Below, one piece after another: positions 1 through 64,000 of a DNA stretch of 64,000 nt. Source of the DNA: Gordonia amarae NBRC 15530 (GTDB lineage Bacteria > Actinomycetota > Actinomycetes > Mycobacteriales > Mycobacteriaceae). The notes under the pieces were generated by a model, which saw only the letters and a list, made by a program, of their open reading frames with translations, ran no database searches and was not told the DNA's origin. A program made the translations under genes and the position numbers. The stretch covers positions 1 to 64,000 of the forward strand of contig NZ_BAED01000019.1 in assembly GCF_000241345.1 (NCBI RefSeq). The letters are read 5' to 3'. Numbering within the stretch: position 1 is the first letter of the stretch; each line of letters starts with the position of its first letter.

Positions 1-2476
1 GGAGATCGTGTCGGAGAAGACCGGCTACCCCGCGGACATGCTGGGCCTGGACATGGAGATGGAGGCCGAACTCGGTATCGACTCCATCAAGCAGGTCGAG
101 ATCCTCTCGGCGCTGCAGGCCCAGTACCCCGGCGCCCCCGAGATCCCCGGCTCCGAGCTGGCATCCATGCGGACCCTGCAGGACGTGGTCAACTCCGTCG
201 CCGGCTTCACCGGTGCTGCCGCACCCACGGAAACCGCTGCCGCACCGGCAGCCACGCCCGAGCCCACACCCGCGGTAGGTCTGAGCTGCACCGAAGCTCG
301 TCTGCGCGTCGTTCCGCCTGCCGGGTTCGCGATGGGCGGCCTGCAGGACGGTGAGGTCGTGATCACCCGTGAGGACCCGGCGTTCGCCGACGCCCTCGAA
401 CAGGTCCTCGTCACCCGCGGCATCAAGGCGCGCGCCGTCGACGAGGTCCCCGAAGGTGCCGGTTCGGTGATCAGTCTGGCCGCGCTGGGTGCCGTCCGGA
501 CCCCCGAGGAATGCGTCGACATGCACGTGCGTGCCTTCCACGCCGCCCGCGCCGTCGCCCAGAGCAGCGCCGATACCCGAGTGTTCGTCACCATCCAGGC
601 CACCGGCGGCACCTTCACCGGCGGCGATGTCCCGACGGGCATCGCGAGCCTGGTCAAGACCGCCGGCTGGGAATGGCCCAACGCCTCGGTCCGCGCCATC
701 GACATCGAAACCCTCGACCCCGAGCGCATCGCGGCCGAACTGCTCGCCGGCGGCAGCGGCGTGGAGGTGGCCCTGCGTGCCGACGGCACTCGCCTCGTCG
801 CCGTCGAGGAGGTCGACGCCACCGAGGTCGGCGAGACCATTCCGGTCCCGGCCGAAGGTGTCGTCGTGGTCACCGGCGGAGCACGAGGTGTGACCGCACG
901 CTCGGCGCTCGCGCTGGCCAAGCAGCACGGGCTGCGCCTGGCACTGCTGGGCCGCACCGCGCTGCAGCCCGAATCGGCGGACGAACCCGCGGGCACCACC
1001 GCCACCGAGATCGCCACGGCACTGGCGTCGGCGGCCCGCGCCCGCGGTGAGTCGCTGAGCCTGCCGCAGGCCCGTGCCGCCGCCGAGAAACTGCTGGCCA
1101 CACGCGAGGTCCGCGAGACCCTCGCCACCGCCGCCCAGCAGGGGACCGTCGCGCAGTACTTCGCCGCCGACACCACCGACCGGGAGGCGCTGCATGCCTC
1201 GCTCGCCCAGGTCCGCCAGAGCCTGGGCCCGATCGTCGGCCTCGTCCACGGCGCCGGTGTCCTCGCCGACAAGCGTCTCGAAGATCTCGACGACGACGGT
1301 TTCCTGCGGGTGTTCTGCACCAAGCTGATCGGTGCCGAGAACCTGCTGGCCGCCACCGCGGGCGACGAATTGCGGTTCATCGCGCTGTTCTCGTCGATCG
1401 CCGCCCGGGCCGGCAACCCCGGCCAGGCCGCCTATGCCTCGGCCAACGCCGCGCTCGATTCGATCGCCGCCCGCGAAGCGCGCCGCCGCGGAGACAACTG
1501 TGTGGTCCGCGCGTTCGGCTGGGGACCGTGGGACGGTGGCATGGTCGACGCCACCCTCAAGAGCCGGTTCACCGAGGCAGGCGTGGGGGTGATCCCGATC
1601 GGTGAGGGCGCCGAGTTCTTCGCCCGCCACGCACTCGGCCGGGCACCGGCCACCGCCGTCGTCGTCGCCGCACCGGCGAAACCGCAGCTACGGTCCACCA
1701 CGCTGGCCTGGGATATCTCCGTGGAGAACCAGCCGGCCCTCGCCGACCACCAGGTGCGCGGCAATGTCGTGGTCCCTGTCGTGTTCGCCCTCGACGCCAT
1801 GCTGAACGCCGTCCGCGGACTGATCCCCGCCGACGCACCCGTGGTGCGTGACTTCCACGTGCTGTCGGGAGTCACCTTCCCGGCCGGGGAGCAGCACGCA
1901 CTGAGCATCGAACTCACCCCGGACGAGGCCACCTACGCGGTCGCCGTCCGCGACGCCGCCGGGCGCGCCCGCTACAGCGCGCGCATCGACTCGGGATCGG
2001 CCGCCGACCAGCCTGTGTCGGTCGCCGACGCCGGACATGGGGCGTGGCCGTTCGGGGTCGCCGAGGCGTACGCCGGACCGCTGTTCCACGGACCCGCGTT
2101 CCAGGTGATCGACGAGCTGACCACCTTCGGGCAGGCCGGAGGATCGGCCCTGCTCAAGGTGAAGGGCGAGGCCGGCTGGACCGGCGGCGAGTGGGCAACC
2201 GATCCCGCCGCCCTCGACGGTGCGCTGCAACTCGGCATCCTCTGGGCCTCCGCGCAGGGCATGCCGCTGGTGCTGCCGATCAGCATCGGGCGCGCGGTGT
2301 TCACCGCACCGTTCCCCGCCTCCGGCGACGTGCGGTGCCGCCTGGCGGCGTTCCCGCTCGGCGACAAGCGCGTCGACTACGACATCGTGTTCGAGACCAC
2401 CGACGGCGCACCGATCGCGGCGCTCGAAGGTGTCGAGTTCTATGTCGCCGGCAATGCCGACGGTGCCACCGCGTGA
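1..2476 (+). CDS. PUFA-synthase-like protein, C-terminal part (ACP-KR-DH), 5' truncated by window
   Basis: The reading frame is already open at base 2, so the N-terminal part (normally KS, malonyl-AT and more ACPs in PfaA/Pfa2 proteins) lies outside the window. Counting from the GTG at base 8, residues 1-66 are an acyl carrier protein with the phosphopantetheine serine in LGIDSIKQVEIL (Ser about 26). A ketoreductase follows at about 280-560, with the NADPH loop VVVVTGGARGV and the catalytic SS...Y segment (FSSIAARAGNPGQAAYASAN). The last 240 residues are a double-hotdog dehydratase with His in LADHQVRGN and Asp in DPAALDGALQL. This order matches the 3' half of PfaA-type polyunsaturated fatty acid synthases. 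The stop overlaps the GTG of the next gene by 4 bp (GTGA at 2473-2476), so the two are probably translationally coupled. The product made is not evident from sequence. Confidence 0.85.
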   Translation, partial: EIVSEKTGYPADMLGLDMEMEAELGIDSIKQVEILSALQAQYPGAPEIPGSELASMRTLQDVVNSVAGFTGAAAPTETAAAPAATPEPTPAVGLSCTEARLRVVPPAGFAMGGLQDGEVVITREDPAFADALEQVLVTRGIKARAVDEVPEGAGSVISLAALGAVRTPEECVDMHVRAFHAARAVAQSSADTRVFVTIQATGGTFTGGDVPTGIASLVKTAGWEWPNASVRAIDIETLDPERIAAELLAGGSGVEVALRADGTRLVAVEEVDATEVGETIPVPAEGVVVVTGGARGVTARSALALAKQHGLRLALLGRTALQPESADEPAGTTATEIATALASAARARGESLSLPQARAAAEKLLATREVRETLATAAQQGTVAQYFAADTTDREALHASLAQVRQSLGPIVGLVHGAGVLADKRLEDLDDDGFLRVFCTKLIGAENLLAATAGDELRFIALFSSIAARAGNPGQAAYASANAALDSIAAREARRRGDNCVVRAFGWGPWDGGMVDATLKSRFTEAGVGVIPIGEGAEFFARHALGRAPATAVVVAAPAKPQLRSTTLAWDISVENQPALADHQVRGNVVVPVVFALDAMLNAVRGLIPADAPVVRDFHVLSGVTFPAGEQHALSIELTPDEATYAVAVRDAAGRARYSARIDSGSAADQPVSVADAGHGAWPFGVAEAYAGPLFHGPAFQVIDELTTFGQAGGSALLKVKGEAGWTGGEWATDPAALDGALQLGILWASAQGMPLVLPISIGRAVFTAPFPASGDVRCRLAAFPLGDKRVDYDIVFETTDGAPIAALEGVEFYVAGNADGATA

Positions 2477-5400
2477 GCGATTTCGCGCCGATCGCCATCG
2501 TCGGCCGCAGTTGCCTGCTGCCCGGAGCACCGACACCGCAGGACCTGTTCGACGCCACCCTGGCCGGGCGCAGCCTGCTGGCGCCCACCCCGCGCGATCG
2601 CTGGCGCGGGGTGGATCCGGCGGCACTCGCGGCCAGTGACAGACCGGGTCTGCGGGTGGCCTCGGCCACCGGCGGCAACGTCGACGACTCGGCGCTGAAC
2701 CTGACCGGACTCAGCTCACCGATCCCTGACGTCGAGCGCCTGGATCCGCTGGTGCGGTGGGTGGCTCACTGCGCACAGCAGGCGCTGCCCGCCGGTGCCG
2801 CCCGGGAACGGACGGGTCTGATCGTCGGCAATCTGTCGTATCCGTCGACGATGAACACGGCATTCGTCGAAAGCGTGTGGACCGGCGGCGACGTCGATCC
2901 GCGCAACCGGTTCTCGTCCGGGCTGCCGGTGCACCTGGTGGCCGGCGCGCTGGACCTCGACGGGCCCGCCTTCGCCCTTGACGCCGCCTGCGCGTCGTCG
3001 CTGTACGCCATCAAGCTCGCCTGCGACGCCCTGCACGACGGCGACGCCGACGTCATGCTCGCCGGGGGCGTCAACGGCGCCGACGACCTGTTCCTGCATC
3101 TGGGCTTCACCTCGCTGCGCGCGCTGAGCCCGTCGGGGCGGTCCCGGCCGTTCCACGCAGAGGCCGACGGTCTGGTGCCGTCGGCGGGTGCGGCGCTGGT
3201 CGCCCTCAAACGCCTCGCCGACGCCGAACGCGACGGCGACCGCATTCTCGGGGTCATCAGGGGTGTCGGGCTGTCCAACGACGGCCGCCAGAGCGGCATC
3301 CTGGCGCCCGCCGCGTCCGGGCAGACCGCCGCGATGCGTGCCGCGCTCGCCCAGGCCGGGCTGAACCCGGCCGACGTCGACTACGTCGACTGCCACGCCA
3401 CCGGGACCGTCCTGGGCGATGCCACCGAACTCGACAGCCTCCGCGACGCCTACGGCGACGCACCGCTGAAACTCGGTGCCCTCAAAGGCAACCTGGGCCA
3501 CACGATCACCGTCTCCGGTGCGGCGAGCCTGGTGAACGTGCTCTCGGCGATGGAGGCCGGCGCGCTGCCGCCGTCGCTGTGCGACACCCAGACCCCCGCG
3601 CTGGCGGACACCCCGTTCACCCTGATCACCGAACCCACCCCGTGGGAGGGGACCGTCAAGACGGCGGCGGTCAGCAACTTCGGGTTCGGCGGCAACAACG
3701 CCCACCTGATCGTCCAGAACTATGTGCCGGCCGAACACCGCGCTCCGGCGATCGCACCGACTCCACCCGCGGGTGACATCGTCATCTGCGGTCTGGGCGC
3801 GGTCACCGGCGACACCGCCGACGTCGACCAATTCCGCAGGCGTGCACTGGGCCCCGAAGCCGAGCCGGCCGCCCTCGAGGAGGTGCGGCTGGAACTGGCC
3901 GGACTGGGTTTCCCGCCCAGTGAACTCAAGGGCAGCCTCGCACAGCAGACCACCGTGCTCGGCGCCGCCGCACAGGCACTGCGCGGGATCGGTTCCGAAC
4001 GAGAGAGCACGGGTGTCGTGATCGGCATGGGCTGCGACGCGATGATCGGCCGCCAGCGCCTGCGGGTGCTGCACGCCGACGACGACGCCTGGCTGGAGGC
4101 CAACGCCGCCGCGGCACCGCAGCTCACCGCCGACGGGGTGGTGGGCACCATGCCCAACATCCCGGCCAATCGTGTTCACGCGCAACGAGATTTCCGTGGT
4201 TTCGGGTTCACCGTGTCCAGCGAGGAATTGTCCGCGATCACCGCGCTGCAGATCGCGGCCCGCGCGTTGCGCAGCGGTGAACTCGATACCGTGGTCGCCG
4301 GCGCCGTCGACTTGTGCCGTGAGGCCGCCCACGAACGGGCGGCCGACGCGGTGGCGGGCGATCCGACGTTGCCGCACGGCGACGCCGCGGTGGTGTTCGT
4401 GCTCAAGCGTCGTGCCGATGCCGAGGCGGCGGGTGAGCCGATCCTCGCGGTCCTCGACACCGACAGCCGCCCGGACACGACCTCGGCGGCATTCGCCACC
4501 GGCCGGTTCGGGCGCACCCACGCCGCGTCGGCGGCCGTCGAGATCGCCGCCCAGGTGATGGCGCTCGGCTCCCGTGTCCGCGTCGAACCCAGCGGCGCCC
4601 AACCCGCACCGGGGGAGAACTCCGCGCATATCAGCGTGTCCGCGCTCGGTGGCCGTACCGGCGGGATCGGTGTTCGTGTCGACGTCGATGCACCGGCTCC
4701 GCTGGCGCGTGGTCCGGTGCCGATCTCGCAGCGGTATGCGGCGGCCGGCCGCGCCGAACTCCTCGACGCCCTGCAGCGCGGAGTGCCCGGTGGTGACGGG
4801 CCGGTGCGCTGCGCCCTGGTGGCCGACAACGAGGTCACCCTCGACACCCTGCGCCGTGGGGCCGCCGACCAGCTGGCACGGGGGGCGGCCCCGGCCGGAC
4901 CGGGCATCGTGTTCGCCGACGCACCCATCAGCGGAGAGATCGGATTCGCCTTCACCGGTGCGGCCGCCGCCTATCCCGGTGCCGGTCGCGACCTGCTGCT
5001 GGCCTGGCCCGAGGTGGCCGAGGCGCTCGCGCAGCGGTTCCCGGGCGGAGCTGACCTGGTTCCGGAGCTGTTCGGCGACGGCATCACCGAACTCGACGCC
5101 TACGCCCAGCTCACCGGCTGCGCCGTCGTCTGCCAGACTCAGGCCGAGTTCTCCCGCACAGTGCTGGGTCTGCGGCCGACCGCCGCGATCGGTCTGTCTT
5201 CGGGAGAAACCAACTCGCTCATGGCATTCGGTGTGTGGCGGGATCTGCGGCCGATGCTTGCCGAGATCACCGAGTCCGGCATGTACGGCCGGCAGATCAC
5301 CGGCGACTGCCGCATCGCGGGCGAAGCCTGGGGTGTGGGCAGCACACCCACCGAGTGGGAATGCTGGCGGATCGGGGCCCCGCGCGAGCAGATCGACGCC

Positions 5401-5604
5401 GTGCTGGCCGCCGAACCGCGCGCCTACATGACCATCGTCCAGGCGCCCGACGATTGCGTGATTGGCGGCGATCCGCAGGCCTGCAAGCGGGTGATCGAGG
5501 CGCTCGGCAACCCGCCCAGCATGTATCTCGGTCTGGACATGGTGATCCACTGCGAGGCGATGACCCCGTTCACCGACGTGTGGCACCGCATCCACTCGCG
5601 TTAG
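2473..5604 (+). CDS. PfaC-type protein KS-CLF-AT, terminated early by an in-frame TAG
   Basis: The GTG start overlaps the upstream stop. Residues 1-430 are a ketosynthase with the active-site Cys in DAACASSLYAIK (Cys about 173), His in VDCHATGT and His in GNLGH. Residues 440-780 are a chain-length-factor-like KS lacking the Cys (the equivalent stretch reads FTVSSEELS). From about 810 there is an acyltransferase with nucleophile Ser909 in IGLSSGET and His in MVIHCEAM. TAG at codon 1044 (5602-5604) cuts the AT just after that His. The same frame continues past the stop with typical AT C-terminal sequence (VRFYSNGVTG) into the dehydratase part listed next, so the ancestral protein was about 2,209 residues. 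This resembles Pfa3/PfaC (KS-CLF-AT-DH-DH). The stop is either genuine decay or a one-base error; CAG or GAG to TAG would suffice. Confidence 0.8.
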   Translation: MSDFAPIAIVGRSCLLPGAPTPQDLFDATLAGRSLLAPTPRDRWRGVDPAALAASDRPGLRVASATGGNVDDSALNLTGLSSPIPDVERLDPLVRWVAHCAQQALPAGAARERTGLIVGNLSYPSTMNTAFVESVWTGGDVDPRNRFSSGLPVHLVAGALDLDGPAFALDAACASSLYAIKLACDALHDGDADVMLAGGVNGADDLFLHLGFTSLRALSPSGRSRPFHAEADGLVPSAGAALVALKRLADAERDGDRILGVIRGVGLSNDGRQSGILAPAASGQTAAMRAALAQAGLNPADVDYVDCHATGTVLGDATELDSLRDAYGDAPLKLGALKGNLGHTITVSGAASLVNVLSAMEAGALPPSLCDTQTPALADTPFTLITEPTPWEGTVKTAAVSNFGFGGNNAHLIVQNYVPAEHRAPAIAPTPPAGDIVICGLGAVTGDTADVDQFRRRALGPEAEPAALEEVRLELAGLGFPPSELKGSLAQQTTVLGAAAQALRGIGSERESTGVVIGMGCDAMIGRQRLRVLHADDDAWLEANAAAAPQLTADGVVGTMPNIPANRVHAQRDFRGFGFTVSSEELSAITALQIAARALRSGELDTVVAGAVDLCREAAHERAADAVAGDPTLPHGDAAVVFVLKRRADAEAAGEPILAVLDTDSRPDTTSAAFATGRFGRTHAASAAVEIAAQVMALGSRVRVEPSGAQPAPGENSAHISVSALGGRTGGIGVRVDVDAPAPLARGPVPISQRYAAAGRAELLDALQRGVPGGDGPVRCALVADNEVTLDTLRRGAADQLARGAAPAGPGIVFADAPISGEIGFAFTGAAAAYPGAGRDLLLAWPEVAEALAQRFPGGADLVPELFGDGITELDAYAQLTGCAVVCQTQAEFSRTVLGLRPTAAIGLSSGETNSLMAFGVWRDLRPMLAEITESGMYGRQITGDCRIAGEAWGVGSTPTEWECWRIGAPREQIDAVLAAEPRAYMTIVQAPDDCVIGGDPQACKRVIEALGNPPSMYLGLDMVIHCEAMTPFTDVWHRIHSR

Positions 5605-8600
5605 ACCTTCGAGGCACCGGGTGTCCGGTTCTACAGCAACGGCGTCACCGGCGCGTACACCCCCACCCGGGAGTCCGCGGCCGACGCGATCACCCGGCAG
5701 GCACTCGAACCGATCGACTTCCCGGCCACCATCCGGCAGGCCTACGCCGACGGTGTGCGGGTGTTCGTCGAACATGGGCCGCGCGGCATCCTGACCGCCG
5801 CGATCCCGAAGATCCTCGGCGACCAACCGCACGTCGCGGTCGCCCTCGACGCCCAGGAACGCCGCGGTCTGCGGGCCCTGGCCGAAACCGTCGCCAAGCT
5901 GTGGGTCAACGGGGTTCCGGTCGCCACGGACGGGTTCGACGCCCGGATCGAGGCGCTCCGGTCCCAGCAGGGCGGCGCCCGGGCGGAGACCGCACGCACC
6001 CTGAGCTTCGCCGGACACTGGCCCGACATCGTCGACGTGCCCGGTGCCACCGTGGCCGAAGCTCCGGCCGCCCCGCCGCGTGTCGCCGCCGCGCACACCG
6101 CCGGCCCTGCCGTCGCACCGCCGAAAGTTCCTGAACCAGTGGCCGTTTCCCCGGCAGCCGTTTCGCCAGCACAGAATGAGAGTGCCCAGATGCCAGCACC
6201 CGAGACCACCGGCGCGGCCGCGACCATCGCAGCCGAAGCGGCGCCCGCGCAATACATGCCGCCGGCGCCGTCGTACCCACCCGCGCTGGCCTTGCCGCAG
6301 ACCGTGGTCACCCAGACCGAGTATGTGACAGCACCGGCAGTGGCCGGACAGGCGGTGAACATCGCCGCGCCGGCGGCCGTCGGTGACCAGACCGCCACAG
6401 CGCTGGGCATCGTCGACTCGGCGAGCGCCGCGCACACCGCCTTCGTCGAACGTCAGGCGCAGGCGCACGCGGCCTTCCTGCAGACCCGCGAGGCGATGCT
6501 GGCGATGGTCGCCAGACGCCGGGGTGAGCTGCCCGGACGTGTGGTGGCGCGATCCGCACCGGCCACCACTGTCGTGACCGCCCCACCGGTTGCGGCCCCG
6601 GCCGTCACCGCACCGGCGGCATTCGTCGCCCCGGTCACCCCGGCCCCCGCATCCGCCGCTCCACCGGCGTCCGCGCCTGCCCCGGTCACACCTGCCGCTG
6701 CCCGGCCCGCACCCGTGGCCCCGGTACCCGCTCCGGCACCGCCTGCGCCGTCGCAGGAACCCGCCGCCGCACCCGGGACCGTGCTGTTTTCCCGGGAACA
6801 GCTCGAAGTGCTTGCCGGAGGCAAGGTTTCGGAGGTCTTCGGGCCGAGGTTCGCCGAGTACGACAACTACGAACGCCTCGTCCGGATGCCCGAACCACCG
6901 CTGCTGCTGGCCGACCGCGTCATCAGCATCGACGGTGAACCGGGCACCATGGGCACCGGCACCATCGTCACCGAAACCGATGTCGACCCCGACGCCTGGT
7001 ACATGCACAACGGCCGGATGTCGCCCGGTGTGGTGATCGAATCCGGGCAGGCCGACCTGCTTCTCGCCTCGTGGCTGGGCGCGGACTTCAGCAACCGCAG
7101 CGACCGCGTGTACCGGCTGCTGGGCTGCGATCTGACGTTCATGGGTGAGCTGCCCAAGGGCGGGGAGACGCTGCACTACGAGATCCACATCGACGGTCAC
7201 GCCAAGACCGGCGACACGCGGCTGTTCTTCTTCCATTACGACTGCTACATCGGCGACCGGCTGATGATCTCGGTCCGCAACGGTCAGGCCGGGTTCTTCT
7301 CCGACGCCGAACTCGCCGACTCCGACGGTGTGCTGTGGGACGCCGCCGACGACGCCCCCCGCGAGGGTGCGATCCGCGATACCCCGCCGCAGGTCACCAC
7401 CAAGCGGTCGTTCTCCGCCGAGGAGCTGGCGGCCTACGTCGACGGCCACGCCTACACCTGCTTCGGTGCGGGTTTCGAACGGGCCGCCGCCCATTCGCGC
7501 ACCCCGTCGTTGCCGAAGGGCCGGCTGCGGTTGTTCGACGAGATCGCCGAGTTCGATCCCGAGGGCGGACCGTGGGGCCGCGGTTACCTGCGTGCCCGCG
7601 CGCACGTCCCGGCCGATTCCTGGTTCTACAGCGGGCATTTCAAGAACGACCCGTGCATGCCGGGAACCCTGATGGCCGACGCCGCCACGCAGGCGCTGTC
7701 GTTCGCGATGGCCGCCTACGGTTTCACCATCGAGCACGACGGCTGGCGTTTCGAGCCGGTGCCCGACGAGATGAGCCGGTTCGTGTGCCGCGGGCAGGTC
7801 ATCCCGAACGCCGACCACACCCTCGACTACGAGGTGTTCATCGAGGAGATCATCGACGGCCCGACACCGACCGTGTACGCGGCGCTGCTGTGCCGCAGCG
7901 ACGGTTTCAAGGTATTCCACGCCCGCCGCTTCGGTATCCGGCTGGTCCCGGACTGGCCGATGCCGCCCGGCGCCCCCGGCCCGGTGCACATCCTGGAAGG
8001 CACCACCGACGTCCGCGGCGACTACGGTGCGCTCCTCGCCTGCGGTCGCGGTATGCCCTCGGATGCGTTCGGTGAGCTGTACAAGCCGTTCGACGGCACC
8101 CGCCGCGCGCCGCGTCTGCCGGACGAGCCGTACCACTTCGTCTCCCGCATCATCAGCGTCGACAGTCCGCCCGGGGTTCCCACCAAGGGCGGCACCTGCG
8201 TCGCCGAATACGATGTGCCGGCCGACGCCTGGTACCTGGCCGATACCCACTCGGATGCGGTGCCGCTGTCGGTGCTGATCGAGATCCTGCTGCAGCCGTG
8301 TGGCTGGCTCTCCTCGTACAACGGTTTCGCCGCGAACCGTCCCGACGATGTGCTGTTCCGCAACCTTGACGGCAAGAACATCACCCAGCTCCGCCCGGCC
8401 CTCGTCGGCACGCTGCGGGTGTCGACGACGATGGAACGCTACGCAGAGGGCGGCGGTTCGACGATCTGCTTCTTCGACGTCGTCTGCACTCAGAACGACG
8501 AAGTGGTCATGACGATGAACACCGCGTTCGGCTTCTTCAAACCGGAGGCGATGGAGAATCAGGTCGGCCTGAAGTCGCCGCAGTTCACCCTCGACGGGCT

Positions 8601-9102
8601 GAACGCGGAGGCCCCGGTGAATGTCGAGTACCTGGGTCCAGAACTGTCCGGTGCACCGTATCTGCATCAGGGCCGCCTGCAGGTGCTCGACCGCGTCAAG
8701 TTCTGGCCGGGTGCCGGCGATGCGGGCCTGGGCCGCGCGGTCGCCATCTACGACGTGCACCCGGAGGCGTGGTTCTTCAAGGCGCACTTCTTCCAGGACC
8801 CGGTGCAGCCCGGTTCGCTCGGCCTGGAAGCGATGCAGCAGTGTGCCCGTGCCGCAGCCCGGCTCGCCGGCGTCGCCGACGGAGCCACGCACTTCGAGCA
8901 GGTCGCCCACGACCAATCCTTCGACTGGAGCTTCCGCGGTCAGGTCACCCCGCTGGCCAAGCTGGCCCGCTCGGCGGTGGAGATCCTGTCGGTGGAGACC
9001 GACGAACGCGGCACTCTCGTCGTGTTCAACGGCACCTTCTGGGTCGACGACCTGTGCATCTACGAAACGAAGAAGATGGGTGTGCGCGCCGTCCGCGCCT
9101 GA
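5605..9102 (+). CDS. PfaC-type protein, downstream part: AT C-terminus plus four hotdog dehydratase domains
   Basis: This is the continuation, in the same frame, of the interrupted KS-CLF-AT protein. It begins with the end of the AT, followed by an Ala/Pro-rich linker (about 6050-6790) and two FabA-like dehydratase pairs. The hotdog active-site helices can be seen four times: WYMHNGRMSPGVVIESGQ, WFYSGHFKNDPCMPGTLMAD, WYLADTHSDAVPLSVLIEI and WFFKAHFFQDPVQPGSLGLE. The second and fourth keep the FabA-like HF..DP..PG motif. The first and third are diverged and are probably the non-catalytic partners. If the TAG is real, this part could only be made separately from an internal start such as the GTG at 5755, for which no ribosome-binding site is obvious. 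No acylglycerol-phosphate acyltransferase domain follows, unlike in myxobacterial Pfa3. Confidence 0.75.
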   Translation, partial: TFEAPGVRFYSNGVTGAYTPTRESAADAITRQALEPIDFPATIRQAYADGVRVFVEHGPRGILTAAIPKILGDQPHVAVALDAQERRGLRALAETVAKLWVNGVPVATDGFDARIEALRSQQGGARAETARTLSFAGHWPDIVDVPGATVAEAPAAPPRVAAAHTAGPAVAPPKVPEPVAVSPAAVSPAQNESAQMPAPETTGAAATIAAEAAPAQYMPPAPSYPPALALPQTVVTQTEYVTAPAVAGQAVNIAAPAAVGDQTATALGIVDSASAAHTAFVERQAQAHAAFLQTREAMLAMVARRRGELPGRVVARSAPATTVVTAPPVAAPAVTAPAAFVAPVTPAPASAAPPASAPAPVTPAAARPAPVAPVPAPAPPAPSQEPAAAPGTVLFSREQLEVLAGGKVSEVFGPRFAEYDNYERLVRMPEPPLLLADRVISIDGEPGTMGTGTIVTETDVDPDAWYMHNGRMSPGVVIESGQADLLLASWLGADFSNRSDRVYRLLGCDLTFMGELPKGGETLHYEIHIDGHAKTGDTRLFFFHYDCYIGDRLMISVRNGQAGFFSDAELADSDGVLWDAADDAPREGAIRDTPPQVTTKRSFSAEELAAYVDGHAYTCFGAGFERAAAHSRTPSLPKGRLRLFDEIAEFDPEGGPWGRGYLRARAHVPADSWFYSGHFKNDPCMPGTLMADAATQALSFAMAAYGFTIEHDGWRFEPVPDEMSRFVCRGQVIPNADHTLDYEVFIEEIIDGPTPTVYAALLCRSDGFKVFHARRFGIRLVPDWPMPPGAPGPVHILEGTTDVRGDYGALLACGRGMPSDAFGELYKPFDGTRRAPRLPDEPYHFVSRIISVDSPPGVPTKGGTCVAEYDVPADAWYLADTHSDAVPLSVLIEILLQPCGWLSSYNGFAANRPDDVLFRNLDGKNITQLRPALVGTLRVSTTMERYAEGGGSTICFFDVVCTQNDEVVMTMNTAFGFFKPEAMENQVGLKSPQFTLDGLNAEAPVNVEYLGPELSGAPYLHQGRLQVLDRVKFWPGAGDAGLGRAVAIYDVHPEAWFFKAHFFQDPVQPGSLGLEAMQQCARAAARLAGVADGATHFEQVAHDQSFDWSFRGQVTPLAKLARSAVEILSVETDERGTLVVFNGTFWVDDLCIYETKKMGVRAVRA

Positions 9103-9115
9103 CGCATCCCGCTGA

Positions 9116-9155
9116 ATGACTCCACCCCGCGGCACCCGTCGCGGGGTGGAGTCAT
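9116..9155. terminator. Perfect 16-bp stem terminator closing the lipid-synthase operon
   Basis: The arms ATGACTCCACCCCGCG (9116-9131) and CGCGGGGTGGAGTCAT (9140-9155) pair perfectly around an 8-nt loop. The plus strand continues TGTTAT. The hairpin lies 13 bp after the megasynthase stop and 54 bp before the next gene. Confidence 0.8.
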
Positions 9156-9208
9156 TGTTATCCTGACGTCCGAATAGTCCGGGTTTCCGACGTCTGGGGG
9201 CGCATGCG

Positions 9209-9463
9209 ATGGCGGGATCGCAGCATGAATCATTGCTCGAATTCGTGAAGCGACGTCCGGCGATCGGGGTGCCGGTCGTCCTGGTCGCATGGATATTCGC
9301 CCTTGTCGGTGCATGGGCGAAAGTGGGCACCTGGTGGGGTTATGTCCTCGTGGTGGCCTTCGTCCCGACATTCATCGGAGTGGACTACGTCGTGGCCCAG
9401 CGGAAGCGAGCCAAGGTCGCGGATAACGGCGCAGTGTCGCGTAACAACCCTGACCAGGTTTGA
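9209..9463 (+). CDS. Small membrane protein, unknown function
   Basis: An 84-residue protein with two predicted membrane helices (VPVVLVAWIFALVGAWAKV and WGYVLVVAFVPTFIGVDYVV), followed by a short basic cytoplasmic tail (QRKRAK). I do not recognise the family. It lies between the terminator of the lipid-synthase operon and the 3' end of hipA, with which it is convergent (11 bp apart). The ATG at 9209 has no strong Shine-Dalgarno sequence. GC and codon use look like the surroundings. Confidence 0.55.
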   Translation: MAGSQHESLLEFVKRRPAIGVPVVLVAWIFALVGAWAKVGTWWGYVLVVAFVPTFIGVDYVVAQRKRAKVADNGAVSRNNPDQV

Positions 9464-9473
9464 CCAAGGATCC

Positions 9474-10673
9474 CTACTGGAGCCGTTCAGCGTTGCGGGC
9501 GACGGCTGTTCGCACAATCGTGCGCTGATCGAAGTCCAGCGCATTCCAGGCGCTGTCGTTGTGTTCGAGGACGTTTCGGGCCATGTCGATGACCAGATGG
9601 GCGACCGCATCCTCATTGAGGCCGGAGGTTCGGGCCAGTTTCCGCCAGTGGGCGATGGTGACCTCGGCGGCCATGCGGGCGCCGGCGATTCGCATCGCGA
9701 GTTTCTGGTCGTAGGCCGGGTACAGGCCGACCGGGACGACATCGTAGATCGGCGCAAACGTGATTCCGTTCTGCCCGAGCAGGATTGAGTAGTTCTTGGC
9801 GTGGGCGTCGGCGTTGCCGACGAGAGTGTTGAACGCCAGCTGCGTGAGAAACGACGTGACAAGCGTTCCTGAAGCATCGACGGGACGCAGGGTGTCGATC
9901 ACCTGCCTCGCGGTGACACCGTACTTGTTGTCGGGGCCGATCCCGCGCGCCTGCGCGAGATCCTCGGCGTGCAGGCGGCGGGGAAGTGGTCCCGTCTGTG
10001 CAGCGCGATCGAAGCGTTCGACGGCGAAAGCGTGTTGGTCGGCAACCCGAAGAATGCTCGCCGACGGTGCGCTGACGCCGACAGCACGTGCCAGGTTGAG
10101 TGCGGCGAGTTCGGCATCCTCGACTCCACGAAGGTCGGGGCGTCCGGGTTTGACGATATGGGTCGAGGGTACCGCTGCATTCGACCAGTACCAGTCGCCG
10201 TCGATCGCCGCGATGGCGAACTTTCCCTGTGTGCCGGCGAGTGAGAAGCGCGCCGGAAGGTCTCCTGGCGCCCATGCGTCAGGATCGTGCTTGATACTGC
10301 GAATACGGTCGGCTATATCACGGTCCAGCGCTGGATTCATCTCGGCTGCAATGGTTTTGGGTTCGGTATCGGCAGGTAGGAGAACCAGTCCGCCGGCGAT
10401 GTCGCCGCCCGCCTTCTGTAGTAGCTCGACGGTTTCGGTGCTGCGGGCGCCATAGGCGGCGGCCAGGCGCACACGGGTGTGCTCGTGATCAGGAAGAAGG
10501 TTCTCCAGGAAGCTCGCGGCGGCTCGCCTGGTCGCGCTGCCCTCACGTGGTAGTGACAGCGATATGGGAGTCTCCGGCGCGTCCTCGTCGTAGCGGAACA
10601 CCGTCGCATCGGCATCGATGATGAATCGCCCGACGTGCCGGTTGTCGAGCCATGCTTCGAGGTACCGGGTCAC
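9474..10673 (-). CDS. hipA: HipA-family serine/threonine kinase toxin
   Basis: A 399-residue HipA-like protein, about the length of E. coli HipA. In E. coli, HipA phosphorylates GltX and causes growth arrest; the target here cannot be read from sequence. The N-terminal HipA_N subdomain (residues 1-100) is followed by the nucleotide-binding segment FSLAGTQGKFA, the lysine segment THIVKPG, VERFDR and the catalytic loop QLAFNTLVGNADAHAKNYS. IYDVVP fits the metal-binding Asp. All expected kinase motifs look intact. Its GTG start overlaps the stop of the upstream antitoxin gene by 4 bp (GTGA on the minus strand, 10670-10673), the usual antitoxin-first order. Confidence 0.85.
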   Translation of the reverse strand: MTRYLEAWLDNRHVGRFIIDADATVFRYDEDAPETPISLSLPREGSATRRAAASFLENLLPDHEHTRVRLAAAYGARSTETVELLQKAGGDIAGGLVLLPADTEPKTIAAEMNPALDRDIADRIRSIKHDPDAWAPGDLPARFSLAGTQGKFAIAAIDGDWYWSNAAVPSTHIVKPGRPDLRGVEDAELAALNLARAVGVSAPSASILRVADQHAFAVERFDRAAQTGPLPRRLHAEDLAQARGIGPDNKYGVTARQVIDTLRPVDASGTLVTSFLTQLAFNTLVGNADAHAKNYSILLGQNGITFAPIYDVVPVGLYPAYDQKLAMRIAGARMAAEVTIAHWRKLARTSGLNEDAVAHLVIDMARNVLEHNDSAWNALDFDQRTIVRTAVARNAERLQ

Positions 10674-11296
10674 GGTGTGGCCTGTAGATCCGGCAGTGCG
10701 GTGGGTTCGACATCGAGGGCACGCAGGGTACGGCGGACCGCACGAAGCGGTGCCGGTCTGCCTCTTTCGATCAGCCGGACGTCGGCAGGGTCGGTGCCGG
10801 CGGTGTCGGCGAGTTGATGCACCGACCAGCCCCGGATCGTGCGTTCGGTGGCGACGACGTCGGCGAGCTCATCGGGATCGCGCAGATATTCGTAACGATG
10901 CTGACTGACGGAGTACCGAATGTAGTCTGTGTTGCCCTCTGCTGCGTTGGCGATGAGTTGGGTCTCGAACAGGCCGCTGTCGTCGTGGGGGCTGCCGGCC
11001 CACCAGTCCGACAGCAGGGGAGCGGGGTCGTCGGTGGCACGCAGTGCGCGGATACGGGCAGCGGTCCGCGCGCGATCGGTACCCGACAGCCCGCGCAGCG
11101 TCCGGTACTGGAGTGCGTGAACAAGCATTCGCCGGGAGCGAGTGGAGAGGGGGCGGCTGTGACGGGGTGAGTCCGGCAACGTCTCCACCTGCCACGACGT
11201 CCCGACCTTGGTGGCCTTGACCTGTCCGGCCGCGATCAGCGCTCGCACCCGGCGCGGGGTGACACCGAGACGGTCCGCGGCTTCGGCGACATCCAT
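10670..11296 (-). CDS. hipB: HipB-like antitoxin with two helix-turn-helix domains
   Basis: A 208-residue protein upstream of and overlapping hipA. Residues 1-45 (MDVAEAADRLGVTPRRVRALIAAG...) are a MerR/excisionase-type helix-turn-helix. Residues 145-205 (VVATERTIRGWSVHQLADTAGTDPADVRLIERG...) are an XRE-type helix-turn-helix as in HipB. Classical HipB is about 90 residues with only the second kind, so this antitoxin carries an extra DNA-binding domain and a roughly 95-residue middle region. I chose the ATG at 11296 because the motif begins there and a TATACT box ends 6 nt upstream. A longer in-frame form from 11329 would place the promoter inside the gene. Confidence 0.75.
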   Translation of the reverse strand: MDVAEAADRLGVTPRRVRALIAAGQVKATKVGTSWQVETLPDSPRHSRPLSTRSRRMLVHALQYRTLRGLSGTDRARTAARIRALRATDDPAPLLSDWWAGSPHDDSGLFETQLIANAAEGNTDYIRYSVSQHRYEYLRDPDELADVVATERTIRGWSVHQLADTAGTDPADVRLIERGRPAPLRAVRRTLRALDVEPTALPDLQATP

Positions 11297-11302
11297 TGCA
11301 CA

Positions 11303-11308
11303 AGTATA
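11303..11308 (-). promoter_or_regulatory. -10 box (TATACT) for hipBA, leaderless layout
   Basis: TATACT lies 6 nt upstream of the hipB ATG at 11296, so the transcript should begin at or next to the start codon. No good -35 is visible at 17 bp. Confidence 0.6.
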
Positions 11309-11360
11309 CCGTTGAGGAGGCCGATCCACGGCTGGCCGGACTCACTGGGAACTGGCGGGC

Positions 11361-11374
11361 GATATCGCGATATC
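11361..11374. promoter_or_regulatory. Perfect 14-bp palindrome GATATCGCGATATC, likely VapB operator
   Basis: This is a self-complementary 14-mer in the 100-bp gap between divergent hipBA and vapBC, ending 22 bp before the vapB start. Its AT-rich character stands out locally. Ribbon-helix-helix VapB antitoxins usually repress their own operon through such palindromes. Confidence 0.6.
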
Positions 11375-11396
11375 ATTGCCGGTGGAGGTGGTTGTC

Positions 11397-11621
11397 GTGA
11401 CGAATGTGCTGATCAGGGGGATCAGTGAGGCTGCGGTCGAGCGCATTGACGCCGAGGCGTCAGCGTTGGGACTGTCCCGCAATGAGTATCTGCGGCGAAA
11501 GCTCGAAGGCACTGCGATGGTGCCTACTGACGTTTCGGTGACGGCCGGTGATTGGCAACGGTCGGCAGAGACGTTCGCCGATCTGGCGGATCCGGACGTG
11601 ATGGACGCCGCGTGGCGGTGA
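11397..11621 (+). CDS. vapB: VapB-family antitoxin (ribbon-helix-helix)
   Basis: A 74-residue antitoxin. Residues 1-40 ([38 protein letters not shown]) are a typical RHH DNA-binding domain. The C-terminal part ends [15 protein letters not shown], the usual toxin-neutralising tail of this VapB group. The GTG at 11397 is preferred because GGAGG lies about 8 nt upstream; an earlier in-frame start at 11376 would put that Shine-Dalgarno sequence inside the gene. The stop overlaps the vapC GTG by 4 bp (11618-11621). Confidence 0.8.
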
Positions 11622-12031
11622 CGAGTTGGCTGATCGATAAGTCGGCCTACGCCAGAATGCAGATGGGGCAGGCGGCGCGGCTCGACGAATGGAACGCACG
11701 CATCGAGCGCGGCCTCGTGCGGATGTCGACGGTGACCCGTCTGGAACTGGGATTTTCGGTGCGGTCGGGGGAGTCCGGGCGTCGTGCGTTCGTGATCCCG
11801 CCGCTGTCGCTCATGCCGATCGAGCACCTGACGCCGGCGATGGAGGATCGAGCGTTCGAGGTGCAGATGATGCTTGCTGATCGGGGACAGCATCGTGCCC
11901 CGTCAATCCCGGATCTGTTGATCGCGGCAACCGCGGAAAAACTGGGGCTCACGGTTCTTGCGGTCGACAAGGACTTCGATCTGATCGCCGACATCACCGG
12001 GCAGACAGTGGAGACTTTGGCGTCGACATGA
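11618..12031 (+). CDS. vapC: VapC-family PIN-domain ribonuclease toxin
   Basis: A 137-residue PIN-domain protein. The acidic metal-binding residues expected of VapC are present: Asp in the N-terminal [10 protein letters not shown], Glu in TRLELGF, Asp in [12 protein letters not shown] and Asp in [12 protein letters not shown]. VapC toxins cleave specific tRNA or rRNA targets and are held inactive by VapB; the target here is unknown. The start is taken as the GTG overlapping the vapB stop, since members of this group begin with a short V/M-T-x-W-L-I-D-K sequence. The system looks complete and active. Confidence 0.85.
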
Positions 12032-12071
12032 TTCTGCTGCCGGTAGCCGGACACCAGCGAAGTCGCATGTC

Positions 12072-12102
12072 GCTGTCAGCCCCGGAATCCGGAGCTGGCA
12101 GC
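12072..12102. terminator. Hairpin between convergent vapC and fabH
   Basis: GCTGTCAGCCCCGG (12072-12085) and CCGGAGCTGGCAGC (12089-12102) pair at 12 of 14 positions around AAT. The hairpin sits between two convergent genes and probably serves both. No long T-run follows. Confidence 0.5.
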
Positions 12103-12122
12103 AATATTCACGATCACCGGGA

Positions 12123-13142
12123 TCAGACGGTGGGGGCGGGCGGCATGGCGACGACCTGGCCCGAATAGCTCAGGCCCGCACCGTAACCGAGCAGCAGGGC
12201 GGTGTCTCCGGGCTTGGCGCGGCCCGATTTGAGCAGGTCGTACATCGCCAGCGGGATCGAGGCGGCGGCGGTGTTGCCGGTGTATTCGATGTTGTCGGCG
12301 ACGGGAACCCCGTCGCGCATCTTCAGGTTCTTCGCCAGGAGTTCGTTGATGCGGGCGTTGGCCTGGTGCGGCACGAACACGTCGAGGTCGTCGGCGGTGA
12401 TGCCGGTGAGTTCCAGGGTGCGCTTGGCTACTTTGCTCATCTCGAAAGCGGCCCAACGGAATACGGCGGTGCCGTTCATCCGCATGTAGGGGCGGTCGGT
12501 GTGGCTGGCGCCGAGCAGGTAGTCCTTCCAGTCCATCGACTGATGGATCAGTTCGCTCTGCGAGCCCTCGCTGCCCCACACCACCGGCCCGACCTGCCGG
12601 GTGGGGGTGGGGCCGACGACGACCGCGCCCGCGCCGTCGCCGAAGATGAAGCTCACCCCGGGGTCGGTCATATCCAGCGACATCGAGATCTCCTCGGCCC
12701 CGATCACCAGCACGCGGGTGGCGCTGCCGGAGCGGATCATGTCCTGCGCCAACGACATCGCGTAGCCGAACCCGGCACAGCCCACACTCACATCCATCGC
12801 GGGCACCCCGTTGGCACCGACCGCGGTGGCCACCGGCGGCGCGGCCGAGGGGATACAGCGTCCGTGGGTGCTGGTGGCCAGGAGCAGGGCGTCGATATCG
12901 GCGCCGGTCAGTCCCGAATTGGCGAGCGCGGCCCGGCCTGCCTCCACCGACATGGTGGTGATGCTCTCGTCGCGACCACAGAAGCGGCGGCTTTTGATGC
13001 CGGTGCGGGTGTAGATCCACTCGCTGTCCACGTCGAGGTTCGCGCAGATCTCGTCGTTGGCGACCAGTCGCTGGGGACGGTACGCACCGATTCCGAGGAT
13101 GCCGATGTTGTTCGTTCCGGTAGGAGTCGCGAACGTGACCAT
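12123..13142 (-). CDS. fabH: Beta-ketoacyl-ACP synthase III family protein (FabH-like)
   Basis: A 339-residue thiolase-fold condensing enzyme. It has the FabH catalytic triad: Cys in MDVSVGCAGFGYAMS, His in FVPHQANARINE and Asn in EYTGNTAAASIPLA. The start of the family pattern (GILGIGAYRPQRLVANDEIC, DSEWIYTRTGIKSRRF) is intact. FabH condenses acyl-CoA with malonyl-ACP to start or extend fatty acid chains; in mycobacteria it links FAS-I products to FAS-II. It is monocistronic and lies 3 kb from the PUFA-like synthase, but nothing shows that the two work together. The ATG at 13142 fits family length, with AGGA 12 nt upstream. An ATG at 13184 would add 14 residues (MTPLHVDSKGQPTS) and cannot be excluded. 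Confidence 0.85.
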   Translation of the reverse strand: MVTFATPTGTNNIGILGIGAYRPQRLVANDEICANLDVDSEWIYTRTGIKSRRFCGRDESITTMSVEAGRAALANSGLTGADIDALLLATSTHGRCIPSAAPPVATAVGANGVPAMDVSVGCAGFGYAMSLAQDMIRSGSATRVLVIGAEEISMSLDMTDPGVSFIFGDGAGAVVVGPTPTRQVGPVVWGSEGSQSELIHQSMDWKDYLLGASHTDRPYMRMNGTAVFRWAAFEMSKVAKRTLELTGITADDLDVFVPHQANARINELLAKNLKMRDGVPVADNIEYTGNTAAASIPLAMYDLLKSGRAKPGDTALLLGYGAGLSYSGQVVAMPPAPTV

Positions 13143-13306
13143 GGAGGTGGGTTGTCCTTTGCTGTCGACGTGGAGCGGCGTCATATGAGAGCTATGCCCT
13201 GCTGCTGAACCTAGTAGATGGCGGTCACACAGTCGCAGGCAGGTTGTCCGCGGGCCGAACGTGCTTCGGGTGTCGCCCACAGTTGCCCTCGGTGGGTCAC
13301 ACTTGG

Positions 13307-14206
13307 ATGATGACGCGTCCTCGTTTCCGCATGCTGGCCGCTGTGATCGTGATCGGAGCGATTGTGCTCGGCGGTGCGTTGATCGCGGTCGAGAGGCGGG
13401 CACCCGAGGCCCACGGCGAGCCCGCGATCAAGGTCGGGACATCGACGCATTCGCTGACGTTCGGTGGCCTCGATCGCAGCTTCCGGATCTATCGCCCGGC
13501 GACCGCGGCGCGGCGTGCGCCGCTGGTGGTGGTCCTGCACGGAGGTTTCGGATCGGCCCGCCAGGCCGAGAAGGCGTACGGCTGGGATCAGCAGGCCGAG
13601 GCCGGTGGCTTCGTCGTCGCCTACCCCGACGCGGTGCGCAGGTCCTGGAACGCGGGAAGCTGCTGCGGCGGGGCGGCGTCGGCGAACCTCAACGACGTCG
13701 GATTCGTCGACGCGGTGGTGCGCACAATCGCCCGCCTCACCCCGATAGATTCCCGGCGCGTCTACGCGACCGGAATGTCCAACGGAGCCATGCTCGCTCT
13801 GCGAATTGCCTGCGAGAGCACGACCTTCGCCGCGGTCGCGCCGGTGGCGGGCACGCTGGTGACGGCATGCCCGGCGCCCCGGAAGATGTCGGTCCTGCAG
13901 GTTCACGGGACCGCCGATCCACGAGTGCCCTACGGCGGTGGTCCGGGGCAGGCGTTCAGTCTCGACGGTAAGGCCAGAGTCGACGGACCGGCGATCCCCG
14001 CGGTGAACGCCACGTTCCGGGCCGCCAATGGCTGTGCACCGCCCCGGACTACGGTGACCGGCACGGTCACCACGTCCAGCGCGCAGTGTCCCGGTGGACG
14101 AGAGGTGCGGCTGGTGAGTCTTGCCGGCGGCGGTCACGACTGGCCGACGTCGCCGTACCACGCCACCGCCGAGATCTGGCGGTTCTTCGCCGCGCACCCG
14201 CGCTGA
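13307..14206 (+). CDS. Secreted LpqC-like esterase (PHB depolymerase/feruloyl esterase family)
   Basis: An alpha/beta-hydrolase of about 299 residues with an N-terminal signal-anchor (LAAVIVIGAIVLGGALIAV). The oxyanion segment LHGGFG, nucleophile GMSNGAM, acid HGTADPRVP and base His in GGGHDWP are all present. The paired cysteines in NAGSCCGGAAS are typical of esterase family 1 (polyhydroxybutyrate depolymerase, acetylxylan or feruloyl esterases). No lipobox is evident, so it is probably membrane-anchored or secreted rather than a lipoprotein like mycobacterial LpqC. The substrate is unknown. There are two adjacent ATGs (13307, 13310). The gene is divergent from fabH. Confidence 0.75.
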   Translation: MMTRPRFRMLAAVIVIGAIVLGGALIAVERRAPEAHGEPAIKVGTSTHSLTFGGLDRSFRIYRPATAARRAPLVVVLHGGFGSARQAEKAYGWDQQAEAGGFVVAYPDAVRRSWNAGSCCGGAASANLNDVGFVDAVVRTIARLTPIDSRRVYATGMSNGAMLALRIACESTTFAAVAPVAGTLVTACPAPRKMSVLQVHGTADPRVPYGGGPGQAFSLDGKARVDGPAIPAVNATFRAANGCAPPRTTVTGTVTTSSAQCPGGREVRLVSLAGGGHDWPTSPYHATAEIWRFFAAHPR

Positions 14207-14284
14207 GGGCAGATTCGGTACCCGTGTCCGGGGCGGTGTGTTCCGCTGTGGGGATCCCGTGATCGGGGTCACTATGCGGCAGCG

Positions 14285-14290
14285 TACGTT
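14285..14290 (+). promoter_or_regulatory. -10 box (TACGTT), leaderless layout for the type-B carboxylesterase
   Basis: TACGTT is followed by exactly 6 nt and then the ATG at 14297. No Shine-Dalgarno sequence is present. Confidence 0.5.
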
Positions 14291-14296
14291 CAGACG

Positions 14297-15763
14297 ATGA
14301 CCGAAGTGAAGACAAGTTCAGGTTTCGTCCGGGGAACCGTCGTCGACGGGGTCGCCTCCTTCAAGGGAGTGCCGTTCGCCGCGCCACCGGTGGGGGATCG
14401 CCGGTTCCGGGCACCGGAACCGCCGGAGCCGTGGGACGGGGTGCGTGATGCGCTCGACTACGGGCACACAGCACCGCAGGGCGATTACCCGCCGCCGATC
14501 GATAAACTGCTCGCCAACGTCGTCAACGACGGCGATGACTATCTGAACCTCAACGTGTGGACACCCGAGCAGGCCATCGGCGGCGACCCGCGGCCGGTCA
14601 TGGTGTGGATCCACGGCGGCGCCTTCGTGAACGGATCAGGCGGAATCTACGACGGCACGACCTTCGCCCGTGACGGCGTCGTCATGGTGTCCATCAACTA
14701 TCGCCTCGGCGTCAACGGCTTCCTCTGGTTTGGCGAGGGCACACCCAATCTGGGAATCCTCGACCAGATCGCGGCTCTGGAGTGGGTGCGTGACAACATC
14801 CGGGCATTCGGCGGTGACCCCGACAAGGTGACCATCTTCGGTGAGTCCGCCGGCGGAATGAGCACCGCGACACTACTGGCCGCCCCCGCCGCCCGAGGAT
14901 TGTTCAGTCGTGCGATCGTGCAGTCCGGCGGTGGCCATATCGCGATGAGCCCTGGCAGCGCGGTCAAGGTGGCCCGCAGGTACGCCAAGATCCTCGGCGT
15001 GGAACCGAACCGCGAGGCCGTCGCGGCCGCCGATCCCCAGGCGATTCTCGCCGCACAATCGGCGCTGGCGGCGGAGGTGAGCAAGAAGCCGTTCAAACGC
15101 CTGTGGGGTGACGTCGCCGCCAACCATCTGCCGTTCGAACCGGTCATCGACGGCACCATCGTTCCCGGCCTGCCCGAGACGGCGATCGCGGCCGGCGCGA
15201 GCTCGGATGTCGGTTTGATGGTCGGTTCCAATGCCCACGAGGGCAGGTTGTTTCTGGCGCCGACCGGATCAGCTCCGAAGGTGCCGCCGTTCGTGCCTTA
15301 TGTGTATGCGCGCACTGCCGGGGCCAAGAAGCCCGCGGCCACGGTCAAGGCCTACCGCAAGCACCGTTCCGACGAGTCCTGGGGCGACCTGACAGCCGCC
15401 TTCATGACCGACGCCTACTTCCGCGCTCCCGCGCTCCGGCTGGCCGAGAGTCATCCCGGAACCTACGTGTACGAGTTCCAGTGGGAATCACCGCAGGTCC
15501 CGGGATTGGGGTCCTGCCATGCGCTGGAGGTGCCGTTCGTTTTCGACAGCCTGGACGGAGCGAAATACAGTGCGCTGACCGGTCCGTCGGCACCCAAGGG
15601 GCTGGCGGCCGCCATGCACAAGGCATGGATCGATTTCGCCGTCACCGGTGATCCCGGCTGGCCCGCCTACGACCACACCACCCGCTCGACGATGGTGTTC
15701 AACACCACCTCGGGTGTGCAGTCCGATCCGCGTCCGCATGACAGGCGGCACTGGGAACGCTGA
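14297..15763 (+). CDS. Type-B carboxylesterase
   Basis: A 488-residue carboxylesterase/lipase family protein. It has the characteristic SFKGVPFAAPPVGDRRF start, DYLNLNVWTP, the oxyanion segment MVWIHGGAF, the nucleophile FGESAGGMS and a late catalytic His in GSCHALEVPFVF. No signal peptide is visible, so it is probably cytoplasmic. It would hydrolyse carboxylic esters; related actinobacterial enzymes act on p-nitrobenzyl or xenobiotic esters, but the natural substrate is not known. It is a stand-alone gene with its own leaderless-type promoter and a strong hairpin after it. Confidence 0.85.
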   Translation: MTEVKTSSGFVRGTVVDGVASFKGVPFAAPPVGDRRFRAPEPPEPWDGVRDALDYGHTAPQGDYPPPIDKLLANVVNDGDDYLNLNVWTPEQAIGGDPRPVMVWIHGGAFVNGSGGIYDGTTFARDGVVMVSINYRLGVNGFLWFGEGTPNLGILDQIAALEWVRDNIRAFGGDPDKVTIFGESAGGMSTATLLAAPAARGLFSRAIVQSGGGHIAMSPGSAVKVARRYAKILGVEPNREAVAAADPQAILAAQSALAAEVSKKPFKRLWGDVAANHLPFEPVIDGTIVPGLPETAIAAGASSDVGLMVGSNAHEGRLFLAPTGSAPKVPPFVPYVYARTAGAKKPAATVKAYRKHRSDESWGDLTAAFMTDAYFRAPALRLAESHPGTYVYEFQWESPQVPGLGSCHALEVPFVFDSLDGAKYSALTGPSAPKGLAAAMHKAWIDFAVTGDPGWPAYDHTTRSTMVFNTTSGVQSDPRPHDRRHWER

Positions 15764-15773
15764 CCGGTGTCCG

Positions 15774-15810
15774 GGTGGGAGCCGCCGCCCTTCGGCGTGC
15801 GGCTCCCACC
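15774..15810. terminator. 12-bp stem hairpin after the carboxylesterase gene
   Basis: GGTGGGAGCCGC (15774-15785) and GCGGCTCCCACC (15799-15810) pair perfectly; the 13-nt loop can form a further small CGCC/GGCG helix. No T-run follows. It ends the esterase transcript. Confidence 0.6.
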
Positions 15811-15893
15811 GAACCCGGCGTCGCGGGATGATTCGTGGCCCGCTGCGGTGTGCCGTCTTGCGATGGTGACCTCGGGCGGCCACGCTTGCTGGA

Positions 15894-16343
15894 ATGAGCA
15901 AGAGCAAGGATCCCAGCGGCGGCATTCTCGACGCGGCCGCCCGTAAACTCCGGCTGCCGTTCGGCGCGCCCGTCTTCATCGACCGCATCGTCTCCGGCAG
16001 TGTCGACGAGGCGGGCCGGCGCACCGTGCAGATGCTCATCAACACCTGGGATCTCGCCGAAGGCGGTCCGTTCGCCGCGCAGGCCATCTCCGCCGGAGGC
16101 ATGGCCAAGACCGTCGAGGTGGTCTACGACAGCCTGATCGGTCCCATCTTCGGACCGCTGCTCAAACGTCTCGGCGCCGACGACGTGACCAGGCGGGCCG
16201 GTCTGTGCGCCACCCAGCTCGTCGGGGTCGGTGTGGTGCGCTATGTGGCGCGCGCCGAACCGATCAGGTCGATGACCCCCGAAGAACTCGCCGACGCCAT
16301 CGCCCCGACCCTGCAGCGCTACCTCATCGGCGACATCTCCTGA
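15894..16343 (+). CDS. Stand-alone TetR C-terminal-domain protein (no helix-turn-helix)
   Basis: A 149-residue protein whose whole length matches the ligand-binding/dimerisation half of one TetR subgroup. Diagnostic segments are RRAGLCATQLVGVGVVRYVARAEPIRSM and an end LQRYLIGDIS. The first residues (MSKSKDPSGGILDAAARKLRLPFGAPVFI) do not form a TetR helix-turn-helix. The 130 bp upstream hold only a hairpin, so the DNA-binding half is not simply in another frame. It may be a small-molecule-binding or heterodimerising protein, or a remnant. It lies 58 bp upstream of the ABC exporter operon on the same strand and may be linked to it. Confidence 0.6.
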   Translation: MSKSKDPSGGILDAAARKLRLPFGAPVFIDRIVSGSVDEAGRRTVQMLINTWDLAEGGPFAAQAISAGGMAKTVEVVYDSLIGPIFGPLLKRLGADDVTRRAGLCATQLVGVGVVRYVARAEPIRSMTPEELADAIAPTLQRYLIGDIS

Positions 16344-16401
16344 CCCCGCCCCGGCTTTTCCGTTGCGCGCCGGTGCCGTGACCGGTTAACGTCACGCCCC
16401 T

Positions 16402-17211
16402 ATGCGCGCACACGGGGGTATGCCATATTGGCGGCTGTTCCGGGCGGGGTGGCGACGGCAATCCACCTACCGGCTGGCCGCGCTCGGCGGCTTGATCGCG
16501 AACGTGACCTTCGGTTTTCTCAAGGTCGCGTTGTTGCTGGCCACCGTCGACGCGGCCGGCGGATCGGTGCGCGGCTACGACGCCGCCACGATGAGCGCCT
16601 ACATCTGGGTGTCGCAGGGCCTGCTCGGCAGCATCAACCTCAACGGCCGCAGCGATCTCGCCGACCGGATCAAGGACGGATCGGTGGTGGTGGACCTGCT
16701 GCGCCCGGTGAACCTGGTCGCCGCGACGTACGCCGCAGAACTCGGCCGGGCACTGTTCTCCCTGATCCCGCGCGCCCTGCCCAGCATCGCGATCGGCGCG
16801 CTGGTCGTCGGGATGGCGATGCCCACCGAACCATGGCCGTACCTGCTCGGCCTGCTCAGCGTCGTGCTCGGCGCACTCATCTCCATCGCCGCGTGCTATC
16901 TCGTCGCGGTGAGCGGATTCTGGCTGGTCTAAACGCGCGGTATCCAGATCGCCTACATGGTGGCGTCGGGTTTTCTGGCGGGACTGTTCGTGCCGGTCCG
17001 ATTGTTCCCGGACTGGTTGCGCACCCTTGCCCACTGCACGCCGTTCCCGTCGACCCTGATGACGCCGGTCGACGTGCTCACCGGAATGAGCACAGGCCGC
17101 GACGCCGTCGTCGCCGTCCTCGTCCAGCTCGCCTGGCTGGCGGCGTTGGCGGTGGTGGGGGAACGGATGACCGTCCGTGGGCACCGGCACCTGGAAATCC
17201 AAGGCGGGTGA
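16402..17211 (+). pseudogene. ABC-2 type exporter permease 1, interrupted by in-frame TAA
   Basis: This is an ABC-2 family permease of the two-permease plus ATPase type. Membrane helices are visible before and after an in-frame TAA at 16930-16932 (codon 177). The text reads ...AVSGFWLV, stop, TRGIQIAYMVASGFLAGLFVPV... in one unbroken frame to TGA at 17209-17211. The family normally has an acidic residue at this point (FWLxDTRG-like), so GAA to TAA is a plausible single change. The restored protein would be 269 residues, a normal length. It is the first gene of an operon with permease 2 (from 17220) and an ATPase (from 18052). Confidence 0.75.
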
Positions 17212-17219
17212 GGCGGACC

Positions 17220-18029
17220 ATGACCTGGCAGGCCGACGTCGCCGCGTACCGGGCGGTCATCGGATCGCGGATGCGGTCGCAGCGCAGCCACCGCGGCAAC
17301 TTCCGGATCGACTTGACCAGCTCGTTGCTGGTCGGGCTGATCGAGCTGGCCGAGGTGTGGGTGCTGTTCCACAACGTGCCGCGCATCGGTGGTGTCGGGT
17401 TCACCGAGATGCTGCTGGTGTTCGGCCTCGCCGATTGCGCGTACTCGGTGGCCGACATGATCTTCGGGCACTGCGACCGGCTGCCCGACTTCATCCGGGC
17501 CGGCACCCTCGACGCCTTCTACCTGCGGCCCCAGCCGGTGCTGCTGCAGCTGATCACGAGCGATATCAGTCTGCGGCGCCTGGCCCGCACCGTGGTCGGT
17601 CTGGTGGCGCTCACCGCCGGCCTGTGCCTGGCCGACATCGACTGGTCGGTGGCGAAGGCGGCGCTGGTGGTGCTGGCGGTGGCCTGCGGGTTCGCGATCT
17701 TCGCGGCCGCCTTTGTGTGGGCGGCGGGCATGCAGTTTTTCCTCATCGACGGCGCCGAGGCCACCAACGCGGTCGTGTACGGCGGCCGGTACGCGGCATC
17801 CCAGCCCGCATCGGTGTGGAACAAGCCCCTGAAGGTGTTGTTCGTCTTCGCCTTCCCGATGGCGTTCACCGCCTATCTGCCCGCCGTGCAACTGCTGGGT
17901 CTGCCGGGACCGTCATGGCTGCCGTCGTGGCTGGGCTGGTGCGGCCCGGTCGCCGCGGTCTGGGCGTGGCTGCTGGCGCTGCTCACCTGGCGTGTCGGGG
18001 TACGTCACTACCAGGGCGGCGGAGGATGA
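17220..18029 (+). CDS. ABC-2 type exporter permease 2
   Basis: A 269-residue integral membrane protein starting MTWQADVAAYRAVIGSRMRSQRS, with about six hydrophobic segments. Examples are TSSLLVGLIELAEVWVLFHNV, AALVVLAVACGFAIFAAAFVWAAGM and CGPVAAVWAWLLALLTW. The internal segment GRYAASQPASVWNKPLKVLFVFAFPMAF is typical of this ABC-2 subfamily. It would pair with permease 1 to form the channel of an exporter of unknown substrate; related actinobacterial systems are annotated as daunorubicin-like or multidrug exporters. The frame is intact, unlike both partner genes. The ATPase gene begins 22 bp downstream. Confidence 0.8.
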   Translation: MTWQADVAAYRAVIGSRMRSQRSHRGNFRIDLTSSLLVGLIELAEVWVLFHNVPRIGGVGFTEMLLVFGLADCAYSVADMIFGHCDRLPDFIRAGTLDAFYLRPQPVLLQLITSDISLRRLARTVVGLVALTAGLCLADIDWSVAKAALVVLAVACGFAIFAAAFVWAAGMQFFLIDGAEATNAVVYGGRYAASQPASVWNKPLKVLFVFAFPMAFTAYLPAVQLLGLPGPSWLPSWLGWCGPVAAVWAWLLALLTWRVGVRHYQGGGG

Positions 18030-18051
18030 CCGAAACGGAACGGAGAACGGT

Positions 18052-18938
18052 GTGATCATCGAAACCCACCACCTCACCCGTGAGTTCACCGTGCGCGACG
18101 GCCTGCGCCGGCGCACGATCACCGCGGTCGACGGCCTCGACCTGACCGTCGCCGAGGGGGAGGCCGTCGGATACATCGGCGCCAACGGTGCCGGCAAGTC
18201 GACGACCATCAAGATGCTCGTCGGTATCCTCGTGCCCACCTCCGGCACGGTCACCACCTGTGGGCTGCGGCCGCTGAAGGACCGGCGCGCCCTCACCCGC
18301 GAGGTGGGTGTGGTGTTCGGGCAACGATCCCAACTGTGGTGGGATCTGCCGGTCCGCGAATCCTTCGACATCCTCGGCGCCATCCACCACGTTCCCGGCC
18401 CGGTGTTGCGTACGCGGCGGGACGAGCTCACCGAGCAGCTTGAGATGGCCGACTTCCTGACCACCCCGGCCTGGTGATTCTCGACGAACCGACGATCGGC
18501 CTGGACGTGCTGTCCAAGCAGCGGCTGCGGGAGTTCCTCATCGCCGAACGACGCGAACGCGGCACCACACTGCTGCTCACCACACATGACATGGGCGACA
18601 TCGAGCGCCTGTGCGAGCGGGTGCTGGTGGTCGATCACGGCAGACTCGCCTACGACGGAACTCTCGGCGGTCTGTCGACGGCGGTCGGTGCCGAACGTGT
18701 CCTCACCGTCGACCTGGACCGCCCCGAGCCGGGGCTGCCCACCCCGCCCGGTACCCGCGCGGTGGGGGTGCAGGCGGGCGGTCTGCGTCACGTGTTCGCC
18801 TTCGACACCACCGGCGTCACCGTCGGAGCGGTCCTGGCCGACATCGCTCGTCATGCCGAGATCCGCGACCTGACGATCGCCGAACCCGACATCGAGGACG
18901 TGGTGCGCCGCCTGTACCGGTCCCACCGCCGGCCCTGA
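18052..18938 (+). pseudogene. ABC exporter ATPase, internal deletion removes the signature motif
   Basis: From the GTG at 18052 the protein reads as a normal DrrA-like ATPase: Walker A GANGAGKSTT, then Q-loop FGQRSQLWWDLPV. After EMADFLTTP it runs out of frame into TGA at 18475-18477. From 18465 another frame continues PGLVILDEPTIGLD (Walker B), H-loop LLLTTHDMGD and a normal C-terminus to 18938. The missing part is the ABC signature region (LSLGQRMR-like) and its helix. I estimate 60-70 nt lost, with a length of 1 modulo 3 to explain the frame change. A protein without the signature motif cannot hydrolyse ATP normally, so the exporter is non-functional unless this is an assembly error. Confidence 0.75.
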
Positions 18939-18940
18939 CC

Positions 18941-18963
18941 GGGTCCCACCGCTGTGCGGACCC
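18941..18963. terminator. Short hairpin between convergent operons
   Basis: GGGTCC (18941-18946) pairs with GGACCC (18958-18963), with an alternative inner CCGC/GCGG pairing. It lies between the converging ABC and PPOX genes. The stem is only 6 bp. Confidence 0.35.
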
Positions 18964-18992
18964 ACGCGTGAGGGCTGACTCGGCCGGGCCTG

Positions 18993-19556
18993 TCAGTGGA
19001 ACCGGAACCGGGTGCAGTCCTCGGGAAACTTCGACCAGGCCATCGCCCGGTGCGGGGTGATCACGCGCAGACCGCCACCGTCGGTGGGGGATTCCCACGA
19101 GGCCGCACCGGGTTGGTAGTCGAGGTCGTGGTACTTGCCGAATGCCTGCGCCAGGCGACTCCCGAACCCGTCGCCGAGGGCGCGGACCGCGACCGAGGTG
19201 CCTTCGACGATCACCACATCGGTGCCGCTTTCGAGGGTGAGGGTGCAGGCCGGGTTGGCTTCCAGATTCCGGGCGTGGACGGTGGTGGGCGCCCCGTCGT
19301 AGAAGAAGCGGTTGTCCACCCACACGCCCCACCGGGGGATGGCGTGCGGGGTGCCGTCCGGACGTACCGAACCCAGCCAGTAGTGCTTCGAGGCCGCGAG
19401 CTTGGCCGCCACCGACTCCCAGCCGAGGGTGACGGTCGCGTTCTCGACGCCGTAGCCGTCGGGCATCGCGGGACGGTCGACGACGGTGGGGACGACCGGC
19501 GCCAGCGCACCGGCGTCGGGGAGTGGATTGTCGGGTGTGGCCGAACGCAGGTTCAT
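18993..19556 (-). CDS. PPOX-family flavin/F420-binding split-barrel protein
   Basis: A 187-residue protein of the pyridoxamine-5'-phosphate-oxidase-like split-barrel superfamily. The core begins at about residue 48 (AAKLAASKHYWLGSVRPDGTPHAIPRWGVWVDNRFFYDGAPTTVHARNLEANP). Such proteins bind FMN, F420 or heme and reduce or oxidise small molecules; the cofactor cannot be decided here. It is the last gene of a leftward three-gene unit in which each stop overlaps the next start by 4 bp (ATGA, 19553-19556), so it is translationally coupled to the unknown 118-residue protein and the resolvase-like regulator upstream. An ATG at residue 31 is an alternative start, but the coupled ATG is favoured. Confidence 0.75.
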   Translation of the reverse strand: MNLRSATPDNPLPDAGALAPVVPTVVDRPAMPDGYGVENATVTLGWESVAAKLAASKHYWLGSVRPDGTPHAIPRWGVWVDNRFFYDGAPTTVHARNLEANPACTLTLESGTDVVIVEGTSVAVRALGDGFGSRLAQAFGKYHDLDYQPGAASWESPTDGGGLRVITPHRAMAWSKFPEDCTRFRFH

Positions 19557-19909
19557 GGTCGGTCAGTATGCGCCCCGGCTACGACAATTCGGTCCCGAAC
19601 CCGGCTCCCGTCCCTCAAACCGGCCGGGAGCGCGGGAACCACCGCCTCCACGGCGTCACCGATCGGGGCCGGCACGCCCTCGAGCGGCCCGCCGCGCAGA
19701 TACCCGAACAACGCCGCCCGATAACCACGGACATGGCTGGCATCGCCGGTGCAGGGCAGCGGCAGTTCCAGGGTCGTCGCCGCGTGATGGCACGCCCACG
19801 GCCCGGGCAGCGATTCGAGATAGTCGACGGCGTCGCCGAAACCCCGGTGAAACTCGTCGAGATCAAGCGCACTGTCAGGGGAGGGGTGGACCACCTCGTG
19901 CGTGTTCAT
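19553..19909 (-). CDS. Unknown 118-residue protein in resolvase-PPOX operon
   Basis: I do not recognise this protein. It is acidic in its first half (DSALDLDEFHRGFGDAVDYLESLPGPW) and has no membrane segment or signal peptide. A conserved-looking middle (GYRAALFGYLRGG) leads into a basic end. It is held between two genes by 4-bp overlaps on both sides (19553-19556 and 19906-19909), which supports it being a real translated gene rather than a chance frame. Context suggests a role with the downstream PPOX protein or the upstream resolvase-like regulator. Confidence 0.6.
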   Translation of the reverse strand: MNTHEVVHPSPDSALDLDEFHRGFGDAVDYLESLPGPWACHHAATTLELPLPCTGDASHVRGYRAALFGYLRGGPLEGVPAPIGDAVEAVVPALPAGLRDGSRVRDRIVVAGAHTDRP

Positions 19910-20583
19910 CGGCCGCCCTCCCGATGCCCAGGTGCCCGGTCCTCTTGGGCGAGCGTCCGGTACAGGGTGGCGCGGCTGACGCCAAGCGACTCGGCGATGG
20001 TCGGCACCGGCTCGCCGAGGGCGCGCCGGCGGCGCGCGATCTCAATCTGTTCGTCGGTGAGGGCGCGGGGCCGCCCGACCGAACCGTCGCGGGTGTCCAC
20101 GCGCGGGTGGGGCACGGTGAAGGCTCGCCGTTCGGGCGGCCGTGGCCGGTCATCACGGGGCGGGTCCTCACGGTGTGGGGCGGCGGACTCGTCGGACAGA
20201 TTCGCCAGCGAGGCGAGCACGCCGACGATCATGCGGCCGGCTGCGTCAGCGGTGTCGAGACCCTCCTGCACCGAACGCAGCCGCAGGCTTCGTCCCAGAA
20301 GCGTGCGAGCGGTCTTCATGACCTCGTCGGGGGTGGCGCCGAGCCTGTCGATGCTCGCGACGACGACGGTGTCACCGGCCCGCGCGTAGTCCAGCAGAGC
20401 CGCCAGCCCGGGCCGGTGCGGGGTGGGGGAGCCGGGGCTGTGGACGTCGCTGTAGATGCGGAACCCGCTGACACCGGCGGCATTGAGCGTGTCGAACTGC
20501 TCGTCGGCCGCGAGCTGTCCTGCGCTTGCCCGTGCGTAGCCGAGCATTTCGCCGGACGGCACAGCGGAATCATCGATTGCCAT
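19906..20583 (-). CDS. Serine-resolvase-like protein with C-terminal HTH, catalytically degenerate
   Basis: A 226-residue protein with the resolvase fold: LGYARASAGQLAADEQ keeps the motif Arg and the nucleophile Ser, TPHRPGL keeps the next Arg, and VVASIDRLGAT keeps Asp-Arg. The arginine that normally follows (DRLGR, Arg71 of gamma-delta resolvase) is Ala, and the ER..I.ERT helix motif is replaced by NLSDESAAPHRE. The C-terminus (GRPRALTDEQIEIAR...TIAESLGVSRATLYRTLA) is a normal resolvase-type HTH. DNA binding is therefore likely, recombination doubtful. The start is taken as the ATG at 20583, 6 nt after a TACGAT box. A longer form from TTG 20601 would run through the operator. It heads a coupled operon with the two genes downstream. 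Confidence 0.75.
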   Translation of the reverse strand: MAIDDSAVPSGEMLGYARASAGQLAADEQFDTLNAAGVSGFRIYSDVHSPGSPTPHRPGLAALLDYARAGDTVVVASIDRLGATPDEVMKTARTLLGRSLRLRSVQEGLDTADAAGRMIVGVLASLANLSDESAAPHREDPPRDDRPRPPERRAFTVPHPRVDTRDGSVGRPRALTDEQIEIARRRRALGEPVPTIAESLGVSRATLYRTLAQEDRAPGHREGGR

Positions 20584-20586
20584 ATC

Positions 20587-20599
20587 GAGATCGTATCTC
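20587..20599. promoter_or_regulatory. Palindrome overlapping the -10 box of the resolvase-like gene
   Basis: GAGAT-CGT-ATCTC (20587-20599) is an inverted repeat. On the minus strand it contains the probable -10 TACGAT, placed 6 nt before the ATG at 20583. A protein bound here would block the promoter, so autorepression is a reasonable inference. Confidence 0.55.
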
Positions 20600-20693
20600 A
20601 AAAGAGTCAGATTGTCGCGTATTGAAATGAAGGAAAGGGAGGTCGGCGACCTGTGGAATCTTTAGTGCATAGTACTTTACCTGGGAAAAGTTA

Positions 20694-20777
20694 CGAGACT
20701 GAAAGTGAGACTGATAATGCGACTGATCTGAGATAAGGAGACACTCGAATAGTGAGAATTTGAGACTTTTTGAGACG
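20694..20777. repeat. 12-bp tandem repeats and TGAGA(C/T) motif cluster
   Basis: Three consecutive 12-bp units, GAGACTGAAAGT, GAGACTGATAAT and GCGACTGATCTG, occupy 20695-20730. Related TGAGAxx words occur at 20706, 20729, 20753, 20761 and 20771. TGAGATA at 20729-20735 is the same 7-mer found on the minus strand in the operator (20600-20594). The pattern suggests multiple binding sites for one protein. Confidence 0.6.
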
Positions 20778-20918
20778 CGAAAGCTCCGGCACCGCAGCAC
20801 CGTACCGGACCCCGATTCTGGACGGGCGCCGGAATCGGGCATTCCACTACCCTGGCAGGGAAGCCCGGGGAACGACCGCACCGGGCACTGCCGCCCCGCG
20901 ACCACCACAGGAGACGTC

Positions 20919-21398
20919 ATGGCCGACCCGGAGTCCGCCGTATCCGGCGAAGTCGCCTCCGGCTCAGCCGACGACAAGGCCGCCGCCCACAAACGTGAAC
21001 GCTTCGCCGGGTTCAGGGCGTGGCGCGCGTCGATCCGCGACCGCCCCCACGCCAACCTGGTCTACCGGTTGAGCGTCGCGGTGGTGGGTGCGGTGGTGCT
21101 CGCCGGCGGGATCGTCGCCATCCCGTACCCGGGACCGGGCTGGCTGATCGTCTTCGCCGGACTCGGGATCCTCGCCTCGGAGTTCGCCTGGGCACACCGC
21201 GCGCTCGTGTTCGGCAAGGGAAAGTACGACGCCTGGTCGGTCTGGTACGGCCGGCAACACTGGTCGGTGCAGGGTGTGTTCGCGCTGGGCACCTGCGCGA
21301 TCGTCCTCGGCTCGCTGTGGGTGATGGGGGTGCTGTACACGGCGGTGGGATGGTTCAACGTCGACGCCGAGTGGCTGGCCAGTCCCGTCTTCGGCTGA
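20919..21398 (+). CDS. TIGR02611-type actinobacterial membrane protein
   Basis: A 159-residue protein with an acidic/polar N-terminus and three or four membrane helices. The segment IPYPGPGWLIVFAGLGILASEFAWAHRALVFGK is the hallmark of the TIGR02611 family of actinobacterial membrane proteins, whose function is unknown. A second hydrophobic pair (GVFALGTCAIVLGSLWVMGVLYTAVGWF) closes the protein. The ATG at 20919 is supported by CAGGAGA about 6 nt upstream. An upstream in-frame start near 20760 would extend the gene through the repeat region and is rejected. Members often lie just upstream of thrS, as here. Confidence 0.8.
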   Translation: MADPESAVSGEVASGSADDKAAAHKRERFAGFRAWRASIRDRPHANLVYRLSVAVVGAVVLAGGIVAIPYPGPGWLIVFAGLGILASEFAWAHRALVFGKGKYDAWSVWYGRQHWSVQGVFALGTCAIVLGSLWVMGVLYTAVGWFNVDAEWLASPVFG

Positions 21399-21528
21399 CC
21401 GATCCCCGATCGGCCCGGGCAATTCACCGCCGCGCCACCACGCCGGGTGAGGACTGACAAGCCCGCAGGGCGGCCACGATACGATCACGGGGTAAACCCG
21501 CCGTTTCCCTGATCGAGGAGAATCCGCC

Positions 21529-23586
21529 GTGCCCGATGATGTTCTGGTGACCAGCCCCGCCACGATCCGTGTGCCAGCTGGGACCACCGCGGGTACCGCG
21601 CTCCGCGAGCACGATCTGCCCAACAAGGGCCCCGAGGCCGTCGTGGTGGTCCGTGACGCGGAGGGCAACCTCAAGGACCTGTCGTGGGCACCCGAGGCCG
21701 ACACCGACGTCGAACCCGTCGCCGCCAACACCGACGACGGCCGTATGGTTATCCGCCACTCGTGCGCGCACGTCCTCGCGCAGGCCGTGCAGGACGTGTT
21801 CCCCGACGCCCGCCTCGGTATCGGCCCGCCCATCACCGACGGCTTCTACTACGACTTCGATGTTGCCGAACCCTTCACCCCCGAGGATCTGGCGACCTTG
21901 GAGAAGAAGATGAAGCAGATCATCAAGTCCGGGCAGCGCTTCTCTCGCCGCGTCTACTCCTCCAAGGACGAGGCCCGCGCCGAACTGGCCGCCGAGCCGT
22001 ACAAGCTCGAACTGATCGACGACAAGGGCGCCGCCGACGACTCGGAGGTCATGGAGGTCGGCGGCGGGGAACTCACCGTCTACGACAATCTCAACCCGCG
22101 CACCGGCGACCGCGAATGGTGCGACCTGTGCCGCGGCCCGCACGTGCCCACCACCAAGTACATCGCCGCGTTCACACTGACCCGCAGCTCGGCCGCCTAC
22201 TGGCGCGGCGACCAGGCGAACGCCGGCCTGCAGCGCGTGTACGGCACCGCCTGGGAATCCAGGGAGGCCCAGGACGCCTACCTCGAGCGCCTCGCCGAGG
22301 CCGAGAAGCGCGACCACCGTCGCCTCGGCACCGAACTGGACCTGTTCAGCTTCCCAGACGAGATCGGCTCCGGTCTGCCCGTCTTCCACCCCAAGGGCGG
22401 CATCATCCGTAAGGAACTCGAGGACTACTCGCGGCTACGGCACGCGCAGGCCGGGTACGAGTTCGTCTACACCCCGCACGCCACCAAGGGCGAACTGTTC
22501 AAACTGTCCGGGCACCTGGACTGGTACGCCGACGGCATGTACCCGCCCATGCAGCTCGACGAGGAACGCGACAGCGACGGCACGCTGCGCCGGCCGGCCA
22601 TCGACTACTACCTCAAGCCGATGAACTGCCCGATGCACAACCTGATCTTCCGCTCCCGCGGCCGGTCCTACCGCGAACTGCCGCTGCGGCTGTTCGAGTT
22701 CGGCACCGTCTACCGGTACGAGAAGTCCGGCGTGGTGCACGGCCTGACCCGGGCCCGTGGCTTCACCCAGGACGACGCCCACATCTACTGCACCCGTGAG
22801 CAGATGGGCGAGGAAGTGCGTTCGCTTCTGCAGTTCGTGCTCGACCTGCTGCGCGACTACGGTCTCGACGACTTCTACCTCGAGCTGTCCACCCGCAACC
22901 CCGACAAGTCGATCGGTTCGGACGAGTCGTGGGAGGAGGCCACCGAGGTACTGCGGGAGGCCGCCTCGAGCTTCGGGCTTGAGCTCGTCGACGACCCCGG
23001 GGGCGCAGCGTTCTACGCACCCAAGATCTCGGTGCAGGCCCGCGACGCGATCGGCCGCACCTGGCAGATGTCGACCATCCAGGTCGACCTGATGCTGCCG
23101 GATCGGTTCGAACTCGACTACACCGGAAGCGACGGCGGCAAACACCGCCCGGTGATGATCCACCGCGCGCTGTTCGGATCCATCGAACGGTTCTTCGGTG
23201 TGCTCACCGAGCACTACGCGGGCGCGTTCCCGGCGTGGCTGTCTCCGGTCCAGGTCGTCGGTATCCCTGTCGCCGAGGCCTTCGTCGACCATCTCGACGG
23301 TGTCATCGAGCAGCTCAAGGCGCGGGGTATCCGCGCCGAGGTCGACTATTCCGATGACCGGATGCAGAAGAAGATCCGCACCCACACCACCGGTAAGGTG
23401 CCGTTCATGCTGCTCGCCGGAGAACGCGACGCCGAGGCGGGTGCGGTCAGCTTCCGGTTCCGCGACGGCACCCAGGTCAACGGTGTGCCCGTCGACAACG
23501 CGGTGACGCTCATCGCCGACTGGGTGTCCGCGCGCCGCAACGAGTCCCCGACAGCGGAGTTGTTCACCGACGGGTCGGCGACATGA
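21529..23586 (+). CDS. thrS: Threonyl-tRNA synthetase
   Basis: A 685-residue class II synthetase that charges tRNA-Thr. An N-terminal TGS domain (residues 1-70) is followed by the editing (SAD) domain with HxxxH in [12 protein letters not shown] and zinc-binding [16 protein letters not shown]. The catalytic core follows (motif 2 [32 protein letters not shown], zinc Cys in KPMNCPMH, motif 3 [13 protein letters not shown]), and then the anticodon-binding domain. The GTG start at 21529 has GAGGAGA about 7 nt upstream. It is the first gene of a tightly packed operon (thrS, HIT, pgsA, patA, pimA) with 4-bp or shorter junctions, the same order as Rv2614c-Rv2610c in M. tuberculosis. Confidence 0.97.
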
Positions 23587-24170
23587 CCGAGACGCCAGGG
23601 GAGATCCGGCCAGGGGAGATCCGGGATGTGGGCACCGGCGACGTCGACCAGCTGCAGCGGCTGTGGACGCCGCACCGGCTGACCTACATCACCGCCGAAC
23701 CCCGCTCGACCGGCAAGTCCGGTCACCCGTTCCTCGACATCCCGACCATGTCGGACGAGGAGGGCCTGATCCTGGCCCGCGGTGAATCGGTGTACGCGGT
23801 GCTCAACCTGTACCCGTATAACGCCGGGCACACGATGGTGGTGCCGTACCGGCAGGTCGCCAACCTCGAAGACCTGACACCGGCCGAGTCGTCGGAGTTG
23901 ATGACGTTCACCCAGCACACCATCCGCACCATCAAGGCCGTGTCCAACCCGAACGCGTTCAATGTGGGACTGAACCTCGGCTATGCGGCCGGTGGGTCGC
24001 TGGCCGAGCACCTGCACCAGCACATCGTTCCGCGCTGGGTGGGCGATGCCAACTTCATCACCGTCGTCGGCGATGCCAAAGTGATCCCGCAGCTGCTGCG
24101 GGACACCCGCGCGCTGCTGGCCGCCAAGTGGCGTGAACTGTGGCCTGGGTCCGGGGCGGAGACCATCTGA
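23583..24170 (+). CDS. HIT-family hydrolase/phosphorylase (Ap4A phosphorylase-like)
   Basis: A 195-residue histidine-triad protein. The triad [11 protein letters not shown] and the upstream [13 protein letters not shown] loop are intact, as are [24 protein letters not shown]. The M. tuberculosis counterpart, Rv2613c, is a diadenosine tetraphosphate phosphorylase, so Ap4A turnover is the best guess. A location after thrS fits, because aminoacyl-tRNA synthetases make Ap4A. The ATG overlaps the thrS stop by 4 bp (23583-23586), and the stop shares one base with the pgsA start. Confidence 0.88.
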
Positions 24171-24871
24171 TGCTGAGCATCCTGGGCAGGGCCTCGGTGT
24201 CGAAGGTCACCGCGCCCATCGGCAAGGCGTTGCTGGCCACCGGGCTCACCCCGGACATCATGACCGTCATCGGCACGGTCGCCACCATCGCCGCCGCGCT
24301 GACACTGTTCCCGATGGGCTACCTGTTCGCCGGGACCCTGGTCATCTGGCTGTTCGTCATGTTCGACATGCTCGACGGTGCGATGGCCCGGGCCCGCGGC
24401 GGCGGCACCCGGTTCGGGGCGGTCCTCGACGCCACCTGCGACCGGATCGCCGACGGCGCGATCTTCGCCGGCCTGGCCTGGTGGTGCATGGTGGAGAAGC
24501 CGCACCAGCTGCTGTTCGTGGCCACCCTGATCTGTTTGGTCACCTCGCAGGTCATCTCCTACGCCAAGGCGCGCGCCGAGGCGTCGGGGCTGTACGGCGA
24601 CGGCGGCCTCATCGAACGCCCGGACCGGCTGATCATCGTGCTCGTCGGATCGGGCTTCACCGGCCTCGGTATCTGGTGGGCCGTCCACGTCGCCATGTGG
24701 CTGCTCGCCGCAGGCAGCATCATCACCGTCTTCCAGCGGATGCATTCGATCGCTTCGTCGCCCGGCGCCCGCGACCTGATCCCGATCGCGGCGAAGGCCG
24801 ACACCGAGGACAAGCGCGACGGCGAGGCCAACGGCGACGGCGACGACGCGGCGGGCAGCGACCCGCGATGA
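24170..24871 (+). CDS. pgsA: Phosphatidylinositol phosphate synthase (CDP-alcohol phosphatidyltransferase)
   Basis: A 233-residue membrane enzyme that joins CDP-diacylglycerol to inositol 1-phosphate, the first step toward phosphatidylinositol and PIMs in Mycobacteriales. The CDP-alcohol phosphatidyltransferase motif D..DG..AR........G...D...D is complete: FDMLDGAMARARGGGTRF then GAVLDATCDRIADG. About five further membrane helices follow, and the C-terminal tail is acidic (KADTEDKRDGEANGDGDDA). The start overlaps the HIT gene stop (TGATG), and the stop overlaps patA (ATGA, 24868-24871). Confidence 0.93.
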   Translation: MLSILGRASVSKVTAPIGKALLATGLTPDIMTVIGTVATIAAALTLFPMGYLFAGTLVIWLFVMFDMLDGAMARARGGGTRFGAVLDATCDRIADGAIFAGLAWWCMVEKPHQLLFVATLICLVTSQVISYAKARAEASGLYGDGGLIERPDRLIIVLVGSGFTGLGIWWAVHVAMWLLAAGSIITVFQRMHSIASSPGARDLIPIAAKADTEDKRDGEANGDGDDAAGSDPR

Positions 24872-25791
24872 CCTCGATGTCCGAGCGCCTCACCGACTTC
24901 GGCTACGGCCTGGGCTGGTCGGCGGTCCGCCACGTCCCGGACAGCGTCGGTCGCGGCCTGTTCGACAAGGGCGCCGGGCTGGCCGGACGGCGCGGCGGCG
25001 GACCGGCACAGCTGCGGCGCAACCTGGCCCGCGTCCTCGGCGTCGCGCCGGCCGCGGTGCCCGACGCCACCGTCGAGGCGTCGGTCCGCTCGTACGCCCG
25101 CTACTGGTACGAGGCGTTCCGGCTGCCGTCGATGCCGACGGACGAGGCCGTCCGGTCCGTCACCCTGCCGGAAGAGGACCAGGCGTGGCTCGCCGAGGAC
25201 GTCGGCCGCGGCAAGGGCGTCGTCATCGCCCTGCCGCATTCGGGCAACTGGGACATGGCCGGGGTGTGGCTGGTCGCGCATTACGGGAAGTTCGCCACCG
25301 TCGCCGAACGCCTCAAACCCGAATCCCTGTTCACCCGCTTCGTCGACTACCGCGAATCGCTGGGATTCGAGATCTTCCCGCTGTCCGGCGGTGAACAGCC
25401 CCCGATGACCGTCCTCGCCGAGCGGTTGCGGGCCGGTGGCATCATCTGTCTGCTCGGGGACCGGGACCTCGCCCGACACGGCATCGAGGTCGAGTTCTTC
25501 GGCGAGAAGACCCGGATGCCGGCAGGCCCGGCCCGCCTGGCCATCGAAACCGGTGCGGCGCTGAAGGTGGCGCATCACTGGTTCACCGACGCACCCACCT
25601 CCGAACTGCGCTGCGGGCCGGCGCTCGACACCTCCGGCGGTGTCGAGGCCACCACCCAGCTCCTCGCCGACGCCTACCAGGCCAATATCGCCGCCCACCC
25701 CGTCGACTGGCACATGCTGCAGCCGCTGTGGGAGGCGGACTGGTCCGACGAACGCCGCGCGCGGATCGAGGGAACACCCCAAGATGGCTGA
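24868..25791 (+). CDS. patA: Phosphatidylinositol mannoside acyltransferase
   Basis: A 307-residue member of the lysophospholipid acyltransferase (LpxL/HtrB-like) superfamily. The HX4D catalytic motif is visible in IALPHSGNWDMAGVW, and GGIICLLGDRDLARHGIEVEFFGEKTRMPAGPA matches the substrate-binding part. In mycobacteria (Rv2611c), PatA acylates the mannose of PIM1/PIM2 on the cytoplasmic face of the membrane. The gene is placed between pgsA and pimA, as in M. tuberculosis, so the three consecutive steps (PI synthesis, acylation, mannosylation) are co-expressed. An ATG 9 nt further in (MSERLTDF) is an alternative start. Confidence 0.92.
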   Translation: MTSMSERLTDFGYGLGWSAVRHVPDSVGRGLFDKGAGLAGRRGGGPAQLRRNLARVLGVAPAAVPDATVEASVRSYARYWYEAFRLPSMPTDEAVRSVTLPEEDQAWLAEDVGRGKGVVIALPHSGNWDMAGVWLVAHYGKFATVAERLKPESLFTRFVDYRESLGFEIFPLSGGEQPPMTVLAERLRAGGIICLLGDRDLARHGIEVEFFGEKTRMPAGPARLAIETGAALKVAHHWFTDAPTSELRCGPALDTSGGVEATTQLLADAYQANIAAHPVDWHMLQPLWEADWSDERRARIEGTPQDG

Positions 25792-25827
25792 CATGACAGC
25801 GACAACACCGGAAACTGTGGTCGAGCC

Positions 25828-26952
25828 GTGAAGATCGGCATGATCTGTCCGTACTCCTTCGACGTACCCGGAGGCGTGCAGGCCCACGTGGTGGAGCTGG
25901 CCGAGGTCTTCGGCCGGCGCGGCCACCAGGTCAGCGTGCTCGCCCCGGCCGCCGACAGCACCGTCCTGCCCGACTACGTGGTGTCGGTCGGCCCGGCTCT
26001 GGCCATTCCCTACAACGGGTCGGTGTCCCGGGTGAACTTCAGCCCGAACGGCTACATGCGGCTGCGGCGCTGGATCGCCGAGAACGAGTTCGACGTCCTG
26101 CATGTACATGAACCCAACTCGCCGTCGACGTCGATGCTGGCGCTGATGGTGGCCTCCGGGCCGATCGTGACCACCTTTCACACCGCCACCACCCGATCGT
26201 TGTGGCTGACCGTGTTCCAGGGCATCCTGCGGCCGTACCACGAGCGGATCGCCGGCAAGATCGCCGTATCGGAGCTGGCGCGGCGCTGGCAGATGGAATC
26301 GCTCGGCTCCGACGCGGTAGAAATCCCCAACGGCATCAGTGTGTCGGGTTTCGCCGACGCCGAACCGCTCGACGGCTATCCGTGGGAGGGTGGCTCGATC
26401 CTGTTCCTCGGCCGCTACGACGAACCCCGCAAGGGCGTCGACATTCTCATGCGGGCACTGCCGTCGATCGTCGAACGCTTCCCGAAGGTCCGGGTGCTGG
26501 TGGTCGGCGGCGGCAACGAGCGGGCACTGCGCCGCCGGGCCGGGGCGTTGGCCGATCATCTGGTGTTCCTCGGCCAGGTCGACGACGCCACCAAGGCGCG
26601 GGCGTTGCGGTCGGTGGATGTGTACTGCGCACCCAACCTCGGCGGTGAGAGCTTCGGCATCGTGCTGGTCGAGGCGATGGCCGCCGGCGCCGCGGTCGTC
26701 GCCAGCGATCTCAACGCGTTCCGCCGCGTCCTGGACGACGGCCGGGCCGGCCGGCTGGTCCCCACCGGGTCCGCCGAGGGTCTGGCCACCGCCGTCATCG
26801 ACCTCCTCGGCGACGACGTCTCGCGCGCCGAACTGGTCGCGCGGGCGCAGGCGCGCGCGGCCCGGTACGACTGGTCGCGGGTGGCCGATCAGATCCTGCG
26901 GGTCTACGAAACCGTCACCGTCGGGGCCGGTCCCGTCATCATCTCCGACTGA
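25828..26952 (+). CDS. pimA: Phosphatidylinositol alpha-mannosyltransferase
   Basis: A 374-residue GT4-family (GT-B fold) glycosyltransferase that moves mannose from GDP-mannose to phosphatidylinositol, the committed step of PIM, LM and LAM synthesis. The N-terminal MICPYSFDVPGGVQAHVVELAEVFGRRGH, FHTATTRS and the C-terminal donor site with EX7E in GGESFGIVLVEAMAAG agree with PimA. Length matches mycobacterial PimA. The start is a GTG 36 bp after patA. Confidence 0.95.
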   Translation: MKIGMICPYSFDVPGGVQAHVVELAEVFGRRGHQVSVLAPAADSTVLPDYVVSVGPALAIPYNGSVSRVNFSPNGYMRLRRWIAENEFDVLHVHEPNSPSTSMLALMVASGPIVTTFHTATTRSLWLTVFQGILRPYHERIAGKIAVSELARRWQMESLGSDAVEIPNGISVSGFADAEPLDGYPWEGGSILFLGRYDEPRKGVDILMRALPSIVERFPKVRVLVVGGGNERALRRRAGALADHLVFLGQVDDATKARALRSVDVYCAPNLGGESFGIVLVEAMAAGAAVVASDLNAFRRVLDDGRAGRLVPTGSAEGLATAVIDLLGDDVSRAELVARAQARAARYDWSRVADQILRVYETVTVGAGPVIISD

Positions 26953-26995
26953 CCGCTCCCCGCCAGAAGGCCCCGACCGAAGGATCCGCTGACCC

Positions 26996-27532
26996 ATGCA
27001 CATCTCGGGATTGACCGTTCCCGGACCGCTCGTGGCCATCGTGACGGTCGTGGTGCTGATTCTGCTGCTCGCCGGCTGGTGGGCGTACAAGGCCGCGGTC
27101 CGGCTGGACCGGCTCAATGTGCGCGTCGACCTGGCCCGGGGTGCGCTGGAGGCGGCACTGTCGCGCCGCGCCGTGGTGGCCCGGCTGGTGGCGGCCGGAA
27201 TCGCCGACGACCCGGGCGCCTCCGCCGAGGCGCTGGAGCGGGCGCGCGGCCTGGTGGCCGCGGCCGATCACGCCGAACGCGCCGACCCCGATATCCGTGA
27301 GGCTGCCGAGAACGCGCTGTCGGCGGCGCTGGCCCGCACCGACGCCACCCGGCGGCCCGCGGCCCTGGTCGCCGAACTCGCCGACGCCGAGACCCGGGTG
27401 ATGATGGCACGCCGGTTCTACAACGACGCCGTCCGCGATACCCGCAGCCTCGGCGAACGCCGCCTCGTGCGGTGGCTGCATCTGGGCGGAACCGCGCCGC
27501 TGCCGCAGTTTTTCGAGATCATCGAACGCTGA
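26996..27532 (+). CDS. Membrane-anchored LemA-like protein at the Rv2609c position
   Basis: A 178-residue protein with one N-terminal membrane helix (PLVAIVTVVVLILLLAGWWAY). A long, charged, probably helical cytoplasmic part follows (VRLDRLNVRVDLARGALEAALSRRAVVARLVAAG..., RRFYNDAVRDTRSLGERRLVRWLH), with the RRFYNDAVRD element that is typical of LemA-like proteins. The M. tuberculosis protein at this position (Rv2609c) is, as I recall, longer because it carries a NUDIX hydrolase domain; none is present here. Function unknown. The gene is cotranscribed behind pimA (43 bp). Confidence 0.7.
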   Translation: MHISGLTVPGPLVAIVTVVVLILLLAGWWAYKAAVRLDRLNVRVDLARGALEAALSRRAVVARLVAAGIADDPGASAEALERARGLVAAADHAERADPDIREAAENALSAALARTDATRRPAALVAELADAETRVMMARRFYNDAVRDTRSLGERRLVRWLHLGGTAPLPQFFEIIER

Positions 27533-27614
27533 CCGCCGCCGCCGGACACCTGCCTGTCCGGTCCCTGATCGTTCAACGGAAGTAGGTCGCTGTGGCTATC
27601 GCCGATCCCTCGCC

Positions 27615-27620
27615 TAGACT
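27615..27620 (+). promoter_or_regulatory. -10 box (TAGACT) upstream of pdxS
   Basis: TAGACT occurs about 98 bp before the pdxS GTG. It gives pdxS a promoter of its own, with a leader of roughly 90 nt. No clear -35 is visible. Confidence 0.4.
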
Positions 27621-27717
27621 TAATGGGCAACACGCACGTGCGGCCACCGGCACCCGCCCCGAATCGGGCCCGGCCTTCGGCCGTCCGCGAGTGAACGACA
27701 TCGAAGCAGGAGAGTCA

Positions 27718-28605
<888 letters not shown>

Positions 28606-28646
28606 GGCCGGTACACGCAACGATGGGCGCATCCGAGGGAGATTCA

Positions 28647-29687
28647 GTGGACTTGATCATTCGCGATGACTCTCGATGCGGAACCGACACCGTCGGTCCG
28701 CTCACGCTGAGCTGGGCGGCCAACAGCGACGTCGGCCGGGTCCGGGAGTCCAATGAGGACGCCGCCTCGGTCCGGCCCGGCAAGTACTTCGTCGCAGACG
28801 GCATGGGCGGTCACGAGAGTGGCGAGGTCGCGAGCGAGACCGCTCTGCGGGCGTTCGACGGGGTGGTCTGCGGTGGTGACCGTACCGAAACCCAGACCTC
28901 GCTGATCGACCTGCTCACCACCGCACAGCAGCAGATCGACGAGATCGACCCGGGCGCGCACCGGCGGGCGGGGACCACCGCCACCGGTGTCGTCCTGGTC
29001 ACCCACGACGACCGCCCGCACTGGCTGGTGCTCAACATCGGCGACTCGCGCACCTACCGGTACGCGCAGGGTGTGCTGGAGCAGGTCACCGTCGACCATT
29101 CGCAGGTCCAGGAGTTCATCGACGCCGGATTCATCACGGCCGAGCAGGCCCGTACCGATCCCCGGCGCAATGTGATCACCCGGGCTCTCGGCGCCGGAAT
29201 GATCGCACCGGAGGCCGACTTCTACTCGTTCCCCGCGGTCGCCGGCGACGTGCTGCTGATGTGCACCGACGGCCTGACCGGGGAACTGCCCGACGGCGAG
29301 ATCGAGGAGATTCTCGCCGAGATGCAGAGTCCCAAGGACGCGGTCGCGGCGCTGGTCGCCGGCGCCCATGCGCTCGGCGCCCACGACAACGTCACCGTCG
29401 TCATGGTGGCGGTCTCCGACGCGGTGGCCGAGGACGCCGACGGTGATGCCACCGTGCCGGCGGAGTCGGACGGTACCGGTCCGGCCGAGTCTGCCGCGGA
29501 CACGACGGATCCCGCAGCTCCTGACACCGCAGCTCCCGATACCGCAGAACCCGTTGCCGCAGCTCCCGATGCCGCGGTTCCCGATGCCGCGGTTCCCGAT
29601 ACCGCGGTTCCCACTACCGGGGATCCCGCTGACGCGGCTCCCGAGACGGCCGCCCCCGACGCCGCAGCCGAGGATGCCTCGGTGTGA
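28647..29687 (+). CDS. PP2C-family serine/threonine phosphatase with repetitive Pro/Ala tail
   Basis: A metal-dependent PPM/PP2C phosphatase of 346 residues. Metal-binding motifs are present in order: SNEDAASV, VADGMGGHESGE, LNIGDSRTYRY, LMCTDGLTG and AHDNVTVVMV. The catalytic domain covers residues 1-265, and the remaining 80 are a low-complexity tail built on P-D-T/A-A repeats. There is no membrane helix. GAGGGAGA 5 nt before the GTG at 28647 favours that start over the ATG at 28623. It follows pdxS by 41 bp and overlaps the FHA-like gene by 4 bp (GTGA, 29684-29687). It presumably dephosphorylates proteins modified by Ser/Thr kinases, but no kinase gene is present in the window. Confidence 0.85.
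   Translation: MDLIIRDDSRCGTDTVGPLTLSWAANSDVGRVRESNEDAASVRPGKYFVADGMGGHESGEVASETALRAFDGVVCGGDRTETQTSLIDLLTTAQQQIDEIDPGAHRRAGTTATGVVLVTHDDRPHWLVLNIGDSRTYRYAQGVLEQVTVDHSQVQEFIDAGFITAEQARTDPRRNVITRALGAGMIAPEADFYSFPAVAGDVLLMCTDGLTGELPDGEIEEILAEMQSPKDAVAALVAGAHALGAHDNVTVVMVAVSDAVAEDADGDATVPAESDGTGPAESAADTTDPAAPDTAAPDTAEPVAAAPDAAVPDAAVPDTAVPTTGDPADAAPETAAPDAAAEDASV
29510..29665 (+). repeat. Degenerate 15-bp tandem repeats coding the PP2C tail
   Basis: Units close to CCCGATGCCGCGGTT repeat in frame and encode PDAAV/PDTAA pentapeptides. Two adjacent copies around 29567-29600 are nearly identical, so copy number may vary between strains. Confidence 0.65.
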
Positions 29688-30388
29688 GCACCGCGGTAGT
29701 CGAATACTGCGGGGAACAGTTCCCGCTGGGTGCGGGCGCACGGTTCTCGATCGGTCGTGAGGCCGACCTGACCATCGACGACAACCCGTACCTGCACCGC
29801 CGGTTTCTGCTGGTGTACCACCAGAACGCGCTGTGGTGGCTGAGCAACCTGGGCACGCACCTGTCGGTGAGTGTGTCCGCGGGCGACGGGTTTACCGCCA
29901 CGCTCGGTCCCGGCGCGCAGATGCCGCTGGTGTACGGGGTGTCGACGATCGTGTTCACCGCGGGCCCCACCACGTACGAGCTCAGTGTGCACACCCCGCA
30001 ACCCACCGTGGGTGCGGTGACCGGTCCCGCGATGATCAGCGGAACCACCACACAGGGCGTGCCGATGCTCACCGAGAGCCAGAAACTGCTGATCGTGGTG
30101 CTGGCCGAGGAGATCCTGCGCCGCGACGGCACCGGCGCCAGCTCGATCCCGTCGTCGGCGCAGGCAGCGGGACGGCTCGGGTGGTCGATCACCAAGTTCA
30201 ACCGCAAACTCGACAATGTGTGTGACAAGCTCGACCAGCTCGGGGTGTCCGGGATGCGGGCGGGCGGCGGCAGGCTCGCCACCAACCGTCGCGCCAAACT
30301 CGTCGAGTACGCGGTGGCCTCGCGGATCGTCTCGCGGGCCGATCTACCCATGATCGATGCGGAAGCCGCGCGCAATCAGGTGTCCTGA
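29684..30388 (+). CDS. FHA-like domain protein with C-terminal winged-helix-like region
   Basis: A 234-residue protein. Residues 1-95 form an FHA-like beta sandwich (FSIGREADLTIDDNPYLHRRFLLVYHQN...WWLSNLG). The Gly-Arg is kept, but the phosphothreonine-contacting Ser and His of the usual SR.H element are His and Phe here (LHRRF), so binding of pThr is uncertain. Residues 125-225 (LTESQKLLIVVLAEEILRRDG... GRLGWSITKFNRKLDNVCDKLDQLGV) look like a winged helix. The GTG start overlaps the phosphatase stop by 4 bp, which indicates coupling. Probably an adaptor or regulator acting with the phosphatase; the partner is unknown. Confidence 0.7.
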   Translation: MSTAVVEYCGEQFPLGAGARFSIGREADLTIDDNPYLHRRFLLVYHQNALWWLSNLGTHLSVSVSAGDGFTATLGPGAQMPLVYGVSTIVFTAGPTTYELSVHTPQPTVGAVTGPAMISGTTTQGVPMLTESQKLLIVVLAEEILRRDGTGASSIPSSAQAAGRLGWSITKFNRKLDNVCDKLDQLGVSGMRAGGGRLATNRRAKLVEYAVASRIVSRADLPMIDAEAARNQVS

Positions 30389-30406
30389 GCCCCGAAAAGG
30401 GCTTTG
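30389..30406 (+). terminator. Short intrinsic-terminator-like hairpin after FHA gene
   Basis: AGCCC and GGGCT pair around CGAAAA and are followed by TTTG. The 5-bp stem is weak but well placed between the FHA gene and the LuxR promoter. Confidence 0.4.
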
Positions 30407-30422
30407 AACTGGGGGTTTACGA

Positions 30423-30461
30423 ATGGGTAGAACTACCCAGGTGATGGGGAGATCTACCCAT
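30423..30461. promoter_or_regulatory. Twin palindromes ATGGG(T/G)AG-NN-CTACCCA, 21 bp apart
   Basis: ATGGGTAG-AA-CTACCCAG (30423-30440) and ATGGGGAG-AT-CTACCCAT (30444-30461) share one architecture. Their centres are 21 bp apart, two helical turns. They end just at the proposed -35 of the LuxR-type gene. A third half-site, CTACCCAT, overlaps that gene's start codon (30491-30498). Confidence 0.7.
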
Positions 30462-30489
30462 CGACGGGATGGCCGGGACGCCATAGCGT
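30461..30489 (+). promoter_or_regulatory. Promoter of LuxR-type gene, leaderless layout
   Basis: -35 TCGACG (30461-30466), 17-bp spacer, -10 TAGCGT (30484-30489), then 7 nt to the ATG at 30497. The twin palindromes lie directly upstream, the position of an activator site. Confidence 0.55.
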
Positions 30490-30496
30490 TCTACCC

Positions 30497-31051
30497 ATGA
30501 CGACAACCACCTCGCACCAGCAGAATATTCCCGCCGCCGCTTCTGCCCGCGCGACCCAGGTCGTGCACCGCCCCGGCTACGTCGGAGCTCCCGCCGGCAG
30601 CCGCACCTCCACCGCCCGGCGTGAGGCAGAGGCCACCCGCCGCCGCGAAGAAGCCCTCGCCCGTCTGGCCGCCCGCAGCATGCCGCTGCCGGGCCGCCCG
30701 ATGCCCGGGGCGCAGGTGCCCGGCCCCGCCTCCCGGTCGATGGTCCGCACCGTCGACGTCGGGCAGGAGGAGACCGAACGTCCTGCCGCCCGCGTCTGCA
30801 CCTGCTCGACGGCCTCCGATCACGAACGTCCGGCGCTGACCGACCGGGAGATCGAGGTGTTGCGCACCTGGCTGATGCTGGACTCCAAACCGGCTGTGGC
30901 GCAGGAACTCTACATCTCACTCGGCACCGTCAACACGCACCTGACCCGGATCCGGGCCAAGTACGCCGACATCGGCCGGGCCGCCCCCACCAAGGCCGCA
31001 CTGGTGGCCCGCGCCGTGCAGGACGGCCTGGTCTCACTCGATGATCTCTGA
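30497..31051 (+). CDS. LuxR-type helix-turn-helix regulator
   Basis: A 184-residue protein. The first 110 residues are low-complexity, Ala/Arg/Pro-rich (TARREAEATRRREEALARLAARSMPLPGRPM) with no receiver domain. The C-terminal 70 (LTDREIEVLRTWLMLDSKPAVAQELYISLGTVNTHLTRIRAKYADIGRAAPTKAALVARAVQDGL) form a LuxR/GerE HTH. It cannot be a classical response regulator. The operator-like palindromes at its own promoter suggest autoregulation. It lies downstream of the PP2C and FHA-like genes on the same strand but has its own promoter. The input signal is unknown; phosphorylation controlled by the PP2C is a possible link. Confidence 0.75.
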   Translation: MTTTTSHQQNIPAAASARATQVVHRPGYVGAPAGSRTSTARREAEATRRREEALARLAARSMPLPGRPMPGAQVPGPASRSMVRTVDVGQEETERPAARVCTCSTASDHERPALTDREIEVLRTWLMLDSKPAVAQELYISLGTVNTHLTRIRAKYADIGRAAPTKAALVARAVQDGLVSLDDL

Positions 31052-31173
31052 AGACCCGCGACCGGAGACCTGGGACCTGTGAGACCCACGTCGAGCGGAC
31101 CGCTCATCACCCGCCCTTGGGGGCATCGGCGGGCGATGGGCGGTTCCCGGTCAACAGAATCCGCCACGGCGAA

Positions 31174-31179
31174 TACACT
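31174..31179 (+). promoter_or_regulatory. -10 box (TACACT) for tesB-pdxT, leaderless layout
   Basis: TCAACA (31151-31156), a 17-bp spacer, TACACT (31174-31179), then 6 nt to the GTG at 31186. Confidence 0.55.
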
Positions 31180-31185
31180 CATCGC

Positions 31186-32055
31186 GTGGCAACAATTGAG
31201 GAGATCCTGCGTCTCGAACCGATCGAGAAGGACATCTACCGCGGACCGGCGTTCGCGAGCAGCCTGGTCCGGACCTTCGGCGGTCAGGTGGCAGCCCAAG
31301 CCCTGACCTCGGCGACGCACACCGTGGACGAGACCTACCACGTGCATTCGCTGCACGGGTACTTCCTGCGGCCCGGCAACCCCGACAAGCAAACCGTGTT
31401 CCTGGTCGACCGGATCCGCGACGGGCGGTCGTTCGTGACCCGCCGGGTCACCGGCATCCAGGACGGCGAGACCATCTTCAGCATGTCGGCGTCGTTCCAT
31501 GTGCGCAACGACGAGGGCCTCGAACATCAGGACCTGATGCCGCCGGCCCCGCAACCCACCGAACTGCTCGACCGGCACGACGACGCCAACGCCGAGGACA
31601 AGGCCGTCTACCGGGAGTGGGACAACTTCGACATCCGGATCGTGCCGCGCGAGAAGATGGTCACCAACGACTATTTCGCCGCGCAGCAACGCGTCTGGTT
31701 CAGGTACCGCCATCCGCTGCCCGACGACCAGGTCTTCCATGTCGCGACGCTGGCGTACATGAGCGACATGACGCTGCTCGGCTCCTCGCGGGTGCCGCAT
31801 CGCGGTGTCCAGGCCCAAGGTGCCTCCCTCGACCACGCGATGTGGTTCCTGCGGCCGTTCCGCACCGACGACTGGCTGCTCTATGACCAGACCTCACCGT
31901 CGGCGGCCGGCGGCCGCGCGCTGACCCAGGGCCGGATCTTCGATCTGCAGGGCCGGATGGTCGCCGCGGTCACCCAGGAAGGGCTTGCCCGCATCGGACG
32001 GGTGCTGCCCAAAGACCAGTACGCACGACAGGACAAGGGAGCGGCCCCGGCGTGA
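31186..32055 (+). CDS. tesB: Acyl-CoA thioesterase II
   Basis: A 289-residue double-hotdog thioesterase that hydrolyses acyl-CoA to free fatty acid and CoA. Family signatures are [41 protein letters not shown]-like text ([18 protein letters not shown]), [25 protein letters not shown] and [27 protein letters not shown], with the active-site Asp in SLDHA. Same place as Rv2605c in M. tuberculosis. The stop overlaps the pdxT GTG (GTGA, 32052-32055). The start GTG is directly preceded by a promoter, with no Shine-Dalgarno sequence. Confidence 0.93.
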
Positions 32056-32717
32056 CGACCGACGCTGACCATCGGCCGCATATCGGTGTCCTGGCGCTGC
32101 AGGGTGATGTCCGCGAGCATCTCGCGGCGCTCGAAGCGTCGGGGGCACGGGCCACCACGGTGCGCCGGACCACCGAACTCGACGCCGTCGACGGGCTGGT
32201 GATCCCCGGCGGTGAATCGACCACGATGAGTCACCTGCTGACCGTCCTCGACCTGTTCGACCCGCTGGTGCGGCGGCTGGCCGACGGCATGCCCGCCTAC
32301 GGTTCGTGTGCGGGCATGATCATGCTCGCCAGGACGATCCTCGACACCCGGCCCGACGCAAGGCACCTCGACGCTCTCGACATCACGGTGCGCCGCAACG
32401 CATTCGGTCGTCAGGTCGAGTCCTTCGAAACCGATCTGGAGGTCGACGGGATCACCGACGGACCGGACGCCGGGCCGATGCGAGCGGTGTTCATCCGGGC
32501 ACCGTGGGTCGAGTCGGTGTCACCCGATGTGCAGGTGCTTGCCACGGTTCCCGACGGCCCCGCGCAGGGGCGCATCGTCGCCGTCCGGCAGGGCGGGGTG
32601 CTCGCCACGTCGTTCCATCCGGAGGTGACCGGTGACCGCCGCGTGCACGCCTATTTCGTCGACATGGTTCGGGAGGTTTCCGCCGCCGGTAGTGGCGTCG
32701 GTAATATCGACACCTGA
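32052..32717 (+). CDS. pdxT: Pyridoxal 5'-phosphate synthase, glutaminase subunit
   Basis: A 221-residue class I glutamine amidotransferase that releases ammonia from glutamine for PdxS. Typical elements are [33 protein letters not shown], nucleophile Cys in [21 protein letters not shown] and the His-Glu pair in [11 protein letters not shown]. It overlaps tesB by 4 bp and is followed by yebC after 107 bp, as in M. tuberculosis. Confidence 0.95.
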
Positions 32718-32824
32718 TCGAACGCCGACCCACGGGCCGATTGCGCGCAGGCATTGTGAACGTGTCCGTGCGGGTCTGTCCGGGGGACGCACGAGGCAAC
32801 GGGAACGACGACACCGGGAGAACT

Positions 32825-33580
32825 ATGAGCGGCCATTCCAAATGGGCCACCACCAAGCACAAGAAGGCGGTCATCGACGCCAAGCGCGGCAAGATGTTCG
32901 CCAAGCTCATCAAGAACATCGAGGTGGCGGCCCGCACCGGTGGCGGCGATCCGGCGGGTAACCCGACCCTGTTCGACGCCATCCAGAAGGCCAAGAAGTC
33001 GTCGGTGCCCAACGACAACATCGAACGGGCCCGCAAGCGCGGCGGCGGCGAAGAAGCCGGCGGCGCCGACTGGCAGACCATCATGTACGAGGGCTACGGC
33101 CCCAACGGTGTCGCTATCCTCATCGAGTGTCTCACCGACAACCGCAACCGCGCGGCCGGTGAGGTGCGCACGGCGATGACCCGCAACGGCGGCAACATGG
33201 CCGACCCGGGTTCGGTGGCATACCTGTTCACCCGCAAGGGTGTGGTCACGCTGGAGAAGAACGGCCAGAGCGAGGACGACGTGCTCATGGCCGTCCTCGA
33301 CGCCGGTGCCGAGGAGGTCACCGAACTCGGCGACACCTTCGAGATCGTCAGCGAACCCACCGACCTGATCGCGGTCCGCTCCGCCCTGCAGGGCGCGGGT
33401 ATCGACTACGACTCCGCGGAGGCCAGCTTCCGCGCCTCGGTCGAGGTCGCTGTGGACGCCGACGGCGCGCGCAAGGTGTTCAAGCTGATCGACGCGCTCG
33501 AGGACTCCGACGACGTGCAGAACGTGTACAGCAACGTCGACATCAGCGACGAGGTGCTCGCCGAACTCGAGAGCGACTGA
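32825..33580 (+). CDS. yebC: YebC/TACO1-family protein
   Basis: A 251-residue protein of the YebC/PmpR family. Start [37 protein letters not shown], then [19 protein letters not shown] and [26 protein letters not shown] are canonical. YebC proteins bind the ribosome or DNA and are reported either to relieve stalling at proline stretches or to act as transcriptional regulators. The neighbourhood with ruvC is widely conserved. It is followed by a strong terminator. Confidence 0.93.
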
Positions 33581-33595
33581 GCCACTTGCTCCTTG

Positions 33596-33619
33596 AGGCG
33601 CCGCCCCCGGGCGGCGCCT
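33596..33619 (+). terminator. 10-bp stem terminator after yebC
   Basis: AGGCGCCGCC and GGCGGCGCCT pair perfectly around a 4-nt loop, followed by TCTTGGTT. It separates yebC from the ruv operon. Confidence 0.75.
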
Positions 33620-33722
33620 TCTTGGTTCCCGGGCCGGCCACCGGAGTGTGTTGGTGTGCCGGGTTGTCTCGCCGACCCGCTACGATGTCGAACAGTTGTT
33701 CTCAAAGCCGGGAGGTGCGCGG

Positions 33723-34289
33723 GTGCGGGTGATGGGTGTGGACCCGGGATTGACCAGGTGCGGTATCGCGCTGGTCGAGTCCGGCAAGGGACGCTCGGTC
33801 ACCGCTCTTGACGTGGACGTGGTGCGCACACCCACCGACATGGAGCTGTCGCAGCGGCTGCTCGCCGTGTACACGGCGGCCTGCCACTGGCTCGACGTCC
33901 ATCAGCCCGACGTCGTCGCCATCGAGCGCGTCTTCGCCCAGAACCAGGTGTCGACGGCGATGGGTACCGCGCAGGCCGGGGGAGTGATCGCCCTGGCGGC
34001 CGGTCAGCGTGACGTTCCGGTCCGATTCCACACCCCGTCGGAGGTGAAGGCCGCGGTCACCGGCAGCGGCCGGGCCGACAAGGCACAGGTCACCGCTATG
34101 GTCACCCGGATCCTGGGCATGCAGACCAAACCGAAACCCGCCGACGCCGCCGACGCGCTCGCGCTGGCGATCTGTCACTGCTGGCGCGGCCCGATGGCCG
34201 AGCGGATGGAGGAGGCCAAACGTAAGGCCGACACCCTTGCCGCCCGGCACCGCGCCCGCGTCGCCCAGGCCGCGGGAGGTGGTCGATGA
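33723..34289 (+). CDS. ruvC: Holliday junction endodeoxyribonuclease RuvC
   Basis: A 188-residue nuclease that cuts Holliday junctions. The RNase H-like core begins [17 protein letters not shown] (first catalytic Asp) and includes [23 protein letters not shown] (Glu) and [15 protein letters not shown] (late Asp). The GTG at 33723 has GGGAGG upstream and gives the family start. Promoter candidate TACGAT lies about 40 nt before it. The stop overlaps an ATG by 4 bp (34286-34289), but that ATG opens an 18-codon mini-ORF, not ruvA itself. Confidence 0.95.
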
Positions 34290-34342
34290 TTGCGTCGGCC
34301 TCCGAACTCCACGCGCGGCACCCGAAAGGAGGTGCTCGATGA
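34286..34342 (+). CDS. 18-codon mini-ORF 1 between ruvC and ruvA
   Basis: ATG at 34286 overlaps the ruvC stop (ATGA) and opens [18 protein letters not shown], ending at TGA 34340-34342. It has GGGAGG upstream and its stop overlaps the next ATG. It may be only a coupling device for reaching ruvA. Confidence 0.45.
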
Positions 34343-34391
34343 TTGCGTCGGCCTCCGAACTCCACGCGCGGCACCCGAAAGGAGGTGCTCG
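34286..34391 (+). repeat. Two tandem 53-bp copies of the ruvA translation-start region
   Basis: The sequence from ATG 34286 to 34338 is repeated exactly at 34339-34391. Each unit ends with AAAGGAGGTGCTCG directly before the next ATG. The first 12 bases of ruvA (from 34392) still resemble the start of the unit (ATGATCGCGTCG vs ATGATTGCGTCG). The period of 53 is not a multiple of three. Confidence 0.9.
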
Positions 34392-34395
34392 ATGA
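34339..34395 (+). CDS. 18-codon mini-ORF 2 between ruvC and ruvA
   Basis: This is an identical peptide, [18 protein letters not shown], starting at ATG 34339 after GGAGG and ending at TGA 34393-34395, which overlaps the ruvA ATG (ATGA, 34392-34395). Confidence 0.45.
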
Positions 34396-34988
34396 TCGCG
34401 TCGGTCCGCGGCCCGGTGATCGACATCGCCCTTGACCATGTGGTCATCGACTGTGGGGGTGTCGGCTATCGGGTGCTGGTCACCCCGCCCACGGTCGCCA
34501 CGGTGCGGCGCGGTACCGAGGCCACGCTGCTCACCACGATGATCGTGCGTGAGGACTCGATGACCCTCTACGGCTTCATCGACCCGGATGCCCGCGCGCT
34601 GTTCGGGCTGTTGCAGACGGTCACCGGGGTAGGGCCGCGACTGGCGATGGCCACCCTCGCCGTTCTCGAGCCCGACGCCCTGCGGCGGGCCCTGGCCGAG
34701 TCGGACACCAAGGCGCTCACATCGGTGCCGGGTATCGGTAAGCGGGTCGCCGAACGGCTCGTCGTCGAGTTGCGCGACAAGGTCGACCTCCCGGTCGGCC
34801 CGGGTGGGCCGGGCGCGGGCGTTTCCGTGGGTTCGGTGCGCGGGCAGGTCAGCGAGGCGCTCGTGGGTCTGGGCTTCACCGCCGCGGCGGCCGAGAAGGC
34901 CGTGCAGGCGGTGCTCGCCGACAATCCCGCCGCCGATGCGTCCACGGCATTGCGTACCGCACTGGGCGCACTCGGCAAGACGTCATGA
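34392..34988 (+). CDS. ruvA: Holliday junction branch migration protein RuvA
   Basis: A 198-residue protein. RuvA tetramers clamp Holliday junctions and load RuvB. It starts [28 protein letters not shown] (OB fold), continues [10 protein letters not shown], two helix-hairpin-helix motifs ([19 protein letters not shown] and [22 protein letters not shown]), and ends with the RuvB-binding helical domain ([21 protein letters not shown]). The ATG at 34392 has a strong GGAGG 6 nt upstream, duplicated from the repeats. The frame is open further upstream through the repeats, but that extension is not like RuvA. Confidence 0.95.
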
Positions 34989-35007
34989 CAGGTGACGGGA
35001 GGTAGAG

Positions 35008-36090
35008 ATGAGCGAAGATCCCGGGCAGTATTCGGAGGTCAGTGCCGCGCCGATGCCCGGCGACGGCGACTTCGACGCCGGGTTGAGGCCCCGGTCGCTG
35101 GCCGACTTCATCGGCCAGCCCAAGGTGTGCGAACAACTCGAACTGGTGCTGCAGGGTGCCAAGGGCCGTGGCAGTACCCCCGACCATATCCTCCTGTCGG
35201 GGCCGCCCGGCCTCGGTAAGACGTCGCTGGCGATGATCATCGCCTCGGAGATGGGTTCGGCCATCCGCGTCACCTCCGGACCGGCCCTCGAACGCGCCGG
35301 TGATCTCGCGGCAATGCTGTCCAACCTCGTCGAGGGCGACGTGCTGTTCATCGACGAGATCCACCGCATCGCCCGGCCCGCCGAGGAGATGCTGTACCTG
35401 GCGATGGAGGACTTCCGGGTCGACGTGGTGGTCGGCAAGGGGCCCGGTGCCACCTCCATCCCGCTCGATGTCGCGCCGTTCACACTGGTCGGCGCCACCA
35501 CCCGGTCAGGTTCACTGACCGGCCCGCTGCGGGACCGGTTCGGGTTCACCGCGCACATGGAGTTCTACGAGACAGATGAGTTGGTCCGGGTGCTGCGCCG
35601 GTCGGCGGGCATCCTCGGGATCGCGATGCGACCTGACGCGGCCACCGAGATCGCCCGCCGCTCACGCGGCACCCCCCGGATCGCGAACCGGCTGCTGCGC
35701 CGGGTGCGTGACTACGCCGAGGTCCGTGGCGACGGCAAGGTGACTGTCGCGGTGGCCCGCGCGGCGCTGGCCGTCTATGACGTCGACGACCTCGGTTTCG
35801 ACAGGCTCGACCGGGCCGTCCTGGGCGCCCTGATCCGCGGGTTCGGCGGGGGACCTGTCGGGGTGTCGACACTCGCGGTGGCGGTGGGCGAGGAGCCCGC
35901 CACCGTGGAGGAGGTGTGTGAGCCGTTCCTGGTGCGGGCGGGCATGATCGCGCGCACCCCGCGCGGCCGGTTGGCCACCGCCGCGGCCTGGCACCACCTG
36001 GGTCTGACCCCGCCCGCGGGTGCGATGAACGCGACGTTCGCCGTCCGCGCCCGGGACGGCGGCACCGGCACTCTGTTCGACGATCTCTAG
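35008..36090 (+). CDS. ruvB: Holliday junction branch migration helicase RuvB
   Basis: A 360-residue AAA+ motor that drives branch migration with RuvA. It starts with [29 protein letters not shown], then has Walker [14 protein letters not shown], Walker [10 protein letters not shown], sensor 1 VGATTRSG, arginine finger GPLRDRFGF and a winged-helix C-terminus ([17 protein letters not shown]...PRGRLAT). It starts 19 bp after ruvA with GGGAGG upstream. Complete ruvCAB operon. Confidence 0.97.
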
Positions 36091-36243
36091 GCCACAGGCG
36101 CCGGGAAATGCCTGCGGCCGGAGGCGCGGGACCGGTCCACACATTCGTCATGGCACACTAGGGGGAGAGGTCGGGCCGCTTCCCGCGTGGATCAGTGCGG
36201 CCCGAAACACCTGACGACACGATCAAGGATCGAAGCGCACACC

Positions 36244-36657
36244 ATGGAATTACTCTTCCCCCTGCTGCTCGCCCTCATGGCGGGCTTCATGTTCATCAGC
36301 ATCCGCAAACAAAAGAAGCGGATGCAGGAAATGCAGGAAATGCAGAACGATGTGGCGGTGGGTTCGCGGCTGCAGCTGACATCGGGCCTGTTCGGCACCG
36401 TCGTCGACGCCGACAACAGCGACTATATCGACGTGGAGATCGCCACCGGTGTGGTGACCCGCTGGAACCGGCTGGCGATCATGCGAGTGGTGCAGACCGA
36501 GGACGCCGCCGAAACCTACCCGGGCGCCCCCTCGTCGTCGTCCTACCTCGACGATCTCGACGATGATGACGATGACATCATCACCGACGACTACATGGAC
36601 GAGGACGACGCCCCCTCGGACACCGAGAGCAGCAGCAAGCCCGACCTGGAGAAGTGA
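36244..36657 (+). CDS. yajC: Preprotein translocase subunit YajC
   Basis: A 137-residue membrane protein with one N-terminal helix (LLFPLLLALMAGFMFISI), then a basic patch RKQKKRMQEMQEMQ and the conserved VAVGSRLQLTSGLFGTVVDAD...VDVEIATGVVTRWNRLAI-like core. The tail is unusually acidic (DDLDDDDDDIITDDYMDEDDAPSD). YajC works with SecD and SecF in the Sec translocon; secD follows after 133 bp. Confidence 0.9.
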   Translation: MELLFPLLLALMAGFMFISIRKQKKRMQEMQEMQNDVAVGSRLQLTSGLFGTVVDADNSDYIDVEIATGVVTRWNRLAIMRVVQTEDAAETYPGAPSSSSYLDDLDDDDDDIITDDYMDEDDAPSDTESSSKPDLEK

Positions 36658-36790
36658 GCCGTCGTCGCCGACGCGTGACCTTTCCCGCTGAACCACACCT
36701 AGGATGAACCCGCCCACCGGCCGTCACCGGACGGTCGGTCTCGTGCGGTGCGTCTGACGCCGCCCGCGGTCGAAGGAGACCTGAACAGCA

Positions 36791-38425
36791 GTGAGCACAC
36801 CTCGCCGTACGGCCAAGCGGCCGGGACCTCGTAACGAGGTCGCACCGTGGAAGCCGTTGTCCGTCTTTCTTGTTCTCCTCGCCGCCGTGTATGGGCTGGT
36901 GTTCTTCAGCGGCGGCGGCTCGCCGGAACCGAAACTCGGCATCGACCTGCAGGGCGGCACCCGGGTCACGCTCACAGCGCGCACCCCGGACGGCAAGACC
37001 CCGGCGAAGGATCAGCTCGACCAGGCCAAGCAGATCATCGAGAAGCGTGTCAACGGCCTCGGCGTGGCCGGGTCCGAGGTGGTCGTCAACGGCAACAACC
37101 TGGTGATCACGGTCCCCGGCAACGACGGCAAGCAGGCCCGCACTCTGGGCCAGACCGCGCGTCTGTATGTCCGGCCGGTGGCGACGGCGCAGGCTCCGGT
37201 CGTGCAGAAAACGGACAAGAACCCACCCGCCGACAGCAAGTCACCGGCGGCGGGTACCGAGGCCGAGCGCAAGGCCGCACAGGCCGCGATCGATGAGCAG
37301 CGCAAGCTGCGGCAGGCGCCGGCGAACGCCGACAAGAAGCGGATCGCCGAACTGACCGCCTACATGAGCAAGATGGACTGCTCGCCCGGATACAACGATC
37401 CGCTGCGCGGCAACGACCTGCCCGACCAGTACCTGGTGGCCTGCTCGCAGGAGGGCGACGAGGTCTTCCTCCTCGAACCCCAGATCATCGACGGCCGCGA
37501 CATCGACAGCGCGCGGGCCGCGACGGACGACGGTGAGTGGGTCGTGCTGGTCAAGTTCAAGGGCAAGGCCCGCGACTTCTGGCCGAAGTACACCTCCGAA
37601 AATGTTGGCAAGCGTACTGCGGTGACCCTCGACACGCAGGTCGTGTCCGCTCCGTCGATCAACGGAGCGATCGCCGGTGAGACCCGGATCAGCGGCTCGT
37701 TCAACCAGGATTCGGCCAAGGAACTGGCCAACGTCCTCAAATACGGTTCGTTGCCGCTGTCGTTCGAGGCCTCCGATGCCGAGACGGTATCGGCGACTCT
37801 GGGCAAGGAGTCGCTGCGGGCGGGTCTGATCGCCGGTGCGGTGGGCCTGATCGCGTGTCTGCTGTACGCACTGGCGTACTACCGGATGCTCGGTGTGCTC
37901 ACCTTCCTGTCGCTGGTGCTGGCAGGTCTGCAGGTGTACGGCATCATCGTGCTGCTGGGCCGCTGGATCGGGTTCACCCTCGACCTGGCCGGTATCGCCG
38001 GTCTGATCATCGGTATCGGTATGACCGCCGACTCGTTCGTCGTCTACTTCGAACGCATCAAGGACGAGATACGCGAGGGCCGAACGTTCAGATCCGCGGT
38101 CCCGCGTGGCTGGGTCAGCGCGCGGCGCACCATCTGGACCGGCAACATGGTCAGCCTCATCGCCGCCGTCGTCATCTACATCCTGGCCATCGGTGAGGTC
38201 CGCGGCTTCGCGTTCACCCTCGGCCTGACCACGATTCTCGACGTGGTCGTGGTGTTCCTGGTGACCCATCCGCTGGTGGTGCTCGCCACCCGGTCACCGT
38301 TCCTGTCGCAGCCGAGCGTCAACGGCCTCGGCGCGGTCAGTGAGGTCGCCGCGCAGCGCAAGGCCGCGGCACGGGCACAAGCAGCGAGCAAGGCGGCCGA
38401 GGCCGGGGAAGGAGCGGTCCGGTGA
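36791..38425 (+). CDS. secD: Protein translocase subunit SecD
   Basis: A 544-residue RND-like membrane protein that uses the proton gradient to help pull secreted proteins through SecYEG. It has a first membrane helix (FLVLLAAVYGLVFFSGG), then LGIDLQGGTRVTLTA, the large periplasmic P1 region with a low-complexity insert (DKNPPADSKSPAAGTEAERKAA), and a five-helix domain (LIAGAVGLIACLLYALAYYR ... LDLAGIAGLIIGIGMTADSFVVYFERIKDEIREGR). The GTG start has AAGGAGA upstream. The stop overlaps secF by 4 bp (38422-38425). Confidence 0.96.
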   Translation: MSTPRRTAKRPGPRNEVAPWKPLSVFLVLLAAVYGLVFFSGGGSPEPKLGIDLQGGTRVTLTARTPDGKTPAKDQLDQAKQIIEKRVNGLGVAGSEVVVNGNNLVITVPGNDGKQARTLGQTARLYVRPVATAQAPVVQKTDKNPPADSKSPAAGTEAERKAAQAAIDEQRKLRQAPANADKKRIAELTAYMSKMDCSPGYNDPLRGNDLPDQYLVACSQEGDEVFLLEPQIIDGRDIDSARAATDDGEWVVLVKFKGKARDFWPKYTSENVGKRTAVTLDTQVVSAPSINGAIAGETRISGSFNQDSAKELANVLKYGSLPLSFEASDAETVSATLGKESLRAGLIAGAVGLIACLLYALAYYRMLGVLTFLSLVLAGLQVYGIIVLLGRWIGFTLDLAGIAGLIIGIGMTADSFVVYFERIKDEIREGRTFRSAVPRGWVSARRTIWTGNMVSLIAAVVIYILAIGEVRGFAFTLGLTTILDVVVVFLVTHPLVVLATRSPFLSQPSVNGLGAVSEVAAQRKAAARAQAASKAAEAGEGAVR

Positions 38426-39639
38426 CCACCCCCAACAACATCAGCGACAGCACAGATGCGCGGGTACCCGACGAGGGAGCGGCCGGCGCCGCGGAGGCGG
38501 ACTTCGTCGCCGACGAAGGCAGGTCGTTCCTGTCGCGGCTGTACACCGGTACCGGCGCCTTCGACATCATCAGCAAACGCCGTACCTGGTACATCGTCAC
38601 GCTGATCATGATCGCCGTGTGCGGCCTGTCGATCGTCGTGCGCGGATTCACCTTCGGTATCGACTTCGAGGGCGGCACCCAGATCGCGTTGCCGGCCTCT
38701 TCGCAGGTCACCCGCGACGCCGTCGAAACCGTCTACTCGGACACCTTCGGCAAGGAACCCGACGCGGTGCAGTCCGCCGGTAAGGGGTCCAGCGCCACCA
38801 TCCAGTTGCGGTCCGAGCACCTCGACCAGGACGAGACCGTCAAGATCACCACGGCACTGGCCGAGCGTTTCAGCGGTTCGATCACCGCCGCCGACGTGTC
38901 CTCGTCGGACGTCAGCTCCACCTGGGGCGGTGAGATCACCAAGAAGATGGCGATCGCGCTGGTCGTGTTCCTGGTGATCGTGTTCGTCTACATCGCGGTC
39001 CGTTTCGACCGCGAGATGTCGATCGCGGCGATGGCCTCGCTGTTCCTGGACATGGTGTTCACCGCCGGTATCTATTCGATCGTCGGCTGGGAAGTCACCC
39101 CGGCCACGGTGATCGGTCTGCTCACCATCCTCGGCTTCTCCATCTACGACACGGTGGTGGTGTTCGACAAGGTCGCCGAGAACACCCGCGGCTTCCTTCG
39201 GACCACCCGCCGCACCTACGCCGAACAGGCGAACCTGGCCGTCAACCAGACACTGATGCGCTCGATCAACACCACCGTCATCTCGGTGCTGCCGATCATC
39301 GCCCTGATGGTGATCGCGGTGTGGATGCTGGGCGTGGGCACCCTCAAGGATCTGGCGCTCATCCAGTTCGTCGGTGTTCTGGTGGGCACCTATTCCTCGA
39401 TCTTCCTGGCCGCGCCCCTGTTGGTGACGCTCAAGGAGATGCGCGGTGACGTGAAGGCACACAACCGCAAGGTGCTGGGCCGCCGCGCCCGCATCGAGGC
39501 AGGCGAACCCGAGACCGGCTCTCGCCGGGCGAGCGCGGGACGGGTGGGCACGGAACGGGTGGGCCGCCGGTCGGTGTCTCCCGAACGCGACACGGCCGTG
39601 CCGAGTGGGAAACGCAGGAGCCGGGGCCAGAGCCGATAA
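38422..39639 (+). CDS. secF: Protein translocase subunit SecF
   Basis: A 405-residue partner of SecD. The GTG overlaps the secD stop. After a 45-residue acidic N-terminus it has helix TWYIVTLIMIAVCGLSIVVRG, the signature FGIDFEGGTQIALP, and a five-helix C-terminal block including VTPATVIGLLTILGFSIYDTVVVFDKVAENTR and RSINTTVISVLPIIALMVIAV. The C-terminal 60 residues are basic and unstructured, longer than in E. coli but usual for actinobacteria. Confidence 0.96.
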   Translation: MTTPNNISDSTDARVPDEGAAGAAEADFVADEGRSFLSRLYTGTGAFDIISKRRTWYIVTLIMIAVCGLSIVVRGFTFGIDFEGGTQIALPASSQVTRDAVETVYSDTFGKEPDAVQSAGKGSSATIQLRSEHLDQDETVKITTALAERFSGSITAADVSSSDVSSTWGGEITKKMAIALVVFLVIVFVYIAVRFDREMSIAAMASLFLDMVFTAGIYSIVGWEVTPATVIGLLTILGFSIYDTVVVFDKVAENTRGFLRTTRRTYAEQANLAVNQTLMRSINTTVISVLPIIALMVIAVWMLGVGTLKDLALIQFVGVLVGTYSSIFLAAPLLVTLKEMRGDVKAHNRKVLGRRARIEAGEPETGSRRASAGRVGTERVGRRSVSPERDTAVPSGKRRSRGQSR

Positions 39640-39642
39640 CGT
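39637..39642 (+). promoter_or_regulatory. -10 box (TAACGT) overlapping the secF stop
   Basis: TAACGT includes the TAA stop of secF and lies 7 nt before the ATG of the lipoprotein gene at 39650, giving a leaderless-type promoter embedded in the operon. Confidence 0.45.
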
Positions 39643-39649
39643 CGCCGCT

Positions 39650-41374
39650 ATGACAGCAAGACCCCGACGCATCGTCGTGCGTCTGCTCGCCCTGGTGGTG
39701 GTCACCGTCACCGGCGCCGGACTGGTGACAGCCTGCTCCAAGGACGACCGCCCACCCACCATCGACTACATCGTCGACGCGGGCCTGACCACCTACAACG
39801 CCAACACCGTCAGTGGCAACGCCGACGGTGCGCTGATGGCACTGACCCGGGTGCTGCCCGGGTTCAGCCTGCTCGGAGACCAGGGCCAGGTGATGCCCGA
39901 TCGGGACGTGGGCACGGTCACCGCCATCTCGCAGGCACCACTCACGCTGCGGTACACGTTCACCCCGGAGGCGGTGTTCTCCGACGGCACGCCGCTGGAC
40001 TGTGACGATCTGCTGCTCGCGTGGGCCGCGATGAGCGGACGCTTCCCGGGTTTCACCCCAGCGACCACCGCCGGCTACCGCGACATCCGGCGCGTCGACT
40101 GCCGGGCCGGCGCCAAGACCGCGACCGTCGTGTTCGCCGCGGGCCGCGTCTACCGGGACTGGCTGTCGTTGTTCGGTGCGGGCACGCTGCTGCCGGCGCA
40201 CGTGGTGGCACGCAAGGCCGGGGTCGGCGACATCGTGGCCGCAATCCGGGGTAACGACCCCGCGACGATCCGCAAACTCGCCAAGGTGTGGAACACCGGT
40301 TTCACCTTCGGCGACGGTGAGCTCGATCCGGCCGACTTCCCGTCGTCGGGGCCGTTCGCCATCTCGGCGGCCGACCCGGACGAAGGTCTGGTCCTGGTGC
40401 CCAACGACAAGTGGTGGGCGGATGCGCCGGCGACCACCCGTATCGCGATCCGCAGGGCACGCCACGACCTGGCGGCGCTCACCTCCGGCGACTTCGACGT
40501 CGCCGATGTCGCGGCTGGCATCGTCGACGGCGAGATCTCCGATCCCGCCGCGAGTAAGGCCCCGGCCGCCGGCGCACCGACCGCGGGGGCGGCGTTGTCC
40601 ATCGACGAACTGGTGCTGTCACAACGCGGCGTGTTCTCCGATGTGCGGGTCCGTCAGGCGTTCGCATTGTGTGTGCCCCGCCCCGACATCGCCACCCGCT
40701 TCGGTGCGGGTTCGCCAGTGTGGAGCCTGCGCACCCAGGTGCCCGGCGACGCGTTCGCCACCCAGCTCAACGGGCAGGTGGGCCGCCGGTACGCGCGACC
40801 GGACATCATCCGGGCCCGGGAACTGCTCGACGAGGCCGTAGCGTCGGGGGTTCAGGGCATCGGTTCCGGCGCCGGCACCCGGGCGACGGTCCGGATCGGC
40901 TACCGCACCCCGCATGCCCGCGACAAGGCACTGGTCGAGTTGATCGCCTCATCCTGCCGGAAGGCCGGAATCGAGGTCACCGATGCCGGTTCCGACGACC
41001 TCGCGCCCACCTCTCTGGGCAAGAGGACCGACGCGTTGCTGATCAGCAGCGGTGCCGGGTTCGCGGCCTCGGGCGCGGCCAGCCCGATCCGGGACTCGTA
41101 CCGCCTGCGGGCCGGTGATCCGCTCAACCTCGCCGCCGCCGACGATCCCGCGGTGTCGCAGGCCGTCGATCGGCTGAGTGTGGTGACGGGGGCGACCGGA
41201 CAGCTCGAGGCTATCCGCACCATAGAGACCGGGGCCTGGTCGTCGATGCTGTCGATTCCGCTGGTCATCACCCCACGCGTGTACCGCAGCGGTGACCAGG
41301 TCCTGCATGTGGTTCCCGGTCGTGGCCGCAACGGTACGGGCTGGAACATGGACCGCTGGACCCTCACCGAATGA
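39650..41374 (+). CDS. Solute-binding lipoprotein of ABC importer family 5 (Rv2585c-like)
   Basis: A 574-residue protein with a lipoprotein signal (RLLALVVVTVTGAGLVTAC, lipobox LVTAC) and the periplasmic binding protein family 5 fold: LTLRYTFTPEAVFSDGTPLDCDDLLLAWAAMSG, FPSSGPFAIS and VRQAFALCVPRPDIATRFG. Such proteins bind peptides, nickel or other solutes at the membrane surface. No transporter genes are adjacent; M. tuberculosis has the same arrangement (Rv2585c between secF and apt). The ligand is unknown. Confidence 0.85.
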   Translation: MTARPRRIVVRLLALVVVTVTGAGLVTACSKDDRPPTIDYIVDAGLTTYNANTVSGNADGALMALTRVLPGFSLLGDQGQVMPDRDVGTVTAISQAPLTLRYTFTPEAVFSDGTPLDCDDLLLAWAAMSGRFPGFTPATTAGYRDIRRVDCRAGAKTATVVFAAGRVYRDWLSLFGAGTLLPAHVVARKAGVGDIVAAIRGNDPATIRKLAKVWNTGFTFGDGELDPADFPSSGPFAISAADPDEGLVLVPNDKWWADAPATTRIAIRRARHDLAALTSGDFDVADVAAGIVDGEISDPAASKAPAAGAPTAGAALSIDELVLSQRGVFSDVRVRQAFALCVPRPDIATRFGAGSPVWSLRTQVPGDAFATQLNGQVGRRYARPDIIRARELLDEAVASGVQGIGSGAGTRATVRIGYRTPHARDKALVELIASSCRKAGIEVTDAGSDDLAPTSLGKRTDALLISSGAGFAASGAASPIRDSYRLRAGDPLNLAAADDPAVSQAVDRLSVVTGATGQLEAIRTIETGAWSSMLSIPLVITPRVYRSGDQVLHVVPGRGRNGTGWNMDRWTLTE

Positions 41375-41412
41375 GCCGCTCCGGCGGGTGCACCCACGCC
41401 CGCCGGGCTTGC

Positions 41413-41418
41413 TACAGT
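41413..41418 (+). promoter_or_regulatory. -10 box (TACAGT) for apt, leaderless layout
   Basis: TACAGT is followed by 6 nt and then the GTG at 41425, where the recognisable protein begins. Confidence 0.55.
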
Positions 41419-41424
41419 TCGCCC

Positions 41425-42012
41425 GTGACCCCCTCGGATGATCGGCCCGCCGCCAACACATCACACGACACTCTCGCCGAGGCCCGCGCGGCCATCGCCC
41501 GTCACACCCGCCTTGTCGCGGACTTTCCCAGTCCTGGAGTTCAGTTCAAGGATCTGACGCCCGTTCTCGCCGAATCCGGTGGCTTCGCCTCGATCATCAC
41601 CGCCCTGGCTCACGGCTGCCCCGAGGTCGACCTGGTCGGCGGCATCGACGCCCGCGGCTTCCTGCTCGGTGGCGCCGTCGCCCGCGAACTGGGGGTCGGG
41701 GTGCTGGCGGTGCGCAAGAAGGGCAAACTGCCGCCGCCCGTCCACACCGTCACCTACGACCTCGAGTACGGCAGTGCGGCGCTGGAGATCCCCGCAGAGG
41801 GTCTCGACCTCACCGGCCGCCGGGTGCTGCTCGTCGACGACGTCCTGGCCACCGGCGGCACCGCCGTCGCCGCGGCCACCCTGATGCGTGAGGCCGGTGC
41901 GCATGTCGTGCGGGTTTCGGTGATCATGGAGCTGACAGCCCTGGCCGGGCGGGCCACGATCACCCGCGGAATCGGCTCCGACGTCGAGGTGCACGCACTG
42001 GTCGCGGACTAG
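41425..42012 (+). CDS. apt: Adenine phosphoribosyltransferase
   Basis: A 195-residue purine salvage enzyme making AMP from adenine and PRPP. Signatures are FPSPGVQFKDLTPVLAE, GGIDARGFLLGGAVARELGVG, VRKKGKLPPPVHTVTYDLEYGSAALEIP and the PRPP loop RRVLLVDDVLATGGTAVAA. The GTG at 41425 follows a promoter directly; the 18 codons upstream (from 41371, overlapping the lipoprotein stop) have no family similarity. It precedes rel, as in mycobacteria. Confidence 0.94.
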   Translation: MTPSDDRPAANTSHDTLAEARAAIARHTRLVADFPSPGVQFKDLTPVLAESGGFASIITALAHGCPEVDLVGGIDARGFLLGGAVARELGVGVLAVRKKGKLPPPVHTVTYDLEYGSAALEIPAEGLDLTGRRVLLVDDVLATGGTAVAAATLMREAGAHVVRVSVIMELTALAGRATITRGIGSDVEVHALVAD

Positions 42013-42108
42013 ACTTTGACGATGTGTCCGGTACGGCCGGGGTGCGGCCGGTAACGGTGCGGACCCCGCCGGCCGAACAGTGACCTACAGGCTTGGTGAG
42101 AGGACACG

Positions 42109-44487
42109 ATGGCAGACGACACCGATACCGTGGCGGCCGGCGCAGCGGATCCTCGCCCAGCCGATCCCCGCACCGTGGATTCCGTCGCCCTGCCGGAGGC
42201 ACCGGCGCGGGGCGAACCGGTTCCGTCCTCGGCCTCCCGCAGGGTCCGGGCCCGGCTGGCGCGGAGGATGACCGCCACCCGCAGCCAGGTGCGCCCGGTC
42301 CTCGAACCGCTGGTCACGCTGCACCGCGACATCTACCCCAAGGCCGACATCGCGAAGCTGCAGCGGGCCTACGATGTGGCCGACGAACGGCACGCCGGTC
42401 AGACCCGCAAATCGGGTGACCCGTACATCACCCACCCGCTCGCGGTCGCCACCATCCTCGCCGACCTCGGCATGGACACGACCACCTTGATCGCGGCCCT
42501 GCTGCACGACACCGTCGAGGACACCGGCTATTCGCTGGAACAGCTCGAAGCCGAGTTCGGTGCCGAGGTCGCGCATCTGGTCGACGGGGTCACCAAACTC
42601 GACAAGGTGGCCCTCGGCAGCGCCGCCGAGGCCGAGACCATCCGCAAGATGATCATCGCGATGGCCCGCGATCCGCGGGTGCTGGTGATCAAGGTCGCCG
42701 ACCGGCTGCACAACATGCGCACCATGCGCTTCCTGCCGCCGGAGAAGCAGGCCCGCAAGGCGCGCGAAACCCTGGAAGTGATCGCGCCGCTGGCCCATCG
42801 GCTCGGTATGGCCACGGTCAAGTGGGAGCTGGAAGACCTCTCGTTCGCGATCCTGCACCCCAAGAAGTACGAGGAGATCGTGCGGCTGGTGGCCGACCGG
42901 GCACCCTCACGCGACACCTATCTGGCGCGGGTGCGGGCCGACATCACCAACGCCCTCGCCGCCACCCGGATCACCGCCGTCGTCGAGGGCCGGCCCAAGC
43001 ACTACTGGTCGATCTACCAGAAGATGATCGTCAAGGGCCGCGACTTCGACGACATCCACGACCTGGTGGGGGTGCGGATCCTGTGCGATGAGGTCCGTGA
43101 CTGCTACGCCGCCGTCGGTGTGGTGCATTCGCTGTGGCAGCCGATGGCCGGACGATTCAAGGACTACATTGCGCAGCCGCGGTACGGGGTGTACCAGTCG
43201 CTGCACACCACGGTGATCGGGCCCGAGGGCAAACCCCTGGAAGTGCAGATCCGCACGCACGAGATGCACCGCACCGCCGAGTTCGGGATCGCTGCCCACT
43301 GGCGGTACAAGGAGAGCGGCTACAAATCCAAGGGCGGCAGCCGCAAGTCCGACATCGCCGAGGTCGACGATATGGCGTGGATGCGTCAGCTGCTCGACTG
43401 GCAACGTGAGGCCGCCGACCCGGGGGAGTTCCTGGAGTCGCTGCGGTTCGATCTGGCGGCGCGCGAGATCTTTGTGTTCACCCCCAAGGGTGATGTGATC
43501 ACGCTGCCGGCGGGGTCCACGCCGGTCGACTTCGCGTACGCGGTGCACACCGAGGTGGGGCACCGCTGCATCGGTGCCCGCGTCAACGGCCGGCTGGTCG
43601 CGCTCGAACGCACCCTGGAAAACGGGGAAGTCGTGGAGGTGTTCACCTCCAAGGCACCGAACGCCGGGCCGAGCAAGGACTGGCAGAACTTTGTGGTCTC
43701 CCCGCGAGCCAAGGCCAAGATCCGGCAGTGGTTCGCCAAGGAACGCCGCGAGGAGGCCCTGGAGAACGGCAAGGACGCCATCGTCAAGGAGGTCCGCCGC
43801 GGCGGGCTGCCTATCCAGCGGCTGATGAACGCCGAGTCGATGGGCGCCATCGCCAAGGAACTGCGGTACACCGACGTCAGCGCCCTGTACACGGCGGTCG
43901 GCGAGAACCACGTGTCGGCCCGGCACGTGGTCAACCGGCTCGTCGCGATGCTCGGCGGCATCGACGACGCGGTCGACGCGATCGCCGAGAAATCTACACC
44001 GTCGACGCTGCCCACCCGTGGCCGCCGCGGTGGTGACGCGGGCGTCGTCGTCGCCGGGATCGAGGGTGTGGTCGCGAAACTGGCCAAGTGCTGCACCCCG
44101 GTACCAGGTGACGAGATCATGGGATTTGTGACCCGGGGCGGGGCGGTCAGCGTGCACCGCACCGACTGCACCAACGTGTCGTCGCTGCGGGAGCAGCCCG
44201 AACGCATCGTCGAGGTCACCTGGGCGCCGTCGCCGGAATCGGTGTTCCTGGTCGCGATCCAGGTGGAGGCACTCGACCGGCACCGGCTGCTCTCGGATGT
44301 GACCAAGGTACTCGCCGACGAACGGGTCAACATCCTGTCCGCATCGGTCACCACCAGCCGCGACCGGGTGGCGGTCAGCAAGTTCACCTTCGAGATGGGC
44401 GACCCCAAGCACCTCGGTCACGTGCTGAATGTGGTGCGCAACGTCGAGGGCGTCTACGACGTCTACCGCGTCACCTCGGCCGCCTAG
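42109..44487 (+). CDS. rel: Bifunctional (p)ppGpp synthetase/hydrolase
   Basis: A 792-residue Rel/SpoT homologue that makes and degrades the stringent-response alarmone. In order: a 60-residue variable N-terminus; HD hydrolase domain ([31 protein letters not shown]); synthetase domain ([55 protein letters not shown]); TGS ([35 protein letters not shown]); zinc-finger region ([29 protein letters not shown]); and a C-terminal ACT domain. Both activities look intact. GAGAGGAC precedes the ATG. The long inverted repeat after the stop probably ends the transcript. Confidence 0.96.
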
Positions 44488-44506
44488 CCCCGCCGATCAC
44501 CCCGCT

Positions 44507-44605
44507 GGTTGAGGCGTGAGGAGCGCAAGCGACGAGCCTCGAAACCCGGTGAGAGAACATTGTCCCCTCACCGGGTTTCGAGGCTCGCACGCTCGCACCT
44601 CAACC
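44507..44605. repeat. Long imperfect inverted repeat between rel and the PPIase gene
   Basis: The left arm begins GGTTGAGGCGTGAGGAGCG and ends CCTCGAAACCCGGTGAG (44507-44553). The right arm CTCACCGGGTTTCGAGG ... CCTCAACC occupies 44567-44605. The inner 17 bp pair perfectly and the outer part has an 8-nt bulge. The GGTTGAGG...GAGCG...CTCGAAACC wording resembles dispersed intergenic palindromes I know from Gordonia and Rhodococcus. It lies between convergent genes and could end both transcripts. Confidence 0.75.
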
Positions 44606-44632
44606 GGCGACATGTCAACCTGTGTGGTGCCG

Positions 44633-45547
44633 TCAGTTCTTGACAGTGGCGGTCGTGATCTTCACCGTCAGTTTGGGTGCACCGTCTTCTTTGCTGCCCG
44701 AGGCCCCGGGCGTGATGCCGCCCTTGGCCACCTTGTCCAGGACGGCGAGCCCGGCGGGGTTCACGGTGCCCACGACGGCGTAGTCGGAGGGCAGCGTGCT
44801 GTCGCCGGTGACGAGGAAGAACTGACTCGACCCGGAGTTGGCCTGACCGTTGTTGGCGATGGCGATGGTGCCGCGCGGGTAGGTGACCGCCTGCTGGCCC
44901 ATCGCGTTCGGCGCGCCGCTGGGCTTGAGGTCGGTGGGGGCCTCGTCGGGGCTGGTCCAGCCCGGACCGCCCATGCCGGTGCCGCTCGGGTCGCCGCACT
45001 GCAGCACCTTGAGGGTGGCACCCGCCGTCATCCGGTGGCAGGTGGAGTTGTCGAAGTACTTATTGCGGATCAGCTGCTCGATAGCGCCGGTGTTGCAGGG
45101 CGCCGCATCACGCTTGAGCGTCATCGGGATGGCGCCCTGGCTGGTCTCGAACACCACGTCCAGCGTCCCCTTCTTGAGCTGCTTGGCGCCCGGTTTGGGG
45201 GACGACTTCTTCTTGGCCAGGTAGTCCTGGACCTGCTTGTTGTATTCGACGACCTGCTTGCGGTACTCCGCGTGCTGGGCGGCCGGGATCTGCGCGGGCG
45301 GATCGGCGGGCTGGAGCTTCGGGTCTTCCTGCGGGCCCCAGGCGCATGCCGTCCAGCGTTCCTTCTCGTGGTCGTCGGAGATCTTCTTGACCACCAGGCC
45401 GGTGATCGTGCCGGCCACCACCACGACGACGGCCACCGAGACCCCGACGATGGTCATCCGGCGTTTGCGTGCGGCCCGCTGCTCGTTTTCCAGACGCTCT
45501 TCGAGTTTGCGTTTGGCCGCTTGTCGGCGCTCCTCATTGGTCGACAC
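44633..45547 (-). CDS. Membrane-anchored cyclophilin-type peptidyl-prolyl isomerase
   Basis: A 304-residue protein corresponding to Rv2582 (PpiB). It has a charged N-terminus (ERRQAAKRKLEERLENEQRAARKRR), one membrane helix (MTIVGVSVAVVVVVAGTITGLVV), a linker, then a cyclophilin domain from about residue 125 (FETSQGAIPMTLKRDAAPCNTGAIEQLIRNKYFDNSTCHRM ... IAIANNGQANSGSSQFFLVTGD). It would fold proteins outside the membrane. The GTG start at 45547 has GGGAGGG upstream. Opposite strand to rel, as in M. tuberculosis. Confidence 0.9.
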   Translation of the reverse strand: MSTNEERRQAAKRKLEERLENEQRAARKRRMTIVGVSVAVVVVVAGTITGLVVKKISDDHEKERWTACAWGPQEDPKLQPADPPAQIPAAQHAEYRKQVVEYNKQVQDYLAKKKSSPKPGAKQLKKGTLDVVFETSQGAIPMTLKRDAAPCNTGAIEQLIRNKYFDNSTCHRMTAGATLKVLQCGDPSGTGMGGPGWTSPDEAPTDLKPSGAPNAMGQQAVTYPRGTIAIANNGQANSGSSQFFLVTGDSTLPSDYAVVGTVNPAGLAVLDKVAKGGITPGASGSKEDGAPKLTVKITTATVKN

Positions 45548-45673
45548 GCTGGTGAACCCTCCCTGTGGACGTCGGCGCTACTCGACTCGCCAGTTTGCCA
45601 GCAATACCTGAGAGGAAGGCACGCCGGGTCCGGGCGGTGGGCACCCGGCGCGTCCGGCCGGGTGCCGCCCTGC

Positions 45674-45679
45674 GACAAT
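45674..45679 (+). promoter_or_regulatory. -10 box (GACAAT) for the MBL-fold gene and hisS, leaderless layout
   Basis: GACAAT is followed by 6 nt and the ATG at 45686; there is no Shine-Dalgarno sequence. Confidence 0.45.
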
Positions 45680-45685
45680 GAACCG

Positions 45686-46408
45686 ATGCTGATCACCGGA
45701 TTTCCCGCCGGCATGTTCCAGACCAACTGCTACATCCTCGCCCCGCAGCCGGGCGGGCAGGCAGTGATCATCGACCCCGGTCAGGACGCCGCCCCCCAGG
45801 TCAGGGCCCTGCTCGCCGAGCACGACCTCACGCCCGCCGCGGTGTTGCTCACCCACGGGCACCTCGATCACACCTGGAACGCCACCGAACTGTGCGACGA
45901 GTTCGGCATCCCCGCCTACATCCACACCGCCGACCGGCCGATGCTCACCGACCCCGGCATGGGTCTCGGGCGGGCGCTGGGCCCGCTGATCGGCGACACC
46001 GAGTTCACCGAACCACAGCAGGTGATCGAGTTCGCCGACGGCGAGAACGTCGAGATCGCCGGGATGCGGTTCACCGTCGACCTGGCGCCCGGGCACACCC
46101 AGGGCTCGGTGCTGCTGGGCATCGATGTCGAGGTAGCCGAGGACGACTCGGACGGTGCGGCGCCGACCACGGTTCCGGTGTGCTTCTCCGGTGACGTACT
46201 GTTTGCGGGGTCGATCGGCCGGACCGACCTGCCCGGCGGTGACCACGATCAGCTCCTCGAATCGATCGAGAAGAAGCTGCTGCCGCTGCCCGATGAGACA
46301 CAGGTGCTGCCCGGGCACGGACCGCAGACGTCGATCGGCGCCGAACGCGCCACCAACCCGTTCCTCCTCGGGATCGGGACCGACAAGAAGGGACGATTCG
46401 GACTGTGA
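45686..46408 (+). CDS. MBL-fold metallo-hydrolase (glyoxalase II-like)
   Basis: A 240-residue metallo-beta-lactamase-fold protein. Metal ligands are in [10 protein letters not shown], the later His in APGHTQGSV, Asp in [21 protein letters not shown] and His in VLPGHGPQT. The pattern is of the glyoxalase-II-like group (Rv2581c in M. tuberculosis), possibly hydrolysing thioesters such as S-lactoylglutathione or mycothiol analogues; the substrate is not proven. The ATG at 45686 matches the family start. The frame is open far upstream (to 44516), but that extension is antisense to the PPIase gene. The stop overlaps the hisS GTG by 4 bp. Confidence 0.88.
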
Positions 46409-47673
46409 GCGCCGAATTCCAGGCACCACGGGGCATCCCGGATTACTTTCCGCCCGCGTCCGCGGACTTCCGCCGCGTCCGCGACACCCTGACCGACGCG
46501 GCACGACGCGCCGGTTACGGTCACATCGAACTGCCGATCTTCGAGGACACCGGCCTGTTCGCCCGCGGTGTCGGCGAATCCACCGACGTAGTCAGCAAGG
46601 AGATGTACACCTTCGCCGACCGCGGTGAGCGTTCGGTGACATTGCGGCCCGAGGGCACCGCCGGGGTGATGCGCGCGGTGATCCAGCACGGCCTCGATCG
46701 CGGCCAGCTCCCGGTCAAACTATGCTATGCCGGTCCGTTCTTCCGGTATGAGAAGCCCCAGGAGGGCCGCTACCGCCAGCTCCAGCAGGTGGGCGTGGAG
46801 GCCATCGGCGTCGACGACCCGGCACTCGACGCCGAGGTGATCGCGATCGCCGATGAGGGCTACCGGCGCCTGGGCCTGTCCGGATTCCGCCTGGAGATCA
46901 CCTCGCTCGGCGACGACGAGTCCCGGCCCCGCTACCGGGAGGCGTTGCAGCAGTTCCTGTTCGGCCTCGACCTGGATGAACCCACCCGCAAACGTGCCGA
47001 GATCAACCCGCTGCGCGTCCTGGACGACAAACGTCCCGAGGTCAAAGAGGCCACCGCCGATGCCCCGCTGCTGCTGGACTATCTGAGCGATGCCGCGCGC
47101 GGACACTTCGACATCGTCCTGGGGCACCTGACCCGGCTCGGCGTGCCGTACGAGATCAATCCGCGTCTGGTCCGCGGCCTGGACTACTACACGAAGACGA
47201 CCTTCGAGTTCGTCCACGACGGTCTCGGCGCCCAGGCCGGTATCGGCGGCGGCGGCCGCTACGACGGGTTGATGCGCCAGATCGGCGGCAAGCAGGACCT
47301 GTCGGGGATCGGTTTCGGTATCGGCGTGGACCGCACGATTCTGGCCATGCGGGCAGAGGGCGTCGCCGATGCCGACGCGGCCCGCTGCCAGGTGTTCGGG
47401 GTGCCGATGGGTGCGGCGGCCAAGGCCGAACTGGTGGGGTTGGCGGGGCGGTTGCGTGCGGCCGGGATCAGCGTCGACCTCGCCTACGGTGACCGCGGGC
47501 TCAAAGGTGCGATGAAGGCCGCCGACCGGTCCGGTGCCCGTCTGGCACTGGTCCTGGGTGATCGTGAACTCGACGAGCAGACCATCGAGGTGAAGGACCT
47601 GTCGAACGGTGCGCAGCGCAAGGTCTCGTTGTCGACCGTCGTCGACGACGTCGTCGGTGTGCTCACCCAGTAG
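46405..47673 (+). CDS. hisS: Histidyl-tRNA synthetase
   Basis: A 422-residue class II synthetase. Motif 1 region [13 protein letters not shown], motif 2 [28 protein letters not shown], histidine-binding [14 protein letters not shown], motif 3 region [12 protein letters not shown] and a C-terminal anticodon-binding domain ([26 protein letters not shown]) are intact. The GTG start overlaps the upstream stop (GTGA). It ends the block conserved with M. tuberculosis (Rv2580c). Confidence 0.96.
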
Positions 47674-47747
47674 CCTGGTCGTGGTGTTCCCCGGCCGGGT
47701 GTTTCGACACTAGACCGCGCACCGGGTGGTCGTTAGCGTCGAGTGCT

Positions 47748-49370
47748 ATGACCGCCCCGGACACACCCGGACCGGCCCGCACTCGTGGTGACAGCTATGC
47801 CGGCACCGGTGAACTCACCCGGTTCTATCTGCGCCGTTCCCTGTCGGCAATCACCTTGTGGGTGCTGGGCACGGCGGCGATGTACCCGATCCAGTCGCTG
47901 TCGTTGAAGGCCGCGCCCACGCAGGAGGACCTGGACCGGCTGGCCGCCGGCCTGTCCGGCAACTCCGCGATCAAGGCGCTGACCGGACCGGATTTCGCCC
48001 TGAACACCATCGGCGGCCAAATAGCCTGGCAGAGCTCGGCATTCGGTGCGGTGCTGGCGGGATTGATGAGTACCTTTCTGGTGGCCCGGCACGGACGTGC
48101 CGGTGAGGAGAACGGCGCAGACGAACTGATCCTGGCCGGTGTGGTCGGCCGGTCCGCGCCGACGGCCGCCACCGCTCTGGTGACGGCCGGCGCCAACATC
48201 GCCGTGATCGTGATCGCCGGCGCGTCGCTGACGGCGACCGGGCTGCCGGCGACGGGTTCATGGACGCTCGCCGCCGCAGGCGGACTCACCGGCCTGGTGT
48301 TCGGTGCTCTGGCGCTGATCTTTGCCCAGATCAGCAGCACCTCGCGCGGAGTGTGGGGGCTCAGCGGTGCCGCCCTCGGTGTGGCCTATGCACTGCGCGC
48401 GGCAGGCGATGTGGGGGACAACGGGATTCGCTGGCTGTCACCGATCGGGTGGGGACAGCAGGCGCGCGCGTACGCCGGTGAGCGGGTATGGCCGCTTGTT
48501 CTGCTGGTTGTGGCGGCGGGGGTGGCCGTGGCGGTGGCCGGGATACTGCACCGGCGCCGCGACTTCGGCGCGGGCCTGCTGCCGCAGCGGCGTGGCCCGG
48601 CATCGCACGCCTGGGCAGGCGGTATCCACGAACTGTCGTGGCGGCTCGCCGCGCCGGGAATCATCGGCTGGACTGCCGGATTGGTGTTCGGTGGAGTCAC
48701 GTTCGGGTTGATCGGCAACAGCATCGAAGCGGTCGTGCGCGAGAACAAGGACGTCGCGGGGACACTGACCGGCGGGCAGGCCGAAGGTGTCGCGCTCGTC
48801 GACGGCTTCTACGGCAGCGCCGTGCTGATGCTGGCGATCATCGCGTCCGGGTTTGCGGTGATGCTGGCCTCCCGAGCCCGGTCCGCGGAGGTGGCCGACT
48901 ACGCGGAGTCGTTGCTGGCCACCGCGTTAGGCCGGTCGGCGTACCTGACCGGTCCGGTCGTGACCGCGCTGGTCGCACCGGTTCTCGCAGTGGCGGCCGG
49001 TGGTGCCGCGGCCGGCCTGACCTATGCCGTGGTGTCGGGTGAGGCGGGACGGGGGCTGCAACTGGCCGCGGCGGGCATCTTCTACGCGCCATCGATCTGG
49101 GTGATCGTCGCGGTGACCGTGCTGCTGATGGGGGTTGCGCCCAAGCTGATCGGGCTCGCGTGGGTGCCGGTCGGATTCTCGGCCATAGCGATCTTTTTCG
49201 GTCCTGCCCTCAAGTTTCCGCAGTGGCTTCTCGACCTGTCGCCGTTCACTCACCTCGCGCTCGTCCCGCTGGAGGACGTGTCGTGGCTTCCGCCGGCCGT
49301 CCTCACGATCGTGGCCGTCGCCCTGGTCGTCCTCGGGCTGGTGGCGTTCGGCCGCAGGGACATCGGCTGA
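47748..49370 (+). CDS. Large ABC-2 permease (polyketide-antibiotic-exporter type), no ATPase nearby
   Basis: A 540-residue integral membrane protein with about 12 helices arranged as two halves, like the actinobacterial exporter permeases annotated as tetronasin- or polyketide-antibiotic transporters. Clear segments are YLRRSLSAITLWVLGTAAMYPI, MSTFLVARHGRAGEENGADELILAGVVGRSA and MLASRARSAEVADYAESLLATALGRSAYLTGPVV; the repeated R.EE..G..ELL/AEVADYAESLLA element is typical. These proteins normally sit next to an ATP-binding subunit, but none is adjacent here (hisS upstream, usp downstream). TAGCGT 8 nt before the ATG is a possible -10. Confidence 0.8.
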   Translation: MTAPDTPGPARTRGDSYAGTGELTRFYLRRSLSAITLWVLGTAAMYPIQSLSLKAAPTQEDLDRLAAGLSGNSAIKALTGPDFALNTIGGQIAWQSSAFGAVLAGLMSTFLVARHGRAGEENGADELILAGVVGRSAPTAATALVTAGANIAVIVIAGASLTATGLPATGSWTLAAAGGLTGLVFGALALIFAQISSTSRGVWGLSGAALGVAYALRAAGDVGDNGIRWLSPIGWGQQARAYAGERVWPLVLLVVAAGVAVAVAGILHRRRDFGAGLLPQRRGPASHAWAGGIHELSWRLAAPGIIGWTAGLVFGGVTFGLIGNSIEAVVRENKDVAGTLTGGQAEGVALVDGFYGSAVLMLAIIASGFAVMLASRARSAEVADYAESLLATALGRSAYLTGPVVTALVAPVLAVAAGGAAAGLTYAVVSGEAGRGLQLAAAGIFYAPSIWVIVAVTVLLMGVAPKLIGLAWVPVGFSAIAIFFGPALKFPQWLLDLSPFTHLALVPLEDVSWLPPAVLTIVAVALVVLGLVAFGRRDIG

Positions 49371-49562
49371 GGGCGGTGTGCGGCACATCCACACCGTCGG
49401 CGTGATGTGTGGCATGGGTACCGGGCTGGGGTGACGTCTCTGGTACGGACGTTCGGCTCTCGGTGGTGACCGTTGGTGGTGGCAGACTGGACCCGTGCCG
49501 GAAAATGCCCGGCGACGCGGTGTCGGCCGCTGAGAGCCCGCGGCCGGTAGAGAAGAGGTTTG

Positions 49563-50447
49563 GTGACGATGACACTCAATGCACCGATCGTGGTGGCGGT
49601 CGACGGTTCCGATCAGGCCCGCGAGGCACTCGCGTGGGCGGTCGCGGCGGCGGTGCGCGAGAAGCGGCAACTCAAGGCCGTGACCGTCGTCGAAGCCCTC
49701 TCCGACTACAGCGGCATGGTGCTCACCCAAGACCTGATCGACGACATCTACGGCTACGCCAAGGACATTCTCACCGAGGCACTCGAGCGGGCGGCCGAAC
49801 TGGCGCCCGGTCTCGAGGTGACCGGTGAGGTGCTGTCGGGTAAACCGGCCCTCCTGCTGCGTGAGGTGTCGAGCCGGGCGCACCTGCTGGTGGTCGGCAG
49901 CCGTGGCCGGGGCGGTGTCAAGGGTCTGCTGCTGGGGTCGGTGAGCGCGGACGTCGCCGCCCACGCCAACTGCCCGGTCGTGGTGGTACCAGGCGAGTTC
50001 GGGACCACCGGGCCGGTCGTCGTCGGTGTCGACGGATCCCCCGCGGCGCGGGTGGCCGCGAAGCAGGCGTTCACCGAGGCCTCGCTGCTGGACACCTCCG
50101 TGGTGGCGGTGACCACCTACGGGGCGTTCTCCGGCAAGCATTTCTACGGCACCGAGGACCGGCACGGCGACTCCGAGGCCACCCTGGAGCGGTTCCGCAC
50201 CGAGGCCGCCGAGACCCAGTCCGAGCAGCTCGCCGGCCTGCGTGAGGACTTCCCGGATGTCACCGTCGACAGCGACGTCGCCACGATCCGGCCCGCCGAA
50301 CGCATCGTTGAGAAGGCCGCCGACGCTCAGCTGATCGTCATCGGCAGCCGCGGCCGTGGCGGTTTCCGTGGCCTGCTGCTCGGCTCCAACAGCCGCGCCG
50401 TGCTGCAGGTGGCGCCCTGCCCGGTGATGGTCGTGCACGCCGGCTGA
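49563..50447 (+). CDS. Tandem-domain universal stress protein 1
   Basis: A protein of about 294 residues with two UspA domains. Each keeps the ATP-binding motif G..G.........GS: VVGSRGRGGVKGLLLGSVS (domain 1) and VIGSRGRGGFRGLLLGSNS (domain 2), plus the starts IVVAVDGSDQAREALAWAV and VVVGVDGSPAARVAAKQAF. Such proteins in mycobacteria are induced in hypoxia or stationary phase and bind ATP or cAMP. The GTG at 49563 is preferred for its AGAGG; the ATG at 49569 is an alternative. It is a tandem paralogue of the next gene. Confidence 0.9.
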   Translation: MTMTLNAPIVVAVDGSDQAREALAWAVAAAVREKRQLKAVTVVEALSDYSGMVLTQDLIDDIYGYAKDILTEALERAAELAPGLEVTGEVLSGKPALLLREVSSRAHLLVVGSRGRGGVKGLLLGSVSADVAAHANCPVVVVPGEFGTTGPVVVGVDGSPAARVAAKQAFTEASLLDTSVVAVTTYGAFSGKHFYGTEDRHGDSEATLERFRTEAAETQSEQLAGLREDFPDVTVDSDVATIRPAERIVEKAADAQLIVIGSRGRGGFRGLLLGSNSRAVLQVAPCPVMVVHAG

Positions 50448-50537
50448 CCACCGGTTCGCCGCGGCCGCGCGGCGTACAGTCTGGTGGGTCCACCCCCGGC
50501 GGGGTGGATCCGACCGAATCCACAAGCAAAGGGGCTG

Positions 50538-51413
50538 ATGGTGGCGACGAACAACGCGCCGATCGCGGCGGCGATCGACGGATCCGATGAGGCTCTCGCG
50601 GCGGTGCGCTGGGCGGCGGCCGAGGCGGCCCGCACCAAGACCGCGCTCACGATCGTGTCGGTGGTCGAACCGTTCGCCGCGCCGATCGGCCAGAACGTCG
50701 AAGGCTGGATCGAAGCCGAACAGTGGGTCGAAGCGCGGCGCGAACTCGCGCAGGGCGCGGTCGATGTCGCCCTCGACCTGGCGGCCGAGCTGGCGCCGGA
50801 TGTGTCGATCGACGGCGAGGTGATCGACGGCAAACCTGCCCTGGTGTTACGGGAGCTGTCCAGCCGGGTCCGCATGATCGTCGTCGGCCGTCGCGGTCTG
50901 GGCGGGGTGACCGGACTGCTCATCGGCTCGGTCAGCGCCGACATCGCCGCGCACGGCAACTGCCCGGTGGCCGTCATCGGGCTCCAGGCACCCGTGTCGG
51001 GTCCTGTCGTCGTCGGTGTTGACGGGTCGCCGATGTCGACGGCGGCGATCGCACATGCCTTCCGGCAGGCCGACGCCCGTGGCACGTCCGTGGTGGCCGT
51101 ACACACCTACGGCGGATTCGGCGGCGACGCCTTCTACGGACAGGGCGAAGAAGCCCTGCGCAGGCTCAACGACGAGGCGGTCGAATCGCTGGGCTCACAG
51201 CTGGCCGGCTACCGCCAGGACTACCCAGATGTGGAGGTGGCGTCGGTGGTCGCCGCGGGTGACCCGGCTCCCGCCATCGTCGGCGCGGCTGAGGACGCGC
51301 AGCTCATCGTGATCGGCAGCCGGGGCCGGGGCGGTTTCCGTGGCCTGTTGCTGGGATCCACAGGCCAGGCGGTGCTTCATGTGGCGCCGTGCCCGGTGCT
51401 GGTCGTCCACTAG
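50538..51413 (+). CDS. Tandem-domain universal stress protein 2
   Basis: A 291-residue paralogue of the preceding gene. Two UspA domains are present with IAAAIDGSDEALAAVRWAA and VVVGVDGSPMSTAAIAHAF. The ATP motif appears as VVGRRGLGGVTGLLIGSVS and VIGSRGRGGFRGLLLGSTG. A TACAGT box and a GGTGGGTCCACCC inverted repeat lie 40-65 bp upstream, so it may be regulated separately from the first copy. Its TAG stop overlaps the stop of the opposing LLM gene (shared CTAG at 51410-51413). Confidence 0.9.
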   Translation: MVATNNAPIAAAIDGSDEALAAVRWAAAEAARTKTALTIVSVVEPFAAPIGQNVEGWIEAEQWVEARRELAQGAVDVALDLAAELAPDVSIDGEVIDGKPALVLRELSSRVRMIVVGRRGLGGVTGLLIGSVSADIAAHGNCPVAVIGLQAPVSGPVVVGVDGSPMSTAAIAHAFRQADARGTSVVAVHTYGGFGGDAFYGQGEEALRRLNDEAVESLGSQLAGYRQDYPDVEVASVVAAGDPAPAIVGAAEDAQLIVIGSRGRGGFRGLLLGSTGQAVLHVAPCPVLVVH

Positions 51414-52291
51414 GACCGGGCCGAGTCCTGCCACTTCGGCAGGATATCCGCCATCACCGACTCGAAGGTGTCCACCGCCAGGACATGCGGCGGGCTGGTG
51501 CGCGGCCATGGGACCACGACATCGGTGAATCCGAGTTCTGCTGCCCGCCCGATCAATTCGTCTAGCACATCGGCGCCCGCGAACGGATCGGCCGGTGCCC
51601 AGGTGAGACTGAGATAGCGTGGGAACCGGTCGCCGCCGGGCCGGTCGGTGAGGGCGTCGTCGAGAATCCTGACACTGCGGGATATGCCCGCCAGCCAGTC
51701 GTCGACACTGTCGGCCGGTGTGCCGGTGGTGATCCAGCCGTCGCCGTGGTGGGCCGCGAAGCGTACCGAACGTGGCCCGTTTCCCGCGAGCAGCAATGGG
51801 ATCCGGTCGCGTACCGATCCGCCGGCCAGCCGCATGTCGACGGCGCTGTAGTGTTCGCCGGCGAAGTCCACGTGGTCGTCGGTGAGCGTGAGATCGAGCA
51901 GCCGCACGAACTCCTGGAACCGGTCGACGCGTTCGCGTGCGGTGACGGGCTTCTGCCCGAGCAGCACGTCGTCGGGGGTGCCGCCGGCGCCGAGTCCCAT
52001 CAGCAGCCGGTCTCCCGCGATGTCGAGCAGTGTCTGCAACTCCCGTGCCAGCGGCACCGGATGCCGGAAGTTCGGGGAGATCACGAACGCGCCCAACGGA
52101 ATCCGCTGAGTCACCAGCGCCGCGGCGGTCAGTGTGGGGATACACGAGAACCACCTGTTGTCCGGTAGCGATCCCCACACCAGGTGGTCGAATGTCCACG
52201 CGTGGTCGAATCCCATCTCCTCGGCACGGCGCCACTCGTCCCGCGCCTGCTGCCAGGGATGGTCGGGGATGATGTACACACCGATACGCAT
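51410..52291 (-). CDS. LLM-class flavin/F420-dependent oxidoreductase
   Basis: A 293-residue luciferase-like TIM-barrel protein. The pattern MRIGVYIIPDH...RRAEEMGFDHAWTFDHLVWG, IPLGAFVISPNFRHPVPLARELQTLLDIAGDRLLMGLGAGG and GGSVRDRIPLLLAGNGPRSVRFAAHHGDGW is that of the actinobacterial F420-dependent group, though FMN cannot be excluded. The substrate is unknown. TAGGCT 6 nt before the ATG suggests a leaderless transcript. Convergent with usp2 and overlapping it by 4 bp. Confidence 0.85.
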   Translation of the reverse strand: MRIGVYIIPDHPWQQARDEWRRAEEMGFDHAWTFDHLVWGSLPDNRWFSCIPTLTAAALVTQRIPLGAFVISPNFRHPVPLARELQTLLDIAGDRLLMGLGAGGTPDDVLLGQKPVTARERVDRFQEFVRLLDLTLTDDHVDFAGEHYSAVDMRLAGGSVRDRIPLLLAGNGPRSVRFAAHHGDGWITTGTPADSVDDWLAGISRSVRILDDALTDRPGGDRFPRYLSLTWAPADPFAGADVLDELIGRAAELGFTDVVVPWPRTSPPHVLAVDTFESVMADILPKWQDSARS

Positions 52292-52297
52292 GATCCG

Positions 52298-52303
52298 AGC
52301 CTA
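52298..52303 (-). promoter_or_regulatory. -10 box (TAGGCT) for the LLM gene, leaderless layout
   Basis: On the minus strand TAGGCT is followed by CGGATC and the ATG at 52291. Confidence 0.5.
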
Positions 52304-52394
52304 GCGAGCGGTCCGATAGGGGACAGAAAATGACCTGATTGGCCGGAAGACTGTGACCCGACCGGTAAACGTCAGCGACATGTCAGGAGTGGTG

Positions 52395-52832
52395 ATGGGT
52401 GCGGAAATTCAAGTGACCTTCGATTGTGCCGATCCGGCGATGCTCGCCGAGTTCTGGGCACAAGTCCTGCGGTACGAGGTGCAGGGCCCGCCGTTGGGAT
52501 TCGCCACGTGGGACGAGGCCCTCGACGCGCTCGGGGTTCCCGCGGAGGACCGCAACAGCAGGTCCGCCGTCGTCGACCCCGCGGGGACCGGGCCGCGGAT
52601 CTTCTTTCAGCGGGTTCCCGAGGGCAAGGGCGTCAAGAACCGTGTGCATCTGGATGTGCGGGCGGCACCGGGGCTTGCGGGGGGCGACCGGATGGCCGCG
52701 CTGGAGGCCGAGGCCCTGCGGCTGATCGAACTCGGTGCCACACGCCTGGAACGGTTCGACCCGGACCCACCGCTGGAGACGGGTTTCATCGTGATGGCAG
52801 ACCCGGAGGGCAACGAGTTCTGCCTCGACTGA
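52395..52832 (+). CDS. VOC/glyoxalase-like domain protein
   Basis: A 145-residue single-domain member of the vicinal oxygen chelate superfamily. It contains IQVTFDCADPAMLAEFWAQVLRYEVQ, FFQRVPEGKGVKNRVHLDVRA and the closing VMADPEGNEFCLD, typical of the glyoxalase_6 group common in actinobacteria. The biochemical role is unknown; relatives include dioxygenases and antibiotic-binding proteins. The ATG at 52395 is chosen for AGGAG 5 nt upstream; an ATG at 52380 would add five residues. Confidence 0.8.
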   Translation: MGAEIQVTFDCADPAMLAEFWAQVLRYEVQGPPLGFATWDEALDALGVPAEDRNSRSAVVDPAGTGPRIFFQRVPEGKGVKNRVHLDVRAAPGLAGGDRMAALEAEALRLIELGATRLERFDPDPPLETGFIVMADPEGNEFCLD

Positions 52833-52837
52833 CGGGT

Positions 52838-53440
52838 CTACCCGCGAACCCGGGCGGGTGGGCATACCCAGCGGCTGATGAACTCGCGGAGTTCGGCGTC
52901 CGAGCGTGGCGGCGAGGTGGGGTACTGCAGCAGGCTCAGGAACACCCGCATCACCAGTTCGGCCAGACCGGCCATCGCCTCGTCGTCGTAGCCGTTCTCG
53001 GCCCACGCCACCGGCAACCGGCCCAGCATCTGCGCACCCAGGGTGATGCCGCTTTCCGACGTCGCCTCGCGGGTGAACAGCTCGGTCTGCCCGGCCCGCA
53101 GGAGCAGGCCCATCGACGGTTCGCTGGGCAGTCTGTTCAGGCAGTACAGGATCGTCTCGATGATGGCGTCGTCGACGGTGCGCACGTGTGCCAGGTCATC
53201 GCGCATCCGGTCGAGGAAGTCGGCGGCACCCGCCTGGGCGACCGCCGCCAGCATGTCGTTGACCGACTTGAAGTAGCGGTAGACCGTCTGGCGGGTGACA
53301 CCGAGCTCAGTGGCCACATCGGCGAGGGTGGTCTTGTTGACCCCGTGCTGCTCGACCGACCGGATGGCGGCGTTGAGAATGCGGGTGCGGGCCTCTTCCG
53401 AATCGGTCGGAAGGTTGCCCTGCCACCCACGCGTTCTCAT
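52838..53440 (-). CDS. TetR-family transcriptional regulator
   Basis: A 200-residue regulator. The N-terminal HTH is clear (EARTRILNAAIRSVEQHGVNKTTLADVATELGVTRQTVYRYFKSVNDMLAAV). The C-terminal ligand domain is of the mycobacterial type (VMRVFLSLLQYPTSPPRSDAELREFISRWVCP). It is the last of three leftward genes (FAD oxidoreductase, membrane protein, TetR), starting 12 bp after the membrane protein gene. It probably controls this operon through the long inverted repeat upstream of the first gene. Confidence 0.9.
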   Translation of the reverse strand: MRTRGWQGNLPTDSEEARTRILNAAIRSVEQHGVNKTTLADVATELGVTRQTVYRYFKSVNDMLAAVAQAGAADFLDRMRDDLAHVRTVDDAIIETILYCLNRLPSEPSMGLLLRAGQTELFTREATSESGITLGAQMLGRLPVAWAENGYDDEAMAGLAELVMRVFLSLLQYPTSPPRSDAELREFISRWVCPPARVRG

Positions 53441-53452
53441 TCGCCCATACTT

Positions 53453-54685
53453 TCACACCTGATTGAGCGGCTGCCGGGTGGCCGCATCGCCCTCACCCGC
53501 GGTCGCGGCCGGCTCGGTGCGGTCCCGCCCGAGAGTCAGCGCCGCCAGCAGGCTGCCGAGCGCGACCACCAGGCAGGCGATCACATAGGGGAGGCTGCCG
53601 ATCGGGGTGCCGCCGTCGGTGACCCCGTCGGTGGCGCCGAAGTAGTCCGGGAGCGCCGCGATCCACAGAGCCGTGTGTACCCCGAGGAACAGGAACGGGA
53701 ACACGAGCAGGAACGGACGGGCCGTGCGTGCGGGGGAGTGCGCCGACGCTGCCGCCGCCCGCATCTTCCGCCACTGGGTGCCGAGCAGGTACAGCCCGAC
53801 CAGCCACAACGCGGCGATCTCCACGCCCAGCACGATCGCCTGTCCGGTGAGGTTGGCGCCCTCACCGCGACCGAACACCGACGCCGGGATACCCATCAGC
53901 GGCATGCTGATCACGGCGAGCACGCCGGAGACCACGATCCGCCACGCCAGTGACAGCCCGCGGGGAGCATTGCCCGCCAGCGTCGGGTTCGCGATGAGCC
54001 GGGTGCTCACATAGGTCAGGACACCGAACGACACCGATGCGAACAGCCACACACTGTTGAGGGGTACCGAGGCGAGCAGCGGGACGGCGGCCGGGTTGCC
54101 CAGTTCGGCGGCGGTGTGGCCGTAGAACGGTTCGTCGACGTTCCACGCCCACCATTTCAGTTGCGGCCCGAGCTGATCGAAGATCTCGTAGAACACCTGG
54201 TACACGAACGCGACGGCCACCGCACCCTTGAGCGCCGCATGCCTGGTGCCGTCGAAGAAGCCGAACGCCCGCACGATCTCGTAGGCCACCTGACTGAGCG
54301 CGGGATAGAAGCACACGATGTACAGCGGCAGCCTGTCGTACATGAAGTCGACGGTGAACACGTTGTGCGCGAACATGAATCCCATCGCGTCCTGCATTCC
54401 GAACCACTCCGGGAAGTACAGCGGGGGTTCGATCACGAACAGGTACACCAGCGACCCGATCCAGAGCGCGAGGTTGGTGGGATCGTTGTCGCGGCGCAGC
54501 CGGCGGATCGCGTGCAGCAGCGCCAGCACGGCGCCGAGGATGATCGTCACCTCCAGGACCGGCAACGTCCAGTTCTCCAGACCGAACGGATTGCGCAGCG
54601 CCGCAACAGGGTTGGCGTCTTCGCAGACGAAGCCCAGGTATCGGGTGATGACGTACGCCGGGGTGTCCGGATCGCACACTGCCAT
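53453..54685 (-). CDS. Multi-pass membrane protein in FAD-oxidoreductase operon
   Basis: A 410-residue integral membrane protein with about nine helices, for example PVLEVTIILGAVLALLHAIRRL, NLALWIGSLVYLFVIEPPLYF and LPYVIACLVVALGSLLAALTL. The first 40 residues carry MAVCDPDTPAYVITRYLGFVCED. I do not recognise an enzymatic family with confidence. Position between an FAD-dependent oxidoreductase and a TetR regulator suggests a role in metabolism or transport of a lipid- or terpenoid-like compound, but that is only inference from context. Confidence 0.75.
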   Translation of the reverse strand: MAVCDPDTPAYVITRYLGFVCEDANPVAALRNPFGLENWTLPVLEVTIILGAVLALLHAIRRLRRDNDPTNLALWIGSLVYLFVIEPPLYFPEWFGMQDAMGFMFAHNVFTVDFMYDRLPLYIVCFYPALSQVAYEIVRAFGFFDGTRHAALKGAVAVAFVYQVFYEIFDQLGPQLKWWAWNVDEPFYGHTAAELGNPAAVPLLASVPLNSVWLFASVSFGVLTYVSTRLIANPTLAGNAPRGLSLAWRIVVSGVLAVISMPLMGIPASVFGRGEGANLTGQAIVLGVEIAALWLVGLYLLGTQWRKMRAAAASAHSPARTARPFLLVFPFLFLGVHTALWIAALPDYFGATDGVTDGGTPIGSLPYVIACLVVALGSLLAALTLGRDRTEPAATAGEGDAATRQPLNQV

Positions 54686-54785
54686 GTAAGTGCTCCTCGA
54701 TCGTGACGGATGAGACGAGTCGGAGGCCTGGGGCGCGGCCTGCCGCCGAGTCGGTGACGGCGGGCCGCGCCCCCGGCCTGGGAGG

Positions 54786-56336
54786 TCAGGCGACCGGGGA
54801 GGCCTCGGGTTCCGGGGCGGTCTTGGCGGGCCGTTCGATCACCGTGGCCGGACCACCGGGGTAGGGCGTGAAGTCACGATAGATCTGCGACGGCGGGTCG
54901 AGGGTCTGATCGAACCCGATCGGCAGCTTGTTGCGCTTGAGGGCCTTCTTGACGGCGAACTTGGCCATCCCCGCGATGAACTTGGGGTCTTTGACCATCT
55001 CGGTAACCGATTCGTCGAGGTTGAACACCGCGGTGAAGTGGTTTTCGAGGTAGGGATCCTCGCGGGTGGCCGCCGAGAGCAGGTTGAACAGCGGCCAGCT
55101 CAGCCGCGAGGTGAGCCGCTGCTGCCACTTGGGGGCGATGTCGGTGCCGGTGGCGTTGGAGTATCCGCGGTCGCGGGCCAGGGCGAGGGTCCAGATATCG
55201 TCGAGCAGCTTGCACTGCTCGGCGAAGTAGGTCTTGTAGAAGCCGGGTTCGATACCGGAGGTGCGCTCGCTGAGCATCTCGTCGAGCAGCACCGAGCATT
55301 TGCCGGCCGAGCTCATGCCCTGGGCGTAGAACGGGTTGAAACCGCAGATGGCGTCGCCGATGACGAGCAGGCCGATGGGCGGGTTGTCGAGCTTGTCGTA
55401 GCGCTTGCGCATGTTGCCGGTCGACTTGGTGACGAACACTTTCGACAGCGGCGTGCAGCGTTCGACGGCCTTGTTGAACGCGGGGGCCCGCAGTCGCTTG
55501 GTGGTCTCGATGAACTCGTCTTCCTTGCGGGGCATCGGGTGCCCCCACGAGCCCATCGTCACCAGCACCCGGTCGCCTTCGATGGGGAAGATCTGGCTGA
55601 TGAAGTCGTGCTCGGCCGGATGCGGGGTGGCCTGCTGGGTGGGCATGACCGACATGTGATGCCACCACCAGTCGTCGGGCCGCTCGGCGGGCTTCTGGAA
55701 CCACTGGGTGGTGTAAGTACAGCCGGCATCGAGCGACTGCACCGGCGGTGCGGGCCAGCCCGCCTTCTCCAGCCACGCCGACACGGCCGAGCCGCGGCCC
55801 AGCGTGTCGATGACCAGGTCGGCCTTGATCAGCCGTTTGGCCGGACCCTCGTCGCCGCCGGTCAGCCACACCCCGGTGACCGCACCGCCGGGCTTGCCGC
55901 CGTCGACGGTCTCCAGGCCGGTGACGTTGACGCCTTCGAGGACGGTGATGTTGGCGACCTCGGCGAGCTTGTTGCGCAGCACCCGTTCGATGAGCAGCCG
56001 CGAGGCGTACACCATGCTCATCGTCGACTCCGAGCGCGGGATCCAGCCCTCACCCTCGCAATGGGCCGCCGACACCGACGGCATCAGGTGCAGCCCGCCG
56101 GCCTCGATGAGGTCGTCCTCGTAGCCGGGGAACAGGGTGTCCATCGCGCGGCGGCCCGAGTTGAGCAGGAAGTGCGGGTGCTTGCTCTGCGGCACGCCGC
56201 GCCGGTGCTCCATGTTGTCGGCGATGACGTCGCGTTCGAGGACGACGACCTCGTCGAAATGGGGTGCGACGGCGCCCGCCGCACACATGCCGGCGATGCT
56301 TCCGCCGAGGATTACCGCCTTCTTGCCGAGGGTCAT
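54786..56336 (-). CDS. FAD-dependent oxidoreductase (epoxidase/geranylgeranyl-reductase-like)
   Basis: A 516-residue flavoprotein. The FAD-binding Rossmann start is KKAVILGGSIAGMCAAGAV with the acidic VVVLERD about 20 residues later, and the second FAD motif is GLLVIGDAICGFNPFYAQGMSSAG. The shape is that of group A flavoprotein monooxygenases and reductases acting on polyenes or polyketides, such as epoxidases of polyether pathways. The substrate is not known. First gene of the operon under the CATAC/GTATG inverted repeat; the membrane protein gene follows after 100 bp. Confidence 0.85.
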   Translation of the reverse strand: MTLGKKAVILGGSIAGMCAAGAVAPHFDEVVVLERDVIADNMEHRRGVPQSKHPHFLLNSGRRAMDTLFPGYEDDLIEAGGLHLMPSVSAAHCEGEGWIPRSESTMSMVYASRLLIERVLRNKLAEVANITVLEGVNVTGLETVDGGKPGGAVTGVWLTGGDEGPAKRLIKADLVIDTLGRGSAVSAWLEKAGWPAPPVQSLDAGCTYTTQWFQKPAERPDDWWWHHMSVMPTQQATPHPAEHDFISQIFPIEGDRVLVTMGSWGHPMPRKEDEFIETTKRLRAPAFNKAVERCTPLSKVFVTKSTGNMRKRYDKLDNPPIGLLVIGDAICGFNPFYAQGMSSAGKCSVLLDEMLSERTSGIEPGFYKTYFAEQCKLLDDIWTLALARDRGYSNATGTDIAPKWQQRLTSRLSWPLFNLLSAATREDPYLENHFTAVFNLDESVTEMVKDPKFIAGMAKFAVKKALKRNKLPIGFDQTLDPPSQIYRDFTPYPGGPATVIERPAKTAPEPEASPVA

Positions 56337-56353
56337 CTGCCCGCCTTTCCGGT

Positions 56354-56393
56354 CATACGGTCATACAGCTGGTGAATGATGTATGACCGTATG
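56354..56393. promoter_or_regulatory. 14-bp perfect inverted repeat, probable TetR operator
   Basis: CATACGGTCATACA (56354-56367) and TGTATGACCGTATG (56380-56393) are exact reverse complements separated by 12 bp. The left side also reads as a doubled GGTCATAC. The element lies 17-57 bp upstream of the FAD gene start. Confidence 0.75.
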
Positions 56394-56410
56394 GTGTGAA
56401 CGGCATCACG

Positions 56411-57448
56411 TCAAGTGGCGGAGGACAGATCCGGTGTTCGCGCTGCTCGCCAGCCCGTCAGCAGGTGCGCACCGGTCACCACGAGGATCGCGCCGACCAC
56501 CACCGACACCCCGCACACCCCGACCAGCTGAGCGCTGAATCCTTCTGTGCCATCGGGATTGCCGGTGTCACCATGGAAGGCCGTCGCCGACAGGATCAGC
56601 CACAGTCCCCATGCGCCGACCGCACTCGATCCGACCCATGCGGCGGCGAGCGGGATCCGGGTGTCCAGCCGCCCCACCCAGGTGCGCCGGCCGGCACCGG
56701 CCAACGCGGCCGCACCGGCGATCGCGAGGACCACCAGGCCCGCGTTGACGGCGTGCACCACCGCACTCACCCCGTCGGTGTCCTCGGTCAGGAACCAGTT
56801 CGCACCGCATGCCCACCCGAGGTGCACGATCAGCGGATACATCGCCAGCACTGCCGCCCCGGCCACCGACATCCGGGTCGCGGGCACCGTCGCGAGCACC
56901 GGAAGATCCCGCACCCGGCCCCGCCACAGCCGTCCCCACCGCTGCTGGACGTGCAGCACCAGCAGTGTCATCAGGCCCGCGGCCTGCAGGCCGAAACCGC
57001 CGTACACGACGTTGAACACCCACGGCTGCAGGAAATCCGCCGCCGACGATCCGGAGTCCGAGGCGGCTCCGGTGAGCAGATCCAGCGGCCACGCCGCCAC
57101 GATCGGGGCAAGCAGCCCGGTCGCGATCCACATCGGCCCCACGATCAGCCAGGCCGGGATGCGCCGACCCCACGACCGGGCGAGCGCGAACGCCAGCGTC
57201 ACGGCCGTGGCGTCCATCAGCACGGTCAGCCCGTTCGCCACCCGCATCAGGCCCTCGTGATCGAGGAGCTCGCTGCCGTCGGGGATACCGATGTGGCTGC
57301 CGAAGATCCACAGGATCTTCAGCGTCAGGTAGGGGATGCACGCCAGGCAGGTGAGCACCAGCGCACCTTCCCGTACCGGTGAAAACCGGGTGTTTCCCGG
57401 GCTGTTCGCGTGCTCGTCGGGTTCTGTTGTCATCATCTGGGTACTCAT
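56411..57448 (-). CDS. Multi-pass membrane protein, divergent from two-component system
   Basis: A 345-residue protein with about eight helices (EGALVLTCLACIPYLTLKILWIFG, AWLIVGPMWIATGLLAPIVAAW, LVGVCGVSVVVGAILVVTGAHLL). The family is unknown to me. It is transcribed away from the histidine kinase/response regulator pair across a 109-bp shared intergenic region and may be its target. The ATG at 57448 (MSTQMMTTEPDEHANS) is preferred; the longer form from 57535 would overlap the divergent promoter. A weak GACAGT box lies 7 nt upstream. Confidence 0.7.
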   Translation of the reverse strand: MSTQMMTTEPDEHANSPGNTRFSPVREGALVLTCLACIPYLTLKILWIFGSHIGIPDGSELLDHEGLMRVANGLTVLMDATAVTLAFALARSWGRRIPAWLIVGPMWIATGLLAPIVAAWPLDLLTGAASDSGSSAADFLQPWVFNVVYGGFGLQAAGLMTLLVLHVQQRWGRLWRGRVRDLPVLATVPATRMSVAGAAVLAMYPLIVHLGWACGANWFLTEDTDGVSAVVHAVNAGLVVLAIAGAAALAGAGRRTWVGRLDTRIPLAAAWVGSSAVGAWGLWLILSATAFHGDTGNPDGTEGFSAQLVGVCGVSVVVGAILVVTGAHLLTGWRAARTPDLSSAT

Positions 57449-57545
57449 GGCATCCACTGTCGGCGCCACAGGCCCTCGGCCACATCGCCCACGGGTCGCG
57501 CGTGGGTCCACCTCAAGGTGGACGCCCGCGCCCACGTGCGGTGCC

Positions 57546-57551
57546 TACGAT
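57546..57551 (+). promoter_or_regulatory. -10 box (TACGAT) for the two-component operon, leaderless layout
   Basis: TACGAT is followed by 6 nt and then the GTG at 57558. Confidence 0.55.
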
Positions 57552-57557
57552 GGGCGG

Positions 57558-58814
57558 GTGAGAGGTTCCCTCGGGACAGAGCGCGTCGAGTCGTGGCAGC
57601 GGTCACGGCCCTGGCTCGCCGACGGTCTGCTGGCCGTGGCCCTCGGCGTGCTGCTCATCCCGTCGGGCGTCGGTGTCCTGGCCTCGGCGCCGTGGCCGCT
57701 GCCGGCCCGCGCGGCGCTGATCGCCGGGCTGGTGGCACTGCACATCCTCGTGGTGTTCCGGCGCGTGCGGCCCCGCGCGACATTCGTGGCAGGCAGTGCG
57801 GTGTTGGCCGCCTTCGTCTGCATCCCCGACGCCACCGGCCCGCAGGTCACCCAGACCTACGGGGCGCCGGTTCCCGTCGTCCTGTTGCCCAGTTCGATCA
57901 TCTTCTGCGTACTGCTGTATTCGGTTGCCGCGCACCGTGGGTCGACCGATTCATACCGGGCGCTGGCGGTGGCGGCGGTGGGTGGTCTGCTGGTGGTCGT
58001 GCGGCTGTGGAACGCAGAGGCGGCGGCGCAGCTTCCGCTGTCGATGGGGCTGTGGCGGGCGATGCTGATCCCGGTGGTCGCGGCGTTCGTGGTGGTGCCG
58101 TGGCAACTCGGGCGGCTGCGGCAGGTGCGGGCCCGCTACCTGGAGGCGATGGCCGACCGGGCGCTCGCCGACGAACGCCGCCGCATCGCCGGCGAACTGC
58201 ACGACGTGGTGTCCCATTCACTGGCCGTCATGGTCAGCCAGGCCGAGGGCGCACGGATGCTGGCCGACCGCAAACCCGGTGTCGTGGTGCCGGCACTGGA
58301 CCGGATCGCGACTACCGGACAGGAGGCGATGCACGGGATGCGCGCACTGCTCGACACCCTCGACCCGGACGCCCGCGACCGCGCACCCCAGCCGACGCCC
58401 GCCGACCTCGACGCGCTCCTGGACCGGGCCCGCCGCGCCGGGCTCGATATCCACTGGGACGGGATCGACTCCACCGCAACCGACGCCGACATACCGGCGG
58501 CACCGGGGCTGGTGGCCTACCGCGTCGTCCAGGAATCGGTCACCAACGTGCTCAAACATGCCGGCCCGCAGACCTCGGTGACCGTCGTTGTCCGCCGCGA
58601 GCCCGCCGAGCTGGTGGTGGAGGTCGCCGACGACGGCGGCCCGATCCTGGACGTCACACCCGGCCGCGGCCTGCTCGGTATGCGCGAACGTGTCGAGGCC
58701 GTCGGAGGCCGGCTGACCTACGGCCGGCACACCTTCCGCCGGCCACACCAGGGTGGTGACGTGTCCGGTTTCGCGGTCCGGGCGCACATCCCCACGGGCG
58801 GGGTGGCGTCATGA
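57558..58814 (+). CDS. NarL-type sensor histidine kinase
   Basis: A 418-residue kinase. It has five or so N-terminal helices (residues 15-180), a HisKA_3 dimerisation domain with the phosphorylated His in RRIAGELHDVVSHSLAVMVSQAEGARM, and a HATPase with VAYRVVQESVTNVLKHAGPQ and the G box GRGLLGMRERVEAVGG. Probably senses a membrane or cell-envelope signal with its helices, since there is no large extracellular loop. The ATG of the response regulator overlaps its stop by 4 bp (58811-58814). The GTG at 57558 is chosen for the promoter directly upstream. Confidence 0.88.
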   Translation: MRGSLGTERVESWQRSRPWLADGLLAVALGVLLIPSGVGVLASAPWPLPARAALIAGLVALHILVVFRRVRPRATFVAGSAVLAAFVCIPDATGPQVTQTYGAPVPVVLLPSSIIFCVLLYSVAAHRGSTDSYRALAVAAVGGLLVVVRLWNAEAAAQLPLSMGLWRAMLIPVVAAFVVVPWQLGRLRQVRARYLEAMADRALADERRRIAGELHDVVSHSLAVMVSQAEGARMLADRKPGVVVPALDRIATTGQEAMHGMRALLDTLDPDARDRAPQPTPADLDALLDRARRAGLDIHWDGIDSTATDADIPAAPGLVAYRVVQESVTNVLKHAGPQTSVTVVVRREPAELVVEVADDGGPILDVTPGRGLLGMRERVEAVGGRLTYGRHTFRRPHQGGDVSGFAVRAHIPTGGVAS

Positions 58815-59473
58815 CCGCCATCCGGGTACTCGTCGTCGACGACCAGGACCTGATCCGCGACGGCATCGCGATGATCCTCGAATCCCAGGACGACCTGCGG
58901 GTGGTGGGGCAGGCGGGTGACGGCAGGCAGGCGGTCGACGCGGTCCGCAGTACCGGCGTCGACGTGGTCCTCATGGATGTGCGGATGCCGGTGCTGGACG
59001 GGATCTCGGCCACCGAGCAGATCACCGCGCTACCGGACCCGCCTCGTGTGCTGGTGCTCACCACCTTCGACCTCGACGAACACGTGTACGCCGCGCTGCG
59101 GGCTGGCGCGAGCGGATTCCTGGTGAAAAGCGCACGCGCGGAACAGGTTGTCGATGCGGTGCGGACCGTGTTCGGCGGTGAGGCGGTGATCGCACCGTCG
59201 GCGACGCGCCGCCTGATCGATCACATCCTGCCCACGTTGCCGGGGCATGCCGAACCACCCCCCGGCCTGGACCGTCTCACCGGCCGCGAGCGTGAGGTGC
59301 TCGAACAGGTGGCGCGCGGATTGTCCAACGCCGAGATCGGTGCCGAGTTGTTCCTGTCGGAGGCGACGGTGAAAACCCACGTCGGCAGGATCCTGACCAA
59401 ACTCGGTGTCCGCGACCGGGTGCAACTGGTGATCCTGGCCTACGAACACGGCCTCATCCGGCCCACCGGGTAA
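58811..59473 (+). CDS. NarL/LuxR-type response regulator
   Basis: A 220-residue regulator. The receiver domain has DDQ near the start (VLVVDDQDLIRDG), the phosphoacceptor Asp in VDVVLMDVRMPVLDG and Lys in GFLVKSARAEQ. The C-terminal LuxR HTH is LTGREREVLEQVARGLSNAEIGAELFLSEATVKTHVGRILTKLGVRDRVQ. Forms a coupled pair with the preceding kinase. Targets are unknown; the divergent membrane protein gene is a candidate. Confidence 0.93.
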   Translation: MTAIRVLVVDDQDLIRDGIAMILESQDDLRVVGQAGDGRQAVDAVRSTGVDVVLMDVRMPVLDGISATEQITALPDPPRVLVLTTFDLDEHVYAALRAGASGFLVKSARAEQVVDAVRTVFGGEAVIAPSATRRLIDHILPTLPGHAEPPPGLDRLTGREREVLEQVARGLSNAEIGAELFLSEATVKTHVGRILTKLGVRDRVQLVILAYEHGLIRPTG

Positions 59474-59488
59474 GGACGAGGCGATCGC

Positions 59489-59944
59489 TCAGGTGAGTTT
59501 GCGGTGATCCCAGGATCGGATGCGGTGCGGCTCGACGACCACGACAACCCGTTTGGTCATCATGAATTCGACGGCCGGCTTCATTTCCTCGGTGTAGGGA
59601 GCCTGGTATCGCTCGAACACGCTGATGGCCGCGGGCCAGTACTCGGGCCCGTCCGGGTACACGATGCGCGCGGTTCCGTCGATCGCGACGCCGCGCAGCT
59701 GGTCGTAGCTCTCGCCGGCCTCGACGCTGATGCTCAGCTTGGGGTCGCGAAGCAGGTTCACCGCCTTCTGCGACTTTATCTTGGTCTCGAAGCAGAGTTG
59801 CCCGTCGACGAAGCCGTACCACATCGCCACCTGATGCGGGAAGCCGTTGGGGCCGTTGGTTGCCAGCGTCGCCGTGCGCCCGTCCTGCAGGAACTGCTTG
59901 ATTTCGTCGTCGGTCATGACGACCTGGGCGCGCTGATTGGCCAT
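59489..59944 (-). CDS. PPOX-class split-barrel protein (F420/FMN-dependent)
   Basis: A 151-residue pyridoxamine-phosphate-oxidase-like protein. Start MANQRAQVVMTDDEIKQFLQDGRTATLATNGPNGFPHQVAMWYGFVDGQLCFETK, then KSQKAVNLLRDPKLSISVEAGESYDQLRGVAIDGTARIV, is characteristic of the Rv1155/Rv2991-like group, many of which bind F420. The substrate is unknown. The ATG at 59944 has AAAGGGG upstream; a longer frame to 60154 has no family similarity. Confidence 0.85.
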   Translation of the reverse strand: MANQRAQVVMTDDEIKQFLQDGRTATLATNGPNGFPHQVAMWYGFVDGQLCFETKIKSQKAVNLLRDPKLSISVEAGESYDQLRGVAIDGTARIVYPDGPEYWPAAISVFERYQAPYTEEMKPAVEFMMTKRVVVVVEPHRIRSWDHRKLT

Positions 59945-60236
59945 CGGTGGCCCCTTTCCTCGGGTGCTGTCCACGGGTGCGTCCCACTGTACGGGGCGGG
60001 TATCAGTGCCCGGACACCCGTCCACAAAATGCTCTCTATGTACTGAACACATTGCTGCGCAACGAATTCCGAAGAACAGGCGAGAGTTGCTTCGGGAGCT
60101 CACCGGCCTCACCCTAGAATCGCAGCTGGGCTGACCGGCTCGCATCAACCCCATCCGTATCGATAAGAGGCAGGATCGTCATGACCGAGCGTCGTGTCCA
60201 GAGCGGACTCCCCACCGGTGCCGTCAGGAGCGCACT

Positions 60237-60923
60237 GTGAAGATTGTCGTATTCGGCGGTAGCGGCCTGATCGGCGACGGATTCGTCCGCGAATCTCTGG
60301 CGGCCGGCGACGTCACCGAGGTGGTGGCCGTCGGTCGCTCCCCGCTGGCCATCACCCATCCGAAGCTGCGCAGCGTTGCTCTCACCGACTTCACCGACGT
60401 CTCCGGACTCGCCGACGAGTTGGCGGGAGCCGATGCGTGCTTCTGGTCGCTGGGGGTATCCGCCGGTACCGTCAGCGCGCAGGACTACGAACGGATCACC
60501 TACGACTACGCGAAGGTCGCGGCCACAGCACTGGCGTCGATCAACCCCGACCTGACGTTCGTCTACGTCTCCGGCGGCGGCACCGACAGCAGTGAACAGG
60601 GCCGAAGCCGGTGGGCTCGGGTCAAGGGCCGCACCGAGAACATGGTCATCGACATGTTCGCGAACGGTTACGCGCTGCGCCCCGGCTTCGTCGAACCCGC
60701 GCACGGCAAACGGTCCAACACGTTCGCCTACCGCGTGTCATCAATCCTGCTCACGCCGGTCTTTCCGTTGCTTCGTGCCGTCGGTCTGGGTCCGAAGCTG
60801 ATGAACAGCTCGGCCTTGATGGGGCAGGCCGCACTCAACCTCACCCGCAACGGGTACCGGCGGCACGTGCTGGAGAACCGCGACATTCTGGCCGCCGCAG
60901 GCGGCGCTACCGATGCGAACTGA
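60237..60923 (+). CDS. NAD(P)-binding Rossmann-fold epimerase/dehydratase-like protein
   Basis: A 228-residue protein. The nucleotide-binding start MKIVVFGGSGLIGDGFVRESLAAG and the segments ACFWSLGVS and FVYVSGGGTDS fit the atypical SDR group that includes NmrA/HTATIP2-like proteins. The catalytic Tyr-Lys pair of classical SDRs is not evident (ARVKGRTENMV holds only the Lys), so the protein may be a redox sensor or chaperone-like. AGGAG is 6 nt before the GTG. Single-gene unit. Confidence 0.8.
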   Translation: MKIVVFGGSGLIGDGFVRESLAAGDVTEVVAVGRSPLAITHPKLRSVALTDFTDVSGLADELAGADACFWSLGVSAGTVSAQDYERITYDYAKVAATALASINPDLTFVYVSGGGTDSSEQGRSRWARVKGRTENMVIDMFANGYALRPGFVEPAHGKRSNTFAYRVSSILLTPVFPLLRAVGLGPKLMNSSALMGQAALNLTRNGYRRHVLENRDILAAAGGATDAN

Positions 60924-60932
60924 TACCCGCCG

Positions 60933-61745
60933 TCAGATCAGGTAGTGCAGGTTGGCGACCACACGCCCACCGAGGTCCGCGTTGCCGTCGATGGTGACTG
61001 ACGCCGGGTCGGCGGTGGCGCGTGCCCCGATCAGCCGCGCGTAGTCGGCGATATCGACGTGCAGCACCGCGTCGGGGACACCGTCGATCGCCGGCACCAC
61101 CGCGGCGCGTTCACCCACCGACACGTGTACCTGAGCGGGCGCGATGCCGGTGAAGTCGACGGTTACGGCGGCATCGCGCGGTGCCTGGGCGCGTTTGCCG
61201 ATGAGAAATGGCAACGACGCCGCCATCTCCTCGCGGGTCACCGCGGCCGGTTCCGGATCTGCCGGAGCACCCAGCTGTAGCGAATCACGGATATCGACCT
61301 CATGAATCCAGCAGTCGAAGGTACGGATCCGCATGAACCGGCCATGCGAATCCTTCCCAGCGGGAGTGAATCCTTCTGCGTTCCAGTCGGATTCGCTGAT
61401 CGTGCGCAGTACTTCGCCACGCAGCGCCGTCACCTCGCGAAGATCGGCCATCAATTCGGCCCGGCTGAGTACCCGATAGTGGTCGAGCCAGTTCTCGTTC
61501 AGCTCGCCGATCGGGTTGCGTACATGCGCCAGCTCGCCGACCCCCCGGACCGGTTCGACCGTCCGTCCGGCCAACGACCATTCCGTCCCGGCGATATGCG
61601 CGAACACATCGGCCACCGTCCACCCCTCCAGGATCGACGGCGCACTCCACTGCTCGTCATCGAGACCATCGGCCAGGTCGATGAGCGTCGCCCACTGCGC
61701 ACCCAGCGCGTCGACGGTCTGCTGGTAGGGGACTTGCGTAACCAC
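60933..61745 (-). CDS. Maleylpyruvate isomerase family (DinB/MDMPI) protein
   Basis: A 270-residue protein. The N-terminal four-helix MDMPI domain (ALGAQWATLIDLADGLDDEQWSAPSILEGWTVADVFAHIAGTEWSLAG) has the metal-binding His, and a further His appears in CWIHEVDIRD. The C-terminal part (PAAVTREEMAASLPFLIGKRAQAP ... DADLGGRVVANLHYLI-like) resembles the SCP2/MDMPI_C domain. Relatives are mycothiol-dependent isomerases or transferases. AGGAG at 61753-61757 is 6-7 nt from the GTG at 61745 and only 1 nt from the ATG at 61751, so the GTG is preferred. Confidence 0.8.
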   Translation of the reverse strand: MVTQVPYQQTVDALGAQWATLIDLADGLDDEQWSAPSILEGWTVADVFAHIAGTEWSLAGRTVEPVRGVGELAHVRNPIGELNENWLDHYRVLSRAELMADLREVTALRGEVLRTISESDWNAEGFTPAGKDSHGRFMRIRTFDCWIHEVDIRDSLQLGAPADPEPAAVTREEMAASLPFLIGKRAQAPRDAAVTVDFTGIAPAQVHVSVGERAAVVPAIDGVPDAVLHVDIADYARLIGARATADPASVTIDGNADLGGRVVANLHYLI

Positions 61746-61904
61746 GTACATCTCCTAAGGGCTGAATCGGAGCGGCCCGCGCCCAAAGGTCGCCGCAGCC
61801 TCCACAGCGAGAGTATCGCCACTTTTCACTGACAGCACCGCCTTACGGCCCACAAACTCGGCGACCCAGCCAGACTGGAGGAGATTGGGGAACGGAGGTG
61901 GGAA

Positions 61905-62090
61905 ATGGCAAAGTGGCTGATCGACCTCGACGACGAGTTGCTGGCCGCGGCACAGCGGGAACTCCATACGTCGAGTGCATCTGAGACGGTCAACGCCGCG
62001 CTGAAGAACGTGGCCGCGATAGCTGCGCGCGCCAGACAAATTGACTGGTTGAGCCAGGGAGGGTTGGCAGAACACGCTGCGCCGCAGTAG
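61905..62090 (+). CDS. vapB: Orphan VapB-type antitoxin
   Basis: A 61-residue protein matching the start and middle of one VapB family (MAKWLIDLDDELLAAAQRELHTSSASETVNAALKNVAAIAARARQIDWLSQGG). It stops at LAEHAAPQ, before the usual DPEVM...AWR toxin-binding end. No PIN-domain gene follows, and the next gene is on the other strand. GGAGG lies 6 nt upstream, so it can still be translated. Probably a remnant or a stand-alone anti-toxin acting on VapC toxins encoded elsewhere. Confidence 0.75.
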   Translation: MAKWLIDLDDELLAAAQRELHTSSASETVNAALKNVAAIAARARQIDWLSQGGLAEHAAPQ

Positions 62091-62145
62091 GACGTCGGCG
62101 CCAGGAGAAACTGGCGGGTACCGCCGGGTGCGTCATACATTCGGC

Positions 62146-62751
62146 TTAGATGCGGACGTGACGGACGCCGACGGCCAGACGGTGCAACTGGTAGCGGAAG
62201 GCATTGAGCCTGGGCGTCACCAGGTCGAGGTGGGCGTGTGAGGCGATGAACTCGACGACCTCAACAACAGTTCTGTTGTCGGTGGGCACGTGCGTGGCGA
62301 AACGCTTCTCGCGCAGGGCAGTGACACATCGGTCGGCCTGCTGCATTGCCCATGCCTCGTCGGCACCGAGGACCCGCACAGCTCTGACACGACGCCGAAG
62401 CCGAGCGTGAATGGTGTCGACCGACGCCGTGAGCGCGTAGTGCCGCACATCTACGCCCCGGCCCATCAGTCCGCCGACGATCTCGTCGAAGTAGTCGGCA
62501 TCGACCAGCGTCATCGGAACGATGACCGGGACATCGGCATGCTTGTCGATCTGTGCCAGGGTCTCCACCACACCGGAACGCCACTGCGGACGGTCCTGAA
62601 AATCCCCTCGCTGATCGGCGGGCAACATCCGGTGGATGCCGTACCCGAGTTGTTCGGGATCGGCGACATGTGCCGCGGTCAATCGGCGCTGTAGTTCGAA
62701 TGCGGTCTGGGTCTTGCCTGCGCCGAACGCGCCATTGATCCACAGGAGCAT
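62146..62751 (-). CDS. TmrB-like P-loop NTPase/kinase
   Basis: A 201-residue protein starting MLLWINGAFGAGKTQTAFELQRRL (Walker A), like TmrB, the tunicamycin-resistance protein of Bacillus subtilis, and related small AAA kinases. Later elements VPVIVPMTLVDADYFDEIVGGL and HARLRRRVRAVRVLGADEAWAMQQADRCVTAL agree. It may phosphorylate or bind a small molecule or antibiotic; the function here is unproven. TAGGTT 7 nt before the ATG suggests a leaderless transcript. Confidence 0.8.
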   Translation of the reverse strand: MLLWINGAFGAGKTQTAFELQRRLTAAHVADPEQLGYGIHRMLPADQRGDFQDRPQWRSGVVETLAQIDKHADVPVIVPMTLVDADYFDEIVGGLMGRGVDVRHYALTASVDTIHARLRRRVRAVRVLGADEAWAMQQADRCVTALREKRFATHVPTDNRTVVEVVEFIASHAHLDLVTPRLNAFRYQLHRLAVGVRHVRI

Positions 62752-62758
62752 CCCGCCG

Positions 62759-62764
62759 AACCTA
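62759..62764 (-). promoter_or_regulatory. -10 box (TAGGTT) for the TmrB-like gene, leaderless layout
   Basis: On the minus strand TAGGTT is followed by 7 nt and the ATG at 62751. Confidence 0.45.
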
Positions 62765-62829
62765 CCACCGGATCACAGGCGGCAGGCGAGCCGAGGTCAC
62801 CAGCCCGCAGCGTCTACCGGAAGTGTTGT

Positions 62830-62884
62830 GTTCGTGGTGAGTTCACCTCGGCGTTGCCGTCGCGTTCAGCATCGTCTCTAGGTT
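62830..62884 (+). promoter_or_regulatory. PHO-box-like direct repeats and promoter upstream of phoX
   Basis: GTTCGTG (62830), GTTCACC (62841), GTTGCCG (62853) and GTTCAGC (62864) repeat at 11, 12 and 11 bp. They end 8 bp before a -10 TAGGTT (62879-62884) and cover the -35 region. GTTCACC units with 11-bp spacing are the PHO box of actinobacterial PhoP/RegX3-type regulators. Confidence 0.65.
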
Positions 62885-62948
62885 CCCAGATGGTTCGTCC
62901 GAGTCCCGGAGGACGTGCCGCCATCGCAGCCCAGTGATAGGAACCGTA

Positions 62949-64000
62949 GTGCGTATTCCGTTGCAGTTGTTCACTGCTGACACCCGGATCGGCCAGTCGT
63001 CCCGTGCCCGCGTCACCTGCCGCTACAAGTGCGGGGAGGCGTGCTGGCACGAACCCGGAAACACCAGTGACAACGCCTACTTCAGGGATATCGCACGCAC
63101 CGCGATCTCGCGTCGCAGCGCGCTGACCGCCGCCGGCGCGACGGTGCTCGGCGTCACCCTCGCCGCGTGCGGCGACGACAGCTCGTCGTCGACACCGGCA
63201 CCGAGTTCGGGCAGCACCGGCACCCCGGCCACCACCGAATCACCCAATGGCATGAAGTTCGCCGCGGTGGCACCGAACACCGAGGACAAGGTCGTCATCC
63301 CCGACGGCTACCAGCAGGCGATCGTCATCCGCTGGGGCGACCCGGTGATCCCCGGCGCACCCGAGTTCGACTTCAACAAGCAGACCCCGGAGGCGCAGGC
63401 CAAACAGTTCGGCTTCAACAACGATTTCGCCGGACTGATCCCCGTCGACGGCGTCGCCAACCACTACTACCTGGTCTGCAACCAGGAGTACACGACCGAA
63501 CTGTTCATGTTCCACGGCTACAAGGAGAACGCGCCCACCGAGGCGCAGGCGCGGATCGCGATGGCTGCACACGGCATCGTGGTCGTGGAGGTCGCCGCAG
63601 AGCGCGGCACCGGCGCACTCACACCCGTCATCGGCCCCCGCAACCGCAAACTGGACGCCGGCGCACCGTTCACGCTGACCGGCCCCGCCGCGGGCAGCGA
63701 CTTCGTCAAGACCTCCGCCGACCCGGACGGCACCACGATCCTCGGCACCATCGCCAACTGCTCGGGCGGCATCACTCCCTGGGGCACAATGCTTTCCGGC
63801 GAGGAGAACTACAACAACTACTTCTCCAACGCAAGCAAGGTCACCGACCCGAAGGCCGCCGAACACCTCAAGCGGTACTCCTTCGAGGACGACGCCGACA
63901 ATCACCATTGGGGACATTTCGAGAAGCGTTTCGACCTGGCTCAAGAACCCAACGAGGCCAACCGGTTCGGTTATGTCGTTGAGGTCGACCCACACTACCC
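62949..64000 (+). CDS. phoX: PhoX-family alkaline phosphatase, 3' end outside the window
   Basis: The reading frame is open from the GTG at 62949 to the window edge (350 codons). It starts with a short segment followed by the PhoX hallmark CRYKCGEACWHEPGNTSDNAYFRDIARTAISRRSALTAAG. A Tat-like twin-arginine (SRRS) comes next, and a hydrophobic stretch ends in a lipobox-like TLAAC, so it is probably a Tat-exported lipoprotein. The catalytic region includes NQEYT, NCSGGITPWGTMLSGEENYNNYF and HFEKRFDLAQEPNEANRFGYVVEVDP. PhoX enzymes are Ca/Fe-dependent phosphomonoesterases induced by phosphate limitation, consistent with the PHO-box-like repeats upstream. Confidence 0.88.
   Translation, partial: MRIPLQLFTADTRIGQSSRARVTCRYKCGEACWHEPGNTSDNAYFRDIARTAISRRSALTAAGATVLGVTLAACGDDSSSSTPAPSSGSTGTPATTESPNGMKFAAVAPNTEDKVVIPDGYQQAIVIRWGDPVIPGAPEFDFNKQTPEAQAKQFGFNNDFAGLIPVDGVANHYYLVCNQEYTTELFMFHGYKENAPTEAQARIAMAAHGIVVVEVAAERGTGALTPVIGPRNRKLDAGAPFTLTGPAAGSDFVKTSADPDGTTILGTIANCSGGITPWGTMLSGEENYNNYFSNASKVTDPKAAEHLKRYSFEDDADNHHWGHFEKRFDLAQEPNEANRFGYVVEVDPHY

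Follow-up and report, generated by a model that had tools for sequence, protein, structure and literature searches.

Short open reading frames (ORFs) coupled to a gene through a stop-start overlap are known from engineered and natural settings. Bicistronic design, used in synthetic biology, places in front of the gene a short leader ORF that contains the second Shine-Dalgarno (SD) sequence and has its stop overlapping the gene's start, and MIRUs (mycobacterial interspersed repetitive units) commonly have a unit length of 53 bp. MIRUs are described as tandem repeats of 46-101 bp at 41 loci of the M. tuberculosis chromosome (PMC3914561), whose insertion at a start codon brings along an ORF with -4 coupling to the gene (PMC12548453). 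In mycobacteria, RTGA-coupled small ORFs end in an RTGA tetramer on the start of the next gene, a linkage that outlasts changes in the peptide (Shell et al. 2015, PMC4633059). The small ORFs described in the latter report are the first ORFs of leaderless transcripts.

In this work, we analyzed the ruvC-ruvA junction of the Gordonia genome here called G000, which lies within a window of 64,000 nucleotides (the whole stretch of DNA under analysis) and holds two identical 53-bp units, each with such an ORF. As in the RTGA-coupled small ORFs, the TGA of both units overlaps the next RTG; unlike them, the units have a gene on either side, are coupled at both ends, stand in tandem and possess a head copied from the next gene. 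With MIRUs they share a small ORF coupled at its start/stop overlap with -4 spacing, the tandem arrangement and the 53-bp length, but MIRUs are scattered, whereas this unit occurs at a single locus and its head copies a local gene. The unit thus works like MIRUs and RTGA-coupled ORFs but is not a MIRU, since it is not dispersed, a distinction drawn from the number of loci. Bicistronic design differs in being engineered, single and placed at the 5' end. Every overlap at this junction is a -4 NTGA overlap, as in the termination-reinitiation coupling described in PMC12548453, although three of them form a chain here instead of one. In searches of open-access papers, we came across no account of bridging ORFs arising by duplication of a junction.

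Anatomy and origin of the ruvC-ruvA insert

The junction and its surroundings comprise the following features.

33688..33703, plus strand: LexA/SOS-box-like site TCGAACAGTTGTTCTC, 5' of ruvC (sequence)
33723..34289, plus strand: ruvC, with the GTG start chosen here and its stop TGA at 34287-34289 (Pfam RuvC, 8e-56)
34275..34279, plus strand: Shine-Dalgarno GGAGG of mini-ORF 1, within the end of ruvC (sequence; duplex energy -11.6 kcal/mol)
34286..34338, plus strand: 53-bp unit 1, bearing mini-ORF 1 (34286-34342) (sequence, TRF)
34328..34332, plus strand: Shine-Dalgarno GGAGG of mini-ORF 2, within unit 1 (sequence; -13.2 kcal/mol)
34339..34391, plus strand: 53-bp unit 2, same as unit 1, bearing mini-ORF 2 (34339-34395) (sequence, TRF)
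34381..34385, plus strand: Shine-Dalgarno GGAGG of ruvA, within unit 2 (sequence; -13.2 kcal/mol)
34392..34988, plus strand: ruvA, with the likely template for the heads of the units in its first 13 bp (12/13 identical) (Pfam RuvA_N)
35008..36090, plus strand: ruvB-like ORF completing ruvCAB (ORF list)

Direct reading of the sequence places ATG start codons at 34286, 34339 and 34392, and a GGAGG (at 34275, 34328 and 34381) precedes each of them with 6 nt in between. Both mini-ORFs encode the same 18-codon peptide followed by TGA. The first ATG overlaps the TGA of ruvC, the TGA of mini-ORF 1 overlaps the ATG of mini-ORF 2 (ATGA), and the TGA of mini-ORF 2 overlaps the ATG of ruvA in the same way (ATGA), so that the end of ruvC and the start of ruvA are now 102 nt apart. 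This architecture of three ATGs 53 bp apart, identical mini-ORFs, ATGA overlaps and GGAGG sequences had been reported in the preliminary description and was confirmed by the sequence and by TRF, whose row for the array (34275-34404, period 53, 2.5 copies, 97% match, score 246) scores highest of the eight in the window. A separate tandem array at 29512-29668 has a period of 15/30 bp, with about 10 copies of the 15-bp unit.

The ruvA start at 34392 is backed by the relatives, which begin with MIAS, and by Pfam RuvA_N, which covers residues 1-61; an N-terminally extended RuvA is ruled out on the same grounds. As a warning for annotation, the ruvA frame is open upstream as far as a TTG at 34290 in the ORF list, and gene callers may extend RuvA accordingly. 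The site 5' of ruvC was named for its likeness to the SOS-box consensus, and a degenerate SOS-box pattern matched 5' of ruvC in 59/59 Gordonia loci; the ORF at 35008..36090 is presumably ruvB, a name given from its position. The SD of ruvA in G000 is the strongest among the 59 Gordonia genomes (that of G045 has -5.0 kcal/mol). RNA structure was dropped as a mechanism, because five folds gave ordinary z values against shuffles (-0.16 to -1.56) and SD accessibility in G000 lay inside the range of the 59 Gordonia loci.

The insert had been presented as a duplication of the ruvA start region, which holds for one end of the unit. Its first 13 bp do copy the ruvA start (12/13), but its last 11 bp match the end of ruvC at 10/11 positions, i.e. 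around the Shine-Dalgarno sequence only, and the resemblance of its middle to the ruvC tail is no greater than that of shuffles (P 0.17 in G000 and 0.61 in G032, the second genome with a unit). The unit seems to arise by local duplication, but a local origin of the whole of it is not proven, since its middle is unmatched to the ruvC tail. The G032 unit is identical to that of G000 at 28/53 positions in an ungapped comparison, and the two middles are alike only when +1 and -1 indels are granted (P 0.017), after which the length returns to 53. It keeps the 53 bp, the 18 codons and both overlaps, with a weaker first SD (-7.1); in this one species pair, the linkage is kept and the peptide changed.

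Distribution in Gordonia and search for further copies

We read the junction in all 59 Gordonia genomes, every one of which matched ruvC-ruvA. The plain NTGA overlap (-4) with zero units was present in 55 of them, 54 by script plus G056 (printed as -5, where the alignment began at residue 82 and the sequence reads ATGA); the remaining spacings were +2 in G051, -1 in G037, +49 in G032 and +102 in G000. The number of units, whose comparison across sister species had been proposed beforehand, does differ: none in 57/59 Gordonia genomes, one diverged 53-bp unit in G032 and two in G000. Among 80 named loci from Gordonia and related genera, a set that overlaps the 59 genomes, the spacing was -4 in 74, 0 in two and +2 in one, while two lacked a match to ruvC and the script paired one wrongly. 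The conserved -4 overlap that NTGA translational coupling requires is thus found at ruvC-ruvA in the relatives and, since most Gordonia genomes and named loci have it, this overlap is most likely the ancestral state.

Within the 59 Gordonia genomes and 80 named loci, the insert is known from G000 and G032 alone. G045, which is about as close to G000 as G032 is, has no unit, and the trees disagree: the concatenate pairs G000 with G045, and the ruvA tree pairs G000 with G032 at 0.75. Recombination, or loss of the unit in G045, is possible. The ruvC tail of G045 (L007) carries an 18-bp in-frame tandem duplication of its own; the end of ruvC has therefore been duplicated more than once in the clade.

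When the G000 genome was searched with a 66-bp unit, only the two ruv places matched (next best E 0.047 over 20 bp), which makes a chance likeness untenable, and no copy was found elsewhere in G032 (next best E 0.084); the single locus in each genome differs from the dispersal of MIRUs over many loci. No full-length unit was found outside G000 in 401 family genomes, with two candidates scored per genome, 30 other genomes giving short partial matches only (the best of 30 bp at 9e-5), and a plasmid collection gave no match. A dispersed element suggested by G015 was rejected, as its seven repeated matches are one repeated sequence with a similar SD, presumably the start of an IS110-type transposase. 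A pattern search of the 401 family genomes, a set that G032 is outside of, matched four genomes, of which G000 is real. The L165 match, once read, resembles a cytochrome P450 gene, and L166 shows the same matched letters; L164-L166 had no ruvC or ruvA match.

Junction duplications elsewhere and their phase

A duplication of an NTGA overlap would spare both genes whatever its length, and only a length of 2 mod 3 would pass a ribosome from overlap to overlap (phase 2, the relay phase). As 53 is 2 mod 3, an ORF that starts at one ATGA is closed by the following one. The preliminary description had credited a period that is not a multiple of three with avoiding gene fusion; the genes do stay intact, but they would with any period, and what 2 mod 3 brings is that the inserted ORF ends on the next start.

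We ran a junction detector on 1.264 Mb of G000 (60 stretches plus the window), a non-random sample of about a quarter of the genome, and obtained 16 rows. Three loci were judged to be real stop-start junction duplications in relay phase, all with a step of exactly 53 bp: ruvC-ruvA, and L241 and L242, which both belong to one gene cluster on contig C58 (DUF4132, AAA_5 and DUF5682/VWA_CoxE by Pfam; no match in PADLOC). L241 has five ATGA/GTGA starts from 12926 to 13138, separated by four steps of exactly 53 bp, and its first four ORFs are of 18 codons each, with tails resembling the KEDGE of the upstream gene; its last step, to the GTG at 13190, is 52 and not 53, so that the fifth ORF (21 codons) enters the next gene and the hand-over is not a -4 overlap. 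At L242 (2550-2603), one 53-bp step gives MIVRLAEWVAETITGPRS followed by a stop, copying the upstream C-terminus RLAEWVAETITGPRS and its stop. DNA searches with the L241 and L242 stretches returned short partial matches only in the other 58 Gordonia genomes. The same cluster also contains a 1608-aa gene whose C-terminal end carries a 30-bp tandem repeat in frame (L241:17905-18004). L218 (18 bp, phase 0) is a possible junction, and visual inspection classed the remaining rows as intergenic arrays.

These counts are lower bounds, as the detector missed the diverged ruv unit of G032 although that locus (L167) was in its input, and a stricter version missed L241. On 0.417 Mb of G032 it gave eight rows, of which three were inspected: L287 (17 bp, VSPNGL plus stop), whose upstream ORF is weakly coding, is junction-like and in relay phase; L273 and L279 were unconvincing. 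The stricter version found none in 0.28 Mb of G055. In G047, a 23-bp unit occurs twice between two genes (L359) and gives the 8-codon mini-ORFs MTRTGGLR and MTRTGGAR, each ended by a stop, independently of ruvC-ruvA.

Two patterns, GGAGG-N6-RTGA or GGAGG-N7-RTGA occurring twice with starts 32-62 or 33-63 apart, were then searched in 394 genomes of the class. Scan 1 gave 58 matches versus 17 for its reversed-pattern control, and scan 2, which was run after the bias had appeared among followed-up scan-1 loci, gave 69 versus 5. The phase was taken from the pair distance in scan 1, whereas in scan 2 the smallest unit served for this. With no gene filter, the 49 distinct matches of scan 1 fell into phases 2/0/1 as 20/18/11 (p 0.25; 21/18/10 by smallest unit, p 0.14), and the 61 of scan 2 as 36/20/5 (p 7e-6; 32/19/5 with orthologues collapsed, p 6e-5; 34/20/7 by pair distance, p 1.3e-4).

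Flanks were read for all scan-1 matches and, in scan 2, for 30 tool-given loci plus the 13 remaining spacer-identical ones of any phase, with 8 of the 61 distinct matches (4 in phase 2, 4 in phase 0) outside this reading. The gene-flank filter (at least 120 open codons upstream, at least 100 downstream and a coding-like base pattern) replaced, after the data had been seen, a stricter one that passed just 3 of 50 chains, codon periodicity being weak in gene tails. Excluding ruvC-ruvA (L358) and seven hand-picked phase-2 loci (L450-L456), 23 loci from both scans were gene-flanked, with phases 2/0/1 of 18/3/2 (binomial p 1.3e-5 against 1/3). Phase 0 only adds a second in-frame start to the downstream gene, and the telling contrast is therefore the one between the non-fusing phases, 18 in phase 2 versus 2 in phase 1 (p 4e-4). 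The tool-given loci alone have 9/11 in phase 2 (p 0.0014), and setting aside L426, one of the 18, whose first bridging ORF is interrupted by a stop, leaves 17/22 (p 3e-5). Within scan 2, the difference between gene-flanked and non-flanked matches was weak (Fisher p 0.12).

Identity to the neighbouring genes reached 9/13 at the head and 13/24 at the tail in 7 of the 18 phase-2 loci and 16/24 or better at the tail in 6 more, counts to be read with the prior selection of 13 scan-2 loci for identical spacers. At L429, the upstream gene ends in QGEAGR, the bridging ORF is MTLRNPPAGEAGR and the downstream gene begins MTLLDS; at L437, an end in RQEDGP is followed by VKKEDGP and VKKEDGS, each with its stop, and by a gene beginning VKKVAL. 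A universal 53-bp step was rejected: 53 is among the gene-bridging first steps of the class scans, and first steps of 20, 23, 37, 38, 40, 41, 44, 47, 56, 59 and 62 occur as well. In the hand-picked groups of related loci, the frame was kept but the peptide was not, with steps of 53/53/53 at L450-L452, 44/44 at L455/L456 and 50 versus 56 at L453/L454; the RTGA-coupled small ORFs of mycobacteria show the same pattern (PMC4633059).

Several further loci were noted. L378 (G749) has two 26-bp units (MRPPSGARS and MRPPSGGRP, each with a stop) before a gene that is presumably ruvX/yqgF, and its upstream ORF has just 34 codons. An 11-codon ORF, VTRISSCGGRS with its stop, is conserved at L367, L369, L371 and L399 and ends on the downstream start; at L366, VTRISCESHGGQS and its stop likewise end on the downstream gene start, and the downstream gene at L366, L367, L369, L371 and L399 reads MTSVLVCDDSPLARE. 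L418 (about 1320-1600, minus strand) and L357 (about 1430-1590), from two species of one other genus of the same order, have tandem units of about 59 and 62 bp with RTGA-to-RTGA ORFs and a common core, and their flanks of about 1.5 kb are unmatched apart from the repeat. These two arrays may represent a dispersed MIRU-like relay element.

A probable ribosome relay and alternative explanations

We consider it probable that the mini-cistrons stem from a junction duplication and are kept since ribosomes can be relayed through them, the peptide itself being without function. The ATGA overlap of ruvC and ruvA would have been duplicated in tandem with a 53-bp step in a lineage common to G000 and G032 (or, alternatively, recombination would have carried it from one to the other) and the unit duplicated once more, recently, in G000. 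Each copy would constitute a mini-cistron, with a head from the ruvA start and a tail whose Shine-Dalgarno sequence is like that of the ruvC end. A ribosome ending ruvC would reinitiate twice, each time translating 18 codons, before starting ruvA, and this relay would keep ruvA coupled despite the end of ruvC lying 102 nt upstream; with such strong SDs, fresh initiation may also contribute. Duplications in other phases would uncouple the second gene and be lost more often. The relay is, on indirect evidence, the best-supported reading: the anatomy, the species distribution, the single locus and the phase bias were observed, and we infer from them translation, reinitiation and the irrelevance of the peptide. 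A termination-reinitiation relay tuning RuvA output had been suggested previously; its relay part is consistent with the -4 overlap in 55/59 Gordonia genomes and the 18/23 phase bias, but the tuning is unsupported, folds and SD accessibility being ordinary. With its own very strong SD, ruvA might need no relay, and the 18-codon ORF of G032 could be open by chance.

These last points lead to a neutral duplication, possible though rather unlikely, in which ruvA would use its own strong SD and the mini-ORFs would be drifting by-products, to be lost in time. It agrees with the different peptides of G000 and G032, the strong ruvA SD (-13.2), the ease with which an 18-codon ORF would stay open in GC-rich DNA, the unremarkable RNA folding, the 57/59 Gordonia genomes without the unit and the lack of phase bias in the unfiltered scan 1, but not with the 18/23 gene-flanked pairs in relay phase, as against 2 in the other non-fusing phase, nor with the constant frame within three sets of related loci, picked by hand, whose sequence changed. 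The unit numbers of 0, 1 and 2 among species, the identical G000 copies, by which the last change looks recent, and the conserved SOS-box-like site preceding ruvC would also suit a regulatory or phase-variable rheostat in which a slippage-altered unit number sets RuvA synthesis. We regard this as very unlikely, because folds and SD accessibility are ordinary and, judging by the sequence alone, 0, 1 or 2 units leave the ruvC and ruvA frames and genes intact, so that copy number makes no on/off switch as it does at contingency loci. The slippage-prone phase variation put forward in the preliminary description is unsupported: 57/59 Gordonia genomes are without a unit, and the comparison covered one genome per species.

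Extremely unlikely, in our view, is the insertion of a mobile repeat of the MIRU type into the ATGA site. According to the cited reports, such a repeat would have the same architecture of a -4-coupled small ORF inserted at a start codon (PMC12548453) and a tandem unit of 46-101 bp (PMC3914561); however, the unit stands at a single locus in G000 and in G032, outside G000, scoring two candidates per genome across 401 family genomes turned up no full-length match (at best 30 bp, 9e-5) and the unit head copies the local ruvA start. It is hardly credible either that the draft assembly, in 83 contigs, produced the second copy as an artefact: the 53-bp identity is exact, as an artefact would give, but the array (130 bp) should fall below common short-read length, and G032, a single contig, has its own diverged unit.

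Beyond the relay at ruvC-ruvA, one could imagine that Actinobacteria keep making bridging ORFs by junction duplication, with 2 mod 3 selected and the process favouring a 53-bp step, and that MIRUs are junction duplications that later became mobile. We hold this decidedly unlikely; the idea of such a MIRU origin arises because three G000 junctions share exactly 53 bp, a length typical of MIRUs.

Altogether, our verdict is that the G000 feature is real, ordinary in chemistry and unusual in origin. Mini-cistrons made from the ends of two neighbours would offer a visible route for the birth of short ORFs inside operons, and the phase bias would amount to a natural experiment on the in vivo use of termination-reinitiation by bacteria. 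Junction duplications may also explain some of the unannotated, non-conserved small ORFs in actinobacterial operons.
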